Origin: Nakaseomyces glabratus
Lineage: Eukaryota; Ascomycota; Saccharomycetes; Saccharomycetales; Saccharomycetaceae
Assembly: GCF_010111755.1 (NCBI RefSeq)
Contig: NC_088958.1
Coordinates: 558,001-622,000, forward strand
DNA length: 64,000 nt
Direction of reading: 5' to 3'
The notes beneath the pieces were generated by a model. That model was not told the origin of the DNA, did not search any database, and saw nothing but the letters and a program-made list of their open reading frames with translations. Position numbers and translations under genes: made by a program. This document shows, one piece after another, positions 1 through 64,000 of this stretch; positions within the stretch are counted from its first letter, which is position 1, and each line of letters starts with the position of its first letter.

Positions 1-557
1 ACATCTCTGTATGTTAAGATACCAGAAGCTATGACGACCATAACTGTCAGGACACCGTATAAGATTTGGAAGATTTCAACAACTCTGACCACAATGTATA
101 GCCAAGTTAAAATAGACACAAATCCGAACAGTAAAGCGGAATAAATAAATTGAATTCTGAGGGATTTAGCCTTACGTTCATCGACATTTTTAATCAAGTT
201 CTCCTGGTTCTCAACAAAGATACTCCAAGATGGTATAACAGTAGCATAAAGCATTGGCAGTTCGTCCAACAATTGGAAGCGATATTGCAAAGTCATGTGG
301 AAAAGCCAAGAGCCGATACCAACCAAGGAGAAACCAAGACCAATGAATATAAATCTTTTCTCCAATTTGTTCGTGTAAGCAGAATAAGTACAATAAAAAG
401 CAACCACCAAAAAAGCAGCGTTCGTTATAGTGTTACACCATTCTGCAATATATGGAGTCACAACGTAATTCTCTTCACACCAATCTATTAAAGCGGTTGG
501 CTTGCCCCAGTAACCATCGATGGTCTCGGGATCAGGGTATGGCCAGCTGAATTGCAT
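1..557 (-). CDS. YDC1: Alkaline dihydroceramidase, N-terminal part (runs off the left edge)
   Basis: This is an ER membrane ceramidase of the alkaline ceramidase family, which hydrolyses (dihydro)ceramide to a sphingoid base and a fatty acid. About 185 N-terminal residues are visible. The protein begins [20 protein letters not shown] and carries the family signature [16 protein letters not shown] at about residues 87-102, with His87 and Asp98 as likely metal or catalytic positions. Several hydrophobic segments follow. The N-terminus resembles yeast Ydc1 (dihydroceramide-preferring) more than its duplicate Ypc1. The position next to RLM1 also fits the YDC1-RLM1 neighbourhood, although YPC1-SMP1 is the duplicated pair. 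The start is the only ATG near the conserved N-terminus. The C-terminal part lies outside the window, so intactness cannot be judged. Confidence 0.9.
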
Positions 558-2722
558 GTTTTATTTATCTGATCTCTTTACTTGAAAAATAATCCAGATA
601 AGAAGTCCTCTAGTATTGATAAGATTGAAAAAAAACTTTATCTATACTTTTAAATTTTTGCTATATTAGGATATCTTCTAGTTCTTTCTGTCCCTTCTCA
701 TATTTCTTTTAAAGATAAAGGTAAATTATTTCAAACCATAATTAAAAAAAGGTATCTACCAATGTCTAATTATAAAAAAAACAGGCAAGAACAACCATTA
801 TAATTTACCAATTTGATCTTGATTATTCAGAGAACTCAAAAGAAAGGGATTAGATATTACTAGAGAGCACATTCTCGACAAAGGGGAGAGAGAGAGCCTA
901 CGTTTATGTCAAGGAACGAAGAAGGATGTCAGCTCCAGAGCATCGTTTCAAAGAATTTGGTTCGGAATCCATTTAACGATTGAAGAGAACTTGAGTCTTG
1001 AACCCAGCTCTGTCTTCCCAACAAGTTGCCCATCTGCCATCAAAACATAAATTATATCTGGAAGTGCAAAACAAGACCAATCATTGGGAAAGTGATAATA
1101 TTGCATGTGATTATCATCACAACCATAGCATGTGATACTTAGTCAAATCTAAAAATAACTTTTCTGCCAAAATCAAAAGGAGGGGGAGGGGGTCGAGACC
1201 CATTGTACTTCCAGCGTCGTACTCACAGATTATCAGCCGACTTCCCTTGGTTGCCAAAATTTTGGCTCAAAACTGCAAGTCCATTTGTCGATCCTTTCCA
1301 TGCACAGAAACATTCGTTGCTTTTCTGAAAATGGAACATCAATAAAAAGTAACATGTGAACACATAATTGCTTATTGTTTCCCTAGCCATCGACCCCTTC
1401 TACTTACGCTCAGGGCAAACACTTTTTCTTCTACAAATTCATCAAGTTTGCCTTCTTTTTTGTATTTTCACTGCAGCACATTCTCTGGTTTCTTGCTGTA
1501 TTTTAGGTACTTCATGTCTGTGCTTGTAATTTTACTTGTATTATTAATTTACTGAACCACTCCCCAGTCGATGGGCTTTGCTCTTTCTCGCATTACTACC
1601 GATATGGCATGCTTATTATGTGTTGTAAAGCTGACTGAAGAAGGAAAGTTGCACCACGATGGGACTGAGATTCTTTAAATAGCGTGTGGGGACCTAACTC
1701 TCTCTGTCTTTTGCATAAATCTCATCACGGCAGATGAGGTCGATAATCAAAATAAGTCCCTTTCCGTTCGCATAAGTTATTCCGGGAAGTTTATTTATAA
1801 CTATTGTTGTTATAGTGCCGTTCCTATTGTTTTTTTTTAAATTCTTTTTTTAAATAGAGATAATATCCATCAAACCTATAGCACAAGTTATTCACAAAAA
1901 TAGCGGAAAGAAACTTGTATCTTACTGAATACACGGGACGATTACATTAGTGAAAGATAATATTCATAATAACCGAAGTTTACTTGGCATAATTTACTGA
2001 TCCGCACTTTTCAGCACGCTTGATAAAATAACACTTTCAAATTTCACTTGTTGAAGTTACAAATCTGCATCTCAAGATACAAGGCACAGATTTCGCTTTT
2101 TTTAACCTTTGACTATAAACTTAGGTCCATTACTACTACCAAGACAGAAATCAGAAAGGTTACTTAACCAGTTCTATCGAGATTACTGCCCACTTGCCAT
2201 TTAATCCTGTACCCATAAGAAGGAATTCAGGCGAGCGTATTAATTTTAGCTTGTTGCAACACCACAACCATCAGGAATAAGAAAAGCAGTTGCTTCTTTA
2301 TAATTTGCAGATACTTCCATTCATTACTATTACTAAACAAGGTATTCAGATCTAACATACCCAATACAGGGAGCATATTCATTTAATTGACACATTACCA
2401 ATACACAGACTTACGGCTTTTGGAATACTACAACGGCCCCATTGTTGTCCTTTTATCGAATAATATTTGCGTACTAGAAGTTCAATACAAAAACTTTATT
2501 TTATTTTTGGATTTTGCAACATCGCTGGTCAAATATAAAAATACCTCAGTTTCTTCGTCAGTCCTTCTGAGAACTACTATTAATATTCCACTTCTCAAGC
2601 CTTGATTTTCTTCAAATTAGCCTTTAATCATTCACATTTTTTTTAACTTACAAAGTTGAAAATAAAAACACATCTATTCAAACTTTATTTAAAATCTAAC
2701 ACATTTCATTTAAGAAGATAAG
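558..2722. other. Long divergent intergenic region between YDC1 and RLM1
   Basis: No convincing gene is visible in these 2.2 kb. In S. cerevisiae an aryl-alcohol dehydrogenase gene (YPL088W) sits between YDC1 and RLM1, and no trace of it was seen here. The stretch holds a G-rich run near 1181-1196 (AGGGG-type stress-element cores) and AT-rich sequence towards RLM1. The one modest open frame (2387-2605) starts with TTG and looks accidental. The region probably holds the two promoters and untranslated leaders. Confidence 0.6.
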
Positions 2723-4603
2723 ATGGGTAGAAGAAAAATCGAAATCGAGCCAATAAGAGATGATAGGAACAGACTCGTTACATTTATAAAACGGAAACAA
2801 GGTTTGTTCAAGAAAGCACATGAGTTGGCCGTTCTATGTGAAGTCGATGTTGCTGTTATTATCCTTGGCAGTAACGATACCTTTTATGAGTTTTCATCTG
2901 TAGACACAAATCAACTACTGGATGCCTATCAGAATAAGCCGGAACTGCACCACGACTGCTGTGACCCTTCAGCATTTGGTGACTTCAAGAAGAACAAAAC
3001 AACAATTCTTCACCACAGCCGATCCACTGCTAGACCAACAAACACTACCACGAAAGACATATCAATGAGTCAAATAGAAGATACCACAGGCGATGAAGAC
3101 GAAGATGAGAGCAATACAAAAGATGAAGACACAAACAACTATACCTATCACAATAAAGAGCCAGACAATCGATATAACTCTAGCATCAGTGATATTTCTA
3201 AAACTAGGGACAATTCTCAATTTATCTCAAATAACAATAGAGGTTTCCCGAAAAGACCATTTGTGCAAACAATGGACTCCTTTGACAATAATAGTAGTGA
3301 TAACAGTTCTTCAGACACGAATAACACTAAACGTATGAGATTCGATAATCAGAATAGCTCAGGGAGGTTCAGTGTTAATCAAAATAGCACAACTGCATTA
3401 CATGATAGTAATCAGAATCCAACACAGCTGGAACAGCAATCACTGCAGCAGCAGGGTCTGCCACAGCCACCGCAACTACAGCAACAATCACTGGAGCAAC
3501 AACAACAGCAACAACCACAAGAATTCCAACCTGGAAACTCAACAGGTTTATCCAATAATTTACAACAACATGTGCAAAAACAGTTCCAGAATTTGTTCAT
3601 GATGACCAAAGGTGCAAGACAAATGCCTAAACCAATAGGACTATCCCAGTCGTTCTCATCTATGAATGGTGGCCAACCCTCCGATGAGGATTCACTAACC
3701 CCTGTAATGAATCCAAATTCATCAGGTAGCTCTGATCAGAACAATGGTAGTGAAAATATATCGAATGAAATGATGTCGGAAAACAAGGAAAATAGTACGA
3801 TTCAAGAAGATCTTTCAGCTGAGAGCAATGAAAGAAATGATACCCCTAGTGAAGGCGGTCCGCCCAAACCGAACCTTACTGTAGATATACCAAGCAATCA
3901 ATTTGTTAATAGTGCAACAATACATGATGACACTTCATCAGTTTCCACAAATGGACAGAGGCAATACCAGATACAATTGAATGGAATCAACTCAAATGAT
4001 AACTTACTCAAGAATTTATCTCCAATATCATCTAACCCATTATCTGCATTTGATAGGTCAAACCAATCAAAGTTGATATGGAAAACCCCAAGTGGATTAA
4101 CACCAGGCTTACCAGCAGTACTATCATTTTCTCCCACTACCACACAATTCCAAGGTACCACTCCAATCAACACAATGCTGCCGACGCGCAATAGCATTGC
4201 TAGTGAGAACCAATTAGAAAGTCTCAACAATCCTAATTTTCTGCAGTCTCAATCTTCTTCGCTGGGCGACGCATCTGCTATGAAAAAACCCTCTTTACAA
4301 CCATTGCATACAATTACTGGGAATGGCAATGATGTACCTGCAATGGGACCACCTACGGGATCGATGCCATCTAAATACATACAAGACTTGATGGTTTCGT
4401 CACCTAATAATCCCTCAATGCCAATGTTCCCAGACTGGTCACTGGGTCCCACGAATAGAGGCGCTCAACAACCTCAGGAGAACACATATGATCCATCTCA
4501 TGGGAACACAGGGTTGACCCCATTTCTACAAACAGGCCAGACACCAACCACAAGATTCTTCAGTTTCAACAGCGATATGTCTGAAGAGAGAAGCACCAAG
4601 TAA
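2723..4603 (+). CDS. RLM1: MADS-box transcription factor of the cell wall integrity pathway (Rlm1)
   Basis: Rlm1 is the MEF2-type MADS-box factor phosphorylated by the Slt2/Mpk1 MAP kinase that activates cell wall genes. Residues 1-60 are a MADS domain starting [17 protein letters not shown] and containing [22 protein letters not shown], followed by the MEF2-like extension [11 protein letters not shown]. The rest is low-complexity, rich in Asn, Ser and Gln, with a Gln-rich block at about residues 235-275. The C-terminus keeps the blocks [25 protein letters not shown] and [15 protein letters not shown], which I recall from S. cerevisiae Rlm1 and which argue for RLM1 rather than its duplicate SMP1. 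The ATG begins the MADS domain directly. The neighbour RPS6 on the same strand matches the S. cerevisiae order. Confidence 0.93.
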
Positions 4604-5654
4604 TACCATCTATAAATACCAGGGGTGCTGTTGAAATCTCAAAGAATCTCTTTATTGTACTAGAGCTTCACAAAGGTGACAAATATATAATTCATATTTA
4701 AGAATGCTGTAGAGCCAACAGTGGCCATATTAGCAGCTAGTAAATAGTATTTAGAACTATTAAATCGGATATAAGAAGTTCATGGGTTCATATAACAGTG
4801 ACTTTACTATTAATAGCAATCTGATAATTACGTAAAAGGAAAGAATCGAATACACTTATGATATTTCAGATACTATAGTTGGATTAATCAGTATGAGAAG
4901 CTGATAATAGTTACAGAATCAATCTTAAGGTATCAATAATTTGGTAAACGTCTAAACAAATTATCATACCTAATCACAATATATCACATGACTGAAATCT
5001 TGCTCATATGGAACAATAAGCTGGTTGATTGTTGCCCGAGTGCACTGCTCATGTGCAAAAACACATTAAACGAATATGAGAATGATTTCATTATTTTGTG
5101 ACTTGCTTTTTTATATCATTGAAAGTTATAACACCCATACATCTTGAAAATTTGAATTATTGGATCATCAAGAGTATTTTCTATGATAGATACGAGGCTT
5201 CGGGATTGGCAACTCTCTAAGAGGTAATGATGGGCACGCATTGCTCGGTACCTCATCAGATGCTGAGCCTAGCATGCTTTTCGTAATGCTGCAAAATACT
5301 GACACTAGGAGAGTGGTAGAGTGTAGTGCTACCACGGGCATACAATGAAGCTTGGGGGATTAGGCCACTTTGTGGAACCAGGCTAGGCTGAGCTCACGAG
5401 CTATCTTCCGCCTAAACCAAAGTTTCCTTTCTAACGTCTGTGTAGGTGCTAGGCAGAGTAGACTCACGATCCCAGAGAACAGATCCAGTTTGTGTGAGCA
5501 AAAGCATATTGTCAGGACAGTAGCTGGCTCACAGGTTCCATATATGTGAAATGCCAGTTGGGCGTCTATTTCATAGTAGTTAAGAAGGATTACCCGTGCT
5601 ATTCTCATTACAATTTGTTTCGAAAGGACCTCGAGAAACGATAACTGAGCCATT
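4604..5654. other. Intergenic region RLM1-RPS6, containing the RPS6 promoter
   Basis: The first half is AT-rich 3' sequence of RLM1. A good Rap1 site lies at 5131-5142. The part from about 5185 to 5560 is clearly less AT-rich than its surroundings and could hold promoter sequence, a leader or an unknown transcript. The open frame 5360-5677 on the minus strand overlaps the first RPS6 exon, has no recognisable similarity and is probably accidental. Confidence 0.55.
5131..5142 (+). promoter_or_regulatory. Rap1 binding site of the RPS6 promoter
   Basis: The sequence ACACCCATACAT matches the Rap1 consensus of yeast ribosomal protein promoters. It lies about 510 bp upstream of the RPS6 start codon, somewhat farther than usual, which suggests a long leader or an extended promoter. 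The motif is seen directly; occupancy is inferred. Confidence 0.75.
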
Positions 5655-7080
5655 ATGAAGGTATGTTTGCAAACCACGATGAATTATGGAGGAAATAGCG
5701 ATCTATATTGCCTATTTTGCCTATATTGCCTATAATCAGGGATTAAAGCTATGTGATACACAGGCGCATAGTAGGATCGAGACTGGGAAGATATCATACT
5801 TTCTACAAAATATACATTGCGTATCTTAGGCGAATCCAAGCATTACAATTCGATTACCTCTACCTACTTTTATTGACGATTTAAAGAACAAAAATACTAA
5901 CATTAGCTATATTATTGATTACAAACTTAACACAATTACCAATTTTTCCCCGAAAATCTCAATTTTGCAAGACATGTTCATTAGTATAATTATCAGTTCT
6001 TCACCATGTGGTACAATGATGAACTTTTTCAGGATTAAGAGAAAGGTCACTATTAAAAGGAAAGGATATCAGTTTTTGGATTAACAGCGTAACTCATTCA
6101 AAGATCACATCATGAATTACTGTTCCATATCGATACTGTCATATATGAGTGAACTTCTTATTCTTACAGACGTTTGAGTAATAATATTTCCGTTTGCACC
6201 CAGTTATTTGTCAACTCCAGAATTTTAATATATATTACATGAAATCAGAGGTTTATGTGAAAATTATACAGTTTATCTCCTAAAGAATGAAATCATGTTT
6301 TAGCATGAATTGAGATTTTAGTGGTATATGCTATTTGTTTTGAGTTCTAATAATAATATTATACCATTTTTACAGTTGAACATTGCATACCCAGTTAACG
6401 GTACCCAAAAGACTGTCGAAGTCGATGACGAACACCGTGTCCGTGTCTTCTACGACAAGAGAATTGGTCAAGAAATCGAAGGTGAAGCTGTCGGTGATGA
6501 ATTCAAGGGTTACACCTTCAAGATCACCGGTGGTAACGACAAGCAAGGTTTCCCAATGAAGCAAGGTGTCTTGTTGCCAACCAGAGTTAAGCTATTGTTG
6601 GCTAAGGGTCACTCCTGTTACAGACCAAGACGTTCTGGTGAAAGAAAGAGAAAGTCTGTCAGAGGTGCCATTGTTGGTCCAGATTTGGCTGTCTTGTCTT
6701 TGGTCATCGTCAAGAAGGGTGAACAAGAACTAGAAGGTGTCACCGACGCTACTGTTCCAAAGAGATTGGGTCCAAAGAGAGCTAACCACATCAGAAAGTT
6801 CTTCGGTTTGACCAAGGAAGACGATGTCCGTGACTTCGTCATCAGAAGAGAAGTTACCAAGGGTGAAAAGACCTACACCAAGGCTCCAAAGATCCAAAGA
6901 TTGGTTACTCCTCAAAGATTGCAAAGAAAGAGATACCAAAGAAACTTGAAGGTCAGAAACGCTCAAGCTCAAAGAGAAGCTGCTGCCGAATACGCTCAAT
7001 TGTTGGCTAAGAGATTGGCTGAGAGAAAGGCTGAAAAGGCTGAAACCAGAAAGAGAAGAGCTTCTTCTTTGAAGGCTTAA
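5655..7080 (+). CDS. RPS6A: Ribosomal protein eS6, spliced: exons 5655-5660 and 6376-7080
   Basis: This is the 40S subunit protein S6, 236 residues once spliced, the same length as yeast Rps6. The first exon is just ATGAAG (Met-Lys), followed at once by the canonical 5' splice site GTATGT at 5661. The second exon starts after TTTTTACAG at 6375 and reads [12 protein letters not shown]. This two-codon first exon matches the S. cerevisiae RPS6 genes. The coding sequence uses highly preferred codons (GGT, TTG, AAG, AGA), as expected for a very highly expressed gene. The C-terminus [10 protein letters not shown] carries the two serines phosphorylated downstream of TORC1 in yeast. A frame reaching back into the intron (6328) exists but does not begin with the conserved N-terminus. 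Synteny with RLM1 and GLR1 points to the RPS6A (YPL090C) position. Confidence 0.95.
5661..6375 (+). other. RPS6 intron (715 nt)
   Basis: The boundaries are GTATGT (5661-5666) and TTTTTACAG (ending 6375). A perfect yeast branch point TACTAAC occurs at 5895-5901, about 475 nt before the 3' splice site, which is far too distant for the usual arrangement. The best nearby alternative is the weak TTCTAAT at 6345-6351, about 25 nt before the acceptor. A short imperfect repeat of TGCCTAT with TAT spacers lies near 5704-5735. No complete snoRNA was found inside. Confidence 0.85.
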
Positions 7081-7556
7081 ATATAGGAAATTAAGATCTC
7101 TTTTTTTTCCTATTATTATATCTTTCAATTTTCAAACTTCGTATGGTTTTTTCTACCTTGAGTAATCAAGTGTATTAATCAACTACAAATCTAAAACAAA
7201 TTATCGGTTTCAGTGACTCGATTTTGGTTTTAGTATCATCCTCCCGATCTAGATACGAATAAAAGGACTAACATTTTATGCCACAAAGTTTGTTTCCTTG
7301 TCATTTATTCTAGAAATAAAATTTACATCGTTTTCATATAAATTTATGTATTTTAATCAATAAAAAAGGCAAAATAATTCAATTACACTTATAAATTTCT
7401 GCGACGAATTTGCCTCTGTATGCGTCAAGGTAATGCTCTCATTTGATGATTGTACATCATCAGCCATTCGTAATATAATGATAATAATGTATGATTCCAT
7501 CAATTAAAATAACTAAAATGATTAATATACACGACCTTTAAAAGAAAATCTAATTA
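7081..7556. other. Convergent intergenic region RPS6/GLR1
   Basis: This is AT-rich 3' sequence of two convergent genes, with T-rich and A-rich tracts suitable for 3' end formation. A small inverted repeat, GATGAT with ATCATC, lies near 7444-7461. No gene is seen. Confidence 0.5.
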
Positions 7557-8987
7557 TTATCTCATAGTAACCAATTCCTCAGCACTGGTTGGATGAATAG
7601 CCACACAGTTGTCAAAATCAGCCTTTGTGGCACCCATTTTGATTGCGACACCAAACCCTTGCAGTATTTCTGCAGAAGAGTCACCTACAATGTGAAGACC
7701 GACAACCTTCTCATTTGGACCTTCACAGATGATCTTGTATCTAGTTGGAGATTTGTGTTCCAACATGGCATAGTACATAGCTGTGAATTTACTGGTGTAA
7801 ACCTTGATGTTGTCCTTACCGTACTGCTTAATTGCTTCATCTTCAGTTAGACCAATAGAACCCGCTTCTGGATGCGAGAAGACAACACTTGGAACGTTTG
7901 TGTAATCAAGTTTATCATTACGGTATTGCTCAGGGCCAAACAATCTGTTTGATAACTTTCTACCGGCTGCAATAGCAACAGGAGTCAATTCCACACGTCC
8001 AGAGACATCACCAAGAGAGTAGATATTTGGAACGTTGGTGTTTTGATATTCATCTGTAATGATCTGTTCCTTGTCATTCAGCTTCACACCAACGTTTTCT
8101 AGGCCGATTCCCAGCAATGATCTACGACCCATAGTCCAAATCAATTCATCAACATCTTCAAGGACTTGTCCATTGGTCAAATGAACAGACAATTTACCAG
8201 TTTTCTCATCTTTTTCAACCTTGTCAACATTAGTTTCCTTATGGACATTAATACCTTCCTCAACATAATAGTCGGTAACAGTATTTTGAATAATCTCATC
8301 GAACTTTCTCAAAACAGTTTTACCTCTAATAACTAGATGGGAATCAGATCCTAATCCATGGAATACACCTGCCAACTCAATACCAATGTAACCTGCGCCA
8401 ACAACTACCACTTTTTTTGGTTGTTCTTCCAGGCGGAAGAAACCGTCAGAGTCTGTACCCAATTCAAATCCTGGAACCTTTTCTGGGTACACAGGTTTAC
8501 CACCAGTGGCAACTAAAATACGGTCAGCAGAGTACACCTCAGTAGTATTATCATGCTTTGTAACTTCAACGTTACCATCCTTGTTAAATTTAGCCCAACC
8601 AAATACTACTTCAACACCTTCCTTTTTCAAGTTATTTTCATAGATACCATTCAATCTGTGAATGTAAGCATCTCTTTTCTTCTTAAATTCCGGCCAATTG
8701 AAAGTAATAGATTCTTTAGACAATGGTACGTTTTGTGCTAGACCATACTCGTGGGCATGGGTCAATCTGGTGGCCAAGTCAGAAGCATACCACATTACCT
8801 TCTTTGGAACACAACCGACATTGACACAGGTACCACCAAGGGCTTTACCCTCAATCAAAAGGGTCTTGGCACCATATGAGGCTGCTCTTCTACTGGAGGC
8901 AACACCACCGGAACCACCACCAATAACTAAATAATCAAAATGCTTTGCAACTGGAGCCATTGTTCTAAATAATCTCTTTACTATCAT
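7557..8987 (-). CDS. GLR1: Glutathione reductase
   Basis: This enzyme reduces oxidised glutathione with NADPH in the cytosol and mitochondria. It has 476 residues, close to the yeast enzyme. The FAD-binding Rossmann motif GGGSGG is at about residues 23-28. The redox-active disulfide motif GGTCVNVGC places the cysteines at 54 and 59, and the NADPH-binding motif [11 protein letters not shown] follows in mid-sequence. The C-terminal HPTSAEE supplies the catalytic His465 and Glu470. Two in-frame ATGs, Met1 (MIVKRLFR) and Met10 (MAPVAKHF), mirror the yeast gene. There, the longer form carries a mitochondrial presequence and the shorter one stays in the cytosol. Dual targeting by alternative starts is therefore likely. 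Neighbours SSU1 and RPS6 match S. cerevisiae order. Confidence 0.96.
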
Positions 8988-9922
8988 ATATATAGAGGAA
9001 CTTAAAAAAAGTTGCCAGTGGAAAGGAAATTGAACAAACCTAAAAAAAATATTTTACTGTTGTTTAAATATTACTATCTCAATCTTTACAAATTGAATTC
9101 ATTTTATAATGCCATCCAACTGTTAGCACCCCGAGTCCACGCTGATTCACGGATGATAGGGTGCCAGATAATTTACTACACAATCCCTCTGTAACGATGG
9201 TAAAAAAATGGAAATAGTTAAGGGATTTCGATGGGAAAATATTAGCTAATTGTGACAATTAATGGACATTACAGCAGTAAATTCAGCAGTGTCCTCTCTC
9301 ATCACTAATGATCATCTAACTCCTATTCTATGTAATCCATCGTCGAAGATGAAAATGATATTTGTAGGAGTGATAACTTGACGTTATTTTAGCTAATGAT
9401 ATTATTTTAGGATAATAGTCTTTATAATGACAAATTATATTAGATTACAGATTATGTATTTGAATGAATACTATTATTGCTATATGTTGAAATTAATGCA
9501 AAAAATTAAAATTAAAGAAATGGAAAATAATAGACAGATTGGTAGCAAATCTTTCATTTTTAGATACTGACATGGGCTGTATATGAAAATGAATGAAAAA
9601 TGCTCAATCTTAAATGAATATAGATATTCTTTTATCATGAAATAAAGACCAAAAAATCTAGAGTATTACCAAAGGTTGAAATAATAATTATGAAAAATAG
9701 CAATACATTTGCCGAGCAAAAATTGAGTACACGACACATGCTCTTTTTTTTTTATACTTTCTTTAACCTTGGTGTAATTAAATTAGTGTTGAGACTAATA
9801 TCCTAGCCTCTAAATGCTAGGGAGGTGGTATTCATGAAATGCAAATTGTAAACGTGAAAAGAAATTGATAAGAATTCATCTGAACCAATATGATACACAA
9901 ATGAACTTTATTTGGTATATTA
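8988..9922. other. Intergenic region upstream of GLR1 and downstream of SSU1
   Basis: This is very AT-rich sequence with no convincing gene. It should hold the GLR1 promoter and leader, and the SSU1 terminator near 9900. I looked for exact Yap1 sites (TTACTAA, TTAGTAA, TTAGTCA) in the proximal 500 bp and found none. Confidence 0.5.
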
Positions 9923-11278
9923 TCATACCAATCTCGTAAAATCATCTTGACAGGACTCTTGAATATCATTGCTGCTCTCCAAAGATTTCTCAGTACTTGT
10001 GTTTTCTTCAGTTTCCTTCCATTTAGAATATCTAAAGTAAACAGGCTTTATAATTGATTGTAACAGAGTCAGTGTTAAACATATGATAGTCCAACAGATA
10101 CAGACACCACCGTAAATAGCACCAATGTACCTGAATGTCTTTACTGGGACATAATTGTTGTAGATAACATATATCTCCTTGTTAGCTAGACTCATTGTAC
10201 CCATTGGGAAAGTCATTCCCAGCCAACCTTTGTGGAAAGTGTATATTCTCTTCACCTTGGGCCCTGTGGCGTCCTTTGTCTTGGAGTAAGAAAGAATGGA
10301 GATAAAGCAAAGGAAGGTGAAAAAATATCCCAACGATACTAAGGCTAACACCAACAGTAAGAAGATGATCTTAAAGCACCAAGGAATTATTTCAACAAGG
10401 AGTTCGTTATAATAAGGATGCCCAGGTCTGTAATATAAATGGGTGTATTTTTCAACATTCTCACCTATCAACAAGAAACTGTAACTTCCTTGACCTAATG
10501 GACCCAAGATCAAAAACATCGAGAAGACTTGGCCCATGGGAGGAATCTTATTCACATAAAGACTCCAAATGTAAATTGTAATAATGAAAAACACAAATAT
10601 CAGTGCGTGAAACAAACTCAAGGCGCACACGAATATGTTAAGTAATTGAATGTGTCTCCCAAAATATTTGATAAAGATGGGACTCATTGTAAAGCCACCC
10701 AGGCTTGAAGATGCAACCACCAGAGGTATGACTCCCAACAGAAGCACACTTTTCAGAGTCTCTGCTGCTGATTTCTGATTTGGAGTAACATGGGGACTAA
10801 TATCGTTTTTGTCAAAATCATACTTTTGCCATATGAGAAAGGAAACACCCCATGCAGTTAATAAAGAGATAAGTTGATCATACCACCATAGAGCATAGGC
10901 CAGCACTATGAGACGCTTGGCGTTGCCAGTACCAGCAGCTTCATTATTTGCAAGGAATGAAATGTAGTTGATAATAGTAGCCAAACCCATAGGGTATGCA
11001 CCCCAAAAGGGGCCATACGTGACGCCGGCATAGTATCTTTTAAAATACACTTTGAAAGAGTCCTTCTTGATAGAATAGTATGCATGTACAAATACGTATA
11101 TTTGCAACACGATGAATATAGCACACGCAATACCAAACATGATGTATGAGCAAACACGCATCCAGTGTGAAGGAAAGGCGAAATCATACAGCAAGTTGCT
11201 GGAGATACCAGAGGCCATCACCATAACAAACATAAAGGGCTCAAAGTCCCGAACCAACTGCTTCATCAACCGCCGCAT
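9923..11278 (-). CDS. SSU1: Plasma membrane sulfite efflux pump
   Basis: Ssu1 is a member of the TDT (tellurite-resistance/dicarboxylate transporter) family that exports sulfite and confers sulfite tolerance. The protein has 451 residues and about ten hydrophobic segments. Blocks that match the yeast protein as I recall it include FEPFMFVMVMASGISSN near the N-terminus, NKIPPMGQVFSMFLILGPLGQGS in the middle, VKRIYTFHKGWLGMTFPMGT and GAIYGGVCICW. The C-terminus ends DDFTRLV, like the yeast DFTRLA. A second Met four codons downstream could also serve as start. A TATATAAG box lies about 100 bp upstream on the minus strand (11378-11385). It sits between GLR1 and NOG1, as in S. cerevisiae. Confidence 0.95.
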   Translation of the reverse strand: MRRLMKQLVRDFEPFMFVMVMASGISSNLLYDFAFPSHWMRVCSYIMFGIACAIFIVLQIYVFVHAYYSIKKDSFKVYFKRYYAGVTYGPFWGAYPMGLATIINYISFLANNEAAGTGNAKRLIVLAYALWWYDQLISLLTAWGVSFLIWQKYDFDKNDISPHVTPNQKSAAETLKSVLLLGVIPLVVASSSLGGFTMSPIFIKYFGRHIQLLNIFVCALSLFHALIFVFFIITIYIWSLYVNKIPPMGQVFSMFLILGPLGQGSYSFLLIGENVEKYTHLYYRPGHPYYNELLVEIIPWCFKIIFLLLVLALVSLGYFFTFLCFISILSYSKTKDATGPKVKRIYTFHKGWLGMTFPMGTMSLANKEIYVIYNNYVPVKTFRYIGAIYGGVCICWTIICLTLTLLQSIIKPVYFRYSKWKETEENTSTEKSLESSNDIQESCQDDFTRLV

Positions 11279-12486
11279 TGCTATTACTTAATTTAGTTTG
11301 GGGATCCCAACAAAGGGGAAAGTAGTTTGCGAATGGTCCAATACCCAAACAATAAGCAAGAGAGATCTAAAGTAGCGCTTATATATCCTCAGCTCCCAAT
11401 AGGTCAAGTCTTGCGAAATAAATTGATCAACTTCGACAAACCTCATCGCTCATTGCTACTTTTCACTATTGTTTGATAGGACTTTAATTTTGTTATTGTT
11501 AGTGATCACACAGAAATCGATGGGGGAAGGAGAGGCGAAACTGATTCCAAATTTTTTCTCTTCGCCGATTTTTTCTGTTTAAGAAATGCCTGTACGGCAC
11601 ATTCTTAGTAATATGCAAGGAAAGTGGGGGTCCCACTCCGTCTTCCACGGGCGTATCTAGGGGTTACGGCTATTATGTCCTTCTAGAAATTAAATGAACG
11701 GTTCTATGAAATGCGCGAAGGGCTTGTACGACTTGTCTCTGAAGGAACCAGAATGTGTCAAGCATTTGATGACAATAATTTGCCATAATAGCCAATTAAT
11801 TACTATTATATTTTATTTTGAGCCTCTTGGTTATTGTATTATGAGTCAATTTTTGGTTGCTTTGGAGGGCTCATGCATAGTGGTAACATACCCTCTTGCG
11901 ATATTTAGTAAAGAATGCAATCATGAAATGGAAATAGTTGCATCAGACAAAGTGGGATGCGGACATTCTACTTTCGTCAGCTATATTTACTTCTTACGTT
12001 GCTTCTATAAATGAGAATGGCTTGATGTTTGACAAAATGTTTTCAATAGTATACATAATATATGGAGGGGCTATAAATCCTAAGTGTTTCTTAGAAAAAA
12101 ATAAAATAATTTCGAATGATAACGGTTATAATGATGTTAATGTAAAATGGAGAGATAAAAAAAAAACAAAATAAAAAAATTTGTACAATAATAATAAAAA
12201 TGAAGGGAGGCTTTTACATCCTTCATTGTTAAAGTCGTTGTGCGAAAGAAGTGAAAAGAAAAAATATTATGGAAAAGACAAAAAAAAAAAATTGGAAAGA
12301 AATTGAATAAGAATCCAAGAAATCTCACCAATTCTTACCTTTTTTTCTTTCTGTTAATGCATTTTTTTTTAGACTTGACAGTAAGATATTCCGTTAGGCT
12401 TCAAAATGTCTTTACCTGGTAGATGAAGTTACCGTGACAATAGACACACAAAGTAGCATATATGGGGATAGTAGATAAATGCTTCC
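11279..12486. other. SSU1 promoter and NOG1 3' region
   Basis: The proximal part holds a candidate TATA box (11378-11385) about 100 bp upstream of the SSU1 start. Between 11510 and 11660 there are unusually G-rich and C-rich runs. An open frame at 11694-12014 shows no family resemblance or codon bias. The part next to NOG1 has long A and T tracts, probably 3' end signals. Confidence 0.5.
11378..11385 (-). promoter_or_regulatory. Candidate TATA box of SSU1
   Basis: TATATAAG on the minus strand lies about 100 bp upstream of the SSU1 ATG, at the usual distance for a yeast TATA element. Function is inferred from sequence and spacing. Confidence 0.5.
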
Positions 12487-14424
12487 TTAACGGAAATCAG
12501 ACTTACCAATACCACGCTTACCACTGAACAAATGCTTGGGTAGAGAAGCAGTGGCGTGTCTGTCGGCTTCACCTTGTCTAGCGTCTCTGTTTCTTTGTCT
12601 TCTTTGTAGCTTGGCCATTCTGTCTGCTTTACTTCTCATAGAACCATCAGCAACACCATCCAATAGTCTGTCGCTTTGTCTTAGTTTACCACCGTTTGAT
12701 CCAGAAGCCATGCTGTCATTTTGTCCAAAGACAACATCAGCACCCGTCTCAACATACCTGCTCTTTTCGGCGGCAGCTCTGTGCTTGTCTTGCAAAGAAG
12801 ACATATCGTGACCCAAAGTTGCCATATGCTTTTCCATGTCACCGAAAGACTTAACAAGTTTTGAACGTGGCATCATGGCCTTGTTTCTCAAAGACTTTTT
12901 GTTTCTAGCCTCGGCAATCATCTTCTTCTGCTTGTTTCTGATCCAATCAGCCTTTTCTCTGATCTCATCAATTTCCTCTTGATCGAAACCACCGTAGCTT
13001 TCATCCTCATCAGAGTCGTAGAAACCTTCCTTCTCCAATCTTTCTTCTTCTTCTTCTAGAGCTTGCAACTTAGCAGCAATATCTGGGTCTAAGAAATCGT
13101 AGACGTTCTTACCGTCCATGATTTCTGGCATTATATCGTTCTTCCATTCATCGTCATCAAGAATATATTTATCCTTCAAGTTAATGTTAAAGACACCAGC
13201 ACCACCATTCTCGGCTTCGATATCTCTGGCCAAGAGTCTTCTTTCTGGATCCTCTGGATCATATTTCTTTAGTTTCTTGAATTCTTCAGGAATGTATGGA
13301 GTTCTTTCAACGTCATCTCTAGCCTGAGGCTTAGCGACATGGATCTTGTTCAAGACATTTGTGATTCTAGCTTGAGATTTCAATTTGTTTTCAATTCTGG
13401 AGGCCAACAACTTTTCACAAGCCTTGTTTCTAACGTTCATAACGTTATCCTCCAACTGACAAGAGGCACTCATGATCTCAACACCTGGAAGTTCCGTGAC
13501 AGTTTGTAGCAATTTAGCACGTTCCTCGTCTAGATCTTCTGGTCTTATGATATCGGTCTTGTTGATAACAACCATAACAGATTTGTTAGCGAACAATGGC
13601 TTGATGGAGTGGAATAATTTAACTTGTGCTTCAACTGAGAAACCACACTGTTCTGAAAGATCCATGAAGTACATGACACAGGAACGCAAGTGGGCAATAG
13701 CGTAAATAGACTGCATTTCAATGTTGTTCATTTCTTCAGTTGGTCTGTCCAGAATACCCGGCGTGTCAATAGCTTGGAAACGCAGGTACTTGTAGTCAAA
13801 ATGACCAACATATAAACTCTTTGTTGTGAACGCATATGGTTGGACCTCGACATCAGACTTGGTGATACATCTCAAGAATGAAGACTTACCAACATTTGGA
13901 TAACCACAAATCAACAGAGTTCTTGTGTTTGGATCAATAGATGGCAATCTACCCAAGTGCTGACGAACTTGTTCTAGATACACTAGTGGATCCTTCAACT
14001 TCTTGACGATGGTAGCCATTCTACCCAAAGCGGCTCTCTTCAACTGCTTACATTGGAAAAGAGACTGACCAAACTTCAGCAATCTAGTGTAATCTCTAGA
14101 AACTTGCTCAACCAGAGTCTTAGCACGGGAAACAGCAGCCAAGGAAATCTTATAATGGTTCTTCTCATACAATGTGTCCATCAGATCACGGTGGAAAGGA
14201 TGCACATCATTAATGTTTGGAAAACCTTTCAAGATATCATCGAACTTTTCTTCAAAACCCTCAGCAGTGAACTTCACCTTTCTCATGTAGAAAGCCCTGA
14301 TTCTAGTAATCTTGAAACCAGGTCTAATAACAGTAGGCGTCTTTCTTTGCGTCCTGTTAAGGACAATGTCCAGCATATCATTTGCAGGCGCAACCGTAGG
14401 GATATCCTTCCAAGACAATTGCAT
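12487..14424 (-). CDS. NOG1: Nucleolar GTPase of 60S ribosome biogenesis
   Basis: Nog1 is an essential OBG-family GTPase that binds pre-60S particles in the nucleolus and inserts into the nascent peptide tunnel. It has 645 residues against 647 in S. cerevisiae and is almost identical at the N-terminus (MQLSWKDIPTVAPAND). The G1 motif GYPNVGKS is at 174-181. G3 (DTPG, within AIDTPGILDRP) and G4 (NKTD) follow. The C-terminal third is charged and ends HLFSGKRGIGKSDFR, another conserved block. It is divergent from SEC62 with a 434-bp spacer carrying PAC and RRPE motifs, which is the regulation expected for a ribosome biogenesis gene. The start codon is the only one matching the family. Confidence 0.97.
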   Translation of the reverse strand: MQLSWKDIPTVAPANDMLDIVLNRTQRKTPTVIRPGFKITRIRAFYMRKVKFTAEGFEEKFDDILKGFPNINDVHPFHRDLMDTLYEKNHYKISLAAVSRAKTLVEQVSRDYTRLLKFGQSLFQCKQLKRAALGRMATIVKKLKDPLVYLEQVRQHLGRLPSIDPNTRTLLICGYPNVGKSSFLRCITKSDVEVQPYAFTTKSLYVGHFDYKYLRFQAIDTPGILDRPTEEMNNIEMQSIYAIAHLRSCVMYFMDLSEQCGFSVEAQVKLFHSIKPLFANKSVMVVINKTDIIRPEDLDEERAKLLQTVTELPGVEIMSASCQLEDNVMNVRNKACEKLLASRIENKLKSQARITNVLNKIHVAKPQARDDVERTPYIPEEFKKLKKYDPEDPERRLLARDIEAENGGAGVFNINLKDKYILDDDEWKNDIMPEIMDGKNVYDFLDPDIAAKLQALEEEEERLEKEGFYDSDEDESYGGFDQEEIDEIREKADWIRNKQKKMIAEARNKKSLRNKAMMPRSKLVKSFGDMEKHMATLGHDMSSLQDKHRAAAEKSRYVETGADVVFGQNDSMASGSNGGKLRQSDRLLDGVADGSMRSKADRMAKLQRRQRNRDARQGEADRHATASLPKHLFSGKRGIGKSDFR

Positions 14425-14546
14425 CTCTGTAACTTCTTGGTGTATAGTTTACCTTATAAGATATAAAAATTCAAAATAAATAATAAAAACCAATCAATAT
14501 AAAGAGAATACACTTGCAAAATAAATGAAATTCCTCTATTATACAT

Positions 14547-14556
14547 GCGATGAGCT
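14547..14556 (+). promoter_or_regulatory. PAC element (GCGATGAGCT)
   Basis: This is an exact PAC box, the site of Dot6/Tod6 repressors in ribosome biogenesis promoters. It lies about 125 bp upstream of NOG1. Confidence 0.8.
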
Positions 14557-14578
14557 CCACTTCTATACAATTTTTCTT

Positions 14579-14597
14579 GCGATGAGCAGCTCATCGC
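14579..14597. promoter_or_regulatory. Palindromic double PAC element
   Basis: GCGATGAGCAGCTCATCGC is two PAC boxes facing each other around a single central base, about 155-175 bp upstream of NOG1. Each arm alone matches PAC (GCGATGAG). Confidence 0.75.
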
Positions 14598-14616
14598 TTG
14601 AAATTTTTCACTTTTC

Positions 14617-14628
14617 TGAAAAATTTTC
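14617..14628. promoter_or_regulatory. RRPE element (TGAAAAATTTTC)
   Basis: This matches the ribosomal RNA processing element bound by Stb3. A second similar motif, TGAAATTTTTCA, lies at 14599-14610. The combination of PAC and RRPE is typical for nucleolar factors such as NOG1. Confidence 0.75.
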
Positions 14629-14858
14629 TAGATATCATTACAAACGTCATGTGGATTGCAGCTTAGTCTTATAAACACCAAAAGAAACTGCCAAAAGCTT
14701 GCATGCTTATAGCATTACAATAGTCAGAGTGAGTGTTATAGTCGTCTAGTTTACTCAATTTGAAGCGATTGCATAACAATCTTAAACTCTCTAATTGCTT
14801 TTGTTTTGGTTATTTTCTCGAGCAGTGGAGAATTGATTGAGTGAAGTGACTAATAAAG

Positions 14859-15632
14859 ATGGATCAAAGTGCAGTTCTCGCTATCGCCTCTTTTGTGCGT
14901 AACAGAAGCGAATTGAAAGCCAGGAAGGGTCTTTTCCAGGATAAGCCTACTGACTTCTTTAGATATAAGAGATTTGTGAGGTGTCTGAAGTCTGATGCGT
15001 ATAAGAAGAAATCCCTAAAGCAGCCGGACCTATATCCACCTCTACCGGAGGATGAGGAGAAGTTTGCTGAATTAGCCAGAGGTATATTTGTGGAGTTCAT
15101 CAAAAACCAATTGGTAGTACCGGGTCAGAAACTACATAGTTATGAATGTAAAGAACACGGATTAAAGCCCAGCAAGGACTATCCTCATCTAATAATGTCC
15201 ACCAAGGCTACACTAGATGACAACGAATACTACTTGTGGCATTACAACCCCAAAACATTAACGGACTATTTAATTGTGTTTGGTGTGATTGGTGTCATTT
15301 TAGCATTTGTATGTTACCCTCTGTGGCCTGCATCTATGAGACGTGGTACATATTACCTGTCCTTGGCTGCCTTCGGCTTCCTAGGTGTATTCTTCGGTGT
15401 CGCAATTATCAGATTGATTGTGTTCCTAATATCAATGCTTTTCATTAGGGAAAAGGGCGGGTTCTGGTTGTTCCCTAACTTGTTTGAAGATTGTGGCTTC
15501 TTCGACAGTTTCAAACCACTTTACGGCTTTGGCGATAAAGAAACGTACACTTATATAAAGAAGATGAAGAAACAAAAGAAGAGGCAAGCAAAGAAGGAAA
15601 AGTTAAAGAAACTGAAAGAAAAGGCTAACTAA
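14859..15632 (+). CDS. SEC62: ER post-translational translocation subunit Sec62
   Basis: Sec62 is an essential subunit of the Sec62/Sec63 complex that feeds post-translational substrates into the Sec61 channel of the ER. The protein has 257 residues with a cytosolic N-terminal domain containing KPTDFFRYKRFVR. Two membrane segments lie at about 131-153 and 163-195. Between and after them are the family blocks YPLWP and RGTYYLSLAAFGFLG, and GGFWLFPNLFEDCGFFDSF lies just after the second segment. The C-terminal tail is very rich in lysine (KKMKKQKKRQAKKEK). The ATG begins the conserved domain. The gene is divergent from NOG1 as in S. cerevisiae. The EEB1 gene, next in S. cerevisiae, is absent here. 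Confidence 0.95.
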   Translation: MDQSAVLAIASFVRNRSELKARKGLFQDKPTDFFRYKRFVRCLKSDAYKKKSLKQPDLYPPLPEDEEKFAELARGIFVEFIKNQLVVPGQKLHSYECKEHGLKPSKDYPHLIMSTKATLDDNEYYLWHYNPKTLTDYLIVFGVIGVILAFVCYPLWPASMRRGTYYLSLAAFGFLGVFFGVAIIRLIVFLISMLFIREKGGFWLFPNLFEDCGFFDSFKPLYGFGDKETYTYIKKMKKQKKRQAKKEKLKKLKEKAN

Positions 15633-16086
15633 AAGGAAAGACATCTTTAGTTTTGACAACTATTATAAATTATCGTTCCATTTATTTGATATTAGCCTAA
15701 AATATATAACAATAGGTAATATATATTAATAGGGTAAAGATAGGATAGCAATCTTTATCCAAAATGCATATTAGAGATTGAATGCTGTATAACTTTTGCC
15801 ATTATTTTTAAGCTGTTCAGGAGTTTTTGATTTATCTATTCGATGTACAATATGAGTAAAGATAATCCAGACCTATCTGCAAAAAGTGCTATGTTAACCA
15901 CATGTAGAAGCCGCTTCATGAGAGGATGGGATAAAGTTCAAATCATAATAGTGATACTTAAGGCAATAAAGAATGGTTAGATACCCTCCAATCAAAACGC
16001 ATCGACGATAAACCGATGAATCTCACACCCATCAAATTATTGATAGTGATTCCAAGTAGAAAACAGTCCTCCACATTCATCCGACT
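15633..16086. other. Convergent intergenic region SEC62/PNG1
   Basis: This is AT-rich 3' sequence of two convergent genes. In S. cerevisiae the ester synthase gene EEB1 lies here; no remnant of it is visible. Confidence 0.55.
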
Positions 16087-17133
16087 TCATTTCCCATTTT
16101 CACCTCTCGATTCTTTCCATTCTGCAGATCCACTTATTCTACCCTTATTCCCAGTTTTTGATATCTTCAATTTCTGCATCTCTTTGGTTGGAGTAGCAGA
16201 AGGGTTTAATTCAAGTTGCTCCAGGTCGTCCCTACAATACATTTTGTATGATTCATCATCACTTAGTCCAGTTCTTAGACGTTTGGTGAGAGCATGACAC
16301 AGAAACTGTAAGTCATCTTCCTTGATTATATCTCTTGGTAACTGATTTTGCAAAATATAACGTTTACTGACATCAACTACACCGTACCTCCAAAACCCAA
16401 TACAATAACTCATGCTCTTATTCCAATTCTTTGAATAAATAAAAGGCTCATCAAATGACTGTTCACATGAATCAACATGTATCCATCTTTTCAAATATGG
16501 AGAATAATATTCACACCATACGTGATCTTCCCTGTTCCATATATATCGGCTTTCCAGCCCAAAAGACTTAAGGACTAAGGTAAATAGATTACACCATTCA
16601 CCACATCTACCAGTCCTTGTCTCTAATAGTTTAATTGGGTCATTATATCTAGGAAACCGCACTTCTGAGTTACATTTCTGACAGTGATAAACTTCTACCG
16701 AGCCACAGTTGAATTTTGCCTCTTCATTAGTTGGCGCCTGTATAGCAGCACCATTAATATCGTCTCCAGATGCACCACAACTTTTACAAACCGGTTTATT
16801 GCACCAAGTAAAGAAATCTTGCTTGAAGTATCGTAATAATTCTTTAACTAAATTGTCTGAGTATTGTGAGTCATCCTCAAGAGGCATCATATCAACATTT
16901 GCATAAATTTTGTCAAGGTCTAACGTTTCTAGCACTTGTGAGTGCCATGTACCATTTTCATACATGGTACACAATCGATTAGACATGTCAAATAATTCAC
17001 CAGCAAATTTGTTCTCCTGTAATAACTTCTGTACCCTATTTAGCGGAACGGGCTCCTTGAATAAATTTATCACATAGTCTTTGTATCTCTTTAAAAACAT
17101 ATCAGCAACTTCAACATAGATCGGATCAACCAT
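16087..17133 (-). CDS. PNG1: Peptide:N-glycanase
   Basis: This cytosolic deglycosylating enzyme removes N-glycans from misfolded glycoproteins during ER-associated degradation. It has 348 residues and a transglutaminase-like core. The catalytic Cys177 lies in TGRCGEWCNLF, His204 in NREDHVWCEY, and Asp221 in WIHVDSCEQSFDEP. A zinc site is formed by CKSCG (cysteines about 116 and 119) and CQKC (about 151 and 154). The end SAEWKESRGENGK is like yeast Png1. The open frame extends 14 codons further upstream to a TTG, but the first ATG is at 17133 and was chosen as start. It is divergent from ERI1 with a short 246-bp shared promoter, as in S. cerevisiae. Confidence 0.95.
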   Translation of the reverse strand: MVDPIYVEVADMFLKRYKDYVINLFKEPVPLNRVQKLLQENKFAGELFDMSNRLCTMYENGTWHSQVLETLDLDKIYANVDMMPLEDDSQYSDNLVKELLRYFKQDFFTWCNKPVCKSCGASGDDINGAAIQAPTNEEAKFNCGSVEVYHCQKCNSEVRFPRYNDPIKLLETRTGRCGEWCNLFTLVLKSFGLESRYIWNREDHVWCEYYSPYLKRWIHVDSCEQSFDEPFIYSKNWNKSMSYCIGFWRYGVVDVSKRYILQNQLPRDIIKEDDLQFLCHALTKRLRTGLSDDESYKMYCRDDLEQLELNPSATPTKEMQKLKISKTGNKGRISGSAEWKESRGENGK

Positions 17134-17379
17134 TATAATATGTGGCAGAGTCTTTGCTTTGCTTATGGTCACCAATTGTTTGCTAACTCTTAAACCGTTG
17201 GTGATTCAATTGCACTTCAATATTAACTTTTGTTAGGAAATTCGCATTTTGCAGAAACTGAAAATATTAAAAGAGGGCGATGAGATTGTAAAGGAAATGT
17301 ATTCAATGTCAAGGTGCATTTCAATGAACAGTGGACAGTAATGAAATAATTGCTGTGGAAAGTGTTTCAAAGGAAACAG

Positions 17380-17589
17380 ATGAATCAGAGACAGGCAGGA
17401 TATGCTATTTTGACTTTCACTTATGGTGTTGTGTTTGTTTCGCTTACAAGTTTTTGGTTGATCCAAAGGTATTATCCTTCGGCGATTTACTATTGGCAGT
17501 GGCTTCTATTGCTTCCCGCATCCCTATGGTCATGGTGTGTCAAGTCATGGATTGACGCCGAAATGTTTGGAAGTTCTAAACAGGAGTGA
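17380..17589 (+). CDS. ERI1: GPI-GlcNAc transferase complex subunit Eri1
   Basis: This small ER membrane protein is a subunit of the GPI-N-acetylglucosaminyltransferase that starts GPI anchor synthesis, where yeast Eri1 also binds GTP-Ras2. The 69 residues begin MNQRQAGYAILTFTYG, with hydrophobic segments at about 8-28 and 34-54. They end WIDAEMFGSSKQE, which aligns with the end of yeast Eri1 (CDSEMFASSKDE) as I recall it. The open frame extends ten codons upstream but starts there with TTG, so the first ATG at 17380 was chosen. It gives nearly the same length as the 68-residue yeast protein. The position between PNG1 and MSY1 is conserved. Confidence 0.88.
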   Translation: MNQRQAGYAILTFTYGVVFVSLTSFWLIQRYYPSAIYYWQWLLLLPASLWSWCVKSWIDAEMFGSSKQE

Positions 17590-17674
17590 AAGGGTATTTA
17601 ATTATTTACAAGTACTCTATACAGTTATGTCTACTTCACAATGCCCGTGGTAGTATTCTATGTACATATATTAC

Positions 17675-19063
17675 TCACTGCATCTCAATGACAAAGCATT
17701 TTTGTTTACCAATTCTTAGCAGCAAGACTTTATCGTCAATTAAATAGTCATTATAGTCATTAATATCCTTAGTTATCTTCACACGACTTGTGTGAAGGTA
17801 TATACTTCCCTGTTCAATCTTCCTTCTAGCCTCTGATTTTGAACTGTGTGTTAATCTTGAAACCAAAGCTACTAAAGACTCACCTCTCTTAGCCTGCTGC
17901 AAAATCCTTGCTTCTCTGAACATATCTATTAATTCCAAGCCTGAAAGTTTCATCTCTTTATCTTCCATGGTCCCGAAGATAATATTAGAAATGCTTTGTG
18001 CTTTATCCCCATTTCCTACACCAAATAACATATCTGTAATTTCCTTAGCTAACATTTTTTGACCCAGTCTCAAGTGAGGTTTCTCATTATGACGCTTAGT
18101 CATAGACTCAATCTCTTCAATGGTCAAAAAAGAAAAAGTCTTCAGAAACCTTGGTACATCTTCATCCAGCGTATTCAAGAAAAATTGAAATATATCATAA
18201 GGTGTACTAATGCTGGGATCTATAAATACTGCATTTCCTGCACTCTTGCCAAATTTCTCACCGGAGGCTGTTTGTAACAGAGGCACCGTAACACCATATG
18301 CTTGTTTGGTTCGTGAGGAAAGTCTACTGATAAGATCTATACCCGCTGTAATATTCCCCCACTGGTCATTACCACCCACCTGAATGCTGACACCATAAGT
18401 TTTATTCAAATGGAAGAAATCGTATGCTTGCAATATCTGGTATGTGAACTCGTTAAAACCCAAACTATTTTGAGTGTTCAGCCTAGCCGTGACTGAGTCT
18501 CTTGCCAACATAGATTGAACTCTTATATGTCTGCCATAATTGGCTAAGAAATCAAGCATTTTAACATCTTTCCACCAATTGTAATTATTCTCTTTTATAT
18601 GCTTCCCCGGTAATGTTTCATTTCTATCCTTATTCTTAGTGTTGTAATAAGCTAGACCATTAATGAAAAATTTCTCCAATTGTCCAGATATACTTGACAC
18701 ATTAGACAGCCGTGTTTTATCCTCCATTAGGCTTCTTTCAGTGGTTCGCCCACTCGGATCACCGACACATCCAGTAGCACCACCAACTAGTGTCACTATA
18801 TCGTGACCTCTAACGTAGAAATGTAAAAGAACCATCAGAGGCACCAGATTTCCCAGATGTATAGATTTAGCAGTAGGATCTACTCCACAGTACAACTTAA
18901 CCTTCTGTCCGGACTCTAGTTGCTCTTCTAGTTTCTCCTCAGGCGCTGATACCTGAGATACAAGCCCTCTGTCTCGTAGCTCCCTTAAAACATTGTAACT
19001 TCGCCTAAAATTGCTAACAAATAGCCTACCCTTCCTTAAGTTAATCATTCTACAACGAATCAT
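17675..19063 (-). CDS. MSY1: Mitochondrial tyrosyl-tRNA synthetase
   Basis: This class I synthetase charges mitochondrial tRNA-Tyr. The protein has 462 residues from the chosen start MIRCRMINLRKGRLFVSNFR, a basic amphipathic N-terminus suited to mitochondrial import. The HIGH-type motif is HLGN at about 69-72, after YCGVDPTAKSI. The KMSKS-type motif is KFGKS at about 269-273. The tyrosine-binding block GGNDQWGNI is present, and a C-terminal S4-like RNA-binding region includes SRLTHSSKSEARRKIEQG. The frame continues seven codons upstream to a TTG; the ATG at 19063 is the first available. Order ERI1-MSY1-MGR2 matches S. cerevisiae. Confidence 0.95.
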   Translation of the reverse strand: MIRCRMINLRKGRLFVSNFRRSYNVLRELRDRGLVSQVSAPEEKLEEQLESGQKVKLYCGVDPTAKSIHLGNLVPLMVLLHFYVRGHDIVTLVGGATGCVGDPSGRTTERSLMEDKTRLSNVSSISGQLEKFFINGLAYYNTKNKDRNETLPGKHIKENNYNWWKDVKMLDFLANYGRHIRVQSMLARDSVTARLNTQNSLGFNEFTYQILQAYDFFHLNKTYGVSIQVGGNDQWGNITAGIDLISRLSSRTKQAYGVTVPLLQTASGEKFGKSAGNAVFIDPSISTPYDIFQFFLNTLDEDVPRFLKTFSFLTIEEIESMTKRHNEKPHLRLGQKMLAKEITDMLFGVGNGDKAQSISNIIFGTMEDKEMKLSGLELIDMFREARILQQAKRGESLVALVSRLTHSSKSEARRKIEQGSIYLHTSRVKITKDINDYNDYLIDDKVLLLRIGKQKCFVIEMQ

Positions 19064-19377
19064 GACAGTAGTATCAGTTGCCAATTGCCAATATTTCTTG
19101 CATCAATGGGATTCTTTTTGTTACTGTCAATTTCTTTTTATTCCTTGCCATTAAATCGATATTTTAATCCAATCCGATGAGCTTATTTTTTCAGAAAATC
19201 CCCTTCTGTGTTGACCAAAATGCTAGAACTTTTCACAGTATTTAGAATCCATTTCCAACAAATATAAAAGAAGTACTGCTTGACAAATACAAGTGAAAGC
19301 TATCAGCACTACATTTAATACCAATAGTGGGCACTGATATCTTTTTTGCATCTTTCTACAAATCAAATTAGCCAACC
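19064..19377. other. Divergent MSY1-MGR2 promoter region
   Basis: This 314-bp AT-rich spacer separates two divergent nuclear genes for mitochondrial proteins. No strong motif was recognised. Confidence 0.45.
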
Positions 19378-19719
19378 ATGCCTCCAATGCCACAAGGTTT
19401 AGCACAGCAACAGCCCTCCAACTGGGACAAGTTTAAGATGGGTCTGATGATGGGTTCCACAGTGGGTGTATGTACTGGTGTTTTATTTGGTGGCTTCACA
19501 ATTTTAACACAAGGTGCTGGCCCTGACGGAATAATGCGCACGCTGGGTAAATATATTGCTGGTTCAGCTGCAACTTTTGGTCTGTTTATGTCTATTGGTT
19601 CCATTATTAGAAGCGACTCTGAAATGCCAATGTCTCTACAGCAAACCCAGGATCTACAGAGAAGAGCAAGATTGGAAGTATGGAAGGTGCGTAACTTGTA
19701 CGGTCTAAGTCGCAACTAA
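19378..19719 (+). CDS. MGR2: TIM23 translocase subunit Mgr2
   Basis: Mgr2 is an inner-membrane subunit of the TIM23 complex that couples TIM21 to the core translocase and gates lateral release of preproteins. The protein has 113 residues, the same as yeast. After a Pro/Gln-rich start ([20 protein letters not shown]) come two hydrophobic helices rich in Gly: [18 protein letters not shown] at about 22-39, and [17 protein letters not shown] at about 62-78. The tail [19 protein letters not shown] is basic. The ATG is unambiguous. It is divergent from MSY1 and followed by INA17 on the same strand. Confidence 0.93.
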
Positions 19720-19985
19720 AACCTCAAGAAGTCTTTTGGAGATTCTAATACTATTTTAAATAAGATAATTCCACCTGTTAATATCATTTAATTGTTATTT
19801 ATAATGAAATACAAATACATACAATATTGTTAGTTCTACTAGCAAATTTCGAGTTCTGAATCAAAACCTCATAGCTGAATCACTTAAAAGGGAAAAACTT
19901 AAAATTTAGCTAGATTAAGATAGCAATGAACCAATATTGTAAATCTAACATCATTACACAGGACCAGTAAGTTCGACTGACTACT

Positions 19986-20480
19986 ATGATTAAGACTGCC
20001 AAAATCTCAACATTAAGACTTGCTATAACCAGAAATGCTAGAAATCTATCTTTCACCACTCTGGTAAGGAGTCCAGAGGTCGACAATTCTAAAATAAAAA
20101 CATTAGAAGATCTAACTAGGCTAGAAACCTTGGAAGGTGTCGATCCTGAGCTTATTAAGAGGCTGATAAATGAAAAGACGCAGGAATTTAATACTCAAGA
20201 TGAGTTAAAACTTTTAAAAAGCATGCAAATGGAACAAGATAGACTAAACGAAGTACCGCTGAAGAGGTTTACAAGACCACTATGGATATTCATTTTGATG
20301 GCATCAACTTTTTACCTAGGTGCCCACTTGGTATGGTGGAAATTAGCCTATGAGAAAAAGGAGGTAGAGCTGAAGCATAAGGTGGATTCTTTGGAGACTA
20401 CATTGAAAGACGTGATGAAAGAAAAGGCTACTGGCCCAACACCATGCAATAATAAGAAGTCCTGGTACAAGTTCTGGTAG
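19986..20480 (+). CDS. INA17: Mitochondrial F1Fo-ATPase assembly factor Ina17
   Basis: Ina17 is an inner-membrane protein that with Ina22 helps assemble the peripheral stalk of ATP synthase. The protein has 164 residues. The N-terminus MIKTAKISTLRLAITRNARN is a typical mitochondrial presequence. One membrane segment lies at about 98-120 (LWIFILMASTFYLGAHLVWW) and a coiled-coil stretch follows (KKEVELKHKVDSLETTLKDV). The protein ends KKSWYKFW. Recognition rests on this layout and on the conserved position between MGR2 and ATG21 (YPL099C in S. cerevisiae); the primary sequence is less conserved. Confidence 0.83.
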   Translation: MIKTAKISTLRLAITRNARNLSFTTLVRSPEVDNSKIKTLEDLTRLETLEGVDPELIKRLINEKTQEFNTQDELKLLKSMQMEQDRLNEVPLKRFTRPLWIFILMASTFYLGAHLVWWKLAYEKKEVELKHKVDSLETTLKDVMKEKATGPTPCNNKKSWYKFW

Positions 20481-20606
20481 TTCTTCCATAAATTAAATAT
20501 TTCTTTGTAAATAGAATCAAATCATAAAATAACATGAAGTTTTTATAGGAGATATATTCGTTAGGATATTTTGAATAGGCAAAATGCCTAATAACTACCA
20601 GGAAAT

Positions 20607-21968
20607 CTATATAAAATGACTTGTTTTATTTAGAACACATTGTCCATGCTTTGAAGGTATCGTGTAAGTTTTGAAACTACCATCATCAGATGCGACATAT
20701 ATTTTGTTATCAAACTCTTCTGGGAAACCAACTACCGTGTGCACAATTCTATCCATATTTATATGTGCAAAATCTCGATGTAGGTTTTGATTAGGAATAT
20801 GGGATTTGATCTTTCTTGAGAAAAACTTTTTGACTTGTTCATGCGGTATCCTATTTTTAATCAACTCTAAACTACCACCACTGTCGCTCCCAATATCTCC
20901 ATCTATTCCATCTAATGCCAATCCATCGTCGTCTGTCCTAAATATATGTATGGTATCGCTATCTCCAACACAAACCAATAATGTACTATCTTTATTAAAC
21001 AGCAGTTGATGAATGTGGCTTGGCCTCGAACCTCTTCTGAATTCTTTATATAGCAAGGGTCCCGAAGCAAAATCCGAATCCACTCCTGTTTTATGTATTC
21101 GAATAATAGTGCCCTTTTCAGACGCCGTGGCCAAGAGCTTACCATCGATACTAACACTAGTCTTCAACACACATCCTTTATGTACAGAATTCAGATAGTT
21201 AATAGGCTTCAAATTCAAAGCATCATAGACAACAATATCATTCAATATGCGAGCCGGATTTTGTTTTGATGAGGAGTATTTACTATAGCAAAGGATACTG
21301 TTGTCATTACCACTTAATGTTAGCTGAGGTTTTATTTTATGAGAGCCGTTTATAGAATATGTTCTACTTCTTCCATTGTCAGAATTTGTTTGGTCATTGT
21401 TATTGTTGCTTTTGCTTCTAATCCTATCTAATTCATTGCCATTCTTTAGATTTTCATTTATCATGTTACTTGCTCTTTCCCCTACTTTAATATGATCATT
21501 TAAATTACCCTCATTATTACTTTCCCAAAGATCAAGGGTTTCCATTAACTTCATGCAGGATATGTCATATATAAAAATTTGGTCATTATCTAAAAGAACA
21601 CAAATCCTCTTTCTATTCATCACAACATCAACGATCAAACTAGGAAATGCAATTTCACAAATTAAAGATCGTTTCTTAATATTCACAATTTTCAGTTTCT
21701 TCCCGGTGTTAATACCTTGCCCTTTATCGACCACCGCCAGCAAACTTGTGGAAAATAGCATTTCGGCAATCACTTGCGACTCTATAGAAGAAGAACCAGC
21801 TTCCAAACTATCATAGCCTATACCATTATCATTGCTATCACCATTAACATTACTAATGTTAAACTCAAAGCATTTCCCAAATGGATCACAGTTATATACA
21901 GTCAATTCATTGGCACCTGAATTTACCACGCAGCAACTAGCATCCTGATTGAACCTTAGCACTTTCAT
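20607..21968 (-). CDS. ATG21: PROPPIN autophagy protein Atg21
   Basis: Atg21 is a WD40-type seven-bladed beta-propeller that binds PI3P and organises Atg8 lipidation in the Cvt pathway and autophagy. The protein has 453 residues. The N-terminus MKVLRFNQDASCCVV matches yeast Atg21. The lipid-binding FRRG motif lies at about residue 310 in YKEFRRGSRPS. Internal blocks LHLF-type blade strands and SVHKGCV are typical of the family. Insertions rich in Asn and Ser interrupt the blades. The frame is open for another 52 codons upstream but has no ATG there (it begins at a TTG at 22124), so the conserved Met at 21968 was chosen. Order INA17-ATG21-ELP4 is conserved. Confidence 0.94.
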   Translation of the reverse strand: MKVLRFNQDASCCVVNSGANELTVYNCDPFGKCFEFNISNVNGDSNDNGIGYDSLEAGSSSIESQVIAEMLFSTSLLAVVDKGQGINTGKKLKIVNIKKRSLICEIAFPSLIVDVVMNRKRICVLLDNDQIFIYDISCMKLMETLDLWESNNEGNLNDHIKVGERASNMINENLKNGNELDRIRSKSNNNNDQTNSDNGRSRTYSINGSHKIKPQLTLSGNDNSILCYSKYSSSKQNPARILNDIVVYDALNLKPINYLNSVHKGCVLKTSVSIDGKLLATASEKGTIIRIHKTGVDSDFASGPLLYKEFRRGSRPSHIHQLLFNKDSTLLVCVGDSDTIHIFRTDDDGLALDGIDGDIGSDSGGSLELIKNRIPHEQVKKFFSRKIKSHIPNQNLHRDFAHINMDRIVHTVVGFPEEFDNKIYVASDDGSFKTYTIPSKHGQCVLNKTSHFI

Positions 21969-22373
21969 CACTGTACATGTAACCGTCTTATTAACTAGAT
22001 CCTTTGCAACCTGATTTAATATCAGGCACAAAAAAGAATAGGGTAATCTTGCGATGAGGTGTGCATATAGTGCTATAATACCTTTTATTTTTAGTTTATG
22101 GGCTTCGCTTTGCCCAAGGGACAAAGGGGAGCGCTTTTGAGAATCGTCAGTATGGCGTTCTCAGTGATATAAAGTCACACTAATGTTGGTATTGTTCTTA
22201 ACAATAATGGTTTATAAATAATTGAAGCATAGTGAGCTTGTACTATTTAATGGTATATAAGTGTCTTGTTTTATCAGGTATAAATTGTGAGAAGCGCTAG
22301 CAGAATATTTATATTCCATCCTATTGCTGATATATAACTGAATTTTTAGGGGTTCAAAGAAAAAATAGAAATG
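21969..22373. other. Intergenic region upstream of ATG21, downstream of ELP4
   Basis: The first 156 bp continue the ATG21 frame without a stop but also without ATG, probably as 5' leader. The rest is AT-rich promoter and ELP4 terminator sequence. Nothing else was recognised. Confidence 0.45.
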
Positions 22374-23774
22374 TTAATATTCTAATGATACTTTAGTGCT
22401 CTTCTTTGGAGCAGCTATAGTATTTGACATATCAGTTTCATTTGGGTTATTCTGTTTTTCAGGCTTGTCATCTTCGACATCATCAACAGGTATACCCCAT
22501 TCTTCTATCTCGAATTTCTTTCTACCGTTCTTGAACGCTAGTTCCGATTTCATAACATGCATTTCACCGCGCTCACTAAATACAGGTAGTTTCATGATAT
22601 GCAGCAAGCCCTGTTGGATTTTTCCTGGCTGTGTTTTGTATATCCTTTCTAAGAATTGCATCATATCTTGACCAAATGGTTCCAAATTCAGGACAGAGTC
22701 GAAAAAATTCTCAAGTTGTGCTAGTAGGAATGAATCAATAATATCTGTAGAGATTGTACCCATTAAAACACACCTACTGCTGTACTTCTTTAATATACCT
22801 CTTAGCCCATGCATTAAGAGTAATACTTCTGAGGATAAAAACATCCTAGGAGGATACGTCGCAGGGTGTAATAGTGATGGTATCACAATTCTTATCAGCT
22901 TATTTGAATGTTGCTGGATTGTCCTATCCAGTTTATTAATAATAGATGCTACTGGTTCAGTAGGGTTTATAAAAGTCAGTTCATTGGAGGTTGGTGCAGG
23001 TAGTAATCTAGAGGTGATGTCAAATTGGTGGTTATAGTTAGGATATTCAGAAGACAAACTATCTCCGGCTTCAGCATTTTTAACACCCCTCTGCTCGTCC
23101 ACAAACTTGTACTTCCAGGCTATTTTCAAGTCCTTATATCTTGATGGAGTACTTTTCTCCTCATTTAAGTTTTGAACTGATAACTTCTTTTGTTCTTCTG
23201 AAATCTTGGACTTCTTTATGTCTTTCTTCGAACCCTTGTATACTCCAGGCAGTTCCTTACCTAGACTTTGACTTGCACTCAGTATGATCAGGTGTGTATT
23301 ACCATTCTTTTCCTTATTGTCCTCCACTCTGTTGTGTATAATACCCTGCGAACACATCAGTTTCACCAAGACGCTGTTAAATTCGGTAAAATTGCGCTCT
23401 TCTATCAGTAAAGAAGTACCTAGTGGTAACCCCATGTGCCCTAGAACCTTATCCAAGTCAAAGCATCCGGTAGATGTAGCGGGTTGGGAACTTGCTGGAG
23501 ATGGTCTAATACCAGGATGATTCACACCGAAGGCAGAAATGGGTTCTTTATTAGGTCCTGAAGCTGCAGTTCTGCCGTCAGCCAGAGGCCTACCACTAAT
23601 ATTGGCTCTCACTCCTCCTCTCAAATTCAACTGTTCCATACGCCCACTTAACCTATTCACACCAGCATCTCCTGGTGTACTAGGTGTACCTCCAGGTGTT
23701 CTGCCAGGAACAAGAGGCGCTCTATTTGGCAACCTCCCACCGGCTAGCACTTCACCTCTTTTCCTAAATGACAT
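22374..23774 (-). CDS. ELP4: Elongator subunit Elp4
   Basis: Elp4 belongs to the hexameric Elp456 RecA-like ring of Elongator, needed for 5-carboxymethyl-type modification of wobble uridine in tRNAs. The protein has 466 residues. The N-terminus MSFRKRGEVLAGGRLPNRAP matches yeast Elp4 and is followed by a Pro/Gly-rich stretch. The RecA-like fold includes TGCFDLDKVLGHMGLPLGTSLLIEE, without a classical Walker A, as known for this subunit. Later blocks are HPATYPPRMFLSSEVLLLMHGLR and GLLHIMKLP. The tail is acidic (EEWGIPVDDVEDDKPE). Its function is related to that of ATS1/KTI13 further right in this window. Confidence 0.94.
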   Translation of the reverse strand: MSFRKRGEVLAGGRLPNRAPLVPGRTPGGTPSTPGDAGVNRLSGRMEQLNLRGGVRANISGRPLADGRTAASGPNKEPISAFGVNHPGIRPSPASSQPATSTGCFDLDKVLGHMGLPLGTSLLIEERNFTEFNSVLVKLMCSQGIIHNRVEDNKEKNGNTHLIILSASQSLGKELPGVYKGSKKDIKKSKISEEQKKLSVQNLNEEKSTPSRYKDLKIAWKYKFVDEQRGVKNAEAGDSLSSEYPNYNHQFDITSRLLPAPTSNELTFINPTEPVASIINKLDRTIQQHSNKLIRIVIPSLLHPATYPPRMFLSSEVLLLMHGLRGILKKYSSRCVLMGTISTDIIDSFLLAQLENFFDSVLNLEPFGQDMMQFLERIYKTQPGKIQQGLLHIMKLPVFSERGEMHVMKSELAFKNGRKKFEIEEWGIPVDDVEDDKPEKQNNPNETDMSNTIAAPKKSTKVSLEY

Positions 23775-24098
23775 CTCGTCGCTTTACGTTCTTTCCTAAA
23801 ACAATGGTCTGTAATATAATATGAAATGTTGTGTTTTATATATTCAGGAAACAACTATTAATAAGCTTTGACTAGAAGCTCATCACTAAGGGCATCGGGC
23901 TCATCGATTATCCATATTTTTTTGCAAAATTTGAAAAACTGGCACCCTTTTCTCAGACAAACACGCAGAGCAGTTCTTGAAGAACAATAAACATATGTCA
24001 ATAATAACAGAACACAAATAATTGAAACTTATAGAAGATTTGTGTTGAATAAGGAAAGTATGTATCACATAGATAGAAGGCATTGGTGGTGAAGGAAA
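23775..24098. other. Divergent ELP4-FMP30 promoter
   Basis: This 324-bp AT-rich spacer contains two CTCATC motifs (near 23879 and 23900) that resemble but do not match the PAC box. No other motif was recognised. Confidence 0.45.
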
Positions 24099-25439
24099 AT
24101 GTTTTGTTCTGTGGGTCGTATCCCATTCCAGCGATGCCGATTGCATGCCCGGTCGTTAAGTATCAGCCCGTTGACTAAAAAGGAGAAAAGACGCATAGGC
24201 TATGGTTCATTGGCGGTTTTGAGCTTTCTAGTCCCTTACACTGCCTATGCTGTGTTTGTGACTGTGTCTGCCTATTCGGAAATTGACACCAGGCTGGACT
24301 TAAGCGAAGTGGTTGAGAAGAAAGATGGGTTAAACTACCAAGGCACTCTTATCAAGTATTCGCCCTTGCAAGTCCTAGGCAGGTATGAGAATCCATTTGC
24401 TGAATATAGAATTCAAACTATATATGAATTTTTCATCAACAGAGTTGTCGAATTGTTTCAAAGAAATCGTGGAGGTATACCAGCAGAAAGAGCTCACATG
24501 AATCAATTGATGCCAGTGCATAAACCTACATGGTCGGAGGACAAGATCAAAATAGAAGATGAACAATTAATAAAATATCAATTACTCACAGAACATGATG
24601 ATCTAAAAACTATGAATGTAAATGTAGACTCGAAGGACGATAATATTCCAGTTTACAGCACATGGTTAGGCCAGTCCTGTAATTTTGTGAGCTATAACGG
24701 ATTGAAGGTATTAACAGACCCTTTATTCTCAGATTATTTAATACATAAAAAACTTGGGCCTAAACGGATCACTGATATGCCTGCAAATATTGAAGACGTA
24801 CCAAAACCAGATATCATAATGGTATCACACAATCACCCTGATCATTTAGACCAAGAAAGCATTGAGCATTGGAAAAACTCAGAGACTTTGTGGATTGTAC
24901 CCAAAGGTTTGAAGTCCTATATGGATAAGAATAAAATTAAAAACTACATTGAGCTGTCTTGGTGGGAAACGTGCGAGTTAGAGAAAGACAACGAGATTTA
25001 CCACATTTCATGCACGCCAGCAATGCATTGGTCTGGTAGATCAGTCCTGGACACCAATCAATCATTGTGGTGCTCTTTTTTGCTAAGTCACAACAAAAAA
25101 CCGATTTTATTCCATGCTGGTGATACTGGCTATGTCAAAGATTTATATGTCAGAATAAAAGATAGATTTGGTGCCGGATGTAAATTAGCACTGTTACCTT
25201 GTGGTCAATACTGTCCTGAATGGCATCAAAAGCCTCGACATATTAATCCAAGGGAAGTCATCAAAATCATGAAAGATATGGAAGCTAACCAGGTTCTTGG
25301 TGTTCACTGGGGTACTTTTGTTCTTAGTGGTGAATACTTCCTGGAACCAAAAGAGAGGCTGGAGATGCTTGCAGAATTTGATGGAATACGGGACAAATGT
25401 TATTGCCCAGAATTGGGTAAAACAATCAAAATCGAATAG
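24099..25439 (+). CDS. FMP30: Mitochondrial N-acyl-phosphatidylethanolamine phospholipase D-like protein
   Basis: This is a metallo-beta-lactamase fold protein of the NAPE-PLD family, an inner-membrane mitochondrial protein in yeast. The protein has 446 residues. A basic presequence (MFCSVGRIPFQRCRLHARS) is followed by a membrane segment at about 36-55. The metal-binding motif HNHPDH occupies residues 244-249. Further ligands are expected in MHWSGRS, FHAGDTGY and GVHWGTF. The catalytic core is complete as far as can be judged by eye. The start is the first ATG and gives an import-type N-terminus. Position between ELP4 and MSD1 matches YPL103C. Confidence 0.92.
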   Translation: MFCSVGRIPFQRCRLHARSLSISPLTKKEKRRIGYGSLAVLSFLVPYTAYAVFVTVSAYSEIDTRLDLSEVVEKKDGLNYQGTLIKYSPLQVLGRYENPFAEYRIQTIYEFFINRVVELFQRNRGGIPAERAHMNQLMPVHKPTWSEDKIKIEDEQLIKYQLLTEHDDLKTMNVNVDSKDDNIPVYSTWLGQSCNFVSYNGLKVLTDPLFSDYLIHKKLGPKRITDMPANIEDVPKPDIIMVSHNHPDHLDQESIEHWKNSETLWIVPKGLKSYMDKNKIKNYIELSWWETCELEKDNEIYHISCTPAMHWSGRSVLDTNQSLWCSFLLSHNKKPILFHAGDTGYVKDLYVRIKDRFGAGCKLALLPCGQYCPEWHQKPRHINPREVIKIMKDMEANQVLGVHWGTFVLSGEYFLEPKERLEMLAEFDGIRDKCYCPELGKTIKIE

Positions 25440-25668
25440 CCTGATCTCACCTTCAATTGTAATTCTTTAGGTTAAAATATATCTATGCATTGTAAATATT
25501 TCCTCTTAAATTCATTCATGATCGTATTGATATCACTTAAATGTCCTCTCAAACAACAGTAACGCTCACTCTTAGTTTTCATACTTAAAAGAAGGTATAA
25601 AACATTATGATTACAGTGCTGAAATTATTTACAGTTCATATATTTACATGATGTCTAGTAGTTTATAC

Positions 25669-27648
25669 TTATTCTGAATTCCTTGACAAATATTCAATCT
25701 TATAATCTCTTAAGATATCTTCTGCTATTGTGCTTGGGCTCTGAACTACTAAATCTGAGCCTGTGATACTTTTCGGGAAAGGAATCACATCTCTAATACT
25801 GTCCGTTCCGCACAACATGGCACACATCCTATCATAACCAATTGCAAAACCTGCATGTGGTGGTGTTCCCGTTTCGAACGCTGACAATAAATGACCAAAT
25901 AAAATTTGATAGTTGCTAATTTTCAAGACATTTTCGAACATAAATTTCTGTAACTCAGGATCATGAATTCTTGTAGATCCACCACCCAATTCGATTCCAT
26001 TCATAACTAGATCATAATGCTGACCTAGACAATCTATCGGATTGGTGGTAAGCTTGTCGTAATCTTGTAATTGTACCATCGTGAATGGATGATGAGTAGA
26101 GATAACAGTTCTATCTTCATAAATTGGATACATCTCTTTATGTTTGGTATTTTTTATTTCAGTTTCTTTTGGTGAAAGCAGAGGGAAGTCTACTACCCAG
26201 ACAGCTACATCTTTATTAGTTTCCCTAACAATATCTTTAGTTTCATTATTTTGCAGTATTAGCTGCCTTGCTCTCCCTAGAGGTGTTGGGTTTTCAAAAA
26301 TTCGGGTATCAATCTCTCTGTTTGAGCCAACAACAATATCACCCACTTCTAATCTAATCGCTTTATTCAACATATGAGTGTTTTCAAAGCTTGCAATTCT
26401 CATAAATTTTTCATACCAATTTTTTGTTTCTAAATCTGTACTAATTGGGACGACTATAGGCTTTCTATAATTGTAGTTATCATCATTCGATAAAAAGGAC
26501 CATTTCTTCTTGTAGTCATTCTTATCGGTGAATGCTTTCTTTATAATCATTATCTCAAATATTGGGAACGCAGGGTTAATATTACTATAAGCTCCTAATT
26601 CTTTCATATTTAGAATTCTTAGAGAGGGAGCCCTAAGGTCTGGTTTGTCAATACCATAGTTCGTCATTGCCTCTTTGTAAGTCATTCTGTATAAATTACT
26701 AGCATCCGTTGGAGTTAGCGAGTGGTTCCTATCGAGAGTTAAAAGCCCTGTGGATTCTTTAGTTCTAAATTTCTTCCAAACAGATGTGATGCATTTCTCA
26801 ATTACAGACATAACATCCTTTTGGGAGGCAAATGACATTTCCATATCTAATTGTGTAAACTCTGGTTGTCTATCGGCCCTTAAATCTTCATCTCTATAGC
26901 AACGGGCAAATTGGAAATATTTCGGTACTCCACTAGCCATAAGTAGTTGTTTGTATTGTTGTGGGCTCTGTGTTAATGCATAAAACATTGGTACAATTTT
27001 ATCAACTTGTTTGATTTTTGCACTTACTCTCGTTGGTACCATAAATTCTCGAGCACCTTCTGGTGTAGCTTTGAAAAGTGTTGGTGTTTCGATTTCAGTG
27101 AAACCGTCCTGATCAAGAATTTGCCTTAGCGTCTTGGAAACTTCATATCTGGTCCTTAAATAATTTTGATATCTAGCAGTTCTCAGTTGTATATACCTAA
27201 ATTCAGGTGGCACCAGTTCGGGAGAAGTGTCCCTTAACTCTTTGAGCTCTGAAGGTTTCTTGTTAGCAGCGTTCAAAGTCTTGACATGATCTACCACCAC
27301 TTCAAACTTCTTATTATCTAGATTTGAGCTTCCAGTTTCACGTTTTAATTGAACTTTACCTCTTACTTGTACAACATCCTCAACTTTACATTTCCTTAAT
27401 AGAGAGTTGGTATCCACAAGTTGCACTCGATCGCCATTTGAGTCTCTCAGCTGACCAAAAATCAAACTTTTCGATATCCTCTTCGGTTTCGAGTCAATCC
27501 ATCCATTAAGCACAATATCCGCGCCAGTGACCAGCTCACGCACCCTAAGATTACTAGTCTCAAACTCAAATTTATCCCTGATGAGCTCCTTCGCTGGCAA
27601 TTGATACCATCTCCGTAAAAGCTTGCTATTAACTCCTTTCGCAAACAT
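25669..27648 (-). CDS. MSD1: Mitochondrial aspartyl-tRNA synthetase
   Basis: This class II synthetase charges mitochondrial tRNA-Asp. The protein has 659 residues from the chosen ATG (MFAKGVNSKLLRRWYQ, a basic import-type N-terminus). An OB-fold anticodon-binding domain comes first (VLNGWIDSKPKRI, LRDSNGDRVQLVD). Class II motif blocks are FTEIETPTLFKATPEGAREF, QYKQLLMASG, RCYRDEDLRADRQPEFTQLD, and near the C-terminus GGGSTRIHDPELQ and TPPHAGFAIGYDRM. The frame extends five codons upstream to a TTG; the ATG at 27648 is the first. It converges on FMP30 and diverges from SYH1, as in S. cerevisiae. Confidence 0.95.
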   Translation of the reverse strand: MFAKGVNSKLLRRWYQLPAKELIRDKFEFETSNLRVRELVTGADIVLNGWIDSKPKRISKSLIFGQLRDSNGDRVQLVDTNSLLRKCKVEDVVQVRGKVQLKRETGSSNLDNKKFEVVVDHVKTLNAANKKPSELKELRDTSPELVPPEFRYIQLRTARYQNYLRTRYEVSKTLRQILDQDGFTEIETPTLFKATPEGAREFMVPTRVSAKIKQVDKIVPMFYALTQSPQQYKQLLMASGVPKYFQFARCYRDEDLRADRQPEFTQLDMEMSFASQKDVMSVIEKCITSVWKKFRTKESTGLLTLDRNHSLTPTDASNLYRMTYKEAMTNYGIDKPDLRAPSLRILNMKELGAYSNINPAFPIFEIMIIKKAFTDKNDYKKKWSFLSNDDNYNYRKPIVVPISTDLETKNWYEKFMRIASFENTHMLNKAIRLEVGDIVVGSNREIDTRIFENPTPLGRARQLILQNNETKDIVRETNKDVAVWVVDFPLLSPKETEIKNTKHKEMYPIYEDRTVISTHHPFTMVQLQDYDKLTTNPIDCLGQHYDLVMNGIELGGGSTRIHDPELQKFMFENVLKISNYQILFGHLLSAFETGTPPHAGFAIGYDRMCAMLCGTDSIRDVIPFPKSITGSDLVVQSPSTIAEDILRDYKIEYLSRNSE

Positions 27649-28356
27649 AATTCGAACCCACAACCCTACGGTATATTACAGAAATACACCGCTTGAAACA
27701 TATAATGACTAAAATGTAAATAATTGAGCCTTGTAGCTACTAGAGAATAGGTTTAACATCAATATGACTCGCACAGGCTCAGGTGTACCTCCATAAGCAA
27801 AAGTGAATCCCTTATGGATAATCCATATCACGTGTTTTTTCAAGGCTTCATCGCTTGGTCTTCGCTGGAAAATTTTGATTTTGGCCCGCAAATAGAGCAG
27901 ATCAATTCTATTCCAATAGTAATAATCGTAGGTATGAGAAGATGCTAGCCCATGGAAGTGGTTTTCTTTTATAGTTGTATAGATTTGTTTTGGTGTTGGC
28001 TATAGATAAAGCAACTCAATTGATCTTCTTCTAATAATTTCTGGTTAACAGTTTGTGAATTTACACAATAATCTAATTTACTGACTAGAAATCTACCAAA
28101 AACTTAGTTTAATATATCAAATAATTCTGAATTGAAAACCTGTACCATTTAATAGCCGCAACGGAATTCCTTATTAGTACCTTTTATTAATAAGTCAACT
28201 TACCCCTAATAAGAACAAGAATAATAGACAAAAGACTAACAACTTTTAATATTTTCAAATCATTACAGTGAGGAATAGCATAAATCCGATTTCTCTATTG
28301 AATAAACACAAAAAGTCAACTATAGAAATACACTTCACTAGAACAAATACAAAATA
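27649..28356. other. Divergent MSD1-SYH1 promoter
   Basis: This AT-rich 708-bp spacer holds no convincing gene. A CACGTG core lies near 27829 (TATCACGTGT), a candidate E-box. The open frame 27709-27891 shows nothing recognisable. Confidence 0.5.
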
Positions 28357-31224
28357 ATGTCATATTCTAATATGGATTCCTTAGCATACAACCTGCGCTC
28401 CCTTGATGTCAACACTGTTCAGAATAGTACTGATGGTATAAATTTGACGGGCTTCAATCCTCATGATCCTGGCCATAAGACTGGTAATACGGCTGCTGAT
28501 AATGGTAATGCTAGTATTGGTACACCTGCAACTCCATCCACACCTGGAAATTATCCTTTGGGCATGCAAGGACCCAATCCTAACCAATACCAGATGCAAT
28601 TCCAGCCTTTGCAGCAACTGAACAGGACCTCGTCATTAATTGAAAATATGGGTGTCCAGAGAGCTTCATCTCCATTTTTAGCTAGATCACAGTCCAATTT
28701 ATCTGTGTTTCAAAACAGTACTCCGGTGAATAGCTCTGTTGGGAATAATATATTGTCTCCATCAGGTGATGTACCTTCCATGAATCCGAATATGAACATG
28801 AACATGAACATGAACATGAACATGAACATGCACATGAATTCTGCAACACCTACCAATGCACAGGCTTTAGAGAAGGATTGGTTTCAACAACAGTATCCTC
28901 AACGTTCTCAGTTGCAAAGACCAAATGTTCTTCCACAGCAATCAAACCTGTACTCGCCATTGTCTCAGCAGCATACTCCGGTCGCTTTTAATAATTCTGC
29001 ACAGATTCAGCAACCAAATATGGCAATTGGCTCGCAATCCTCAATTGGCAATCATATGGGAATGGCCCCACCGCCACCACCCCACTTTGTGATTACTGAG
29101 TCCCAGTGGAAATATATCGATCCATCCGGTCAATTACAAGGACCATTCCGCTCTTCAGAAATGACAACCTGGTATCACTTAGGTTACTTAGCCTCTACCT
29201 TGGAGATAGCAAGGGTACCAACTTCACCAGAACCGTTGGATATCAATGACAAATTCATCAAGATTTCAGATTTGATCGAAAAGGTTCACAATGCCCAGGA
29301 ACCATTCCAGACATTTGATTTCATTGTTGCACAATCATCTAATATATCAAAACCGCCTGGATTAGCAACGAACGCCAATTTTTTGAACACTATCAATCCA
29401 GATCCAGCACTGAATGTTGGCCAACAACTAAATGTTAGTCAAAATATTCGGCAACAACAACAACAGCAACAAGTTCCAACACAGCCCTTGGTTCCTCTAC
29501 CTCAAACAATTAAAGTTAAGAAACAAGCTGTTGATGCAATTGATAGAATAGAAAGTCCTGATTATAATTTTGAAGAACTTTTAAATTTGAGGTCTACTGA
29601 AAAGGATAATGAGTATTACTATAGAGAGACTACTATCCGTGTACCTGTAAATAGGCATTTGATTAAAAAGCTGGATCCAAACGAAAACGTAAACACCACT
29701 CAGTACAACGTCTTTCCTCCAATTACCTATGACCTCGGTATTTTGGAACAGCTAAAGCTGCAAGGTGAATATGATGCAGCACAGAAAAAGCAGCATGCTG
29801 AAAAACAAGAAAATAAACCAATGGTTGAGGAAGATATGAAGTCTAATACAACTACTGAAAAGGTGAAGTCCAAGGATGTGTCTAAGCCAGCAGATAGCGA
29901 TACAAAAATTGTCTCGAATACTTCTGAAGACAATGCTGATCAAATTGACAAGCATAAGCTAGAAGAAAAGCGTAGAATTGAAAAAGCTAATGAGATGGCT
30001 AGAAAATTGCTAGAAGAGCAAGAAAAAGAAAATGAAAGCAAAAAGAGGAAGGAGCAAAAGCAATCTAAGAAACAAAAGAAAAAAGCAGAACAAAAATTAG
30101 TACCTACTACAGAAACTGAAACCATTAGTGACAATAAGAATGAAGAACTTATTGAAGTTCCTAATAGACAGAACGAAGAAAATAACCAAAGTGAACCACA
30201 GATCACTACCAAACCCGCACCCTGGGCTAACAAAAATACAGCTGTTCAAGTTGATAGTATTCCTACTATTGAAGAGCTACAGAAACTAAAACAATCTAAG
30301 AAGAAAGCATCTAGTAAAGATCCAGATGTACGTAACAAATTGTTGCAATTGCATGAGGAGATTATGCAGGAAGAAAGATCAAAGGAGAAAATGACATCGG
30401 TGCTGAAGTGGGCAGATAAATCCTCAAACTCCCAACCATCTTCCAGTATTGACCTTAAAGAACAAGTTAAGAATAGTAAGAAAAACAGGAACTCGCCGGC
30501 GCCAATTGCAAATAAGTTGCCTACTTTAGGTAGTGGTTTGGAAGAATTAAAAAATCCAACTTTTATTGAGGAACAAAAACAAATATGGGAACAAATACAG
30601 AAGGCACCACAAAAAGGTAAAAAAACTGATATAACATCTAGCTTATTGTCCAGCAATAGTTCAACACGTTCCGCAACTAGTACCGGATCTAACCCATGGA
30701 AAACAGTTGCCAGTCAATCATCACAGGCGGTAAACACCTCTGCCGGTACGCCACCTGTGAAGCCTGTAGTCTCAAAGGCTAATTCGACATCTACGAGCTC
30801 TGTAAACAGCCTTAACAGAGGCAAGCAAATTGGCTCATCCACAGTAAACCCAATTATGAAGGCAAGACAGCCAGTTAATCTCTATCCAGGAAATTCTTCC
30901 ATTTCAGCTAGACAAGAGTTCATTAAATGGTGTAAAACTCAACTAAAATTAAAGCAGGGTGTAAACGCTAAGGATGTTCTAGAGGTTCTGTTGAGTCTTC
31001 CAGCCGGATTAGAAGCTAAAGAAATTATTGCGGATACGATATACTCCTACAGTGCTACCATGGATGGAAGAAGGTTTGCCACTGAGTTTATTAGCAAAAG
31101 ACTTGAGTGTGAGAGCCAAATTAAGGATCCACTAAACTGGAGCGAAGTGTTGGCTCTGCCTGAAGGTAGTAGTGACGACTGGGAATTCCAGGTTGTAACT
31201 AAAAAGAAAACACGGAAATATTAA
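28357..31224 (+). CDS. SYH1: GYF-domain protein Syh1, translational quality control
   Basis: This is the yeast GIGYF homologue (Syh1, with duplicate Smy2), which binds Pro-rich partners and promotes decay of mRNAs with collided ribosomes. The protein has 955 residues. The GYF domain spans about 249-305, opening with SQWKYIDPSGQLQGPF and containing MTTWYHLGYL. The N-terminal part is Asn/Ser/Pro-rich and includes an Asn-Met repeat. The middle has a long charged coiled-coil region with Lys/Glu runs at about 535-585. The C-terminus is WEFQVVTKKKTRKY. The position next to MSD1 corresponds to YPL105C (SYH1) rather than SMY2. SSE1, next in S. cerevisiae, is missing here. Confidence 0.9.
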   Translation: MSYSNMDSLAYNLRSLDVNTVQNSTDGINLTGFNPHDPGHKTGNTAADNGNASIGTPATPSTPGNYPLGMQGPNPNQYQMQFQPLQQLNRTSSLIENMGVQRASSPFLARSQSNLSVFQNSTPVNSSVGNNILSPSGDVPSMNPNMNMNMNMNMNMNMHMNSATPTNAQALEKDWFQQQYPQRSQLQRPNVLPQQSNLYSPLSQQHTPVAFNNSAQIQQPNMAIGSQSSIGNHMGMAPPPPPHFVITESQWKYIDPSGQLQGPFRSSEMTTWYHLGYLASTLEIARVPTSPEPLDINDKFIKISDLIEKVHNAQEPFQTFDFIVAQSSNISKPPGLATNANFLNTINPDPALNVGQQLNVSQNIRQQQQQQQVPTQPLVPLPQTIKVKKQAVDAIDRIESPDYNFEELLNLRSTEKDNEYYYRETTIRVPVNRHLIKKLDPNENVNTTQYNVFPPITYDLGILEQLKLQGEYDAAQKKQHAEKQENKPMVEEDMKSNTTTEKVKSKDVSKPADSDTKIVSNTSEDNADQIDKHKLEEKRRIEKANEMARKLLEEQEKENESKKRKEQKQSKKQKKKAEQKLVPTTETETISDNKNEELIEVPNRQNEENNQSEPQITTKPAPWANKNTAVQVDSIPTIEELQKLKQSKKKASSKDPDVRNKLLQLHEEIMQEERSKEKMTSVLKWADKSSNSQPSSSIDLKEQVKNSKKNRNSPAPIANKLPTLGSGLEELKNPTFIEEQKQIWEQIQKAPQKGKKTDITSSLLSSNSSTRSATSTGSNPWKTVASQSSQAVNTSAGTPPVKPVVSKANSTSTSSVNSLNRGKQIGSSTVNPIMKARQPVNLYPGNSSISARQEFIKWCKTQLKLKQGVNAKDVLEVLLSLPAGLEAKEIIADTIYSYSATMDGRRFATEFISKRLECESQIKDPLNWSEVLALPEGSSDDWEFQVVTKKKTRKY
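28795..28830 (+). repeat. In-frame hexanucleotide repeat (AACATG)6 in SYH1
   Basis: Six perfect copies of AACATG encode an Asn-Met repeat from codon 147, flanked by degenerate copies on both sides. Such a repeat is prone to length change without frameshift. Confidence 0.9.
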
Positions 31225-31480
31225 TAAATTATTCCACTGCTATGATTACTCATAGGACATACTATTCTCTTTTTAATCTAGACTTATCTCCATCAAAGGA
31301 AGGTATAATTAATCATAATAATTTTAGCATCTGAAAAGAAATGGAAAACATTATTGTTTTTCGATGAAGTCAGGTATGTCTATATAATCAAGTATTTTTC
31401 CGATATAATTCTTAGTTAAGGATTACTATGCATTGTTTAAGGAATATAGATAAATAGTTAATATTGCGGAATATGTAAAA
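31225..31480. other. Convergent intergenic region SYH1/YPL107W-like; SSE1 absent
   Basis: This short AT-rich region contains only 3' sequence. In S. cerevisiae the Hsp110 gene SSE1 lies at this position; nothing of it remains here. Confidence 0.55.
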
Positions 31481-32167
31481 TTAATGCGAAGTTTGTGGCT
31501 GAATTTTATTCTTTTTCAGTTTTCTTTGTCTTTCAAATTCAGCAAACGCCTTAATGTAAACCGGTATATCATCCCAGCCATCGTTCTCCTCTACTGGGGT
31601 ATGTATCTTTTTCGCCAAGTTCCTTTGCTTTGCTTGCTGAACAGACTTCGGTAGAGGATTTGTTCTCTTTGGAAATAAATTAGCAACAGTCTGGTGTTGT
31701 TTGGCTAAGTCTTCTTCCAATTTCATTTTCTTTCCGTGAAGCGTGGGTGGGAGATTCTTCATTTCCAGCTTATCCAAAGGAGGATCCCAGTTGCTGGGCC
31801 ATACTTCGGTAGAATCCCTAATCTTCAATGCAGCTTCGTTCCTTTTCTGCTTCCAGTATCTAACATCATCATTATATAGCTCCCAGACACAGTTGACACA
31901 ACCTGACATGCAACAATTATCAGGCTGACCAGGCTTTTCAGGAACTTCAACACCAGCTATCAATTTTGAACCTCCAGTTAATATTCTGCTGGTCGATTTT
32001 GGTGGTTCTCCCTTCAATCTGCCCCCAAATATCCTTTGCATACGTTCTTCGGGAGTAGCTGCTATACCCCGTGTATTGCCTTCAAATGTCATAGAAATCT
32101 TTCGACAACTCGAAAACCTCCTCATAGTCATATTTGCTCTCATAGTAGCTCTCATAGTTATCATCAT
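31481..32167 (-). CDS. Oxidoreductase-like domain protein, YPL107W family, probably mitochondrial
   Basis: The protein has 228 residues and an oxidoreductase-like domain with the cysteine cluster CCMSGCVNCVWELY (Cys85, 86, 90 and 93). It also shares with YPL107W the block FEGNTRGIAATPEERMQRIFGGRLKGEPP (positions about 28-56) and the C-terminal DIPVYIKAFAEFE. YPL107W is reported to be mitochondrial, but its activity is unknown. The N-terminus is basic with five Met codons in the first 15 residues (1, 2, 5, 9, 13 and 15 are Met). The true start is therefore uncertain: Met15 (MRRFSSCRKIS) would give a compact presequence. It lies between SYH1 and the YPL108W orthologue, in conserved order. Confidence 0.85.
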   Translation of the reverse strand: MMITMRATMRANMTMRRFSSCRKISMTFEGNTRGIAATPEERMQRIFGGRLKGEPPKSTSRILTGGSKLIAGVEVPEKPGQPDNCCMSGCVNCVWELYNDDVRYWKQKRNEAALKIRDSTEVWPSNWDPPLDKLEMKNLPPTLHGKKMKLEEDLAKQHQTVANLFPKRTNPLPKSVQQAKQRNLAKKIHTPVEENDGWDDIPVYIKAFAEFERQRKLKKNKIQPQTSH

Positions 32168-32553
32168 ATTATAACGTTTATCAAAGCTTCGTTACCCATC
32201 TAGTAGTTGTGTAATAGTAGTTAAAAATATAAAGATGACCTGTTTTTTCTGTAATAAATTTCGAGAAATCTTGATATAAAAAAAAATAACTATTACTCTT
32301 TCCTCGAAATATAAAACATTATATATTATTACGCTAAGGATCAGCCCGATAAATTTGTAGATGTATTGAAGAACTAGACGAAATGACTGGCTTTACACAG
32401 AAGACATCTGAAGGCTTCCATTTCTCCTGGTCATCTTGCAGATGAAGAGCCCTCATGTGATAGATAATGGGTATCACACGACAAGAAATTATGTAATTGC
32501 AATGGTCATCGTTCTGGACTTATTGCTACAAAATATGTAATTTCGACTCATGC
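32168..32553. other. Intergenic region between the YPL108W-like and YPL107W-like genes
   Basis: This AT-rich 386-bp spacer contains the promoter of the YPL107W-like gene. No specific element was recognised. Confidence 0.4.
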
Positions 32554-33051
32554 TTATTGAAACTCCTTTGAACCCAGTCGCTCATTGCATTTGCTGATCA
32601 TATAGTCCAGTTCTTCAAGCTCTCTGTGAATTTTGTTCTTTGTATTGTAAGGCTCGAATAGATCTCGCAGTTTTTGAGCCAATGATACACAATTCTCGTA
32701 ATCACGCTGGTAATAAAGTTTGTGACATATCCCACTTACTGTTTGTCTATTATGTTTTATTGATAGGTCATGGAAGAGAGATTCTTCGCTAAATATTTTG
32801 TCTTGATCGACTATATATTCATCGAGCCATCCTATTTCTGTAACTTGTGGGCCTCGTTCATCTTCAAAGTAGAGCTTCAACTGGTGCCGATATTCCTCTT
32901 CAGTTTGACCCTTCCGTATTTTGCTCTTACCGGTAGATGTACGCACCACAACTTCACCTGTGTTATCATCAAGTGATACAGGTTTAGTTATTGCTTGATC
33001 TTTGACACCATTTAATCGGGTAAATTCCTCAGTTAATTGAACAACTTGCAT
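32554..33051 (-). CDS. Conserved protein of unknown function, YPL108W orthologue
   Basis: This small acidic protein has 165 residues. It starts MQVVQLTEEFTRLNG and contains WLDEYIVDQDKIFSEESLFHDL. The C-terminal half looks helical, with a TPR-like flavour (KLYYQRDYENCVSLAQKLRDLFEPYN). Length and genomic position match S. cerevisiae YPL108W, a cytoplasmic protein without known function, and the identification rests mainly on that. No catalytic motif was seen. The ATG is the first in the frame. Confidence 0.75.
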   Translation of the reverse strand: MQVVQLTEEFTRLNGVKDQAITKPVSLDDNTGEVVVRTSTGKSKIRKGQTEEEYRHQLKLYFEDERGPQVTEIGWLDEYIVDQDKIFSEESLFHDLSIKHNRQTVSGICHKLYYQRDYENCVSLAQKLRDLFEPYNTKNKIHRELEELDYMISKCNERLGSKEFQ

Positions 33052-33349
33052 TTTGGTTAGATTATATTGTTAAAGATCCAGATCTTTATTTGAATTCGCA
33101 CTGATATGTGTCGTTTTGATTAACCGAGTTTGCTTCTTATAATGGCTAAATATGTCTTCTTATTTAGTTCATAATCTCGAATTTTTTCGAATTTTTCTGT
33201 CTATAAATCGATGAGCCGATGACTGGTCCGATCGTCCGACATTTACATATATGGTTACAGTTACGATTTAGTGAGTCAAATATTCGCTATAAATATTTAA
33301 ATTATATATTATAAATGTTAACTTCTATGTTAGTATATTTTCTTAACAG

Positions 33350-34093
33350 TTACTGACCCCCCGAGGCAAAATGATCAAACCAGTATAGCTGATCAGCCAA
33401 CGCCTTGTTCATAGCAAACTTGACAACTGGGTTGGAAACATCACCCCTAGATGCAAATCCATGTTCAACACCGCTAAAGAGATCAATTTCATATCTAGCA
33501 CCAATTTCCTTCAATTTGGCTTCCGTCATGTGTCTCATCTCCTCTGGAAAAATGGCATCCTCCTCGGCGGCCGAAATCAGCAATGGTTTCCCGATGGCCG
33601 CAACATCCTCAATAGTCACTAGTGATGGGTGGGCTATGGCGCAAGCGTCGACAATACCTGAAGCTGAATCAATTTGCTTAATGGCGAACTTAGCTCCGTA
33701 GCAATAGCCAATAATACCAACAAACTTGGGGTTCACGTGTTTTCTTAGGTCAGATAAGTATTTTGTCACTAAATTGTGCGCCCTGTCAACAGGATGAGAT
33801 GCCATCCAAGCAGGTATATCCAGTGGGACATTGAGATCTAGTGCGGGGTTATTAAATAAAATATCAGGAACGTACACCTGGTAGCCACTTTCTGCGATTT
33901 GATCTGCGGTTAAAAGTACATTGTTTAGTCTATTACCATAAACATCGGTCATGATGACAACTACTTTATCACTGGGATTTTCCAATCCAACAACATAGCT
34001 ATCAACACCAAAAATATCCTTATGCAGACCTTTGGTTTCACCTTTTCTGTAGAATCCTTTAAAGCAGCATTGACCAAGCATTTTTGAAGCCAT
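33350..34093 (-). CDS. AIM2: Dienelactone hydrolase family protein, Aim2-like
   Basis: This alpha/beta hydrolase of the dienelactone hydrolase family has 247 residues (yeast Aim2 has 246). The nucleophile elbow GYCYG places Cys131 as nucleophile. Asp179 (SAAEEDAIFP) and His211 (SGVEHGF) complete the triad. Blocks similar to yeast Aim2 include MASK...CCFKG, TDVYGNRLNNVLLTAD and QLYWFDHF. The natural substrate is not known; in bacteria the family opens dienelactones. Yeast AIM2 is on chromosome I, so this is the first gene outside the YPL-type block. The upstream region carries a tandem repeat with Yap1-type sites, which suggests induction by oxidative stress or electrophiles. Confidence 0.88.
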   Translation of the reverse strand: MASKMLGQCCFKGFYRKGETKGLHKDIFGVDSYVVGLENPSDKVVVIMTDVYGNRLNNVLLTADQIAESGYQVYVPDILFNNPALDLNVPLDIPAWMASHPVDRAHNLVTKYLSDLRKHVNPKFVGIIGYCYGAKFAIKQIDSASGIVDACAIAHPSLVTIEDVAAIGKPLLISAAEEDAIFPEEMRHMTEAKLKEIGARYEIDLFSGVEHGFASRGDVSNPVVKFAMNKALADQLYWFDHFASGGQ

Positions 34094-34780
34094 TTCGATA
34101 TATTATTTGGTTTGTGTTATCTGAGTTAAAATGGTTAATGAATGCACAAATTAGAACAAAAGAGAGAAATTATACCCTTTATATAGATTTTACAATGAGA
34201 AAAGTATTGTTTTAAAATTTGTAATATAGACATCAATTTAGCTAGCGGAGCCATTTGGTAAAGTATTTCACACATACGTTGGGTACATTATGTATCCGTT
34301 GCTATGAAATGCTGAAGCTGCGTTGAAAAAAATACTCAAGGGTAATAATGAAGCTGTATTACCTATTAACAACGATATCTAATATTATTATTATAGACTG
34401 AAACTAAAATTGATGGTTAGCAAAATTGTCTCGTGCTGAAAGTGATGGTTAGTAAAAAAATCTTATGGTGAAATTGATGGTTAGTAAGAAGTTATTAAAT
34501 AGATAATTATTAAGAGAATATTCTATTGATGGTTAGTGGAAGAATCATATACTCGAATTAATAGTTAGTGAATAATTTTATTGGCAATTGAAAGTTATAA
34601 ACAGAATCATCTAGTAGCTGTTGAACTGTAAACAGATACAGAAAAAGAATACGATTGTCTATAGATTACCTGGTTGTTTAATTATTTAGTTATCTAATTT
34701 TATGTTTAATGAGTTATTTCTTAGTGTAATGTTAGTGTGAACTTGAATGTTAGATTTTCACGTGAATGAGAACTGAGAAA
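34094..34780. other. AIM2 promoter region with tandem repeat; FLR1 terminator
   Basis: The region holds a 32-bp-period degenerate repeat at 34410-34589. The part next to FLR1 (34600-34780) is AT-rich 3' sequence. No open frame of interest was seen. Confidence 0.6.
34410..34589. repeat. Degenerate tandem repeat, 32-bp period, core TTGATGGTTAGTRA
   Basis: Five copies of the core start at 34410, 34442, 34474, 34526 and 34558, giving spacings of 32, 32, 52 and 32 bp. The third copy carries about 20 extra bases. Copies 2 and 3 contain TTAGTAA, an exact Yap1-type site, at 34449-34455 and 34481-34487. Copies 1, 4 and 5 have TTAGCAA, TTAGTGG and TTAGTGA. Confidence 0.85.
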
Positions 34781-36454
34781 TCACCTGTTGTATTTAGACA
34801 TGGAACGCAGTGAAGGACCATATTTGTATAAGACGAATGGAATGACCCATAAGCCGATAGTGAAAAATCCAACTAACGAAGAACCCCATGCTACAGGATA
34901 ATTCTTAGTGCCCAGATTATTGTACATCGCTTGTCCAAAAAGAGGGAATGCGGCAGCAAAACTAGATCTTGCAAACCCATTACCTGCAAAGACTGAAGCA
35001 ACATACTTTGGATAGCAAATTGCTAAATATGAGAAACTAGCTTGGAAGATATTGAAGCATCCCAAAACGAAGAAAACCTCAGAGATGATAGGTAAAATCC
35101 AGTGCACTTTCGCAGTCCAGCCAAACATAAACAGTGCAAGTGGAATACACCAACCAATGCACATAGCTAAAATCAATGTGGTTTCAGGAGTAAACGTATT
35201 ATTTGCGAATCTCTTAGCTGCGACTTTGATGCTGAACACCAAAAGGATGATGTATGCAAAAATACAGCCAACACAGAATCCGAAGTAGGCCAGACCTTGT
35301 TCTACTAATGTAAAGTGGTAGATACCACCAAAAACAATTGGGAAGGCCTCAAAGAACAGGTAGAATGCGCCGTAACATAGTGCAATATAAAGATCAAAAG
35401 CTAGGACAATTGGTTCAGTGATCATCATTGAGAATGGTCTATAAAGGGTTTCAATTAGGAACTGCTTTTTTGGCAATTGTGCTTCTTCTCTTTCTTTCTC
35501 TGTATAATAGCGGTTGTCACCAGTCAGCTTTCTAATTCTTGCCGCCTTTCTATGTAGAACAGTATCGGAAGAGGTTTCTGGGAAAAAGAAAGTTAGAAGT
35601 AGCATAGTGGCACAACAGCAAAAAAATAATAACCAGAAAATCCACCTCCAATCTTTGGCCACCACCATGGAAGCACCGAGTAATGGTGCAAGTACTGGTG
35701 CAGCAACAGCACCGATGGACCACAGGCCAAGCACAAGAGCTAAATAATTTTGAGAAACGATATCACCCAATGTAGCACCACCAGTAGAGAGCGCTGGTGA
35801 ACATAGAACACCTGTAATAAATCTCAGAATCACAAGGCCAGCAAAGTTTGGGGCAAGTGCACAGCCAATTTGTAGCATCGTGAATAAGAAAAAAGTAATC
35901 ATATACACAGGTAGTCTTCCAATACTAGATATTTCAGTTAGTGGGGAGAAGACAATGGGGCCAAGACCATAACCAAGAACGTATAAGGAAAGGTTTAGCG
36001 TGCCAACAACGTGTCCTACATGAAATTCATTTTGAATCTCCAGCTGGCCTGGAGTATAAATTGACGATCCCATGTAATTTACACATGTAAGCAGCATAGT
36101 TTGTATAATTATTAGGGCTTTTTTATTAGTTGACCAGTTGTAAGGCATTAGCGGATCATCTTCGCCATTAAAAGTAACCAAGAATGGGTCTTTTTTTGTG
36201 TCTGCCTCCTTGTCTGAATTTTTATGAATATTAATCTCGCAATTTTGTTTTTCTAAATCTTCAACACTCTTTTCCTGGGAGTTTTCTTCTGACCCGCTAT
36301 TAAATGACATGTTCGAAGACTCTGAGCTAGCCGACAATGAAGCATCACCGCTTAAATTAAGCTGGTTTACATGCTCTTCACCAATGGTGACGATATTAAG
36401 CACCTCAAGTAAATCGACAAACAAAGTATCTTTAAAATTATGAAGATAATTCAT
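34781..36454 (-). CDS. FLR1: Drug:H+ antiporter Flr1 (MFS, DHA1 family)
   Basis: This is a plasma membrane multidrug exporter of the major facilitator superfamily; yeast Flr1 handles fluconazole, benomyl and other compounds. The protein has 557 residues with twelve predicted membrane segments after a hydrophilic acidic N-terminus. Family blocks are NYMGSSIYTPGQ, EFHVGHVVGTLNLSLYVLGYGLGP, the motif C-like GAVAAPVLAPLLGA, and DWRWIFWLL. The end is YKYGPSLRSMSKYNR. The frame is open 36 codons further upstream to a TTG. The ATG at 36454 (MNYLHNFKDTLFVDLLE) matches the start of FLR2 and of yeast Flr1, so it was chosen. A Yap1-type site TTACTAA lies 366 bp upstream. It is in tandem with FLR2, probably an old duplication. 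Confidence 0.92.
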   Translation of the reverse strand: MNYLHNFKDTLFVDLLEVLNIVTIGEEHVNQLNLSGDASLSASSESSNMSFNSGSEENSQEKSVEDLEKQNCEINIHKNSDKEADTKKDPFLVTFNGEDDPLMPYNWSTNKKALIIIQTMLLTCVNYMGSSIYTPGQLEIQNEFHVGHVVGTLNLSLYVLGYGLGPIVFSPLTEISSIGRLPVYMITFFLFTMLQIGCALAPNFAGLVILRFITGVLCSPALSTGGATLGDIVSQNYLALVLGLWSIGAVAAPVLAPLLGASMVVAKDWRWIFWLLFFCCCATMLLLTFFFPETSSDTVLHRKAARIRKLTGDNRYYTEKEREEAQLPKKQFLIETLYRPFSMMITEPIVLAFDLYIALCYGAFYLFFEAFPIVFGGIYHFTLVEQGLAYFGFCVGCIFAYIILLVFSIKVAAKRFANNTFTPETTLILAMCIGWCIPLALFMFGWTAKVHWILPIISEVFFVLGCFNIFQASFSYLAICYPKYVASVFAGNGFARSSFAAAFPLFGQAMYNNLGTKNYPVAWGSSLVGFFTIGLWVIPFVLYKYGPSLRSMSKYNR

Positions 36455-36819
36455 CTTTGCAATTGGGTTGTAATATGGATTTGGTTTTAGAATTGGTTTT
36501 ATTTTTCTCTCTTCACAATTGCAAATACTGAATTCAAGAAATTCAAGATATAGTATTCTCAAGTTATACTGCTCCCTTATATATACGCCAGTTCGATATA
36601 TCAGAAGTGGTTAAAATATTTGTAAGGGATAATAAATTTCTTTAATATTCTATATTGCCTTGTATGTTTCAAGACAATTGACATTAGCTAAGGTAACTAT
36701 CCCGCACAAATCCCATATTAAATATGAGAAAAAATAAAAAAAAAAAAAAAAAAAAAATTCATCATCAAATCAATTGGGACCATATCTTGACTTTGCAGGG
36801 GAGTTAACTTCAGCTTCAA

Positions 36820-36826
36820 TTACTAA
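36820..36826. promoter_or_regulatory. Yap1-type response element TTACTAA upstream of FLR1
   Basis: The exact heptamer bound by Yap1-family bZIP factors lies 366 bp upstream of the FLR1 start. Yap1 control of FLR1 is established in S. cerevisiae and reported for C. glabrata Ap1. Use of this particular site is inferred. Confidence 0.65.
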
Positions 36827-37065
36827 AACTGCGCAGATGGATCTGTGTTGGTACAGAACAGACATCGGAACGATCCTTGTGTTCACCCTCTCTTAATTGC
36901 GCAAGAAGTGTGTAAGCGGAGTTACGATCTCGCTGATGACTTTTGATTTCAATTAAGGACTTCTGGAGGATTGCTAAGTAAAAGTCCTTTATTAGCACAT
37001 TGGCAAACCAAAGTGTACAGGCTTTGTGTGGTTTGGTTAAGTCCTTTCTTCATTGAGTGGCCACG

Positions 37066-37267
37066 TCGGCCGACTATTACTTCAGCTTACAAATATGTGG
37101 GATAATGGCAAAAAATAAGCGGATCTTTACTCGGCCGATGGATTCTGATTTCTTTTTTTTCTTCCACAAGCCAATATCTCTGTGTTGAGACCTTTGAGTG
37201 GGTGTCGGCCGATACTTCATATTATTCCTAAAGTGTATTATACAGTAGATGGCAATACGTCGGCCGA
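37066..37267. promoter_or_regulatory. Cluster of four TCGGCCGA palindromes
   Basis: Perfect copies lie at 37066-37073, 37131-37138, 37205-37212 and 37260-37267, spaced 65, 74 and 55 bp, about 610-815 bp upstream of FLR1. CGG and CCG facing each other without a spacer is a layout used by zinc-cluster activators. Confidence 0.75.
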
Positions 37268-38020
37268 ATGTTTATGCCATTGAAAGCGACTACCCGAACT
37301 GATTATTCTGTGAAGACAATAGGGTATGGCTAATCCGACTCTGTTCGTCAATAGTTCTACTACCAGCTAGTTATCAATGTATTGGCTAATTCCGACACAG
37401 ATTTTAACGTACTACATGAAATCAGATCTAAAGATCAGATTGTGAACTTGTTTCACACTGGGAGTGCGTGCAAGGTGGGGAGGCCTCTGAAATTGAGAGC
37501 TTTTCTTTCACCCGACAGTGACATGTCAGCACAAATCTTGAAGTTCTACCTCTCAAGATTTCTTTTTTCTTTTTGATTTCCCTTCACTGGAGTTCTATAG
37601 ACAACAGATTCACAGCTACGCAGTTCCTTAGTGCTCTTATTTCTTTTTATGCCTTAGCTTACGAATATACGTACAAGTCAAGGTCTATCATTTTTTTCAC
37701 TGTTCTGACTTTCTTTTTTCGGAATTTCTTTCTGCTCTTTCATCCGATGCAGAGACTGAGGGGCACTTTCACACATTTGACATCCTGGTAACTTAGCATG
37801 CAAGGATGCCCCCCCGACCACCATCACATCACCATGGGCTCAATGGTATATTGTTTCATAGCAATAGGTTCATGGGTTGACTATCTTCTGTGGTTGCCAG
37901 TGTTCACAATGTAGTATTGTGGCTTTTACTCACCAAGATAAGGGAAACCAATTCAAAAGTCTCTCGTAATTTGTATTTAGTCATTAATCGATTATTCTGG
38001 GGTTGGTGGTAGCACTGAAT

Positions 38021-38028
38021 TCCACGGA
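38021..38028. promoter_or_regulatory. Candidate pleiotropic drug response element (TCCACGGA)
   Basis: This matches a PDRE variant bound by Pdr1. It lies 730 bp beyond the FLR2 stop codon and about 1.57 kb upstream of FLR1, so its target is uncertain. Confidence 0.4.
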
Positions 38029-38750
38029 AGCAGATGCAATGCACATCTTGTCCATATTGTTTTAGTTTGTGTGAAAGTTATCATTTGTAATCTTCTTATC
38101 AAACAGAAGGATAGTGATCCACTAGTCAATTGGCATGTTACCACATGCTACCCTTAAAAATTGCCATCTCTTAAAAAAATCCTTATCTTGTCAAAACGTG
38201 TATTTATCATGTTGACAAAAATTCTGAAGGGTGTTCTTTGAATGAAATTAATGTGAAGTATTTGAAATTCGTGCAATTCGTCCCTTCCTGAGCAGCTGTA
38301 TTTCGAAGAAACCGCCATTAATTGACTACTTAAAATCAGAGGTGAATTAACAAAATATTGAATTGAGATTAAATTAAATTAAGTGAAGGAAAATATTATG
38401 TGTCTATATTAAATGAAGAGCTAGCGCAACTTATGGAAGTGCGGGGAAAATTAATGTACAATGCTCAAAATAATCCTGATAAGGTTGCCTAAGATGGGGC
38501 TATCAGGATAAGAAAAGTTATTTTTTTCAATAACCTGCGTAGGAATATGCTGCTGGGCAAAAAAGAAAAATTTAAAACACCATTAAAGTTTATTTTGTTG
38601 GAGGGCAAGTGCAGTTCTATAATAACTATCACCTGGCCAACTTTTATGATAAGGAAGATAAATGTTCTATTATTAAGAATTGCACCTTGATAAATGAAAA
38701 TAATTTGTTCGGGGTAAGCACAATTGGAGGCTCTATCTTTTTTCTCTTCT

Positions 38751-40520
38751 TCATGAATCTGGACTAAATCTTGATCTTGCTCTAAGTGCGGGGCCGTATT
38801 TGTAAAGTACAAATGGAATCAGTGATAGCACCACAGTGATGAATCCAATTAAAGTGGAACCCCAAGCTACGGGATACTTTTTTGTGCTCAATCTATCGTA
38901 CATTGCTTTACCGAATAATGGGAATGCCGCTGCAAATGCACCACGACACAAACCATTACCTGCAAAAACCGATGCAACGTATTCTGGATAACACACGGCC
39001 AAGTACGAAAATGTAGCCTGGAAAAGGTTAAATACCGAAAGCACAAAGAATAATTCGGCAATAATTGGAAGAATCCAATGGATTCTAGCAGTCCAACCAA
39101 AAAAGAATAAGGAAAATGGTAGGCACCATCCCAAACACATAGCTAGGATTAAAAATAATTCTGGTCTGAATTTACCCTCTAAGAATTTCTTTCGGATGAC
39201 TTTCTCTTGGAAGATAATCAATGCTGTGTATGCGAAAACACAACCCACACAGAAGCCCAAAAATGCTAGACCCACCTCTACCAAGGTGAAATGGTAAATA
39301 CCCGCGAACACAATGGGGAAAGCTTCAAAAAATAGGTAAAATGCACCATAACACAATGCGATGTAAACGTCAAAAGCAAGAATAATAGGCTCTAGTGCAA
39401 TCATTTTGATAGGTCTCCAAAGTGTATTCTTGATAAAAACACTCACTGGTAGTGCTTCCTCTTGCTTCTCTTTTTTAGTATAGTATCTATCATCACCAGT
39501 CAGTTTTCTTAATCTTTTGGCTCTGCGGTGTAATATACACTCATGCGATGTTTCTGGAAAGAAGAAAATGATGGAGAGTAGAGTTGCCCCGCACATGAAC
39601 AACATTAGCCAGAAAATCCATCTCCAATCTTTAGCCACCACCATTGCAGCACCTAGGATTGGGGCCATAACGGGAGCGGCAACGGCACCAACGGCCCATG
39701 CACCTAGAAATCTTGGGACATATCTTGGGAAGCACACATCACCAACAGATGCACCACCTGTTGCCAGAACAGGTGAACACAGAATGCCTGTAATAAATCT
39801 CAGTATAACCAAACCTGCGATATTTCTAACCAAGGCGCATGCAACTTGTAAGATAGTGAAAAGTATAAATGTCCATAAGTACAAGGGCATTCTACCGATA
39901 CTGCTAACTTCTGATAAAGGTGAAAATATAATTGGGCCAATTGCGTAACCCAGAACGTACATGGACAAATTTAATGTACCGACGACATGACCGACGTGAA
40001 ATTCATGTTGTATTTGTTCTTGTCCTGGTGTGTAAATGGAGGAACCCATATAGTTGATACATGTTAGCACCATCAATTGCACTATAACGAAAGTCTTTTT
40101 CGAAAAGGACCAATTCCAAGGTTTTCTGGGATCATCTTCACCTAGGAACTCCACCAAAAATGGGTCAGCTTCCTCCGGTTTGCTAGCATCCTTTGTGGAA
40201 CTATCGTCTTCTTCAGTACCAAAGACACCTTGGCCACCGCTCATCGCTTTATCAAGACCATTATCTGTATCCATGGCTCTTTCGATGTCCTCATTACTGG
40301 CATCGGTCTCTTGCTGAGTAGAAGTAGACATGCTATCAGTACTGGTCTGGTTATCTTGTTTCATCTCCTCTTTCCCGCTGATAGACGCAGCCACCGCATT
40401 GGGCGCTACTGGTACACCATTGGGCCTGTAGATATCTAAATATTCCTTCCCAACGGTTACCCACCCGAAGTATTCGAGCATATCGACGAACAGTGTGTCC
40501 TGAAATGCACCGATATACAT
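38751..40520 (-). CDS. FLR2: Drug:H+ antiporter Flr2 (MFS, DHA1 family)
   Basis: This second Flr-type multidrug exporter is the tandem paralogue of FLR1. The protein has 589 residues. Its N-terminus MYIGAFQDTLFVDMLEYFGWVT aligns with that of FLR1. A long Ser/Glu/Asp-rich cytosolic segment follows, then twelve membrane segments. Conserved blocks are NYMGSSIYTPGQEQIQHEFH, LNLSMYVLGYAIGPIIFSPL, GAVAAPVMAPILGA, and YKYGPALRARSRFSPDS at the end. The ATG is immediately before the conserved N-terminus. The pair likely arose by local duplication and then diverged; the promoters share no obvious motif. Confidence 0.92.
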   Translation of the reverse strand: MYIGAFQDTLFVDMLEYFGWVTVGKEYLDIYRPNGVPVAPNAVAASISGKEEMKQDNQTSTDSMSTSTQQETDASNEDIERAMDTDNGLDKAMSGGQGVFGTEEDDSSTKDASKPEEADPFLVEFLGEDDPRKPWNWSFSKKTFVIVQLMVLTCINYMGSSIYTPGQEQIQHEFHVGHVVGTLNLSMYVLGYAIGPIIFSPLSEVSSIGRMPLYLWTFILFTILQVACALVRNIAGLVILRFITGILCSPVLATGGASVGDVCFPRYVPRFLGAWAVGAVAAPVMAPILGAAMVVAKDWRWIFWLMLFMCGATLLSIIFFFPETSHECILHRRAKRLRKLTGDDRYYTKKEKQEEALPVSVFIKNTLWRPIKMIALEPIILAFDVYIALCYGAFYLFFEAFPIVFAGIYHFTLVEVGLAFLGFCVGCVFAYTALIIFQEKVIRKKFLEGKFRPELFLILAMCLGWCLPFSLFFFGWTARIHWILPIIAELFFVLSVFNLFQATFSYLAVCYPEYVASVFAGNGLCRGAFAAAFPLFGKAMYDRLSTKKYPVAWGSTLIGFITVVLSLIPFVLYKYGPALRARSRFSPDS

Positions 40521-41866
40521 TGTAAAATAGTTAATAATTTGTTGTGTAGTTTTGTTACCTTTATGAATATGATTCTATTAAATGCTACATTTTTTGTTGG
40601 GGGTCGCTAAAGATACAAGTTAGTGTTCCTATTTATATAATCGAATAAGTGCTAGTAGCTTAATTGACAACAATCAATGGCAATATTAAACCGGGGAAGG
40701 GTGATGTCCGTTATTATTTCCGCCGTGCTTCCTCCATTTCCGAAAGGAATTTTCTCCCATGAGAGACAACGCCATGATTTCCCGGGAGTACCTCTTAAGT
40801 CAAGTTTGTTCAATGAGTTCAGAGCTGGGTCTGTTTGCCCATTAGGTATTTGAGTTTGTATATGAGGGCACCCTGCCTGTGCTCAAGTCCAGGGGGATCG
40901 ACGAAAGTTCCTAATTCCCACAGTGAAAATCTCGCTGCGCGCCATTCTTCTTCCGTATTATCTAATCTATGATCGTTGATGAACTGTTTATTCTGTACTG
41001 CGTACGTTGCTGTCAAGTACGACCTTTGTCCCGGGTTCGTGGTCAAGGTCAAGGTCGAGTAGCTCTGGAAGTACAGAGAAAGAGCAGGAGAAAGTTTCGT
41101 TTCTCCCTCCTCCCTTTCCCCTGGCAGTTAACAGACACGCAAGATTTATCAAGAAGGTGATTGCCATGTTGCGAGATTTATGGATCTAATGTCGCCAGCA
41201 TCAAATGTCCCAGAAAGTGAAGCATCTCGCTGCGGTGTATATGCTGAGTTCACACTCTGTACCTCTTGTACCTCTTGTACCCCTGTAACTCTGTGTGGAT
41301 ATACCATGGATATGGTGTATATGGATATTGCATGGATATTCTATTCAGAACGGGAACAGGGAAAACACGGAAAACATGAGCATTCTGGGAGAGATAGCTC
41401 CCGTACGATTGTTCTGGGTCCCCTTGTCCCAGGAACTTCTGGTACGGGTTTGTACCTATCTTATTCCCGTCCCTCCATATGCAACGGAGTTCTTACTCCC
41501 TGCAGCTGTCCACTGCTTCCACTGCTTCCACTGCTTCCCACTCTCTCTCCCCTCTCACTACAGACAAAACCGTGCACGCAGAGATTGAAAAGCAAAACAA
41601 AAAAGCGGACGAGACAACGGCTATTATTCCCATTGATCCCGTTGGGAAAAGGTAAAGCGTTTCGCCCGGCAGAGCAGTGATGTCATACGTATTCCTAGCC
41701 GTGCGGCCTTTGCGTGGAACTTCAAAATCCTGCTTTGTGTCTTTTCTGCTTCCACGGTCTTCTCTCTCTGCGTTGCATTTCCTCACCCTAGCAATCGTAT
41801 TACCCGGAACAAAAGAAATGGGTTGTTTGTGCTGTGTGTTGTGTGCAGAGAAGTAAAAAAAACTAA
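40521..41866. other. Intergenic region FLR2 to tRNA-Leu, rich in short tandem repeats
   Basis: The FLR2 promoter should lie in the first few hundred bases. From about 40860 to 41800 the DNA is less AT-rich and full of short direct repeats: TACCTCTTG twice from 41260, ATGGATAT several times near 41307-41340, and CCACTGCTT three times at 41510-41536. Long open frames cross this part on both strands (41180-41680 plus, 41493-42110 minus), but one overlaps the tRNA gene and neither resembles a known family. Confidence 0.55.
41855..41862 (-). terminator. RNA polymerase III terminator of tRNA-Leu
   Basis: A run of eight T on the minus strand starts four bases after the end of the tRNA, as expected for Pol III termination. 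Confidence 0.85.
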
Positions 41867-41975
41867 TGAGAGATAAGGGATTCGAACCCTTGCATCCGAA
41901 GATATCAGAGAATTTAAGCTTTAAGTGTTTCAACTCACCTAAATCTGACGCCTTAAACCACTCGGCCAACCTCCC
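41867..41975 (-). tRNA. tL(UAG): tRNA-Leu (anticodon UAG) with a 27-nt intron
   Basis: The gene folds as a class II tRNA. The acceptor strand starts GGGAGGT and pairs with ATCTCTC with two G-U pairs. The D-arm contains GGCCGAGTGGTTTAAGGC and the anticodon stem is TCAGA/TCTGA. The long variable arm is TATCTTCGGATG and the T-arm AAGGG-TTCGAAT-CCCTT includes the B box. The anticodon loop reads TTTAGG before an intron (41911-41937, with a possible one-base shift), giving UAG, which reads CUN leucine codons. The same tRNA in S. cerevisiae also carries an intron. The discriminator base is A. Confidence 0.93.
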
Positions 41976-42373
41976 AGTGTTTCTGTGTGAGAACTTTGGT
42001 TGTGTAGAATGCAGTTGTTGAATATCAAATTTTCTTACAGACAAAAAATAATCAACTTTGACAATTCGAATAAAGTAACAATGTATAGCCTGAGAGCGTA
42101 AGAATTTCAAACAAAATCAACATATACATTTAACTTATTTTTAAAAGCTTATATTCTCTATATTCTAATATCTTTTTTTTTTTACTGGGAGTTGTGTTAG
42201 GTTTGTACCTATACTTTCCATAAAGGTGGCAAAGGGGGTTAGGTCTCACGAAAAAATCGGCAAAGCTGCTACTATTTCAAAGCAAGTGGGCACTTTACAA
42301 AGTTTATAAAGGATCGAATGGCCTGTATCTTAGGTGTAAATTTCGGTCATTGACAAGCACAGCCAGATAGGAA
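41976..42373. other. Intergenic region tRNA-Leu to PRE10
   Basis: This region contains the PRE10 promoter with a perfect PACE element at 42225-42233 and a T-rich tract at 42172-42182. No gene was seen. Confidence 0.6.
42225..42233 (+). promoter_or_regulatory. PACE element (GGTGGCAAA), Rpn4 site of PRE10
   Basis: This is an exact proteasome-associated control element, about 140 bp upstream of the PRE10 start. Rpn4 binds it to coordinate proteasome gene expression. Confidence 0.9.
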
Positions 42374-43246
42374 ATGACTTCAATTGGTACAGGGTACGAT
42401 TTATCTAATAGTGTGTTCTCTCCCGACGGGAGGAACTTCCAGGTTGAATACGCCAACAAGGCGGTCGAGAATGGGGCTACCTCAATAGGTATCAAGTTCA
42501 ATGACGGTGTGGTGTTCGCTGTGGAAAAGATTATCACTTCAAAACTTCTGGTGCCTAACAAGAACTTGAAGATTCAGACAGTAGACAAGCACATTGGTGT
42601 GGTATACTCGGGATTGATCCCAGACGGTCGTCATTTGGTGAACAGGGCCCGTGAGGAGTCTCAAAATTTCAGGAAGATGTATGGGTCAGCTATCCCAGTG
42701 GATGCATTCGCAGAACGTGTCGGACAGTACGTCCAGGCTCACACCCTGTTCAACAGTGTGAGACCCTTCGGTGTCACAGCCATTTTCGGCGGTTGCGACA
42801 AGAACGGCCCCCACTTGTACATGCTAGAACCAAGCGGTACTTACTGGGGATATAACGGTGCCGCCACTGGTAAAGGTAGGCAGACAGCCAAGGCCGAGCT
42901 GGAAAAACTTCTGGATAAGACTCCGGAGATGTCTGCAAAGGAGGCTGCCAAACACGCTGCACGTATAATCTACATGGCCCACGAGGACAACAAGGAAAAA
43001 GATTTTGAACTGGAGCTAAGTTGGTGTTCAGTATCGGAAACTAACGGTGTACATAAACTGGTACCAAAGGACATACTGAACGAGGCAATTGAGTACGCCA
43101 AGAACGAAGTAAACGGCGACGACGACGACAGTGATAGCGACAGTGACAGTGACAACGACAACGACAACGAGAAGAAAGACAAGGACAGTGATGACGAAGA
43201 CGTGGATACAAAGAAAGATGCTGATGGTGATATCCAACTAGAATAA
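42374..43246 (+). CDS. PRE10: 20S proteasome subunit alpha 7
   Basis: Pre10 (alpha7, YOR362C) is part of the alpha ring of the 20S proteasome. The protein has 290 residues. The N-terminus has the alpha-subunit signature YDLSNSVFSPDGRNFQVEYA. Further conserved blocks are GVVYSGLIPDGRHLVNRARE, YVQAHTLFNSVRPFGV, YMLEPSGTYWGYNGAATGKG and HEDNKEKDFELE. The C-terminal tail is strongly acidic with Asp-Ser and Asp-Asn repeats (about 245-285), as in other yeasts. The start is supported by the family N-terminus and by the upstream PACE. Its neighbours are not those of S. cerevisiae. Confidence 0.96.
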   Translation: MTSIGTGYDLSNSVFSPDGRNFQVEYANKAVENGATSIGIKFNDGVVFAVEKIITSKLLVPNKNLKIQTVDKHIGVVYSGLIPDGRHLVNRAREESQNFRKMYGSAIPVDAFAERVGQYVQAHTLFNSVRPFGVTAIFGGCDKNGPHLYMLEPSGTYWGYNGAATGKGRQTAKAELEKLLDKTPEMSAKEAAKHAARIIYMAHEDNKEKDFELELSWCSVSETNGVHKLVPKDILNEAIEYAKNEVNGDDDDSDSDSDSDNDNDNEKKDKDSDDEDVDTKKDADGDIQLE

Positions 43247-43781
43247 GCGCTATCCCTCACAATTCCCTCCAATTGAAGAGTTTTTCAATGCATATAATAT
43301 ATATTATATATCTATTTTCCAAATACACGCAACAAATGTAAATTGTAAGCAGAAAAAAAATTAGAAACAAGTAGCAAAATAATCTGTGCAATACCCAAGT
43401 GCTGTGCAGATTTGCAGACTGCAAAGGCATGCAATTGTATAACGTATTACTTTGAGAACTGCCTCTCTGCTATAATCAAAACGTGACACGTGACTCTTTT
43501 ATATATACTTTGCATTAAAGCCGAAAGTGAGCCATCACATATATTTTGGTCACGTGCGGTATCTTTCCCTTGGTACTTCTGCGCAGCTGAACCTTCTGAA
43601 AGTCCCCTCTGCAACTTTTTCATCAATTTTTTTTTCATTAATCGCAGTACAAGCTAAGTTTGGCAAAGGAAGGTCAATACTCGAATAAATGAGTAATTAA
43701 CTTTACAAGTTTAGCTATTGATAAGAGGTATGCTAAAGAAATACACAACAACTCACTTGTACAAATTAACATACTCAAACG
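43247..43781. other. Intergenic region PRE10-TIM9 with two CACGTG boxes
   Basis: The first half is 3' sequence of PRE10 with TATA-rich tracts. The TIM9 promoter contains CACGTG at 43487-43492 and 43551-43556. Nothing else was recognised. Confidence 0.55.
43487..43556. promoter_or_regulatory. Pair of CACGTG E-boxes upstream of TIM9
   Basis: Two CACGTG cores (43487-43492 in ACACGTGAC, and 43551-43556 in GTCACGTGCGG) lie about 295 and 230 bp upstream of TIM9. Cbf1-type bHLH factors bind this core and act on many respiration genes in post-duplication yeasts outside the S. cerevisiae lineage. Confidence 0.6.
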
Positions 43782-44045
43782 ATGGATCAACTTAATGCCA
43801 AGGAACAACAAGAATTTCAAAAGCTTGTGGAGCAAAAGCAGATGAAGGATTTCATGAGACTTTACTCTGGTCTAGTTGAAAGATGTTTCACTGATTGTGT
43901 TAACGATTTCACATCTTCAAAGTTGACCAGCAAGGAAGAATCCTGTATTCTAAAGTGCTCGGAGAAGTTCTTAAAGCACAGTGAGAGAGTTGGTCAACGT
44001 TTCCAAGAACAAAACGCTGCTTTGGGTCAAGGTCTGGGCCGTTAA
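43782..44045 (+). CDS. TIM9: Small Tim chaperone Tim9
   Basis: Tim9 is an intermembrane-space chaperone that with Tim10 escorts hydrophobic carrier proteins to TIM22. The protein has 87 residues, the same length as yeast Tim9. The twin CX3C motif is complete: Cys35 and Cys39 ([11 protein letters not shown]), and Cys55 and Cys59 ([11 protein letters not shown]). These form two disulfides after import by Mia40. The end [20 protein letters not shown] is nearly identical to yeast. There is no presequence, as expected. Confidence 0.97.
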
Positions 44046-44867
44046 GAATATGCTATATGATATTATTGAGCTTGAATATATCGGAATCTAATTTTATCGG
44101 ATTGTCTAGTTTAGCACAATGATGATCTATGTTTATTCTCGCCATGCATATATATACCCATCCTTTTCATTCCTTGATATTGCGCTGAGAAAAAAAATAT
44201 CGTCTGGGAAAATAACAATATCCTCCATGTACATAGTAGTTTTACAGGTAATTTAATTATTATTTTAAATATAAAATATTAGTAATTGAAATATAACAAT
44301 TGAAATAAGCTATATTCTATGCTAGTTCTTCTTTTTCGGTATGCGAATCAAAATCATATAATTAGGAGATAGGTATCATTTGACTCTTTGAAACGAATTA
44401 ATAATATCCAATTTTGGTATTTATATACTTATTAAACCTAGATAGGATATTTGTTATTATACAGCATTACTATGGCTCTTTTGTGTTAAGTGAATAAATA
44501 AAAAGCAATAGTTATTTTGGAAATGAACGTTTATGAACTTGAGCAAGTTCTGTAGTTTATAATGAAGGGAAGTAGTAAAATTGAATGAAAAACATTGTGG
44601 AAAATCATACAGGTAAAATTGTTTTGATTGATGAAAGGGTAAAAAACAGTAATAAACATCATGCATATTGAGTATCACTCTCTCACTATTGGGCCATGCC
44701 ATGGAGAGAAATGAAAACTCTAAAAAATAAAAAATAAATTGATTTCTGAATGGTCTTAGAAAAGAGACTGATGAACTTTTCGTAATGTAATAGCAATAAA
44801 GACAAATAGCATGAAAAATCTGGTAGTTACGATATTAAATGACGTTCAGAGTTTTTCATCCTGTTTT
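44046..44867. other. Convergent intergenic region TIM9/CCR4
   Basis: These 822 bp of very AT-rich sequence lie between two convergent genes. The longest open frame (44457-44702, minus) has no resemblance to a known family. I see nothing else in it. Confidence 0.5.
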
Positions 44868-47489
44868 TCACACTTTTCTGCTACCACTGTTGCTATTTTG
44901 GGTGTTATTCGACTTTAAAAATTCGTATCTACCTAACAATGGGATATGGTCACTTGGGAACTTGTCATTAGGGAAACCAATAAAGTTGGATACATATTCG
45001 CTGTCTACTTCACCCAATAGGCCACGTACTCTCAATGCCTGAGAAGAGAACCATATATAGTCGATAACGTCAGTGAAAGAAGGAGTGAAATTGGTGAATG
45101 CCAGTTCACCAATACAGTTATAACTTGATTTCAAAGCTAAGTTATGAGAGAAGTTATCTTCCGAGAAGTAACCGAAATCTCTGTCCTTACCATCATGGTG
45201 ATGTTGTACACGGCCAGTGCTGAAAAGTTCATACACGGAGGAAGATAAGTAGGAGTTCAAATCACCACAAATAACCAGTGGATATTTCTTTACATCTTGT
45301 TTTGGATTTTGTTCCTTCAACAGGGTTTCCATGTGATCCAATAAAACACCGACTTGGAATGTTTTGACATCATTGAATTTTGGATCCCAGTGTAAATGAG
45401 TAGTGACTAGCCACATTATTTCTCCAGATTGGATGTGTTGTAATTTCATGACAATTGCAACGTTATCTTTGTTCATAGCACGGTTTAGATAGTCCTCCGT
45501 TCTTTGGAACTTCTTATGTTTCATCCATAGACCACTGAAATCCACACATTCCTTAAATAACATCTTAAACTTTGAAGTTTTATAAAAAGCACAGCAACCA
45601 TCAACCTTCTTCGAATCCTTTGATTGCATAGTCTTGGCTCTCGTTTTCGCATGGAATAAACCAGTATAACCATGCTTCTCTAGCAAGGGTTGCCAGAAAT
45701 CCTCAAATGTCTTGGCTTCAACTTCTTGTAGACAAATTATATCGGTATTAAAATTTAAAATTTGTTCCTTAAGCTTCTCCCTCCTGTAATCCCAACTTAA
45801 AGCCCAAGATGGTGTATAACGATACATTTTGGGAGTCGCATAATGTTGGCACAATGTATTGTAAGATAGCATTGTAAAACTTTTCTTTTGCATATCGCTA
45901 GATAGGTTCCTTTCTGCTTCCTGTACAGTATCGTATTCCTTTTCTGGCTCACCGTCAGCATTAATCTCAATAAACTTACGGTCATGTGGATATGGAACCT
46001 CTGGTCTATTATCTCTCAAGTAAAAGATCAACCCTGTAAATGATTTCTCAGTCAAAATCTTCAGCAATTCTTTGTCAAGCGGATTACCTTCACAGCCCAA
46101 GAATTGAATGTTGCAAAGGTTTCCTAATTCCCAAGGTAGTGTTGTAATTTGGTTATCAAAGAAATATAAGTATTTCAATTGATAGCAGTTACCAATTTCC
46201 TTAGGCAGTTCCTTCAATTTATTATGAGATAGATCTAAAACTCTCAAGTTCTTTAGGTTTCTAATTGAAGATGGGATGGATTCAAGGCCATTACCATTCA
46301 GATACAATCTAGTTAAAAAATCATATTTCATCAAATTTGGGCTGATGTTAAAAATCTGTAGATTGGAAAGATCGATAGCATGCCATATTTGATCGTTGTA
46401 CTTAGTGTCTTTTGGAGCCACCATGCGATTTTCGACTTCGTCATCCTCATCAATGCTATATTGAGACAATTTCTTATGCTGTAGTAGTAAGGAAGGAGTT
46501 GAAGGTTGTTCACGAGAATTATTCATGTCTATCTTAGATGTTGTTGGCGTAGAAATAGTGGAGTTTGTTGTTGTTGAAGCTGTATTTGGGGCGGACATGC
46601 CTTTGAGTTTGGAGTCATCTGGAGCCATAATATCCATTAGTGCCTGTTTGGTACAATCCACCAAAGACTTGGATGTCTCAGCAATCTGGGATTGTGCCTG
46701 AGCCTGCTGTTGTGTTTGATTTTGTGGTGGAACCTGTGTCGCTAGATATTTTTTCATGGCGTTTTGTCTAGCATATATATTGGGCTGTCCAACTGATTGT
46801 GCGGAAACAGTAGCTAATTGCAGTTGTAATTTCCAAATTGGATTGTTCATAAGTGAGGGGTCTTCTAGGTGAGGATGGTACATAGGATTGTTTGCATTAG
46901 CGTTAGGTTGAATTGGTGGGGCAGCCAATTGACCTGGGGTGTTTCCGAAAGTTGAAATTCCTGGCATTCCGGAATTCATATTGCCTCCTGCCAATGAGCT
47001 ACCGCCAAGATTTCCAATGATGTTGTTATTTCTTAACACATTGGCGTTGCCCATTGGTATATTGTTATTGCCACCAGTATTATTATTGTTCATTCCAACA
47101 TTGCCATTGTGGGCACTACCATTCCCCATTGGCATCCCACCCATTGGTAACTGCATTTGAGCCGCAAGACTGTCCTGCTGTTGTTGAGGAATTCCCATGT
47201 TGTTGGGGTTCTTATTGATTAACTGGTCCAGTAATTGGTGAGAGTTATTATTTGGGATTCCAGACACTGGGTTACCACTCATCAAGCCATGATTAATCAT
47301 GTTCTCATTTCCAGTATTCGAACCTGCTCCACCCATCATCATCCCAGGTGGTGGCAAATTTGTATTCATCATATTCATCATGGTATGGGGTTGCATTGAT
47401 ATAGGTTGTTGTTGTGGTTGTTGGGCTTGCTGTGGCTGCGGCTGTTGTTGTCCCATTCCAGGGTACCCCATCATTGATATGTCATTCAT
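44868..47489 (-). CDS. CCR4: CCR4-NOT deadenylase Ccr4
   Basis: Ccr4 is the catalytic poly(A) exonuclease of the CCR4-NOT complex, the main cytoplasmic deadenylase. The protein has 873 residues. The N-terminus [16 protein letters not shown] opens a Gln/Asn/Met-rich region. A leucine-rich repeat block at about 375-485 (for example [19 protein letters not shown]) binds the NOT scaffold via Caf1. An endonuclease/exonuclease/phosphatase domain covers about 535-865. Its active-site blocks are [46 protein letters not shown] and PSDHIPLLG. All catalytic blocks are present. Order CCR4-ATS1-FUN30 matches S. cerevisiae chromosome I. Confidence 0.96.
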
Positions 47490-48750
47490 TACTTATAATC
47501 TCAAATTCTTTTGCAGTTCCTCTTTCAATTTTGAATCTGGTTCGGTTCTTTTCGTATTTAAATGTGCTCAATTGATATATTTTCAGATATTCTATGTTTG
47601 ACTTTATACTCTGTTCGTTTCACGATGTGAATTTGATAGCATAAAGAGTCAGAGTCAATTTCCTAACAAATTTAAAGTATCCAAACCTAAAACTTTATAT
47701 TTTCTCTTTATTTTTCTTTTTTGCTTGTGAAAACAAAAACTAATGAAAAGAAAACGAATTCAAATTCAATTGCAATATATTTGAAGTTGTAAATATATTC
47801 CTTGAGACAGTAAACTCCTAGTTGAGGGGAATTGGCAACTATTTTGTTTCCCTTTATTTGAATTTTTGTTTCAACTGTTGATTAAAGATAGAAATTGGCA
47901 AAAATACCTGAAAGCCTTTAAGTTCCTATTTTGATTATATTTACTCTAGTTTATTGGCAAATGATGGCGTACTGCGAATATTGAAGGCAACCGTTATAAG
48001 AATCAACCTTTGTACTATTCAATTTTTCTATTTTTTTTATCATGCAGGAGGAAAAAGTAACAGATGGAAGGATTCGGATGAAAATTGAAAGCTAAAATTC
48101 TCATTTATCACTACTTACTCCCCCTTGGTCAATGGAGGCCTTCATGGTCAACAAATGAACTCACTTCTCACTAACAATCGCCTCAATCATCTCTAATCGT
48201 AGATGACATGGTCTTGTCCAGCCGGCAGCTTTTTAGATTCATCATCTTCCGGCCTTTCATATATCAATGAAACATATCATTTGGAAGTAAAATCACACAA
48301 CTAAAGTTACTGGGTTCTTAAATTCACATATTAAAGTTGTACTTTAAATCTCTAAAATATGTGAATTGTGTAGATGAGGTGGTTTGCAATCGATATTCAC
48401 TAATACGTGAATAGTCATGTGGTGTAAAATAAAACACTCGTGCAACGGTTCATGTGGGCATTCGTCTATATACAATGTGCTTTCCGCATACCGGGCATAT
48501 TGGTTTCTGTCTTATTAGTAAACTTTAGTTTATTCGTCGCTTGGACACTGATCATCTCTTTCTTATACATGTATATATATGATATGGTGATACTGATTAT
48601 TACCTGATGCTATAAGACATATTTCCCATCGTGATTTGTTATTCTTATTCTAAAAGTAGTACAGTATTGGTTCACATTAGGATAAGGAAGCGGTTATTCT
48701 TTATTTTGCAAATACGTAGATTTGGAATATTTAGCTATAGTTTTTTTATG
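47490..48750. other. Intergenic region upstream of CCR4 and downstream of ATS1
   Basis: This 1.26-kb stretch has no convincing gene. It contains a long AT-rich CCR4 leader or promoter and a notable nested inverted repeat at 48321-48367. Confidence 0.55.
48321..48367. repeat. Nested inverted repeat
   Basis: AATTCACATATT (48321-48332) pairs perfectly with AATATGTGAATT (48356-48367). Within the loop, TTAAAGT (48331-48337) pairs with ACTTTAA (48341-48347) around a TGT loop. The inner arm overlaps the outer arm by two bases, so the two stems cannot both form completely. Confidence 0.8.
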
Positions 48751-49882
48751 TTACAGAATTGCTAATGTGTCATTGCTTACAATCCATGTAGTTGCACAAC
48801 CTCCATAGACCATTGGTCTTGAAATGGCTTTTGCAACTGGATTTAAGGGACTTGTGACATTATGTTTGTCGTTTACCCATTGCTTTTCTTCATGGTCTTG
48901 CACTGAACCACAGTTACCGTGTTCACCCCAACCCCAACAACTCAATTGATACAGTTCGTGGTCGTTATGGTCTCTGTCCTTTGATACCAGTATGCCGTGT
49001 TCACTGCCAGTAGTGAAATTAGCAATACATTCACTAGGTGATAGCTGGCTTTGGTCGAATACTTGGCCATGAATATTGTTCCCATAGGAGTGTATCTTAT
49101 TCGGATCCGATTTATCTCTAATGTGAATAGAACTCCACATACTTTTAACCTCAAGTTCTTTAGCAAACTTCCATCGTGTTTCAAAATCTTTAGTAAAATC
49201 TTCTGGGGTTTTACCATTGACATGAATGATCTTACCTTGTGGGGTCATGAGCAGGTTGAAATCTTTGCCCATCACTACGTTAGCCACTCTGATTTCAAAG
49301 GTTTCATACATTACTATGGGACTAGCCAGTCTTCTACTCTTGGGTTCGTTTATTTGGCATTTAGTATTGTTTCCCCATGCATAGACAATGCTACCATTGT
49401 CTTCTTTTTTGTCCAGTACCAATATGCAGTTTTGAAAAGATGAATAAACTCGGTAACCTGCATACTTAGAGCAGTCCATTACCAATTCAAAGTTGGATTT
49501 ATTCTCTAGATTACTACTACCAAGCCCTAGTTCACCTTTTAAACCAGAACCCCTGCTATAAACTTTCCCATCGGCTGTAACGATAGTAGTGGAGTCCCAG
49601 CAACAGGTAACATCTATGACATTATACCCTGAACAAATCTCCTTCCACCCGATAATCTGTTTGGCTTGATCATCGGAGCAAAGTTGGCCTAGGGAGTTAT
49701 CACCACATCCCAAGACTCTGCCAGTGGAGAGTAATATCACTGTATGGTTACCACCACAGCTTATCTTCGTTACATCTATATCAGTCGGCAAGTCCAACGA
49801 CTTTATCGGTATCATCGTGTCTTCATCATGATCGAGGCCTAAGTTGGTAGTTACCGTTAGAACCAAACCCGTAGACCAACAT
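48751..49882 (-). CDS. ATS1: Kti13/Ats1, RCC1-like protein, predicted to need +1 ribosomal frameshifting
   Basis: Ats1/Kti13 is an RCC1-like beta-propeller that binds Kti11/Dph3 and supports Elongator-dependent tRNA wobble modification and diphthamide synthesis. The gene is split into two frames. Frame 0 starts at ATG 49882 and reads MLVYGFGSNGNYQL, then stops four codons later. The rest begins in the +1 frame with GLDHDEDTM and runs to 48751. S. cerevisiae Ats1, as I recall it, begins [22 protein letters not shown], so the two pieces join exactly at CTT-AGG-C (49843-49837). That heptamer is the Ty1 +1 frameshift signal. The frameshifted product has about 376 residues. Later blocks are CGGNHTVIL, YAWGNNTKCQINEPKSRRL, ATGSEHG-type strands and GGCATTWIV. 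Initiation inside the +1 frame, at the Met of DTM, would lose the first propeller strand. It lies between CCR4 and FUN30 as in S. cerevisiae. Confidence 0.92.
49837..49843 (-). promoter_or_regulatory. Programmed +1 frameshift heptamer CTTAGGC in ATS1
   Basis: CUU-AGG-C is the minimal Ty1 slip site. The leucyl-tRNA on CUU slips to UUA while the ribosome waits for the rare arginyl-tRNA reading AGG, and then GGC is read. It sits at codons 14-15 of ATS1, exactly where the conserved protein changes frame. The unshifted frame ends at TGA after 18 codons. Confidence 0.88.
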
Positions 49883-50646
49883 ATCTTAACTGCAGTTTCT
49901 GTACTACTTCTAATAACAACTGAAAAATGGCCTTTCTATGAAGGTAGGTTGGTACAGCCTGTTTGTAATGTGCATCTGTTCAAAACTACAAGTTTGTGAT
50001 ATATAAAACTTTTTATATAACTTTAATCTATGTATATTGATCTCCCAGACACCCTTTACAATGAAGAATGTGAAGGTTACGGCTACAGCTACGGCTACAG
50101 CTACAGCACTCTGAAGTCCCCCTAGGTGATACTGACAGTTGTGCTCATCGCCTTACTTCACGGGTCAACTTAAGTCCATCTCTCTTGTCAAAGTTTACTG
50201 AAATTCGTTACGTGAAAGCTGAAAAAAAAAGGCAAACTTTTGTTTCTGTGAAAAAAAAAATTAGCAAACAATAGTTTTCGTGATTTATTCAGTATATTGT
50301 AACAATAGCTTGATTCAATACTGATTTAGAAACCACTCATTTCTTGAGAATATTGTCACTTAGCTACAATAGCATATCCAAACAAATAGGATAGATTTCA
50401 AAGTCCCTTAGCTCTCCAATACTGGCAAGGTTACAAGAAATAACTTCGTGTATATAAGGCATCAACCATTTAAAACGTGATTAGTTGGAGTAAGCAGTTA
50501 TTGACTTTGACAGTGGGGTTATTTCAATAAGTAGGAACGATTGGAAGTTGCTCAGAGTCAAATACGGCAGCTTATCGTAAATATTCGATTTTTAACTAAG
50601 CGGTTGCTAAGTTCAACAAGATAAGATTTATAGTGGTATAAACGTT
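49883..50646. other. Divergent ATS1-FUN30 promoter region
   Basis: The region holds two perfect tandem copies of GGCTACAGCTAC (50081-50104) and two A-rich tracts near 50222 and 50252. No gene was seen. Confidence 0.5.
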
Positions 50647-53600
50647 ATGTCCGGAAACGAAGGCACTGAGGGCCAGCCGGGCAACAATCTATCTCCTGTT
50701 CAGTACAAAACTGTATCTTCTTCTCCATTGAAACCCGAAGCGAGTACTCAGGATGCACAGAAATTACGCGAACAGTTTGTTTTCAAGCCCAATAATAATC
50801 TCTCTAGCGCCATCACGAGTACAGGTCAAACAGCGTCATCTGCCACAAGTGGTACCGCAGCTCCTGTAAATCCAAATGCATTTGAATCGTTGGTGGCTGA
50901 ATTTCCAGACTTTTCGCAGACGCTAGTGCAAGCAGTCTACAAATCTAACTCTTTTGATTTGTCTCTTGCTAGAGAAAGGCTTACAAGAATTCGGAACCAG
51001 AGAAAGAACTGGGTCAGCTCAAAGAATTTAAACTCAAATGTTGCTCGTGGAAGCAGGGCTGCTAGTACTGGTACGGGGAGATTAAGTGGCATTAATAATA
51101 CATCTGACTCTTCAAAAATTGTGTTGGAAAAACAGAAGAAATCTATCTTCGATAGATATTCGAGCGCTGTAAATAGTAATGCACAGAACAGTGGAATCAA
51201 CTCTGAGCTGTTTGAAAAAATGCAACGTAACGGAAGTCATAAGAAGAGAAAGCTTGTCAGAGGCGATAAATTGGCTGGTGATGAGAGTTATGTAGATAGC
51301 TCAAATTCTCAGTTAGCTAAAGCAAAGCAACAGCTACTGAAAAGTCGTAATAAAAAGTTCAATCTTTCTGATGATGAAGAGGAAGTAGGCAATGATAATG
51401 GAGACTTTTCAGACGCTAGTGGAGATGAATACGAGGAGCATACTCCTGTGGCTAATATTGATGATCAGATCTTGGAATTTTTGAATAACTCTGAAATAGA
51501 TGATATTATGGATTTGGGTGAAGTTTCTTATGAAAGAGCTAAAATAATTCAATCCGCAAGACCCTTCACTTCCTTGTATTCGTTTTCTCAACAAGAATTT
51601 TTGACAGAAGAAGAGAAGGAAAAGCAGGCTAAACTTCTAGCTCAGCCTAAGAAGAGGGGTAGAAGAGGAGCTGCCCAAAGAAAGGAAGGTGAGAAAGTTC
51701 TAGATAGAGTTTCACAAGCTATGAGAGGTTATAATGCCATTGAATCTGTCATCAAGACATGTTCACAATATGGTAAACTAGTCTCCTCTCAAATAAAAAA
51801 ATGGGGTGTCAAAGTAGACGCGGAAAATGGTGATGATGGAGAGCTTGATTTTATTAATGTTGGTTCTGAAACTGAAGGTGACGCCATTGTTGAGGATTTT
51901 AGCTCGTCCGCTCAAACTCCAGCACCCGAAATGTCAGATAGCGAAGGCTCAGAAGAAATTAAGCTTGAAGATGTCAATAAGAAACTCGAGAGCACTACTG
52001 ATAATAATAACAAGGACGATGGAGCCACACTTGAAACTGCTTCAGAACCTAAGCTTGACACTATGGAAGAGAAGGATAAAACCACTGACACTTCTGTTGA
52101 AAAAACTGAAGAAAATACGGCTAATGTCAAGGTAGAAGACACAGACAAAGCAAATGACGATCCAGATAGCGATTTTCAGGCTGATGAAGAAATGGAATTT
52201 ATTGATGAGGATGAGGAAGATGAGGAATACGATGAAGAACTTCCGGTAACAAGAAGGACTAGGAATACTGGCGGGAATTTCAGAAAGGAAGTTGTGAAAA
52301 AGAATAGTGTTGTTAAATTTTTCAGAGGGAGACCAAAACTTCTAAACCCTGATGTTTCATTGAAAGACTATCAACAGACTGGTATCAACTGGCTAAACTT
52401 ATTATATCACAATCAAATTTCTTGTATATTGGCTGATGATATGGGTCTGGGAAAGACATGTCAAGTCATATCTTTCCTAGCTTATTTGAAACAAATCGGT
52501 CAGCCAAGTCCGCATTTGATTGTGGTTCCTTCTTCGACGTTAGAAAACTGGTTGAGAGAATTCCAAAAATTTTGTCCTTCATTAAAAATTGAGCCATATT
52601 ACGGTACTCAACAAGAAAGAGCTGATCTTCGAGAGATATTAGAGCGTAATGATGGGAAATATGATGTTATTGTCACAACATATAACCTTGCTGCAGGTAA
52701 CAAGTACGATGTATCATTTTTGAAGACCAGAAATTTCAATGTAGTTGTATATGATGAAGGCCATATGTTAAAGAACTCAATGTCTGAGAGATTTAATAAG
52801 CTGATGAGAATTCATGCTAATTTCAGGCTGCTTCTAACGGGTACACCATTGCAAAATAACTTAAAGGAGCTAATGTCTTTGTTAGAGTTTATTATGCCGA
52901 ATCTTTTTGTATCCAAAAAGGAGTCCTTAGCTGCAGTTTTCAAACAAAGGGCGAAGACATCAGATGATAACAAGGGACACAACCCTCTGTTGGCTCAACA
53001 AGCAATCACCAGAGCGAAGACCATGATGAAACCATTTATTTTACGTAGAAGGAAGGATCAAGTGTTGAAGCACTTGCCTGCAAAGCATGTCCGTACCAGT
53101 TACTGTGCAATGAATGACACTCAGAGGGAGATATACAACCGTGAAGTGAAGCTTGTAATGGAGCACAAGCAAATGATCAGGGATGGCACATTACCTGAAG
53201 ACAAGAAAGAGCGTAGTAAGATTGAGAACAACAGCTCAAAGAATTTGATCATGTCTCTAAGAAAAGCATCTATTCATCCATTATTGTTCCGTCACATCTA
53301 TGATGACGCGAAGATAGACAAGATGTGTGATGCGATTTTGGATGAGCCAGCTTACGCGGAGAATGGTAATAAGGAGTATATCAGGGAGGATATGAGTTTT
53401 ATGACTGATTTTGAGTTGCACAGGCTATGTTGCAACTTCCCTAACACACTAGGTGATTATCAGCTGAAAAACGATGAATGGATGAATAGTGGTAAAGTGG
53501 ATGCTCTAAAGAAGTTGCTAGATGATATCATCAACAAGAAACGTGAGAAAGTGTTGATCTTCACACTGTTCACGCAGGTGTTAGATATCCTGGAGAAAGT

Positions 53601-54027
53601 ATTGAGCACCTTGAACTATAAATTTCTGAGACTCGATGGGTCCACCCAGGTGAACGACAGACAAACGATGATCGACAAGTTCTACGACGATAACACCATC
53701 CCCATCTTCATGCTATCTACCAGAGCAGGTGGGTTTGGTATCAATCTGGTGTGTGCGAACCATGTGATCATCTTCGACCAAAGTTTCAACCCACACGACG
53801 ATAGACAGGCGGCCGACAGAGCGCACCGTGTGGGCCAGACCAAGGAAGTCACAGTGACCACGCTGATTACCAAGGACAGCATAGAGGAGAAGATCTTCCA
53901 GCTGGCGAAGACCAAGCTGGCGCTGGACAGTCAAGTCAGCAGCAGCGAGGACCAAAGCGATCTGATAGACAACAAGGTCAGCGATCTCCTGGAAGACATC
54001 ATATACACAGAAGCTCAAAAGAAGTAA
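50647..54027 (+). CDS. FUN30: Snf2-family chromatin remodeler Fun30
   Basis: Fun30 is the SMARCAD1-type ATP-dependent nucleosome remodeler involved in silencing, DNA end resection and heterochromatin. The protein has 1126 residues (yeast 1131). A CUE-type motif lies at about 77-110 (FESLVAEFPDFSQTLVQAVY). A long acidic stretch at about 380-535 precedes the ATPase. Motif I is DDMGLGKTCQ at about 597, motif II DEGH at about 703, followed by LTGTPLQNN. The C-terminal lobe contains LRLDGSTQVNDRQ and QAADRAHRVGQTKEV at about 1054. All helicase motifs are intact. Codon composition becomes more GC-rich in the last 300 bp. Confidence 0.96.
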   Translation: MSGNEGTEGQPGNNLSPVQYKTVSSSPLKPEASTQDAQKLREQFVFKPNNNLSSAITSTGQTASSATSGTAAPVNPNAFESLVAEFPDFSQTLVQAVYKSNSFDLSLARERLTRIRNQRKNWVSSKNLNSNVARGSRAASTGTGRLSGINNTSDSSKIVLEKQKKSIFDRYSSAVNSNAQNSGINSELFEKMQRNGSHKKRKLVRGDKLAGDESYVDSSNSQLAKAKQQLLKSRNKKFNLSDDEEEVGNDNGDFSDASGDEYEEHTPVANIDDQILEFLNNSEIDDIMDLGEVSYERAKIIQSARPFTSLYSFSQQEFLTEEEKEKQAKLLAQPKKRGRRGAAQRKEGEKVLDRVSQAMRGYNAIESVIKTCSQYGKLVSSQIKKWGVKVDAENGDDGELDFINVGSETEGDAIVEDFSSSAQTPAPEMSDSEGSEEIKLEDVNKKLESTTDNNNKDDGATLETASEPKLDTMEEKDKTTDTSVEKTEENTANVKVEDTDKANDDPDSDFQADEEMEFIDEDEEDEEYDEELPVTRRTRNTGGNFRKEVVKKNSVVKFFRGRPKLLNPDVSLKDYQQTGINWLNLLYHNQISCILADDMGLGKTCQVISFLAYLKQIGQPSPHLIVVPSSTLENWLREFQKFCPSLKIEPYYGTQQERADLREILERNDGKYDVIVTTYNLAAGNKYDVSFLKTRNFNVVVYDEGHMLKNSMSERFNKLMRIHANFRLLLTGTPLQNNLKELMSLLEFIMPNLFVSKKESLAAVFKQRAKTSDDNKGHNPLLAQQAITRAKTMMKPFILRRRKDQVLKHLPAKHVRTSYCAMNDTQREIYNREVKLVMEHKQMIRDGTLPEDKKERSKIENNSSKNLIMSLRKASIHPLLFRHIYDDAKIDKMCDAILDEPAYAENGNKEYIREDMSFMTDFELHRLCCNFPNTLGDYQLKNDEWMNSGKVDALKKLLDDIINKKREKVLIFTLFTQVLDILEKVLSTLNYKFLRLDGSTQVNDRQTMIDKFYDDNTIPIFMLSTRAGGFGINLVCANHVIIFDQSFNPHDDRQAADRAHRVGQTKEVTVTTLITKDSIEEKIFQLAKTKLALDSQVSSSEDQSDLIDNKVSDLLEDIIYTEAQKK

Positions 54028-55352
54028 GTGTCTCCTCCCCCCCATCCCAACGCCTCCATCATTAATGTTAGCAATATATAGGACAAAAATGTAACACTAT
54101 CAAGAAATACAATAGTTATCTTTATCCCCCCCTCCCCCGCGTTTATTTGGGACTTCCCTCCCCACGGCAGAGAAGCATAGAAGGGAACTGATTTACGTTC
54201 TCTGCAACGAAAGCGATCTCGCAAGGCTGAGAGAAAGCGGAACGCCCCGGAGGGTGTGGCTCTTGGAAGTTCTCGATTCCCGATTCCTCTAAAACTTCCC
54301 TGCGCCATTTTCTGTAGAAAAAGTCTAAATAGCCCATTTTTCTTCTTTGCCCCTCCCTCTCAAAAAGCAAGACTCGCGTTCTTACGCAATGAGATCTGCA
54401 CTATGTGTACTACAAGACGAGGTAGATCACCAAGTGTCATTATCGCTGCAGTGGGCACATTATGAAACTAGCACCTACGCTCAAAATACACTGTCAATAC
54501 CAATACCATGACTACAACATACACCTTAGCGCCAGACCAACAGCAATACCACCCTGCTTGCATAGGCCCATGCTACCACTACAATAACGCATACAACCTT
54601 ATAGTCTCACGTGCACAGTGATTAGTACACTGAAACTCCAACTTTCTCCTCCCCGTCTCTCTCCTCCCCGTCTCTCCACCTTCTTCTGAAGCCTTCCCCC
54701 CCCCCCCGTTCCTTGCATATGGTGCCTCCATACGGTCAACAGAAAGCTTCGAATTTCCTCTTTGGGAACTTTATCCCTGCTCTCCGCCCTGAGATAAGGG
54801 AGTCAAGTAGCCAGAGGAAACAACGCACAGACCAAGAACAAAGCACAAAGCACACAAAGCACAGAGCACACAAAGCAATGGAGCCGGGCTGTTCATCCCT
54901 GTGACAGCTAAATGGAAGGTACCGGTCCCACGCACTGCAGGAAAATGCAATTTTTTTTCTTCCGGAAGGGATTTCCAAGAAAAAATAACATAAAATAAAA
55001 GTGAAAATACAAAAAGCTTAACTTTCAACTGCAACTGCAACAACTACAACTACAACTACTGCAACTACTGCAACTACTGCAACTACTGCAACTACTGCAA
55101 CTACAACAGACGCTAAAACTTCTGACCACTGCTACATATTGGGAAGTTTACAGGTTCTAGCGCTACATTTGCACCCCGAGAGACTCCAGGAAAGAGATCA
55201 GATAACTGGAGACAGACGAGAGTCCCTGGATATATAAGACGAGGATCCTTTTTCTTATATATCTTAAAGAGAACAGACACTAGGTGCTAGGCTTATTCAA
55301 CCTTATACCTAACAGGTACATCTATCACAAATACACAACTGACAATGAAACA
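54028..55352. other. Intergenic region FUN30-MED15A, rich in pyrimidine tracts and short repeats
   Basis: The region includes C-rich runs at 54030-54045, 54125-54140 and 54696-54707 (12 C). It also holds a 15-bp direct repeat CTCCTCCCCGTCTCT at 54646-54675, ACAAAGC-type repeats near 54835-54880, and five perfect copies of CAACTACTG at 55053-55097. The open frames here look accidental. The last 70 bp continue the MED15A frame upstream of its ATG without another ATG. Confidence 0.6.
55053..55097 (+). repeat. Tandem nonanucleotide repeat (CAACTACTG)5
   Basis: Five perfect copies are flanked by degenerate CAACTA units on both sides (about 55027-55107). It lies 255-300 bp upstream of the MED15A start, in the promoter or leader. 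Confidence 0.9.
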
Positions 55353-55649
55353 ATGTCTAGCAAAGAGACCATTCCAATGCACCAGCGGTCTCAGAATGTC
55401 GCTGAACTATTAACTGTCCTCATGGACATCAACAAGATTAATGGCGGCGACTCTACCACCGCAGAGAAGATGAAAGTGCACGCAAAAAGCTTCGAAGCCG
55501 CACTGTTCGAGAAATCATCCTCCAAGGAGGAGTACCAAAAGACTATGAAATCGAAAATTGACGCAATGAGAAGCACAAGAGATAAACGCAAGAGAGAGTC
55601 CGTGGGTTCTGCCTCTATGATGGCAAACCTAGGGCAAGATGGTACCAAT

Positions 55650-55684
<35 letters not shown>

Positions 55685-58640
55685 CCTGAACATGGCCGCT
55701 AGCTTCATGGGTGGGGATATGTTCGGAAGAAATCAGTCACCTGCTCAGAACAGTAACGCGAACACTAACTTAAACACAAACGTTGGGCCCGGCGTAAACG
55801 GCCCTAATGGAAACGACGGCACCGCGAACCCCCAGATGTTCATGAACCAACAGGCGCAGGCAAGACAACAAGCTGCAGCCAGACAACTAAAAAACAGACA
55901 GATGGGAGGCTCATCTGCACAGCAACAGCAACTTACGCAACAGCAACAGCAGCTGCTAAATCAGATGCGTGTAGCACCAATTCCAAAAGAGCTACTCCAA
56001 CGTATTCCAAACTTACCACCAGGTGTCACCACTTGGGAGCAAGTTACTGCCTTGGCTCAACAAAACAGACTATCAGCACAGGATATGAGCATTGCTAAAG
56101 ATATCTATAAGATACATCAGCAGTATCTGATCAAAGCGAAGTTGCAACAGCAGCAGCAACGCCAACAGCAACAACGTCAACAGGGAAACCCTGACGTGAA
56201 TAATAATATGGCCGGATCTAACAACAATAATAACAATAATCTGCCCATGGCTCAGCAGCAAATGCAACAGAGACAGCAGCAGCAGCAACAGTCACAGCAG
56301 CAACAGAACAGAAACCCTAACCAAAGACATAACGTGCTATCACAGATAAACCAAATGTTCACCGCAGATGAGCAAAGAGCTCTATTGCAAGAAGCTATGG
56401 AGGCTTGTAAAAACTTCCAGAAGACTCACTTCGGTGGTCAAATGTCTGATGCTAACAAGCAGGCTTTTATCAAGAAGTTCATAAATTCAAAGGCTTTGAA
56501 GAAACTAGAAGCTATGAGAATGGCTCAAGGTGGAAACAATAATGCTAATTTGAATAAAGGGCAAGCCGATATGCTACAGAGACAGCAAGCTAACATGCAA
56601 ATGAACCAGCAACAACAAAGAGCAGCTCAGAACCAACGTAGAGGTCCAGTAATGAACGATGCTGTTAGTCAAGGGTATAACAACCAAATGAACTCTGCCG
56701 CTGATTCCACAATGAATAACTCTAACCAGCCAATGAATATTGGAAATAATGGTGTTAATATGATACCAAACCAATCTCAGCAGCAGCAGCAAACAAATAG
56801 ACCAAAGGAGCAAACCCCACAGCAACCTCAGCAGCGTATACAGTCAAACAGATCTGTACCGATGCTTAACCCAACGCCTGAGGATGTAGAGGTTGTACGA
56901 AGGATATCTGCAGAAGCCGCCAAGACTCAACTAAGACTCACTGATTTAACTAACTCTTTAACTCCTCAAGAAAGAGATGAAATAAAGAAGAGACTTCAAA
57001 AGAATCAGCAGTTATTTGCCCAAGTTAGTAGTTATGCACCTCAAGTTTACCTCTTCACTAAGAGTGAAAGCTTTTTGAAGGAAGTTTTACAATTGAGGAT
57101 CTTTATCAAAGAGATTCTAGAGAAGTGCTCCAAGGGAATCTATGTAGTCAAGCTTGATACTGTAGATAAATTGGTTATCAAATATCAGAAGTATTGGGAA
57201 AGCATGAAAATTCAGTTGTTGAGAAGACAGCAATTATTACAGCAGCAGCAACAACAACAACAACAAGGCATGGACCCTAACAGAGCTCAAAACTCTCAAC
57301 AGCAACAGCAACAGAACCAGGCAAATATGCAACAGGCACGTAATAGAAAGCCAACTAAAAACCAAACCACTCCTGCTATTGCAGCTAGTGTTGCAATGAA
57401 CATGAATGACAAGGGCGCTTCAATGTCACCCGCTTTACAAAAGGCTGGATCTGCTGTACCGAACTTTGCACAACAAATGTCACCTAACATGACACCAGGA
57501 ACCATCCCTCCAACAAATGTGTTATCACCTCACTCTCAAAGCCATATACCAATGGTGTCTCCAACGATGGCAAAAGCAGCATCTGCTGCAGCCTTAAAGA
57601 ATGACACTGCTAGTAGCAGTCGCCGTGGAAGCACAAAACCTAGAGGCAAGTCAACTGCACCGGTTACTGGTAAAAAGACATCTAATGCACCAACACCCCA
57701 AGTTGTTCCTGCTACCGTCCCAAGCACAACAAACTTGTCGGCTGCCGGTACACCAAATATCAGGAATAAATCAGCTACCCCATTAACTGCAGGCTTGTCA
57801 CCAAAGTCCACGATTCGTTCCAATTCTAACACAGCATTAGCTTCTGCAAAAACTCCATCACCAATGACTGTATCCATTCCACAACCTGGGAATAGCTCGG
57901 TTTTCAAGAAAGAAGAGGAGTATTTGTCTAAGTTACAATTAAGAAAAGAAGAGATTCGATTCCGCCAAAAGCAGAGACTAGATATTCTAAGTAGTTCTCC
58001 GGTTGATTTATTTTTGACTACTGTTGCTGATTGTTTGGGTATTAATGATGAAGAAATTGAATTGATAAACAAAATACCAGAAACCACTGCTGACAACATT
58101 AATAATACAGGCAAGAAGAAATTAACTAAAGCTGCTCAAAAGCTAAGAGACAAGGAGATATTGAATGTGTCGATACAGGTTGGTGAAAAGGATAAACTTA
58201 TCATGTCGAGCAAAGCACCTGATAAGGTTATGGACTACTCCATTAGTGCAATGTCGCTGGCGGCAGTTTTCAAAAACTTATCTAGTACAGGTAGCCTGAA
58301 TAATATCGCACTTTCTGGCAGTAATGCAACTACTTCCAAGGACATCGGAAATATCTATTCACACACAGGTGGTGTGAAAAGAAAATTTGATGAAGTTGAG
58401 ATTAGTCCAAATTCTAATGGATCTCCTTCTGCTTCGATAATGAGTGAATCAAAGAAAATTAAAATTGACTCACCTGAAGACATGTTTGTAACGCATTCTT
58501 CTGAAGCCGCCAAAGGCACTAACAATTCATCACTGATGGATTCAGGTAAAGAAGGCTCCTGCAAGAGTATGGCTGGTTCCGCAACTGAGGTCAATGACAC
58601 TAGCATTTGGGATTGGAATTTCTGGACAAGTATAGAGTAA
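55353..58640 (+). CDS. MED15A: Mediator tail subunit Med15 (Gal11), copy A
   Basis: Med15/Gal11 is the tail subunit of Mediator that contacts activators. In C. glabrata the KIX domain of Gal11A is the known target of Pdr1 in azole resistance. The protein has 1095 residues from the ATG at 55353. The KIX domain covers about 8-75 (QNVAELLTVLMDINKINGG, HAKSFEAALFEKSSSKEEY). Long Gln and Asn tracts follow. Conserved blocks are APIPKELLQRIPNLPPGV, LVIKYQKYWESMKIQLLRR and LFLTTVADCLGI. The end SIWDWNFWTSIE matches the yeast WDWNNWTSA end. The upstream open frame starts with GTG and was not used. It is located between FUN30 and the Lds-type gene, on the chromosome I-like block. Confidence 0.95.
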
Positions 58641-59278
58641 ACTGTAAATGACAGGGATGACTTTTGGAATGACTTTTATTGCTTTTTCTGCTACTGTTGT
58701 TAGTGTGTTGGATCCCTGACCAGTTTGATAACCTATCTTAACAGATTAGCATATGCCTTTTGGTCATTGATTTGAACTGTTGGATAAAGTGAGAAATTAT
58801 ACCCGTGAGTGTCATGGTATTGGAGATTGACACCGTTTTCTGAATTCTTCTTCATTTTGTTTTATTATTATTATTATTATTATTGAGAGTCTAGCTTATA
58901 AGATGCTATACTCTCAGTGTATTATGTTTCACTATCTCTGGTACTTTATTTTTTTGCACAAAGTACTCTCCAACAGCTTCTTAGAATCTTGTATTTTTAC
59001 TATATGTCGTTTATTTTTTTTTCGATTTTGGACTATTAATATTGTATACTGCTTACACCTCTTTTTTGACAACTCATTTTCCGGAGTTGTGTCGTTTTTA
59101 ATTTCGTTTATTTTACTCTTCTCACAATTTTTTCATATTTTTTTTAATATTAACAATAATAATTCTATATCTATTATTTCCTTTGATACTTGTAGTTGTA
59201 ACAGCTTTGTTATATATGGTTTAAAGCAAAAATTGCGAAATGGTATTTTATGGATCATATACATAAGAACGGTGGACA
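58641..59278. other. Convergent intergenic region MED15A/Lds-type gene
   Basis: This is very T-rich 3' sequence with an (ATT)-type microsatellite at about 58862-58885. The open frame 58903-59292 is T-rich and Phe/Leu/Ile-rich, overlaps the neighbouring gene and looks accidental. Confidence 0.55.
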
Positions 59279-60187
59279 TCACCTGTAAGTAGTAAGCTGA
59301 TCGATACCTAGTAGTGTGGCGCCCAATATGTTGGTAGATAGTGAAATGCCTGCTAAGAATGGGAAGGAATCCAAAAAGCCTGCTGTGATTCCAAACATAG
59401 TATACTGGCCAGGGTGTTGATAAATTCTTTCGTATCTCTCTATATTGCTTAAGCCTTTCAATCTTAGCATCTTTGAAAAATATACTCTAGACAATGCTGG
59501 GGAAACAAGGAAATGGAAAGTGAATGGTCCAACAATTGGAATTGATGATATGATTAGTAAGAAAACTAAGATGATCAAGCCTGTTAGGTATTCTGATAGT
59601 TTTTTAGTTAGATGGAAATACCAAAAGTAAGGTGTAGATGGTGAGACTTGGTACTTAATCGGTGTGTGTCTGAACAAACTCTGGTATCCATTTGCATCAA
59701 CGCAATTTTTCACCAACCCTTCATTCAAGTGCGATACTCTCAGAAACATCATAGTAAGCATATTTGTGTGTAGGATAGAGTGTATCCACGCGATTAGTAT
59801 ACCAAAGGGACCCAGCACGATAAATAGTGCCGTATATACTGGGGTGATAGTTGCCCAGTAGACCATTGTCACTATCGCGTAACTTACTAGATAAAGTGAG
59901 AACAGTGCAGTTGTCGAGGCCGCATAATCTCTGAAGTTTGAGTACAATTCATACATCCCTTTAAAAGGGTATACAAACATATTACCAGTGAACAGGTCAT
60001 CAGCTATCACTGCCGACACTTGGGCCGACCGTGTGGCCAGTTTCACCAATTGTCTCTGGTATATGCTCGTAGCATCCTGGATAGTAGCCTTTTGAGCAAT
60101 CTCCAGAGGTTTGAAGTGCTGGTCCCTGCTGAACTTGTAGTATACCCCACCTAACCCGGTCAATATCAAAGAACCCGCGAAACTCAT
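59279..60187 (-). CDS. Lds1/Lds2/Rrt8-family membrane protein
   Basis: This polytopic membrane protein of the yeast Lds/Rrt8 family has members located on lipid droplets that support outer spore wall assembly in S. cerevisiae. From the ATG at 60187 it has 302 residues with several hydrophobic segments (for example STTALFSLYLVSYAIVTMVY and LTGLIILVFLLIISSIPIVG). It also has an amphipathic C-terminal part rich in Gly and Phe (FGITAGFLDSFPFLAG). The frame stays open 24 codons further upstream but begins with GTG. Position between FUN30/MED15A and PSK1 corresponds to YAL018C (LDS1). C. glabrata has no known sexual sporulation, so a role beyond spores is likely. The exact orthologue within the family is not settled. 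Confidence 0.75.
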   Translation of the reverse strand: MSFAGSLILTGLGGVYYKFSRDQHFKPLEIAQKATIQDATSIYQRQLVKLATRSAQVSAVIADDLFTGNMFVYPFKGMYELYSNFRDYAASTTALFSLYLVSYAIVTMVYWATITPVYTALFIVLGPFGILIAWIHSILHTNMLTMMFLRVSHLNEGLVKNCVDANGYQSLFRHTPIKYQVSPSTPYFWYFHLTKKLSEYLTGLIILVFLLIISSIPIVGPFTFHFLVSPALSRVYFSKMLRLKGLSNIERYERIYQHPGQYTMFGITAGFLDSFPFLAGISLSTNILGATLLGIDQLTTYR

Positions 60188-61269
60188 TAGTGGATTATAG
60201 CTTTTTACAGTTCTTTTTTGACACACCGATGCCAGAGTGAAGAACAAACAACAAAACACCTATAAGAACCCAAAATAGTTAATTGTACTGATACTTAAAG
60301 TAATCAGGTACACAGTATCACATCGCCACAAAAATAATAGATTAATACTGTACTTCCCCCACAAAAGCCTTCTTATTTATGGACAAAATAGAGCGCACTC
60401 CAGTCACATGATATGCCTAGATACGTCAATAAACCAATAATCACATGATATATATCCGAAGTGATAAGCAGGCTGAGAGCTCTTCAAAAAATGGAAACGA
60501 TACGCATGTTTCTCTGCGATGGCTACTTTCTCAAGACAGCCTCTCTTTCACAGAAGACGCAGTACAACACGTACAGCCTTCAATGGGCTTCACTTGCCCC
60601 TTCTTACTACCTGACTTCTGGTTCCCCCCTCCTCCCTCACCCCACACCCCCACACTGCTGGAAGTCACTGCAAAGTCTTTTTGAACAAGTAATCACATTA
60701 AAGTTGGGACGAACCCTTTTCTAGCAGTTTGGATGGGGGGGAGGCTGTCCCATGGCAACTAGGCAAGTCTGCACTACACTTGAGCCCCAGTCCCTGGGAA
60801 GATCCTTTCAAAGTTGGGAAAGGTGCTTTTATGTTTCAACGCCAGTTATACCTTGCCTCTACAAAATACATAAACACAACAGATAAGAAGCTATCTGATT
60901 AGTCAAGTCCTAGTCTCCCCCCCTTCCTGTGCAACTTTCAACTCCTAACTGAAAAAAAAAAAAAAAAAAAAAAAGAAAATAAGACACTATTAAGCAATAA
61001 AAAGTACAAGTTTATTGGCCATTTTGCTATAAACCGCTACTTAACACTATACCAGACAGACGGAACCCTCGAGAGGATTTCTACTAGACTAGGATAATAA
61101 CAAGAAGTTATAGTGGCCATACCCTAAGGAATAAAGAAACTATAAAAGTCGAAAACTAAACATAGCTAGACATTACGAAAAGAGGGATATTGTTATTGGA
61201 AGTGCGTCAACACAGTGAATATATTTGAAGGGGAAAATAAAAGTACAGAAAACAAAGATATAGGCCCAA
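60188..61269. other. Divergent intergenic region Lds-type gene/PSK1
   Basis: This 1.1-kb stretch shows pyrimidine-rich patches (60620-60655), a G run at 60735-60743, a C-rich run at 60917-60923 and a run of 23 A at 60952-60974. No gene was recognised; small open frames at 60445-60724 overlap each other and look accidental. Confidence 0.5.
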
Positions 61270-64000
61270 ATGCCATATATTGGAGCATCTAACATTTCCC
61301 AAAACTCTTTTGTTAGTCTGAAGGAAAAGCATGCTATTCGGGATAAAGGATCTCCATCTGGTTCTGAGATCTCTTTGGTTCCGGATTCTCCCATAAAGGA
61401 CGTGGCACCATCTAGGTTGAATAATGTTACCAATGCGTCTTCTTTGAGCAATAACTCTGATAGCGCACCTCGCAGCAATAATGGTGTAGGCACTGACAGC
61501 TCTAGTGTTCCTAAGACTAGACCAAGAGAACAATCGTTTAACGGGCCGCTCCCAGAGCATATCCTTAAGGATGACAAGAATTTTTTCGGTTTGGAAAGGC
61601 CGCCTAGACTTGCCAGAAATGTCTCGCTAGACTCGTCAGCCTCTACAATATCAGAAGTTGACGCTAAGGAGCTTTTCATGCTGCCGAATGAATCCACACA
61701 TGCGTACTCTTATAACCCGCTGTCGCCGAACTCCCTAGCTGTACGTTTAAGCATATTGAAGAGATCTCTAGAGATTATTATAGGTAACCCTGAAATGTTG
61801 AGAGAACCAGAGTTGGATCTCCCAGAGGAACTAAAGGGCGAAAATGTGTCACAAAGGAGGAAAAGTTTAAATAACTTGTACAATCCACATTTTGAGTCCT
61901 TCTCAATGGACAGAAGTGTAATGAGAAAGGCCAATCAGAAGGCAATGCCACATACCGCGACATTGAATGCATTTGTAGCAAATAGCACCACTAACTTTGG
62001 TAACTTGGCTATTTCTGAGAAAAAGAAGGCTAATAATCAGCTATCAAAATCGTCATTTGGTAATATTAATGTGGGTAACATAGCAGGCATACATAGAGCA
62101 GCATCCATGGCATTTTTGCCTTCGTCATTTGGTAGATCAGATAGCCGCACAGACAGAAGTCTGGCTGATTTTAATAGGAAATTTGGGAGAAAGCCAAACC
62201 CACAAATTAATTTTAGAGAACCGTTCAAGAAAATACCAGAACAAGGGACATCTAGTATGGAAGAGTGTTCTTCTACAAAAACTCTAAGTGGTGATAATAC
62301 TTCTAAAGATCTAGATCATAGCATTAGTGCAATCTCAGAAGAAGGCGATACAGTAGTTAATGAAATGGACTATTTCGTCGATGAGCAAAGAGCAAATCTC
62401 ATGAGTTTGTTAGATCTTCTAAATGAGACTTTGGAGAAGAATACCTCTCCAAAAGCTTCTGATCTGCATATGATTTCTCTATTCAATTTGGATAAGTTAT
62501 CTTTGAACAATGATGAATGTAACGGTAAATCTAGCTCTGAATCACAGAAGAGAACTGTCGCATTGAAGAAAACTCTATTAGATAGTTTGGCTGAGCCATT
62601 TTTTGAACATTATGGTGGTGCCGATGAAATACGGCATGATGACGGTGAACTGGTGAATGAACTAGAAGATATATCTGCTATGGCAGATGATTCAGTTTCA
62701 TTAGGTGAATTCAGACCTCAGCAAGATTACGGAAGGATATTGAGAACTTTTACTTCAACTAAGAACTCCGCTCCGCAAGCAATTTTTACATGCTCACAGA
62801 ACGATCCCTGGCAGTTTAGAGCAGCAAATGATTTAGCATGTCTTATATTTGGAATATCCAAAAATGCTTTAAGAGCTTTGACTCTATTAGATTTAATTCA
62901 TACTGACAGCAGAAACTTTGTGGTTAATAAGCTCTCTTCTACTGAGGGACAAGAATTGGTCTTTACAGGTGAAATTATAGGAATTGTACAACCTGGTGGT
63001 GACAATACTAATCTAATATGGGCTTCATTTTGGGCGAAGAGAAAGAATGACATGTTGGTCTGTGTATTTGAGAAAGTTCCATGTGATTACGCCGATATAA
63101 TGCTCAGCTTAGATGATTTCTCAGTGACATCTGTTTTAGATAGATGTGGTTTGCTAGAAGCTGCAAAAAAGAAAGAGCCAGAGAACAAACATCCTACGTT
63201 CCATTTGGGTCTCAATGAGGAGGATTCTGAGGAAGAGGATGACGAGTCATCAGACTCTAAGGTAGCTGAACCGGCTAAGAAAAGTGTTAAGTTTGCTGAT
63301 GAAATTACAAATATCTCTATGATTAGTACTTCATTGGCACAAACTATTGAAGATGTATGCAATGGTAAACTTCATAACCTGGATGATGATCTGCTACCTT
63401 TACAGCTAAGAGTATCAAACAGAATCAACTTCACTAGATATTTCACACTGAATCATTTGTCTCATAGTATTCCATGTGCTGTATCAGCTACTATTCTAGA
63501 GAATGAGATGAAATTGAAAATTCACGGTATCCCATACCAAGCCGGTCTGTTTGTGGTTGACTCCCATAATTATCAAATGATTAGCTTTAATAAATCTATT
63601 GTTAAGAATATGTTTGGTTATCATTTCTCTGATATGGTTGGCAAACCAATAACTGATATTATACCATCCTTTTCAGAACTATTAAAATTCACATCTTTGA
63701 GATATCCAGCACTGACAGTCACAAATCACAGAAATAGAGGTTTGGTCTTGACTGAACACTTCTTCCGTAAGTTGCGTGCCGAAATGATGGGTCGCAAAGA
63801 TGAGTTCTATACATCTATTGGTATTGATGCAGTCCATAGAGACGGTGGTATGATTAAGGTAGACTTCCAAGTTAGAGTTATGAGTTCTAACGTAATTTTG
63901 GTATGGATAACTCATTCGAGAGATGTATTTTTCAATGATTACACTACAACACCTTCTCAATTACATATGCTAAAAGAAAATGATCTAGCTGTTGTCAGCA
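61270..64000 (+). CDS. PSK1: PAS-domain protein kinase Psk1, N-terminal part (runs off the right edge)
   Basis: PAS kinase controls sugar flux towards storage or cell wall glucan and translation. The first 910 residues are in the window, and the kinase domain lies beyond it. The N-terminus MPYIGASNISQNSFVSLKEK is followed by the family block PLPEHILKDDKNFFGLERPP at about 94-113 and a Ser-rich region. A PAS-like domain starts near residue 505 (NDPWQFRAANDLACLIFGIS). An acidic patch lies at about 650-665 and a second PAS-like region after about 725 (YQAGLFVVDSHNYQMISFNK). The start is the first ATG in the frame. Synteny with CCR4-ATS1-FUN30 supports PSK1 (YAL017W) over the duplicate PSK2. Confidence 0.9.
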   Translation, partial: MPYIGASNISQNSFVSLKEKHAIRDKGSPSGSEISLVPDSPIKDVAPSRLNNVTNASSLSNNSDSAPRSNNGVGTDSSSVPKTRPREQSFNGPLPEHILKDDKNFFGLERPPRLARNVSLDSSASTISEVDAKELFMLPNESTHAYSYNPLSPNSLAVRLSILKRSLEIIIGNPEMLREPELDLPEELKGENVSQRRKSLNNLYNPHFESFSMDRSVMRKANQKAMPHTATLNAFVANSTTNFGNLAISEKKKANNQLSKSSFGNINVGNIAGIHRAASMAFLPSSFGRSDSRTDRSLADFNRKFGRKPNPQINFREPFKKIPEQGTSSMEECSSTKTLSGDNTSKDLDHSISAISEEGDTVVNEMDYFVDEQRANLMSLLDLLNETLEKNTSPKASDLHMISLFNLDKLSLNNDECNGKSSSESQKRTVALKKTLLDSLAEPFFEHYGGADEIRHDDGELVNELEDISAMADDSVSLGEFRPQQDYGRILRTFTSTKNSAPQAIFTCSQNDPWQFRAANDLACLIFGISKNALRALTLLDLIHTDSRNFVVNKLSSTEGQELVFTGEIIGIVQPGGDNTNLIWASFWAKRKNDMLVCVFEKVPCDYADIMLSLDDFSVTSVLDRCGLLEAAKKKEPENKHPTFHLGLNEEDSEEEDDESSDSKVAEPAKKSVKFADEITNISMISTSLAQTIEDVCNGKLHNLDDDLLPLQLRVSNRINFTRYFTLNHLSHSIPCAVSATILENEMKLKIHGIPYQAGLFVVDSHNYQMISFNKSIVKNMFGYHFSDMVGKPITDIIPSFSELLKFTSLRYPALTVTNHRNRGLVLTEHFFRKLRAEMMGRKDEFYTSIGIDAVHRDGGMIKVDFQVRVMSSNVILVWITHSRDVFFNDYTTTPSQLHMLKENDLAVVS

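Follow-up and report, generated by a model that had tools for sequence, protein, structure and literature searches.

A CTT-AGG-C heptamer where the two reading frames of ATS1/KTI13 meet in Nakaseomyces glabratus suggests a programmed +1 ribosomal frameshift

The gene for Kti13 in Nakaseomyces glabratus (C. glabrata) is divided between two overlapping frames which meet at the heptamer CTT-AGG-C. We infer that expression of ATS1/KTI13 relies on a programmed +1 ribosomal frameshift like those of Ty1 and ABP140, by far the likeliest reading, to which we assign a probability of about 0.9. The junction at the heptamer, the occurrence of the same type of signal in further genes of the genome and the set of tRNA genes found there all favour a programmed shift. 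The list of cellular genes known to depend on +1 frameshifting is short, and such genes are truncated when annotation allows one frame per gene. The product of ATS1 is a cofactor of both Elongator and diphthamide synthesis, two pathways serving the accuracy of translation.

Results

The window, as the whole stretch analysed is called here, spans 64,000 nucleotides. On its minus strand the codons from the ATG at 49882 are ATG TTG GTC TAC GGG TTT GGT TCT AAC GGT AAC TAC CAA CTT AGG CCT CGA TCA TGA. The 0 frame translates as MLVYGFGSNGNYQLRPRS and closes after RPRS with the TGA at 49828-49826; the part preceding the heptamer, from the ATG up to CTT-AGG-C, is MLVYGFGSNGNYQL. The +1 frame reads GLDHDED... 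from the GGC at 49839 down to a stop codon at 48753-48751. Upstream it is open as far as 49935, and its first ATG, at 49815, corresponds to residue 23 once the frames are fused. An ATG-led frame ending at RPRS, and a long frame lacking any ATG ahead of the GLDHDED block, were both described by the sequence-only reading, and both are borne out. When the A is skipped, the frames yield a product of 376 residues with no further stop. Coordinates are collected in Table 1.

Table 1. Location of ATS1/KTI13, its parts, neighbouring genes and other features discussed (window positions, except for the LLP1-like gene)
Feature	Position	Strand	Remarks
ATS1/KTI13, both frames joined	48751..49882	-	376 residues if CTTA is read as one Leu
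0 frame	49826..49882	-	ATG, 14 codons including CTT, then RPRS and TGA
+1 frame	48751..49839	-	GGC onward, 362 codons and stop
Slip heptamer CTT-AGG-C	49837..49843	-	A to be skipped at 49840; best junction score, tied with preceding codon
Leucine-rich repeats and endonuclease/phosphatase domain, neighbour	44868..47489	-	domain match
SNF2-type ATPase, neighbour	50647..54027	+	domain match
tRNA-Leu(UAG) gene with intron	41866..41976	-	aragorn, introns allowed
LLP1-like gene (L102, L115)	G000:C3, site 485281, +1 frame to 484843	-	split at CTT-AGG-C

Alignment of the fused product with the solved Kti13 of S. cerevisiae (E 1.1e-74) covers residues 3-368 and crosses the junction without a gap, the stretch concerned being VYGFGSNGNYQLGLDHDED; the gap-free NYQL-GLDHDED sequence expected if CTT slips to TTA and GGC is read next is thus recovered. 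By sequence similarity, which is full-length and includes the RCC1 repeats, the gene is the ortholog of Kti13, in line with the name first proposed for it. The neighbours agree with this assignment. The SNF2-type ATPase occupies the place of FUN30, and the leucine-rich-repeat nuclease that of CCR4; the domains of both fit the order CCR4-ATS1-FUN30 of S. cerevisiae. A search of the genome (12.7 Mb; 12,726,212 bases in 13 contigs) gave no second copy of ATS1; apart from the gene itself, the protein matched a single stretch, 27% identical, inside another large ORF. Relatives of the protein were absent from the viral contigs and prokaryote genomes scanned, as expected for a yeast gene.

The downstream frame might be made alone, with no shift, from Met23 (49815) after reinitiation or leaky scanning, or else from a near-cognate start; in favour of this, the 0 frame has a mere 18 codons and its stop is close to that ATG. 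Such a product would be devoid of the beginning of RCC1 repeat 1, a conserved part. The RCC1 match drops from 77.1 bits in the fused protein to 47.6 bits in the downstream ORF alone, and the local score from 166 to 92 in the tested stretch. Upstream of the heptamer the +1 frame translates as CWSTGLVLTVTTNL, which does not have the likeness to Kti13 found in the 0 frame. A separate start is consequently regarded as very improbable.

The place of the shift was assessed by scoring against Kti13 the 36 stop-free single-shift fusions possible in the overlap. The top score, 164.5, went to the peptide that results when the frame moves by +1 at either codon 13 or codon 14 (the CTT of the heptamer), the two yielding one and the same sequence; the runner-up (160.5, +1 shift at codon 11) lies four score units below. 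Taken by itself, the alignment leaves an uncertainty of a few codons in the position of the shift, which the heptamer narrows further. The claim that the frames join at CTTAGGC holds in this sense, the heptamer standing at the best-scoring junction, tied with codon 13.

Alternatively, an intron might end at TTAG within the heptamer, TAG being usable as a 3' splice site and TTCTAAC at 49862 being similar to a branch point; splicing would then connect the long frame with an exon further upstream. S. cerevisiae LLP1 was itself formerly annotated as spliced (PMC12661321). In the 800 bases upstream, the 5' splice site GTANG[TA] is absent and GT[AC]TG occurs once, and the part removed would encode the conserved start of Kti13, which makes splicing scarcely credible.

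CTTAGGC occurs 389 times in the genome, counting both strands, or about 1.5e-5 per position and strand. By simple arithmetic, the chance of finding it at the two tied codons is about 3e-5, and at any of the 19 overlap codons about 3e-4. In-frame CTT-AGG-C was found in none of the 12,296 codons of 25 other window ORFs (of the 30 listed, two leaving the window, two overlapping other ORFs and ATS1 were excluded). Even if an inserted base had landed precisely at a Leu-Gly codon boundary, window codon usage would give this heptamer with a chance of about 0.0056. The earlier argument that a random disruption would hardly fall on this heptamer is thereby given figures. They bear directly on the supposition that the assembly carries an extra base, either a sequencing error or a strain-specific mutation inactivating an ordinary gene. 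The two frames do differ by a single base, and the assembly represents one strain. In S. cerevisiae ATS1 has an uninterrupted frame, which counts against a programmed shift. Yet an extra base would leave the exact heptamer as a coincidence, the junction site is not a homopolymer run, the rest of ATS1 is intact, and the A. gossypii gene has been independently listed as shifted (PMC3737163, in the part cited). Altogether, an extra base is an improbable explanation.

The genome contains further genes whose expression calls for a slip of this kind. The ABP140-like gene comprises 198 codons, CTT-AGG-C, and then 336 codons with a methyltransferase domain; EST3 comprises 87 codons, CTT-A-GTT, and then 92 codons. 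The description of CUU-AGG-C as the ABP140-type site, and of the EST3 site as related to it, holds in this genome too. A further split gene, at 485281, is taken to resemble LLP1/YJR112W-A on the basis of heptamer and layout. Its ATG-led frame reaches a stop in six codons, CTT included, and its +1 frame counts 144 codons; the nearest ATGs lie 8, 23, 45, 51 and 60 codons ahead of the site. No Pfam family was matched by the two separate pieces of the protein (401-base stretch).

The LLP1-like gene emerged from 55 sites examined among the 387 CTTAGGC sites other than those of ATS1 and the ABP140-like gene. These 55 are the first in contig order of the subsets CTTAGGCA and CTTAGGCC, plus the window sites, and make up a non-random sample. 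At none of 35 control sites (31 in loci L065-L094 and 4 in the window) does an ATG-led frame lead to the site with a +1 frame of at least 100 codons following; the longest +1 run among them (L085, 246 codons) is not preceded by an ATG-led frame. The frame-junction pattern was seen at one of the 20 CTTAGGCC sites, viewed with 200-base flanks, and hence at one of the 55 sites overall, the LLP1-like gene in both counts.

As to the bases at and around the sites, those of ATS1 (window 49843-49835, minus strand), the ABP140-like gene (L006) and the LLP1-like gene (L102) all read CTTAGGCCT, coding Gly-Leu after the shift, and ATS1 and the ABP140-like gene have 13 of 14 bases in common (CTTAGGCCTYGATC). 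C comes next after CTTAGGC in just 72 of the 389 occurrences; the LLP1-like gene was drawn from CTTAGGCC sites and is hence no independent case. Genome-wide, CTTAGGC is less frequent than the reversed word (389 vs 678). Its scarcity might be a sign that strong slip sites are avoided, the reversed word being a crude control that differs in more than the frame; for this reason scarcity was dropped as evidence for frameshifting.

The genome holds what the Ty1 mechanism requires of tRNAs, a slipping tRNA-Leu(UAG) and a scarce tRNA-Arg(CCU). Four tRNA-Leu(UAG) genes were found, one of them in the window. By anticodon, the 16 tRNA-Leu genes matching one exact pattern, which could miss variant genes, divide into 4 UAG, 1 GAG, 3 UAA and 8 CAA, figures that are gene counts and not tRNA levels. 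A single tRNA-Arg(CCU) gene was found, 67 bases of which are the same as in the S. cerevisiae gene. Genes for tRNA-Arg(UCU) number at least nine (9 among the 30 tRNA loci extracted).

Folding of three stretches at the ATS1 site revealed no stimulatory RNA structure beyond those of shuffled sequences (z +1.03, -0.56, +1.44).

Discussion

In the mechanism proposed, a ribosome that has read 13 codons would pause with tRNA-Leu(UAG) on CUU, because the following AGG is served by the single-gene tRNA-Arg(CCU). The Leu-tRNA would then re-pair onto UUA, GGC would become the next codon, and the 376-residue Kti13 would result. Ribosomes failing to shift would terminate shortly after, releasing a peptide of 18 residues. 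Slow reading of AGG and re-pairing of the Leu-tRNA from CUU to UUA have been described for the bare heptamer in S. cerevisiae, which shifts at about 40% (PMC12661321, in the part cited). Since no fold at ATS1 beats shuffles, the basal rate is a fair expectation, and the shift on ATS1 may by analogy approach 40%. ATS1 has the heptamer (CUU_A.GG_C), the two tRNAs and the expected slip in common with Ty1 and ABP140. In S. cerevisiae ABP140 an upstream stem-loop lifts the shift to about 60% (PMC12661321); no comparable fold was detected at ATS1, nor at the ABP140-like site of this genome (z 0.17, -0.06).

Close parallels are two genes of S. cerevisiae, YJR112W-A/LLP1, a known +1 frameshift gene, and YFS1. 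According to the sections cited of PMC12661321, in both, as in ATS1, CUU_A.GG_C lies near the message's 5' end, with a short 0 frame, and a proximal stimulator was not found. They encode other proteins, and there reporter assays and ribosome profiling support the shift, whereas on ATS1 it is deduced from sequence. Z. parabailii BIR1 (CTT-A-GTT) and YJR112W-A (CTT-A-GGC) likewise go beyond the classical three, being again genes other than ATS1 (PMC5433688, in the part cited).

The sequence-only reading knew of no description of frameshifting in ATS1. This stands for C. glabrata, for which no report was found in the literature covered, mostly the main text of open papers, and fails for the gene as such. 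The 2013 re-annotation of A. gossypii includes ACR287W (ATS1) in a one-line list of seven +1-frameshifted genes, the other six being EST3, ABP140, OAZ1, YJR112W-A, CIN4 and IOC2 (PMC3737163). The gene is the same as that described here; the listing, in the part cited, names neither heptamer nor position. It supports the frameshift reading and lowers its novelty. A pseudogene survey that included C. glabrata set aside EST3, OAZ1 and ABP140, leaving ATS1 unnamed in its main text as far as cited (PMC2876123), and the main text of a 2025 survey of S. cerevisiae, to the same extent, is without ATS1 or KTI13 (PMC12661321). What is new is the ATS1 heptamer, its place and the species; the kind of frameshift and the listing of ATS1 in A. 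gossypii were already known. Together, the two species make ATS1 a test case for the gain or loss of frameshift sites among yeasts.

It is tempting to ask whether the ATS1 frameshift may act as an autoregulatory sensor of wobble-uridine modification, though we consider this rather unlikely. As AGG is the hesitation codon at the ATS1 site, low Kti13 could raise its own synthesis. Kti13 supports Elongator, whose mcm5 modification of tRNA-Arg(UCU) aids the reading of AGG; scarcity of Kti13 would slow this reading, and more slipping on CUU would produce more Kti13. The listing of ATS1 in A. gossypii as well would suggest that such a device is old in this yeast family, or arose more than once. Loss of Kti13 lowers Elongator modification to about 20% (PMC6356722, in the part cited). 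tRNA-Arg(CCU) is essential in elp3 cells, which the authors take to mean that AGG is not read efficiently unless tRNA-Arg(UCU) carries mcm5; in their dual-luciferase assay, +1 shifting increased when mcm5 was absent, for tRNA-Arg(UCU) among others (PMC4627075, in the part cited). Against the feedback, loss of elp3 caused no rise in a Ty1 reporter at CUU-AGA-C or AAA-AGG-C (ratios of 0.80 and 0.74, not significant), the rows considered of this comparison covering these two sites and not CUU-AGG-C (PMC4627075). A model of a shift regulated by the pathway of its own product, through polyamines, is offered by the antizyme gene OAZ1 (PMC12661321, in the part cited). OAZ1 slips on GCG_U.GA_C at a stop codon, unlike ATS1 with its CTT-AGG-C, and regulation of ATS1 by its pathway is a proposal. 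If the slip rate answers to the decoding of AGG, ATS1 would offer a direct way of testing whether the fidelity of translation controls its own maintenance.

As a minor observation, the tRNA-Leu(UAG) gene of the window lies about 8 kb from ATS1; its product is the very tRNA predicted to re-pair from CUU to UUA.
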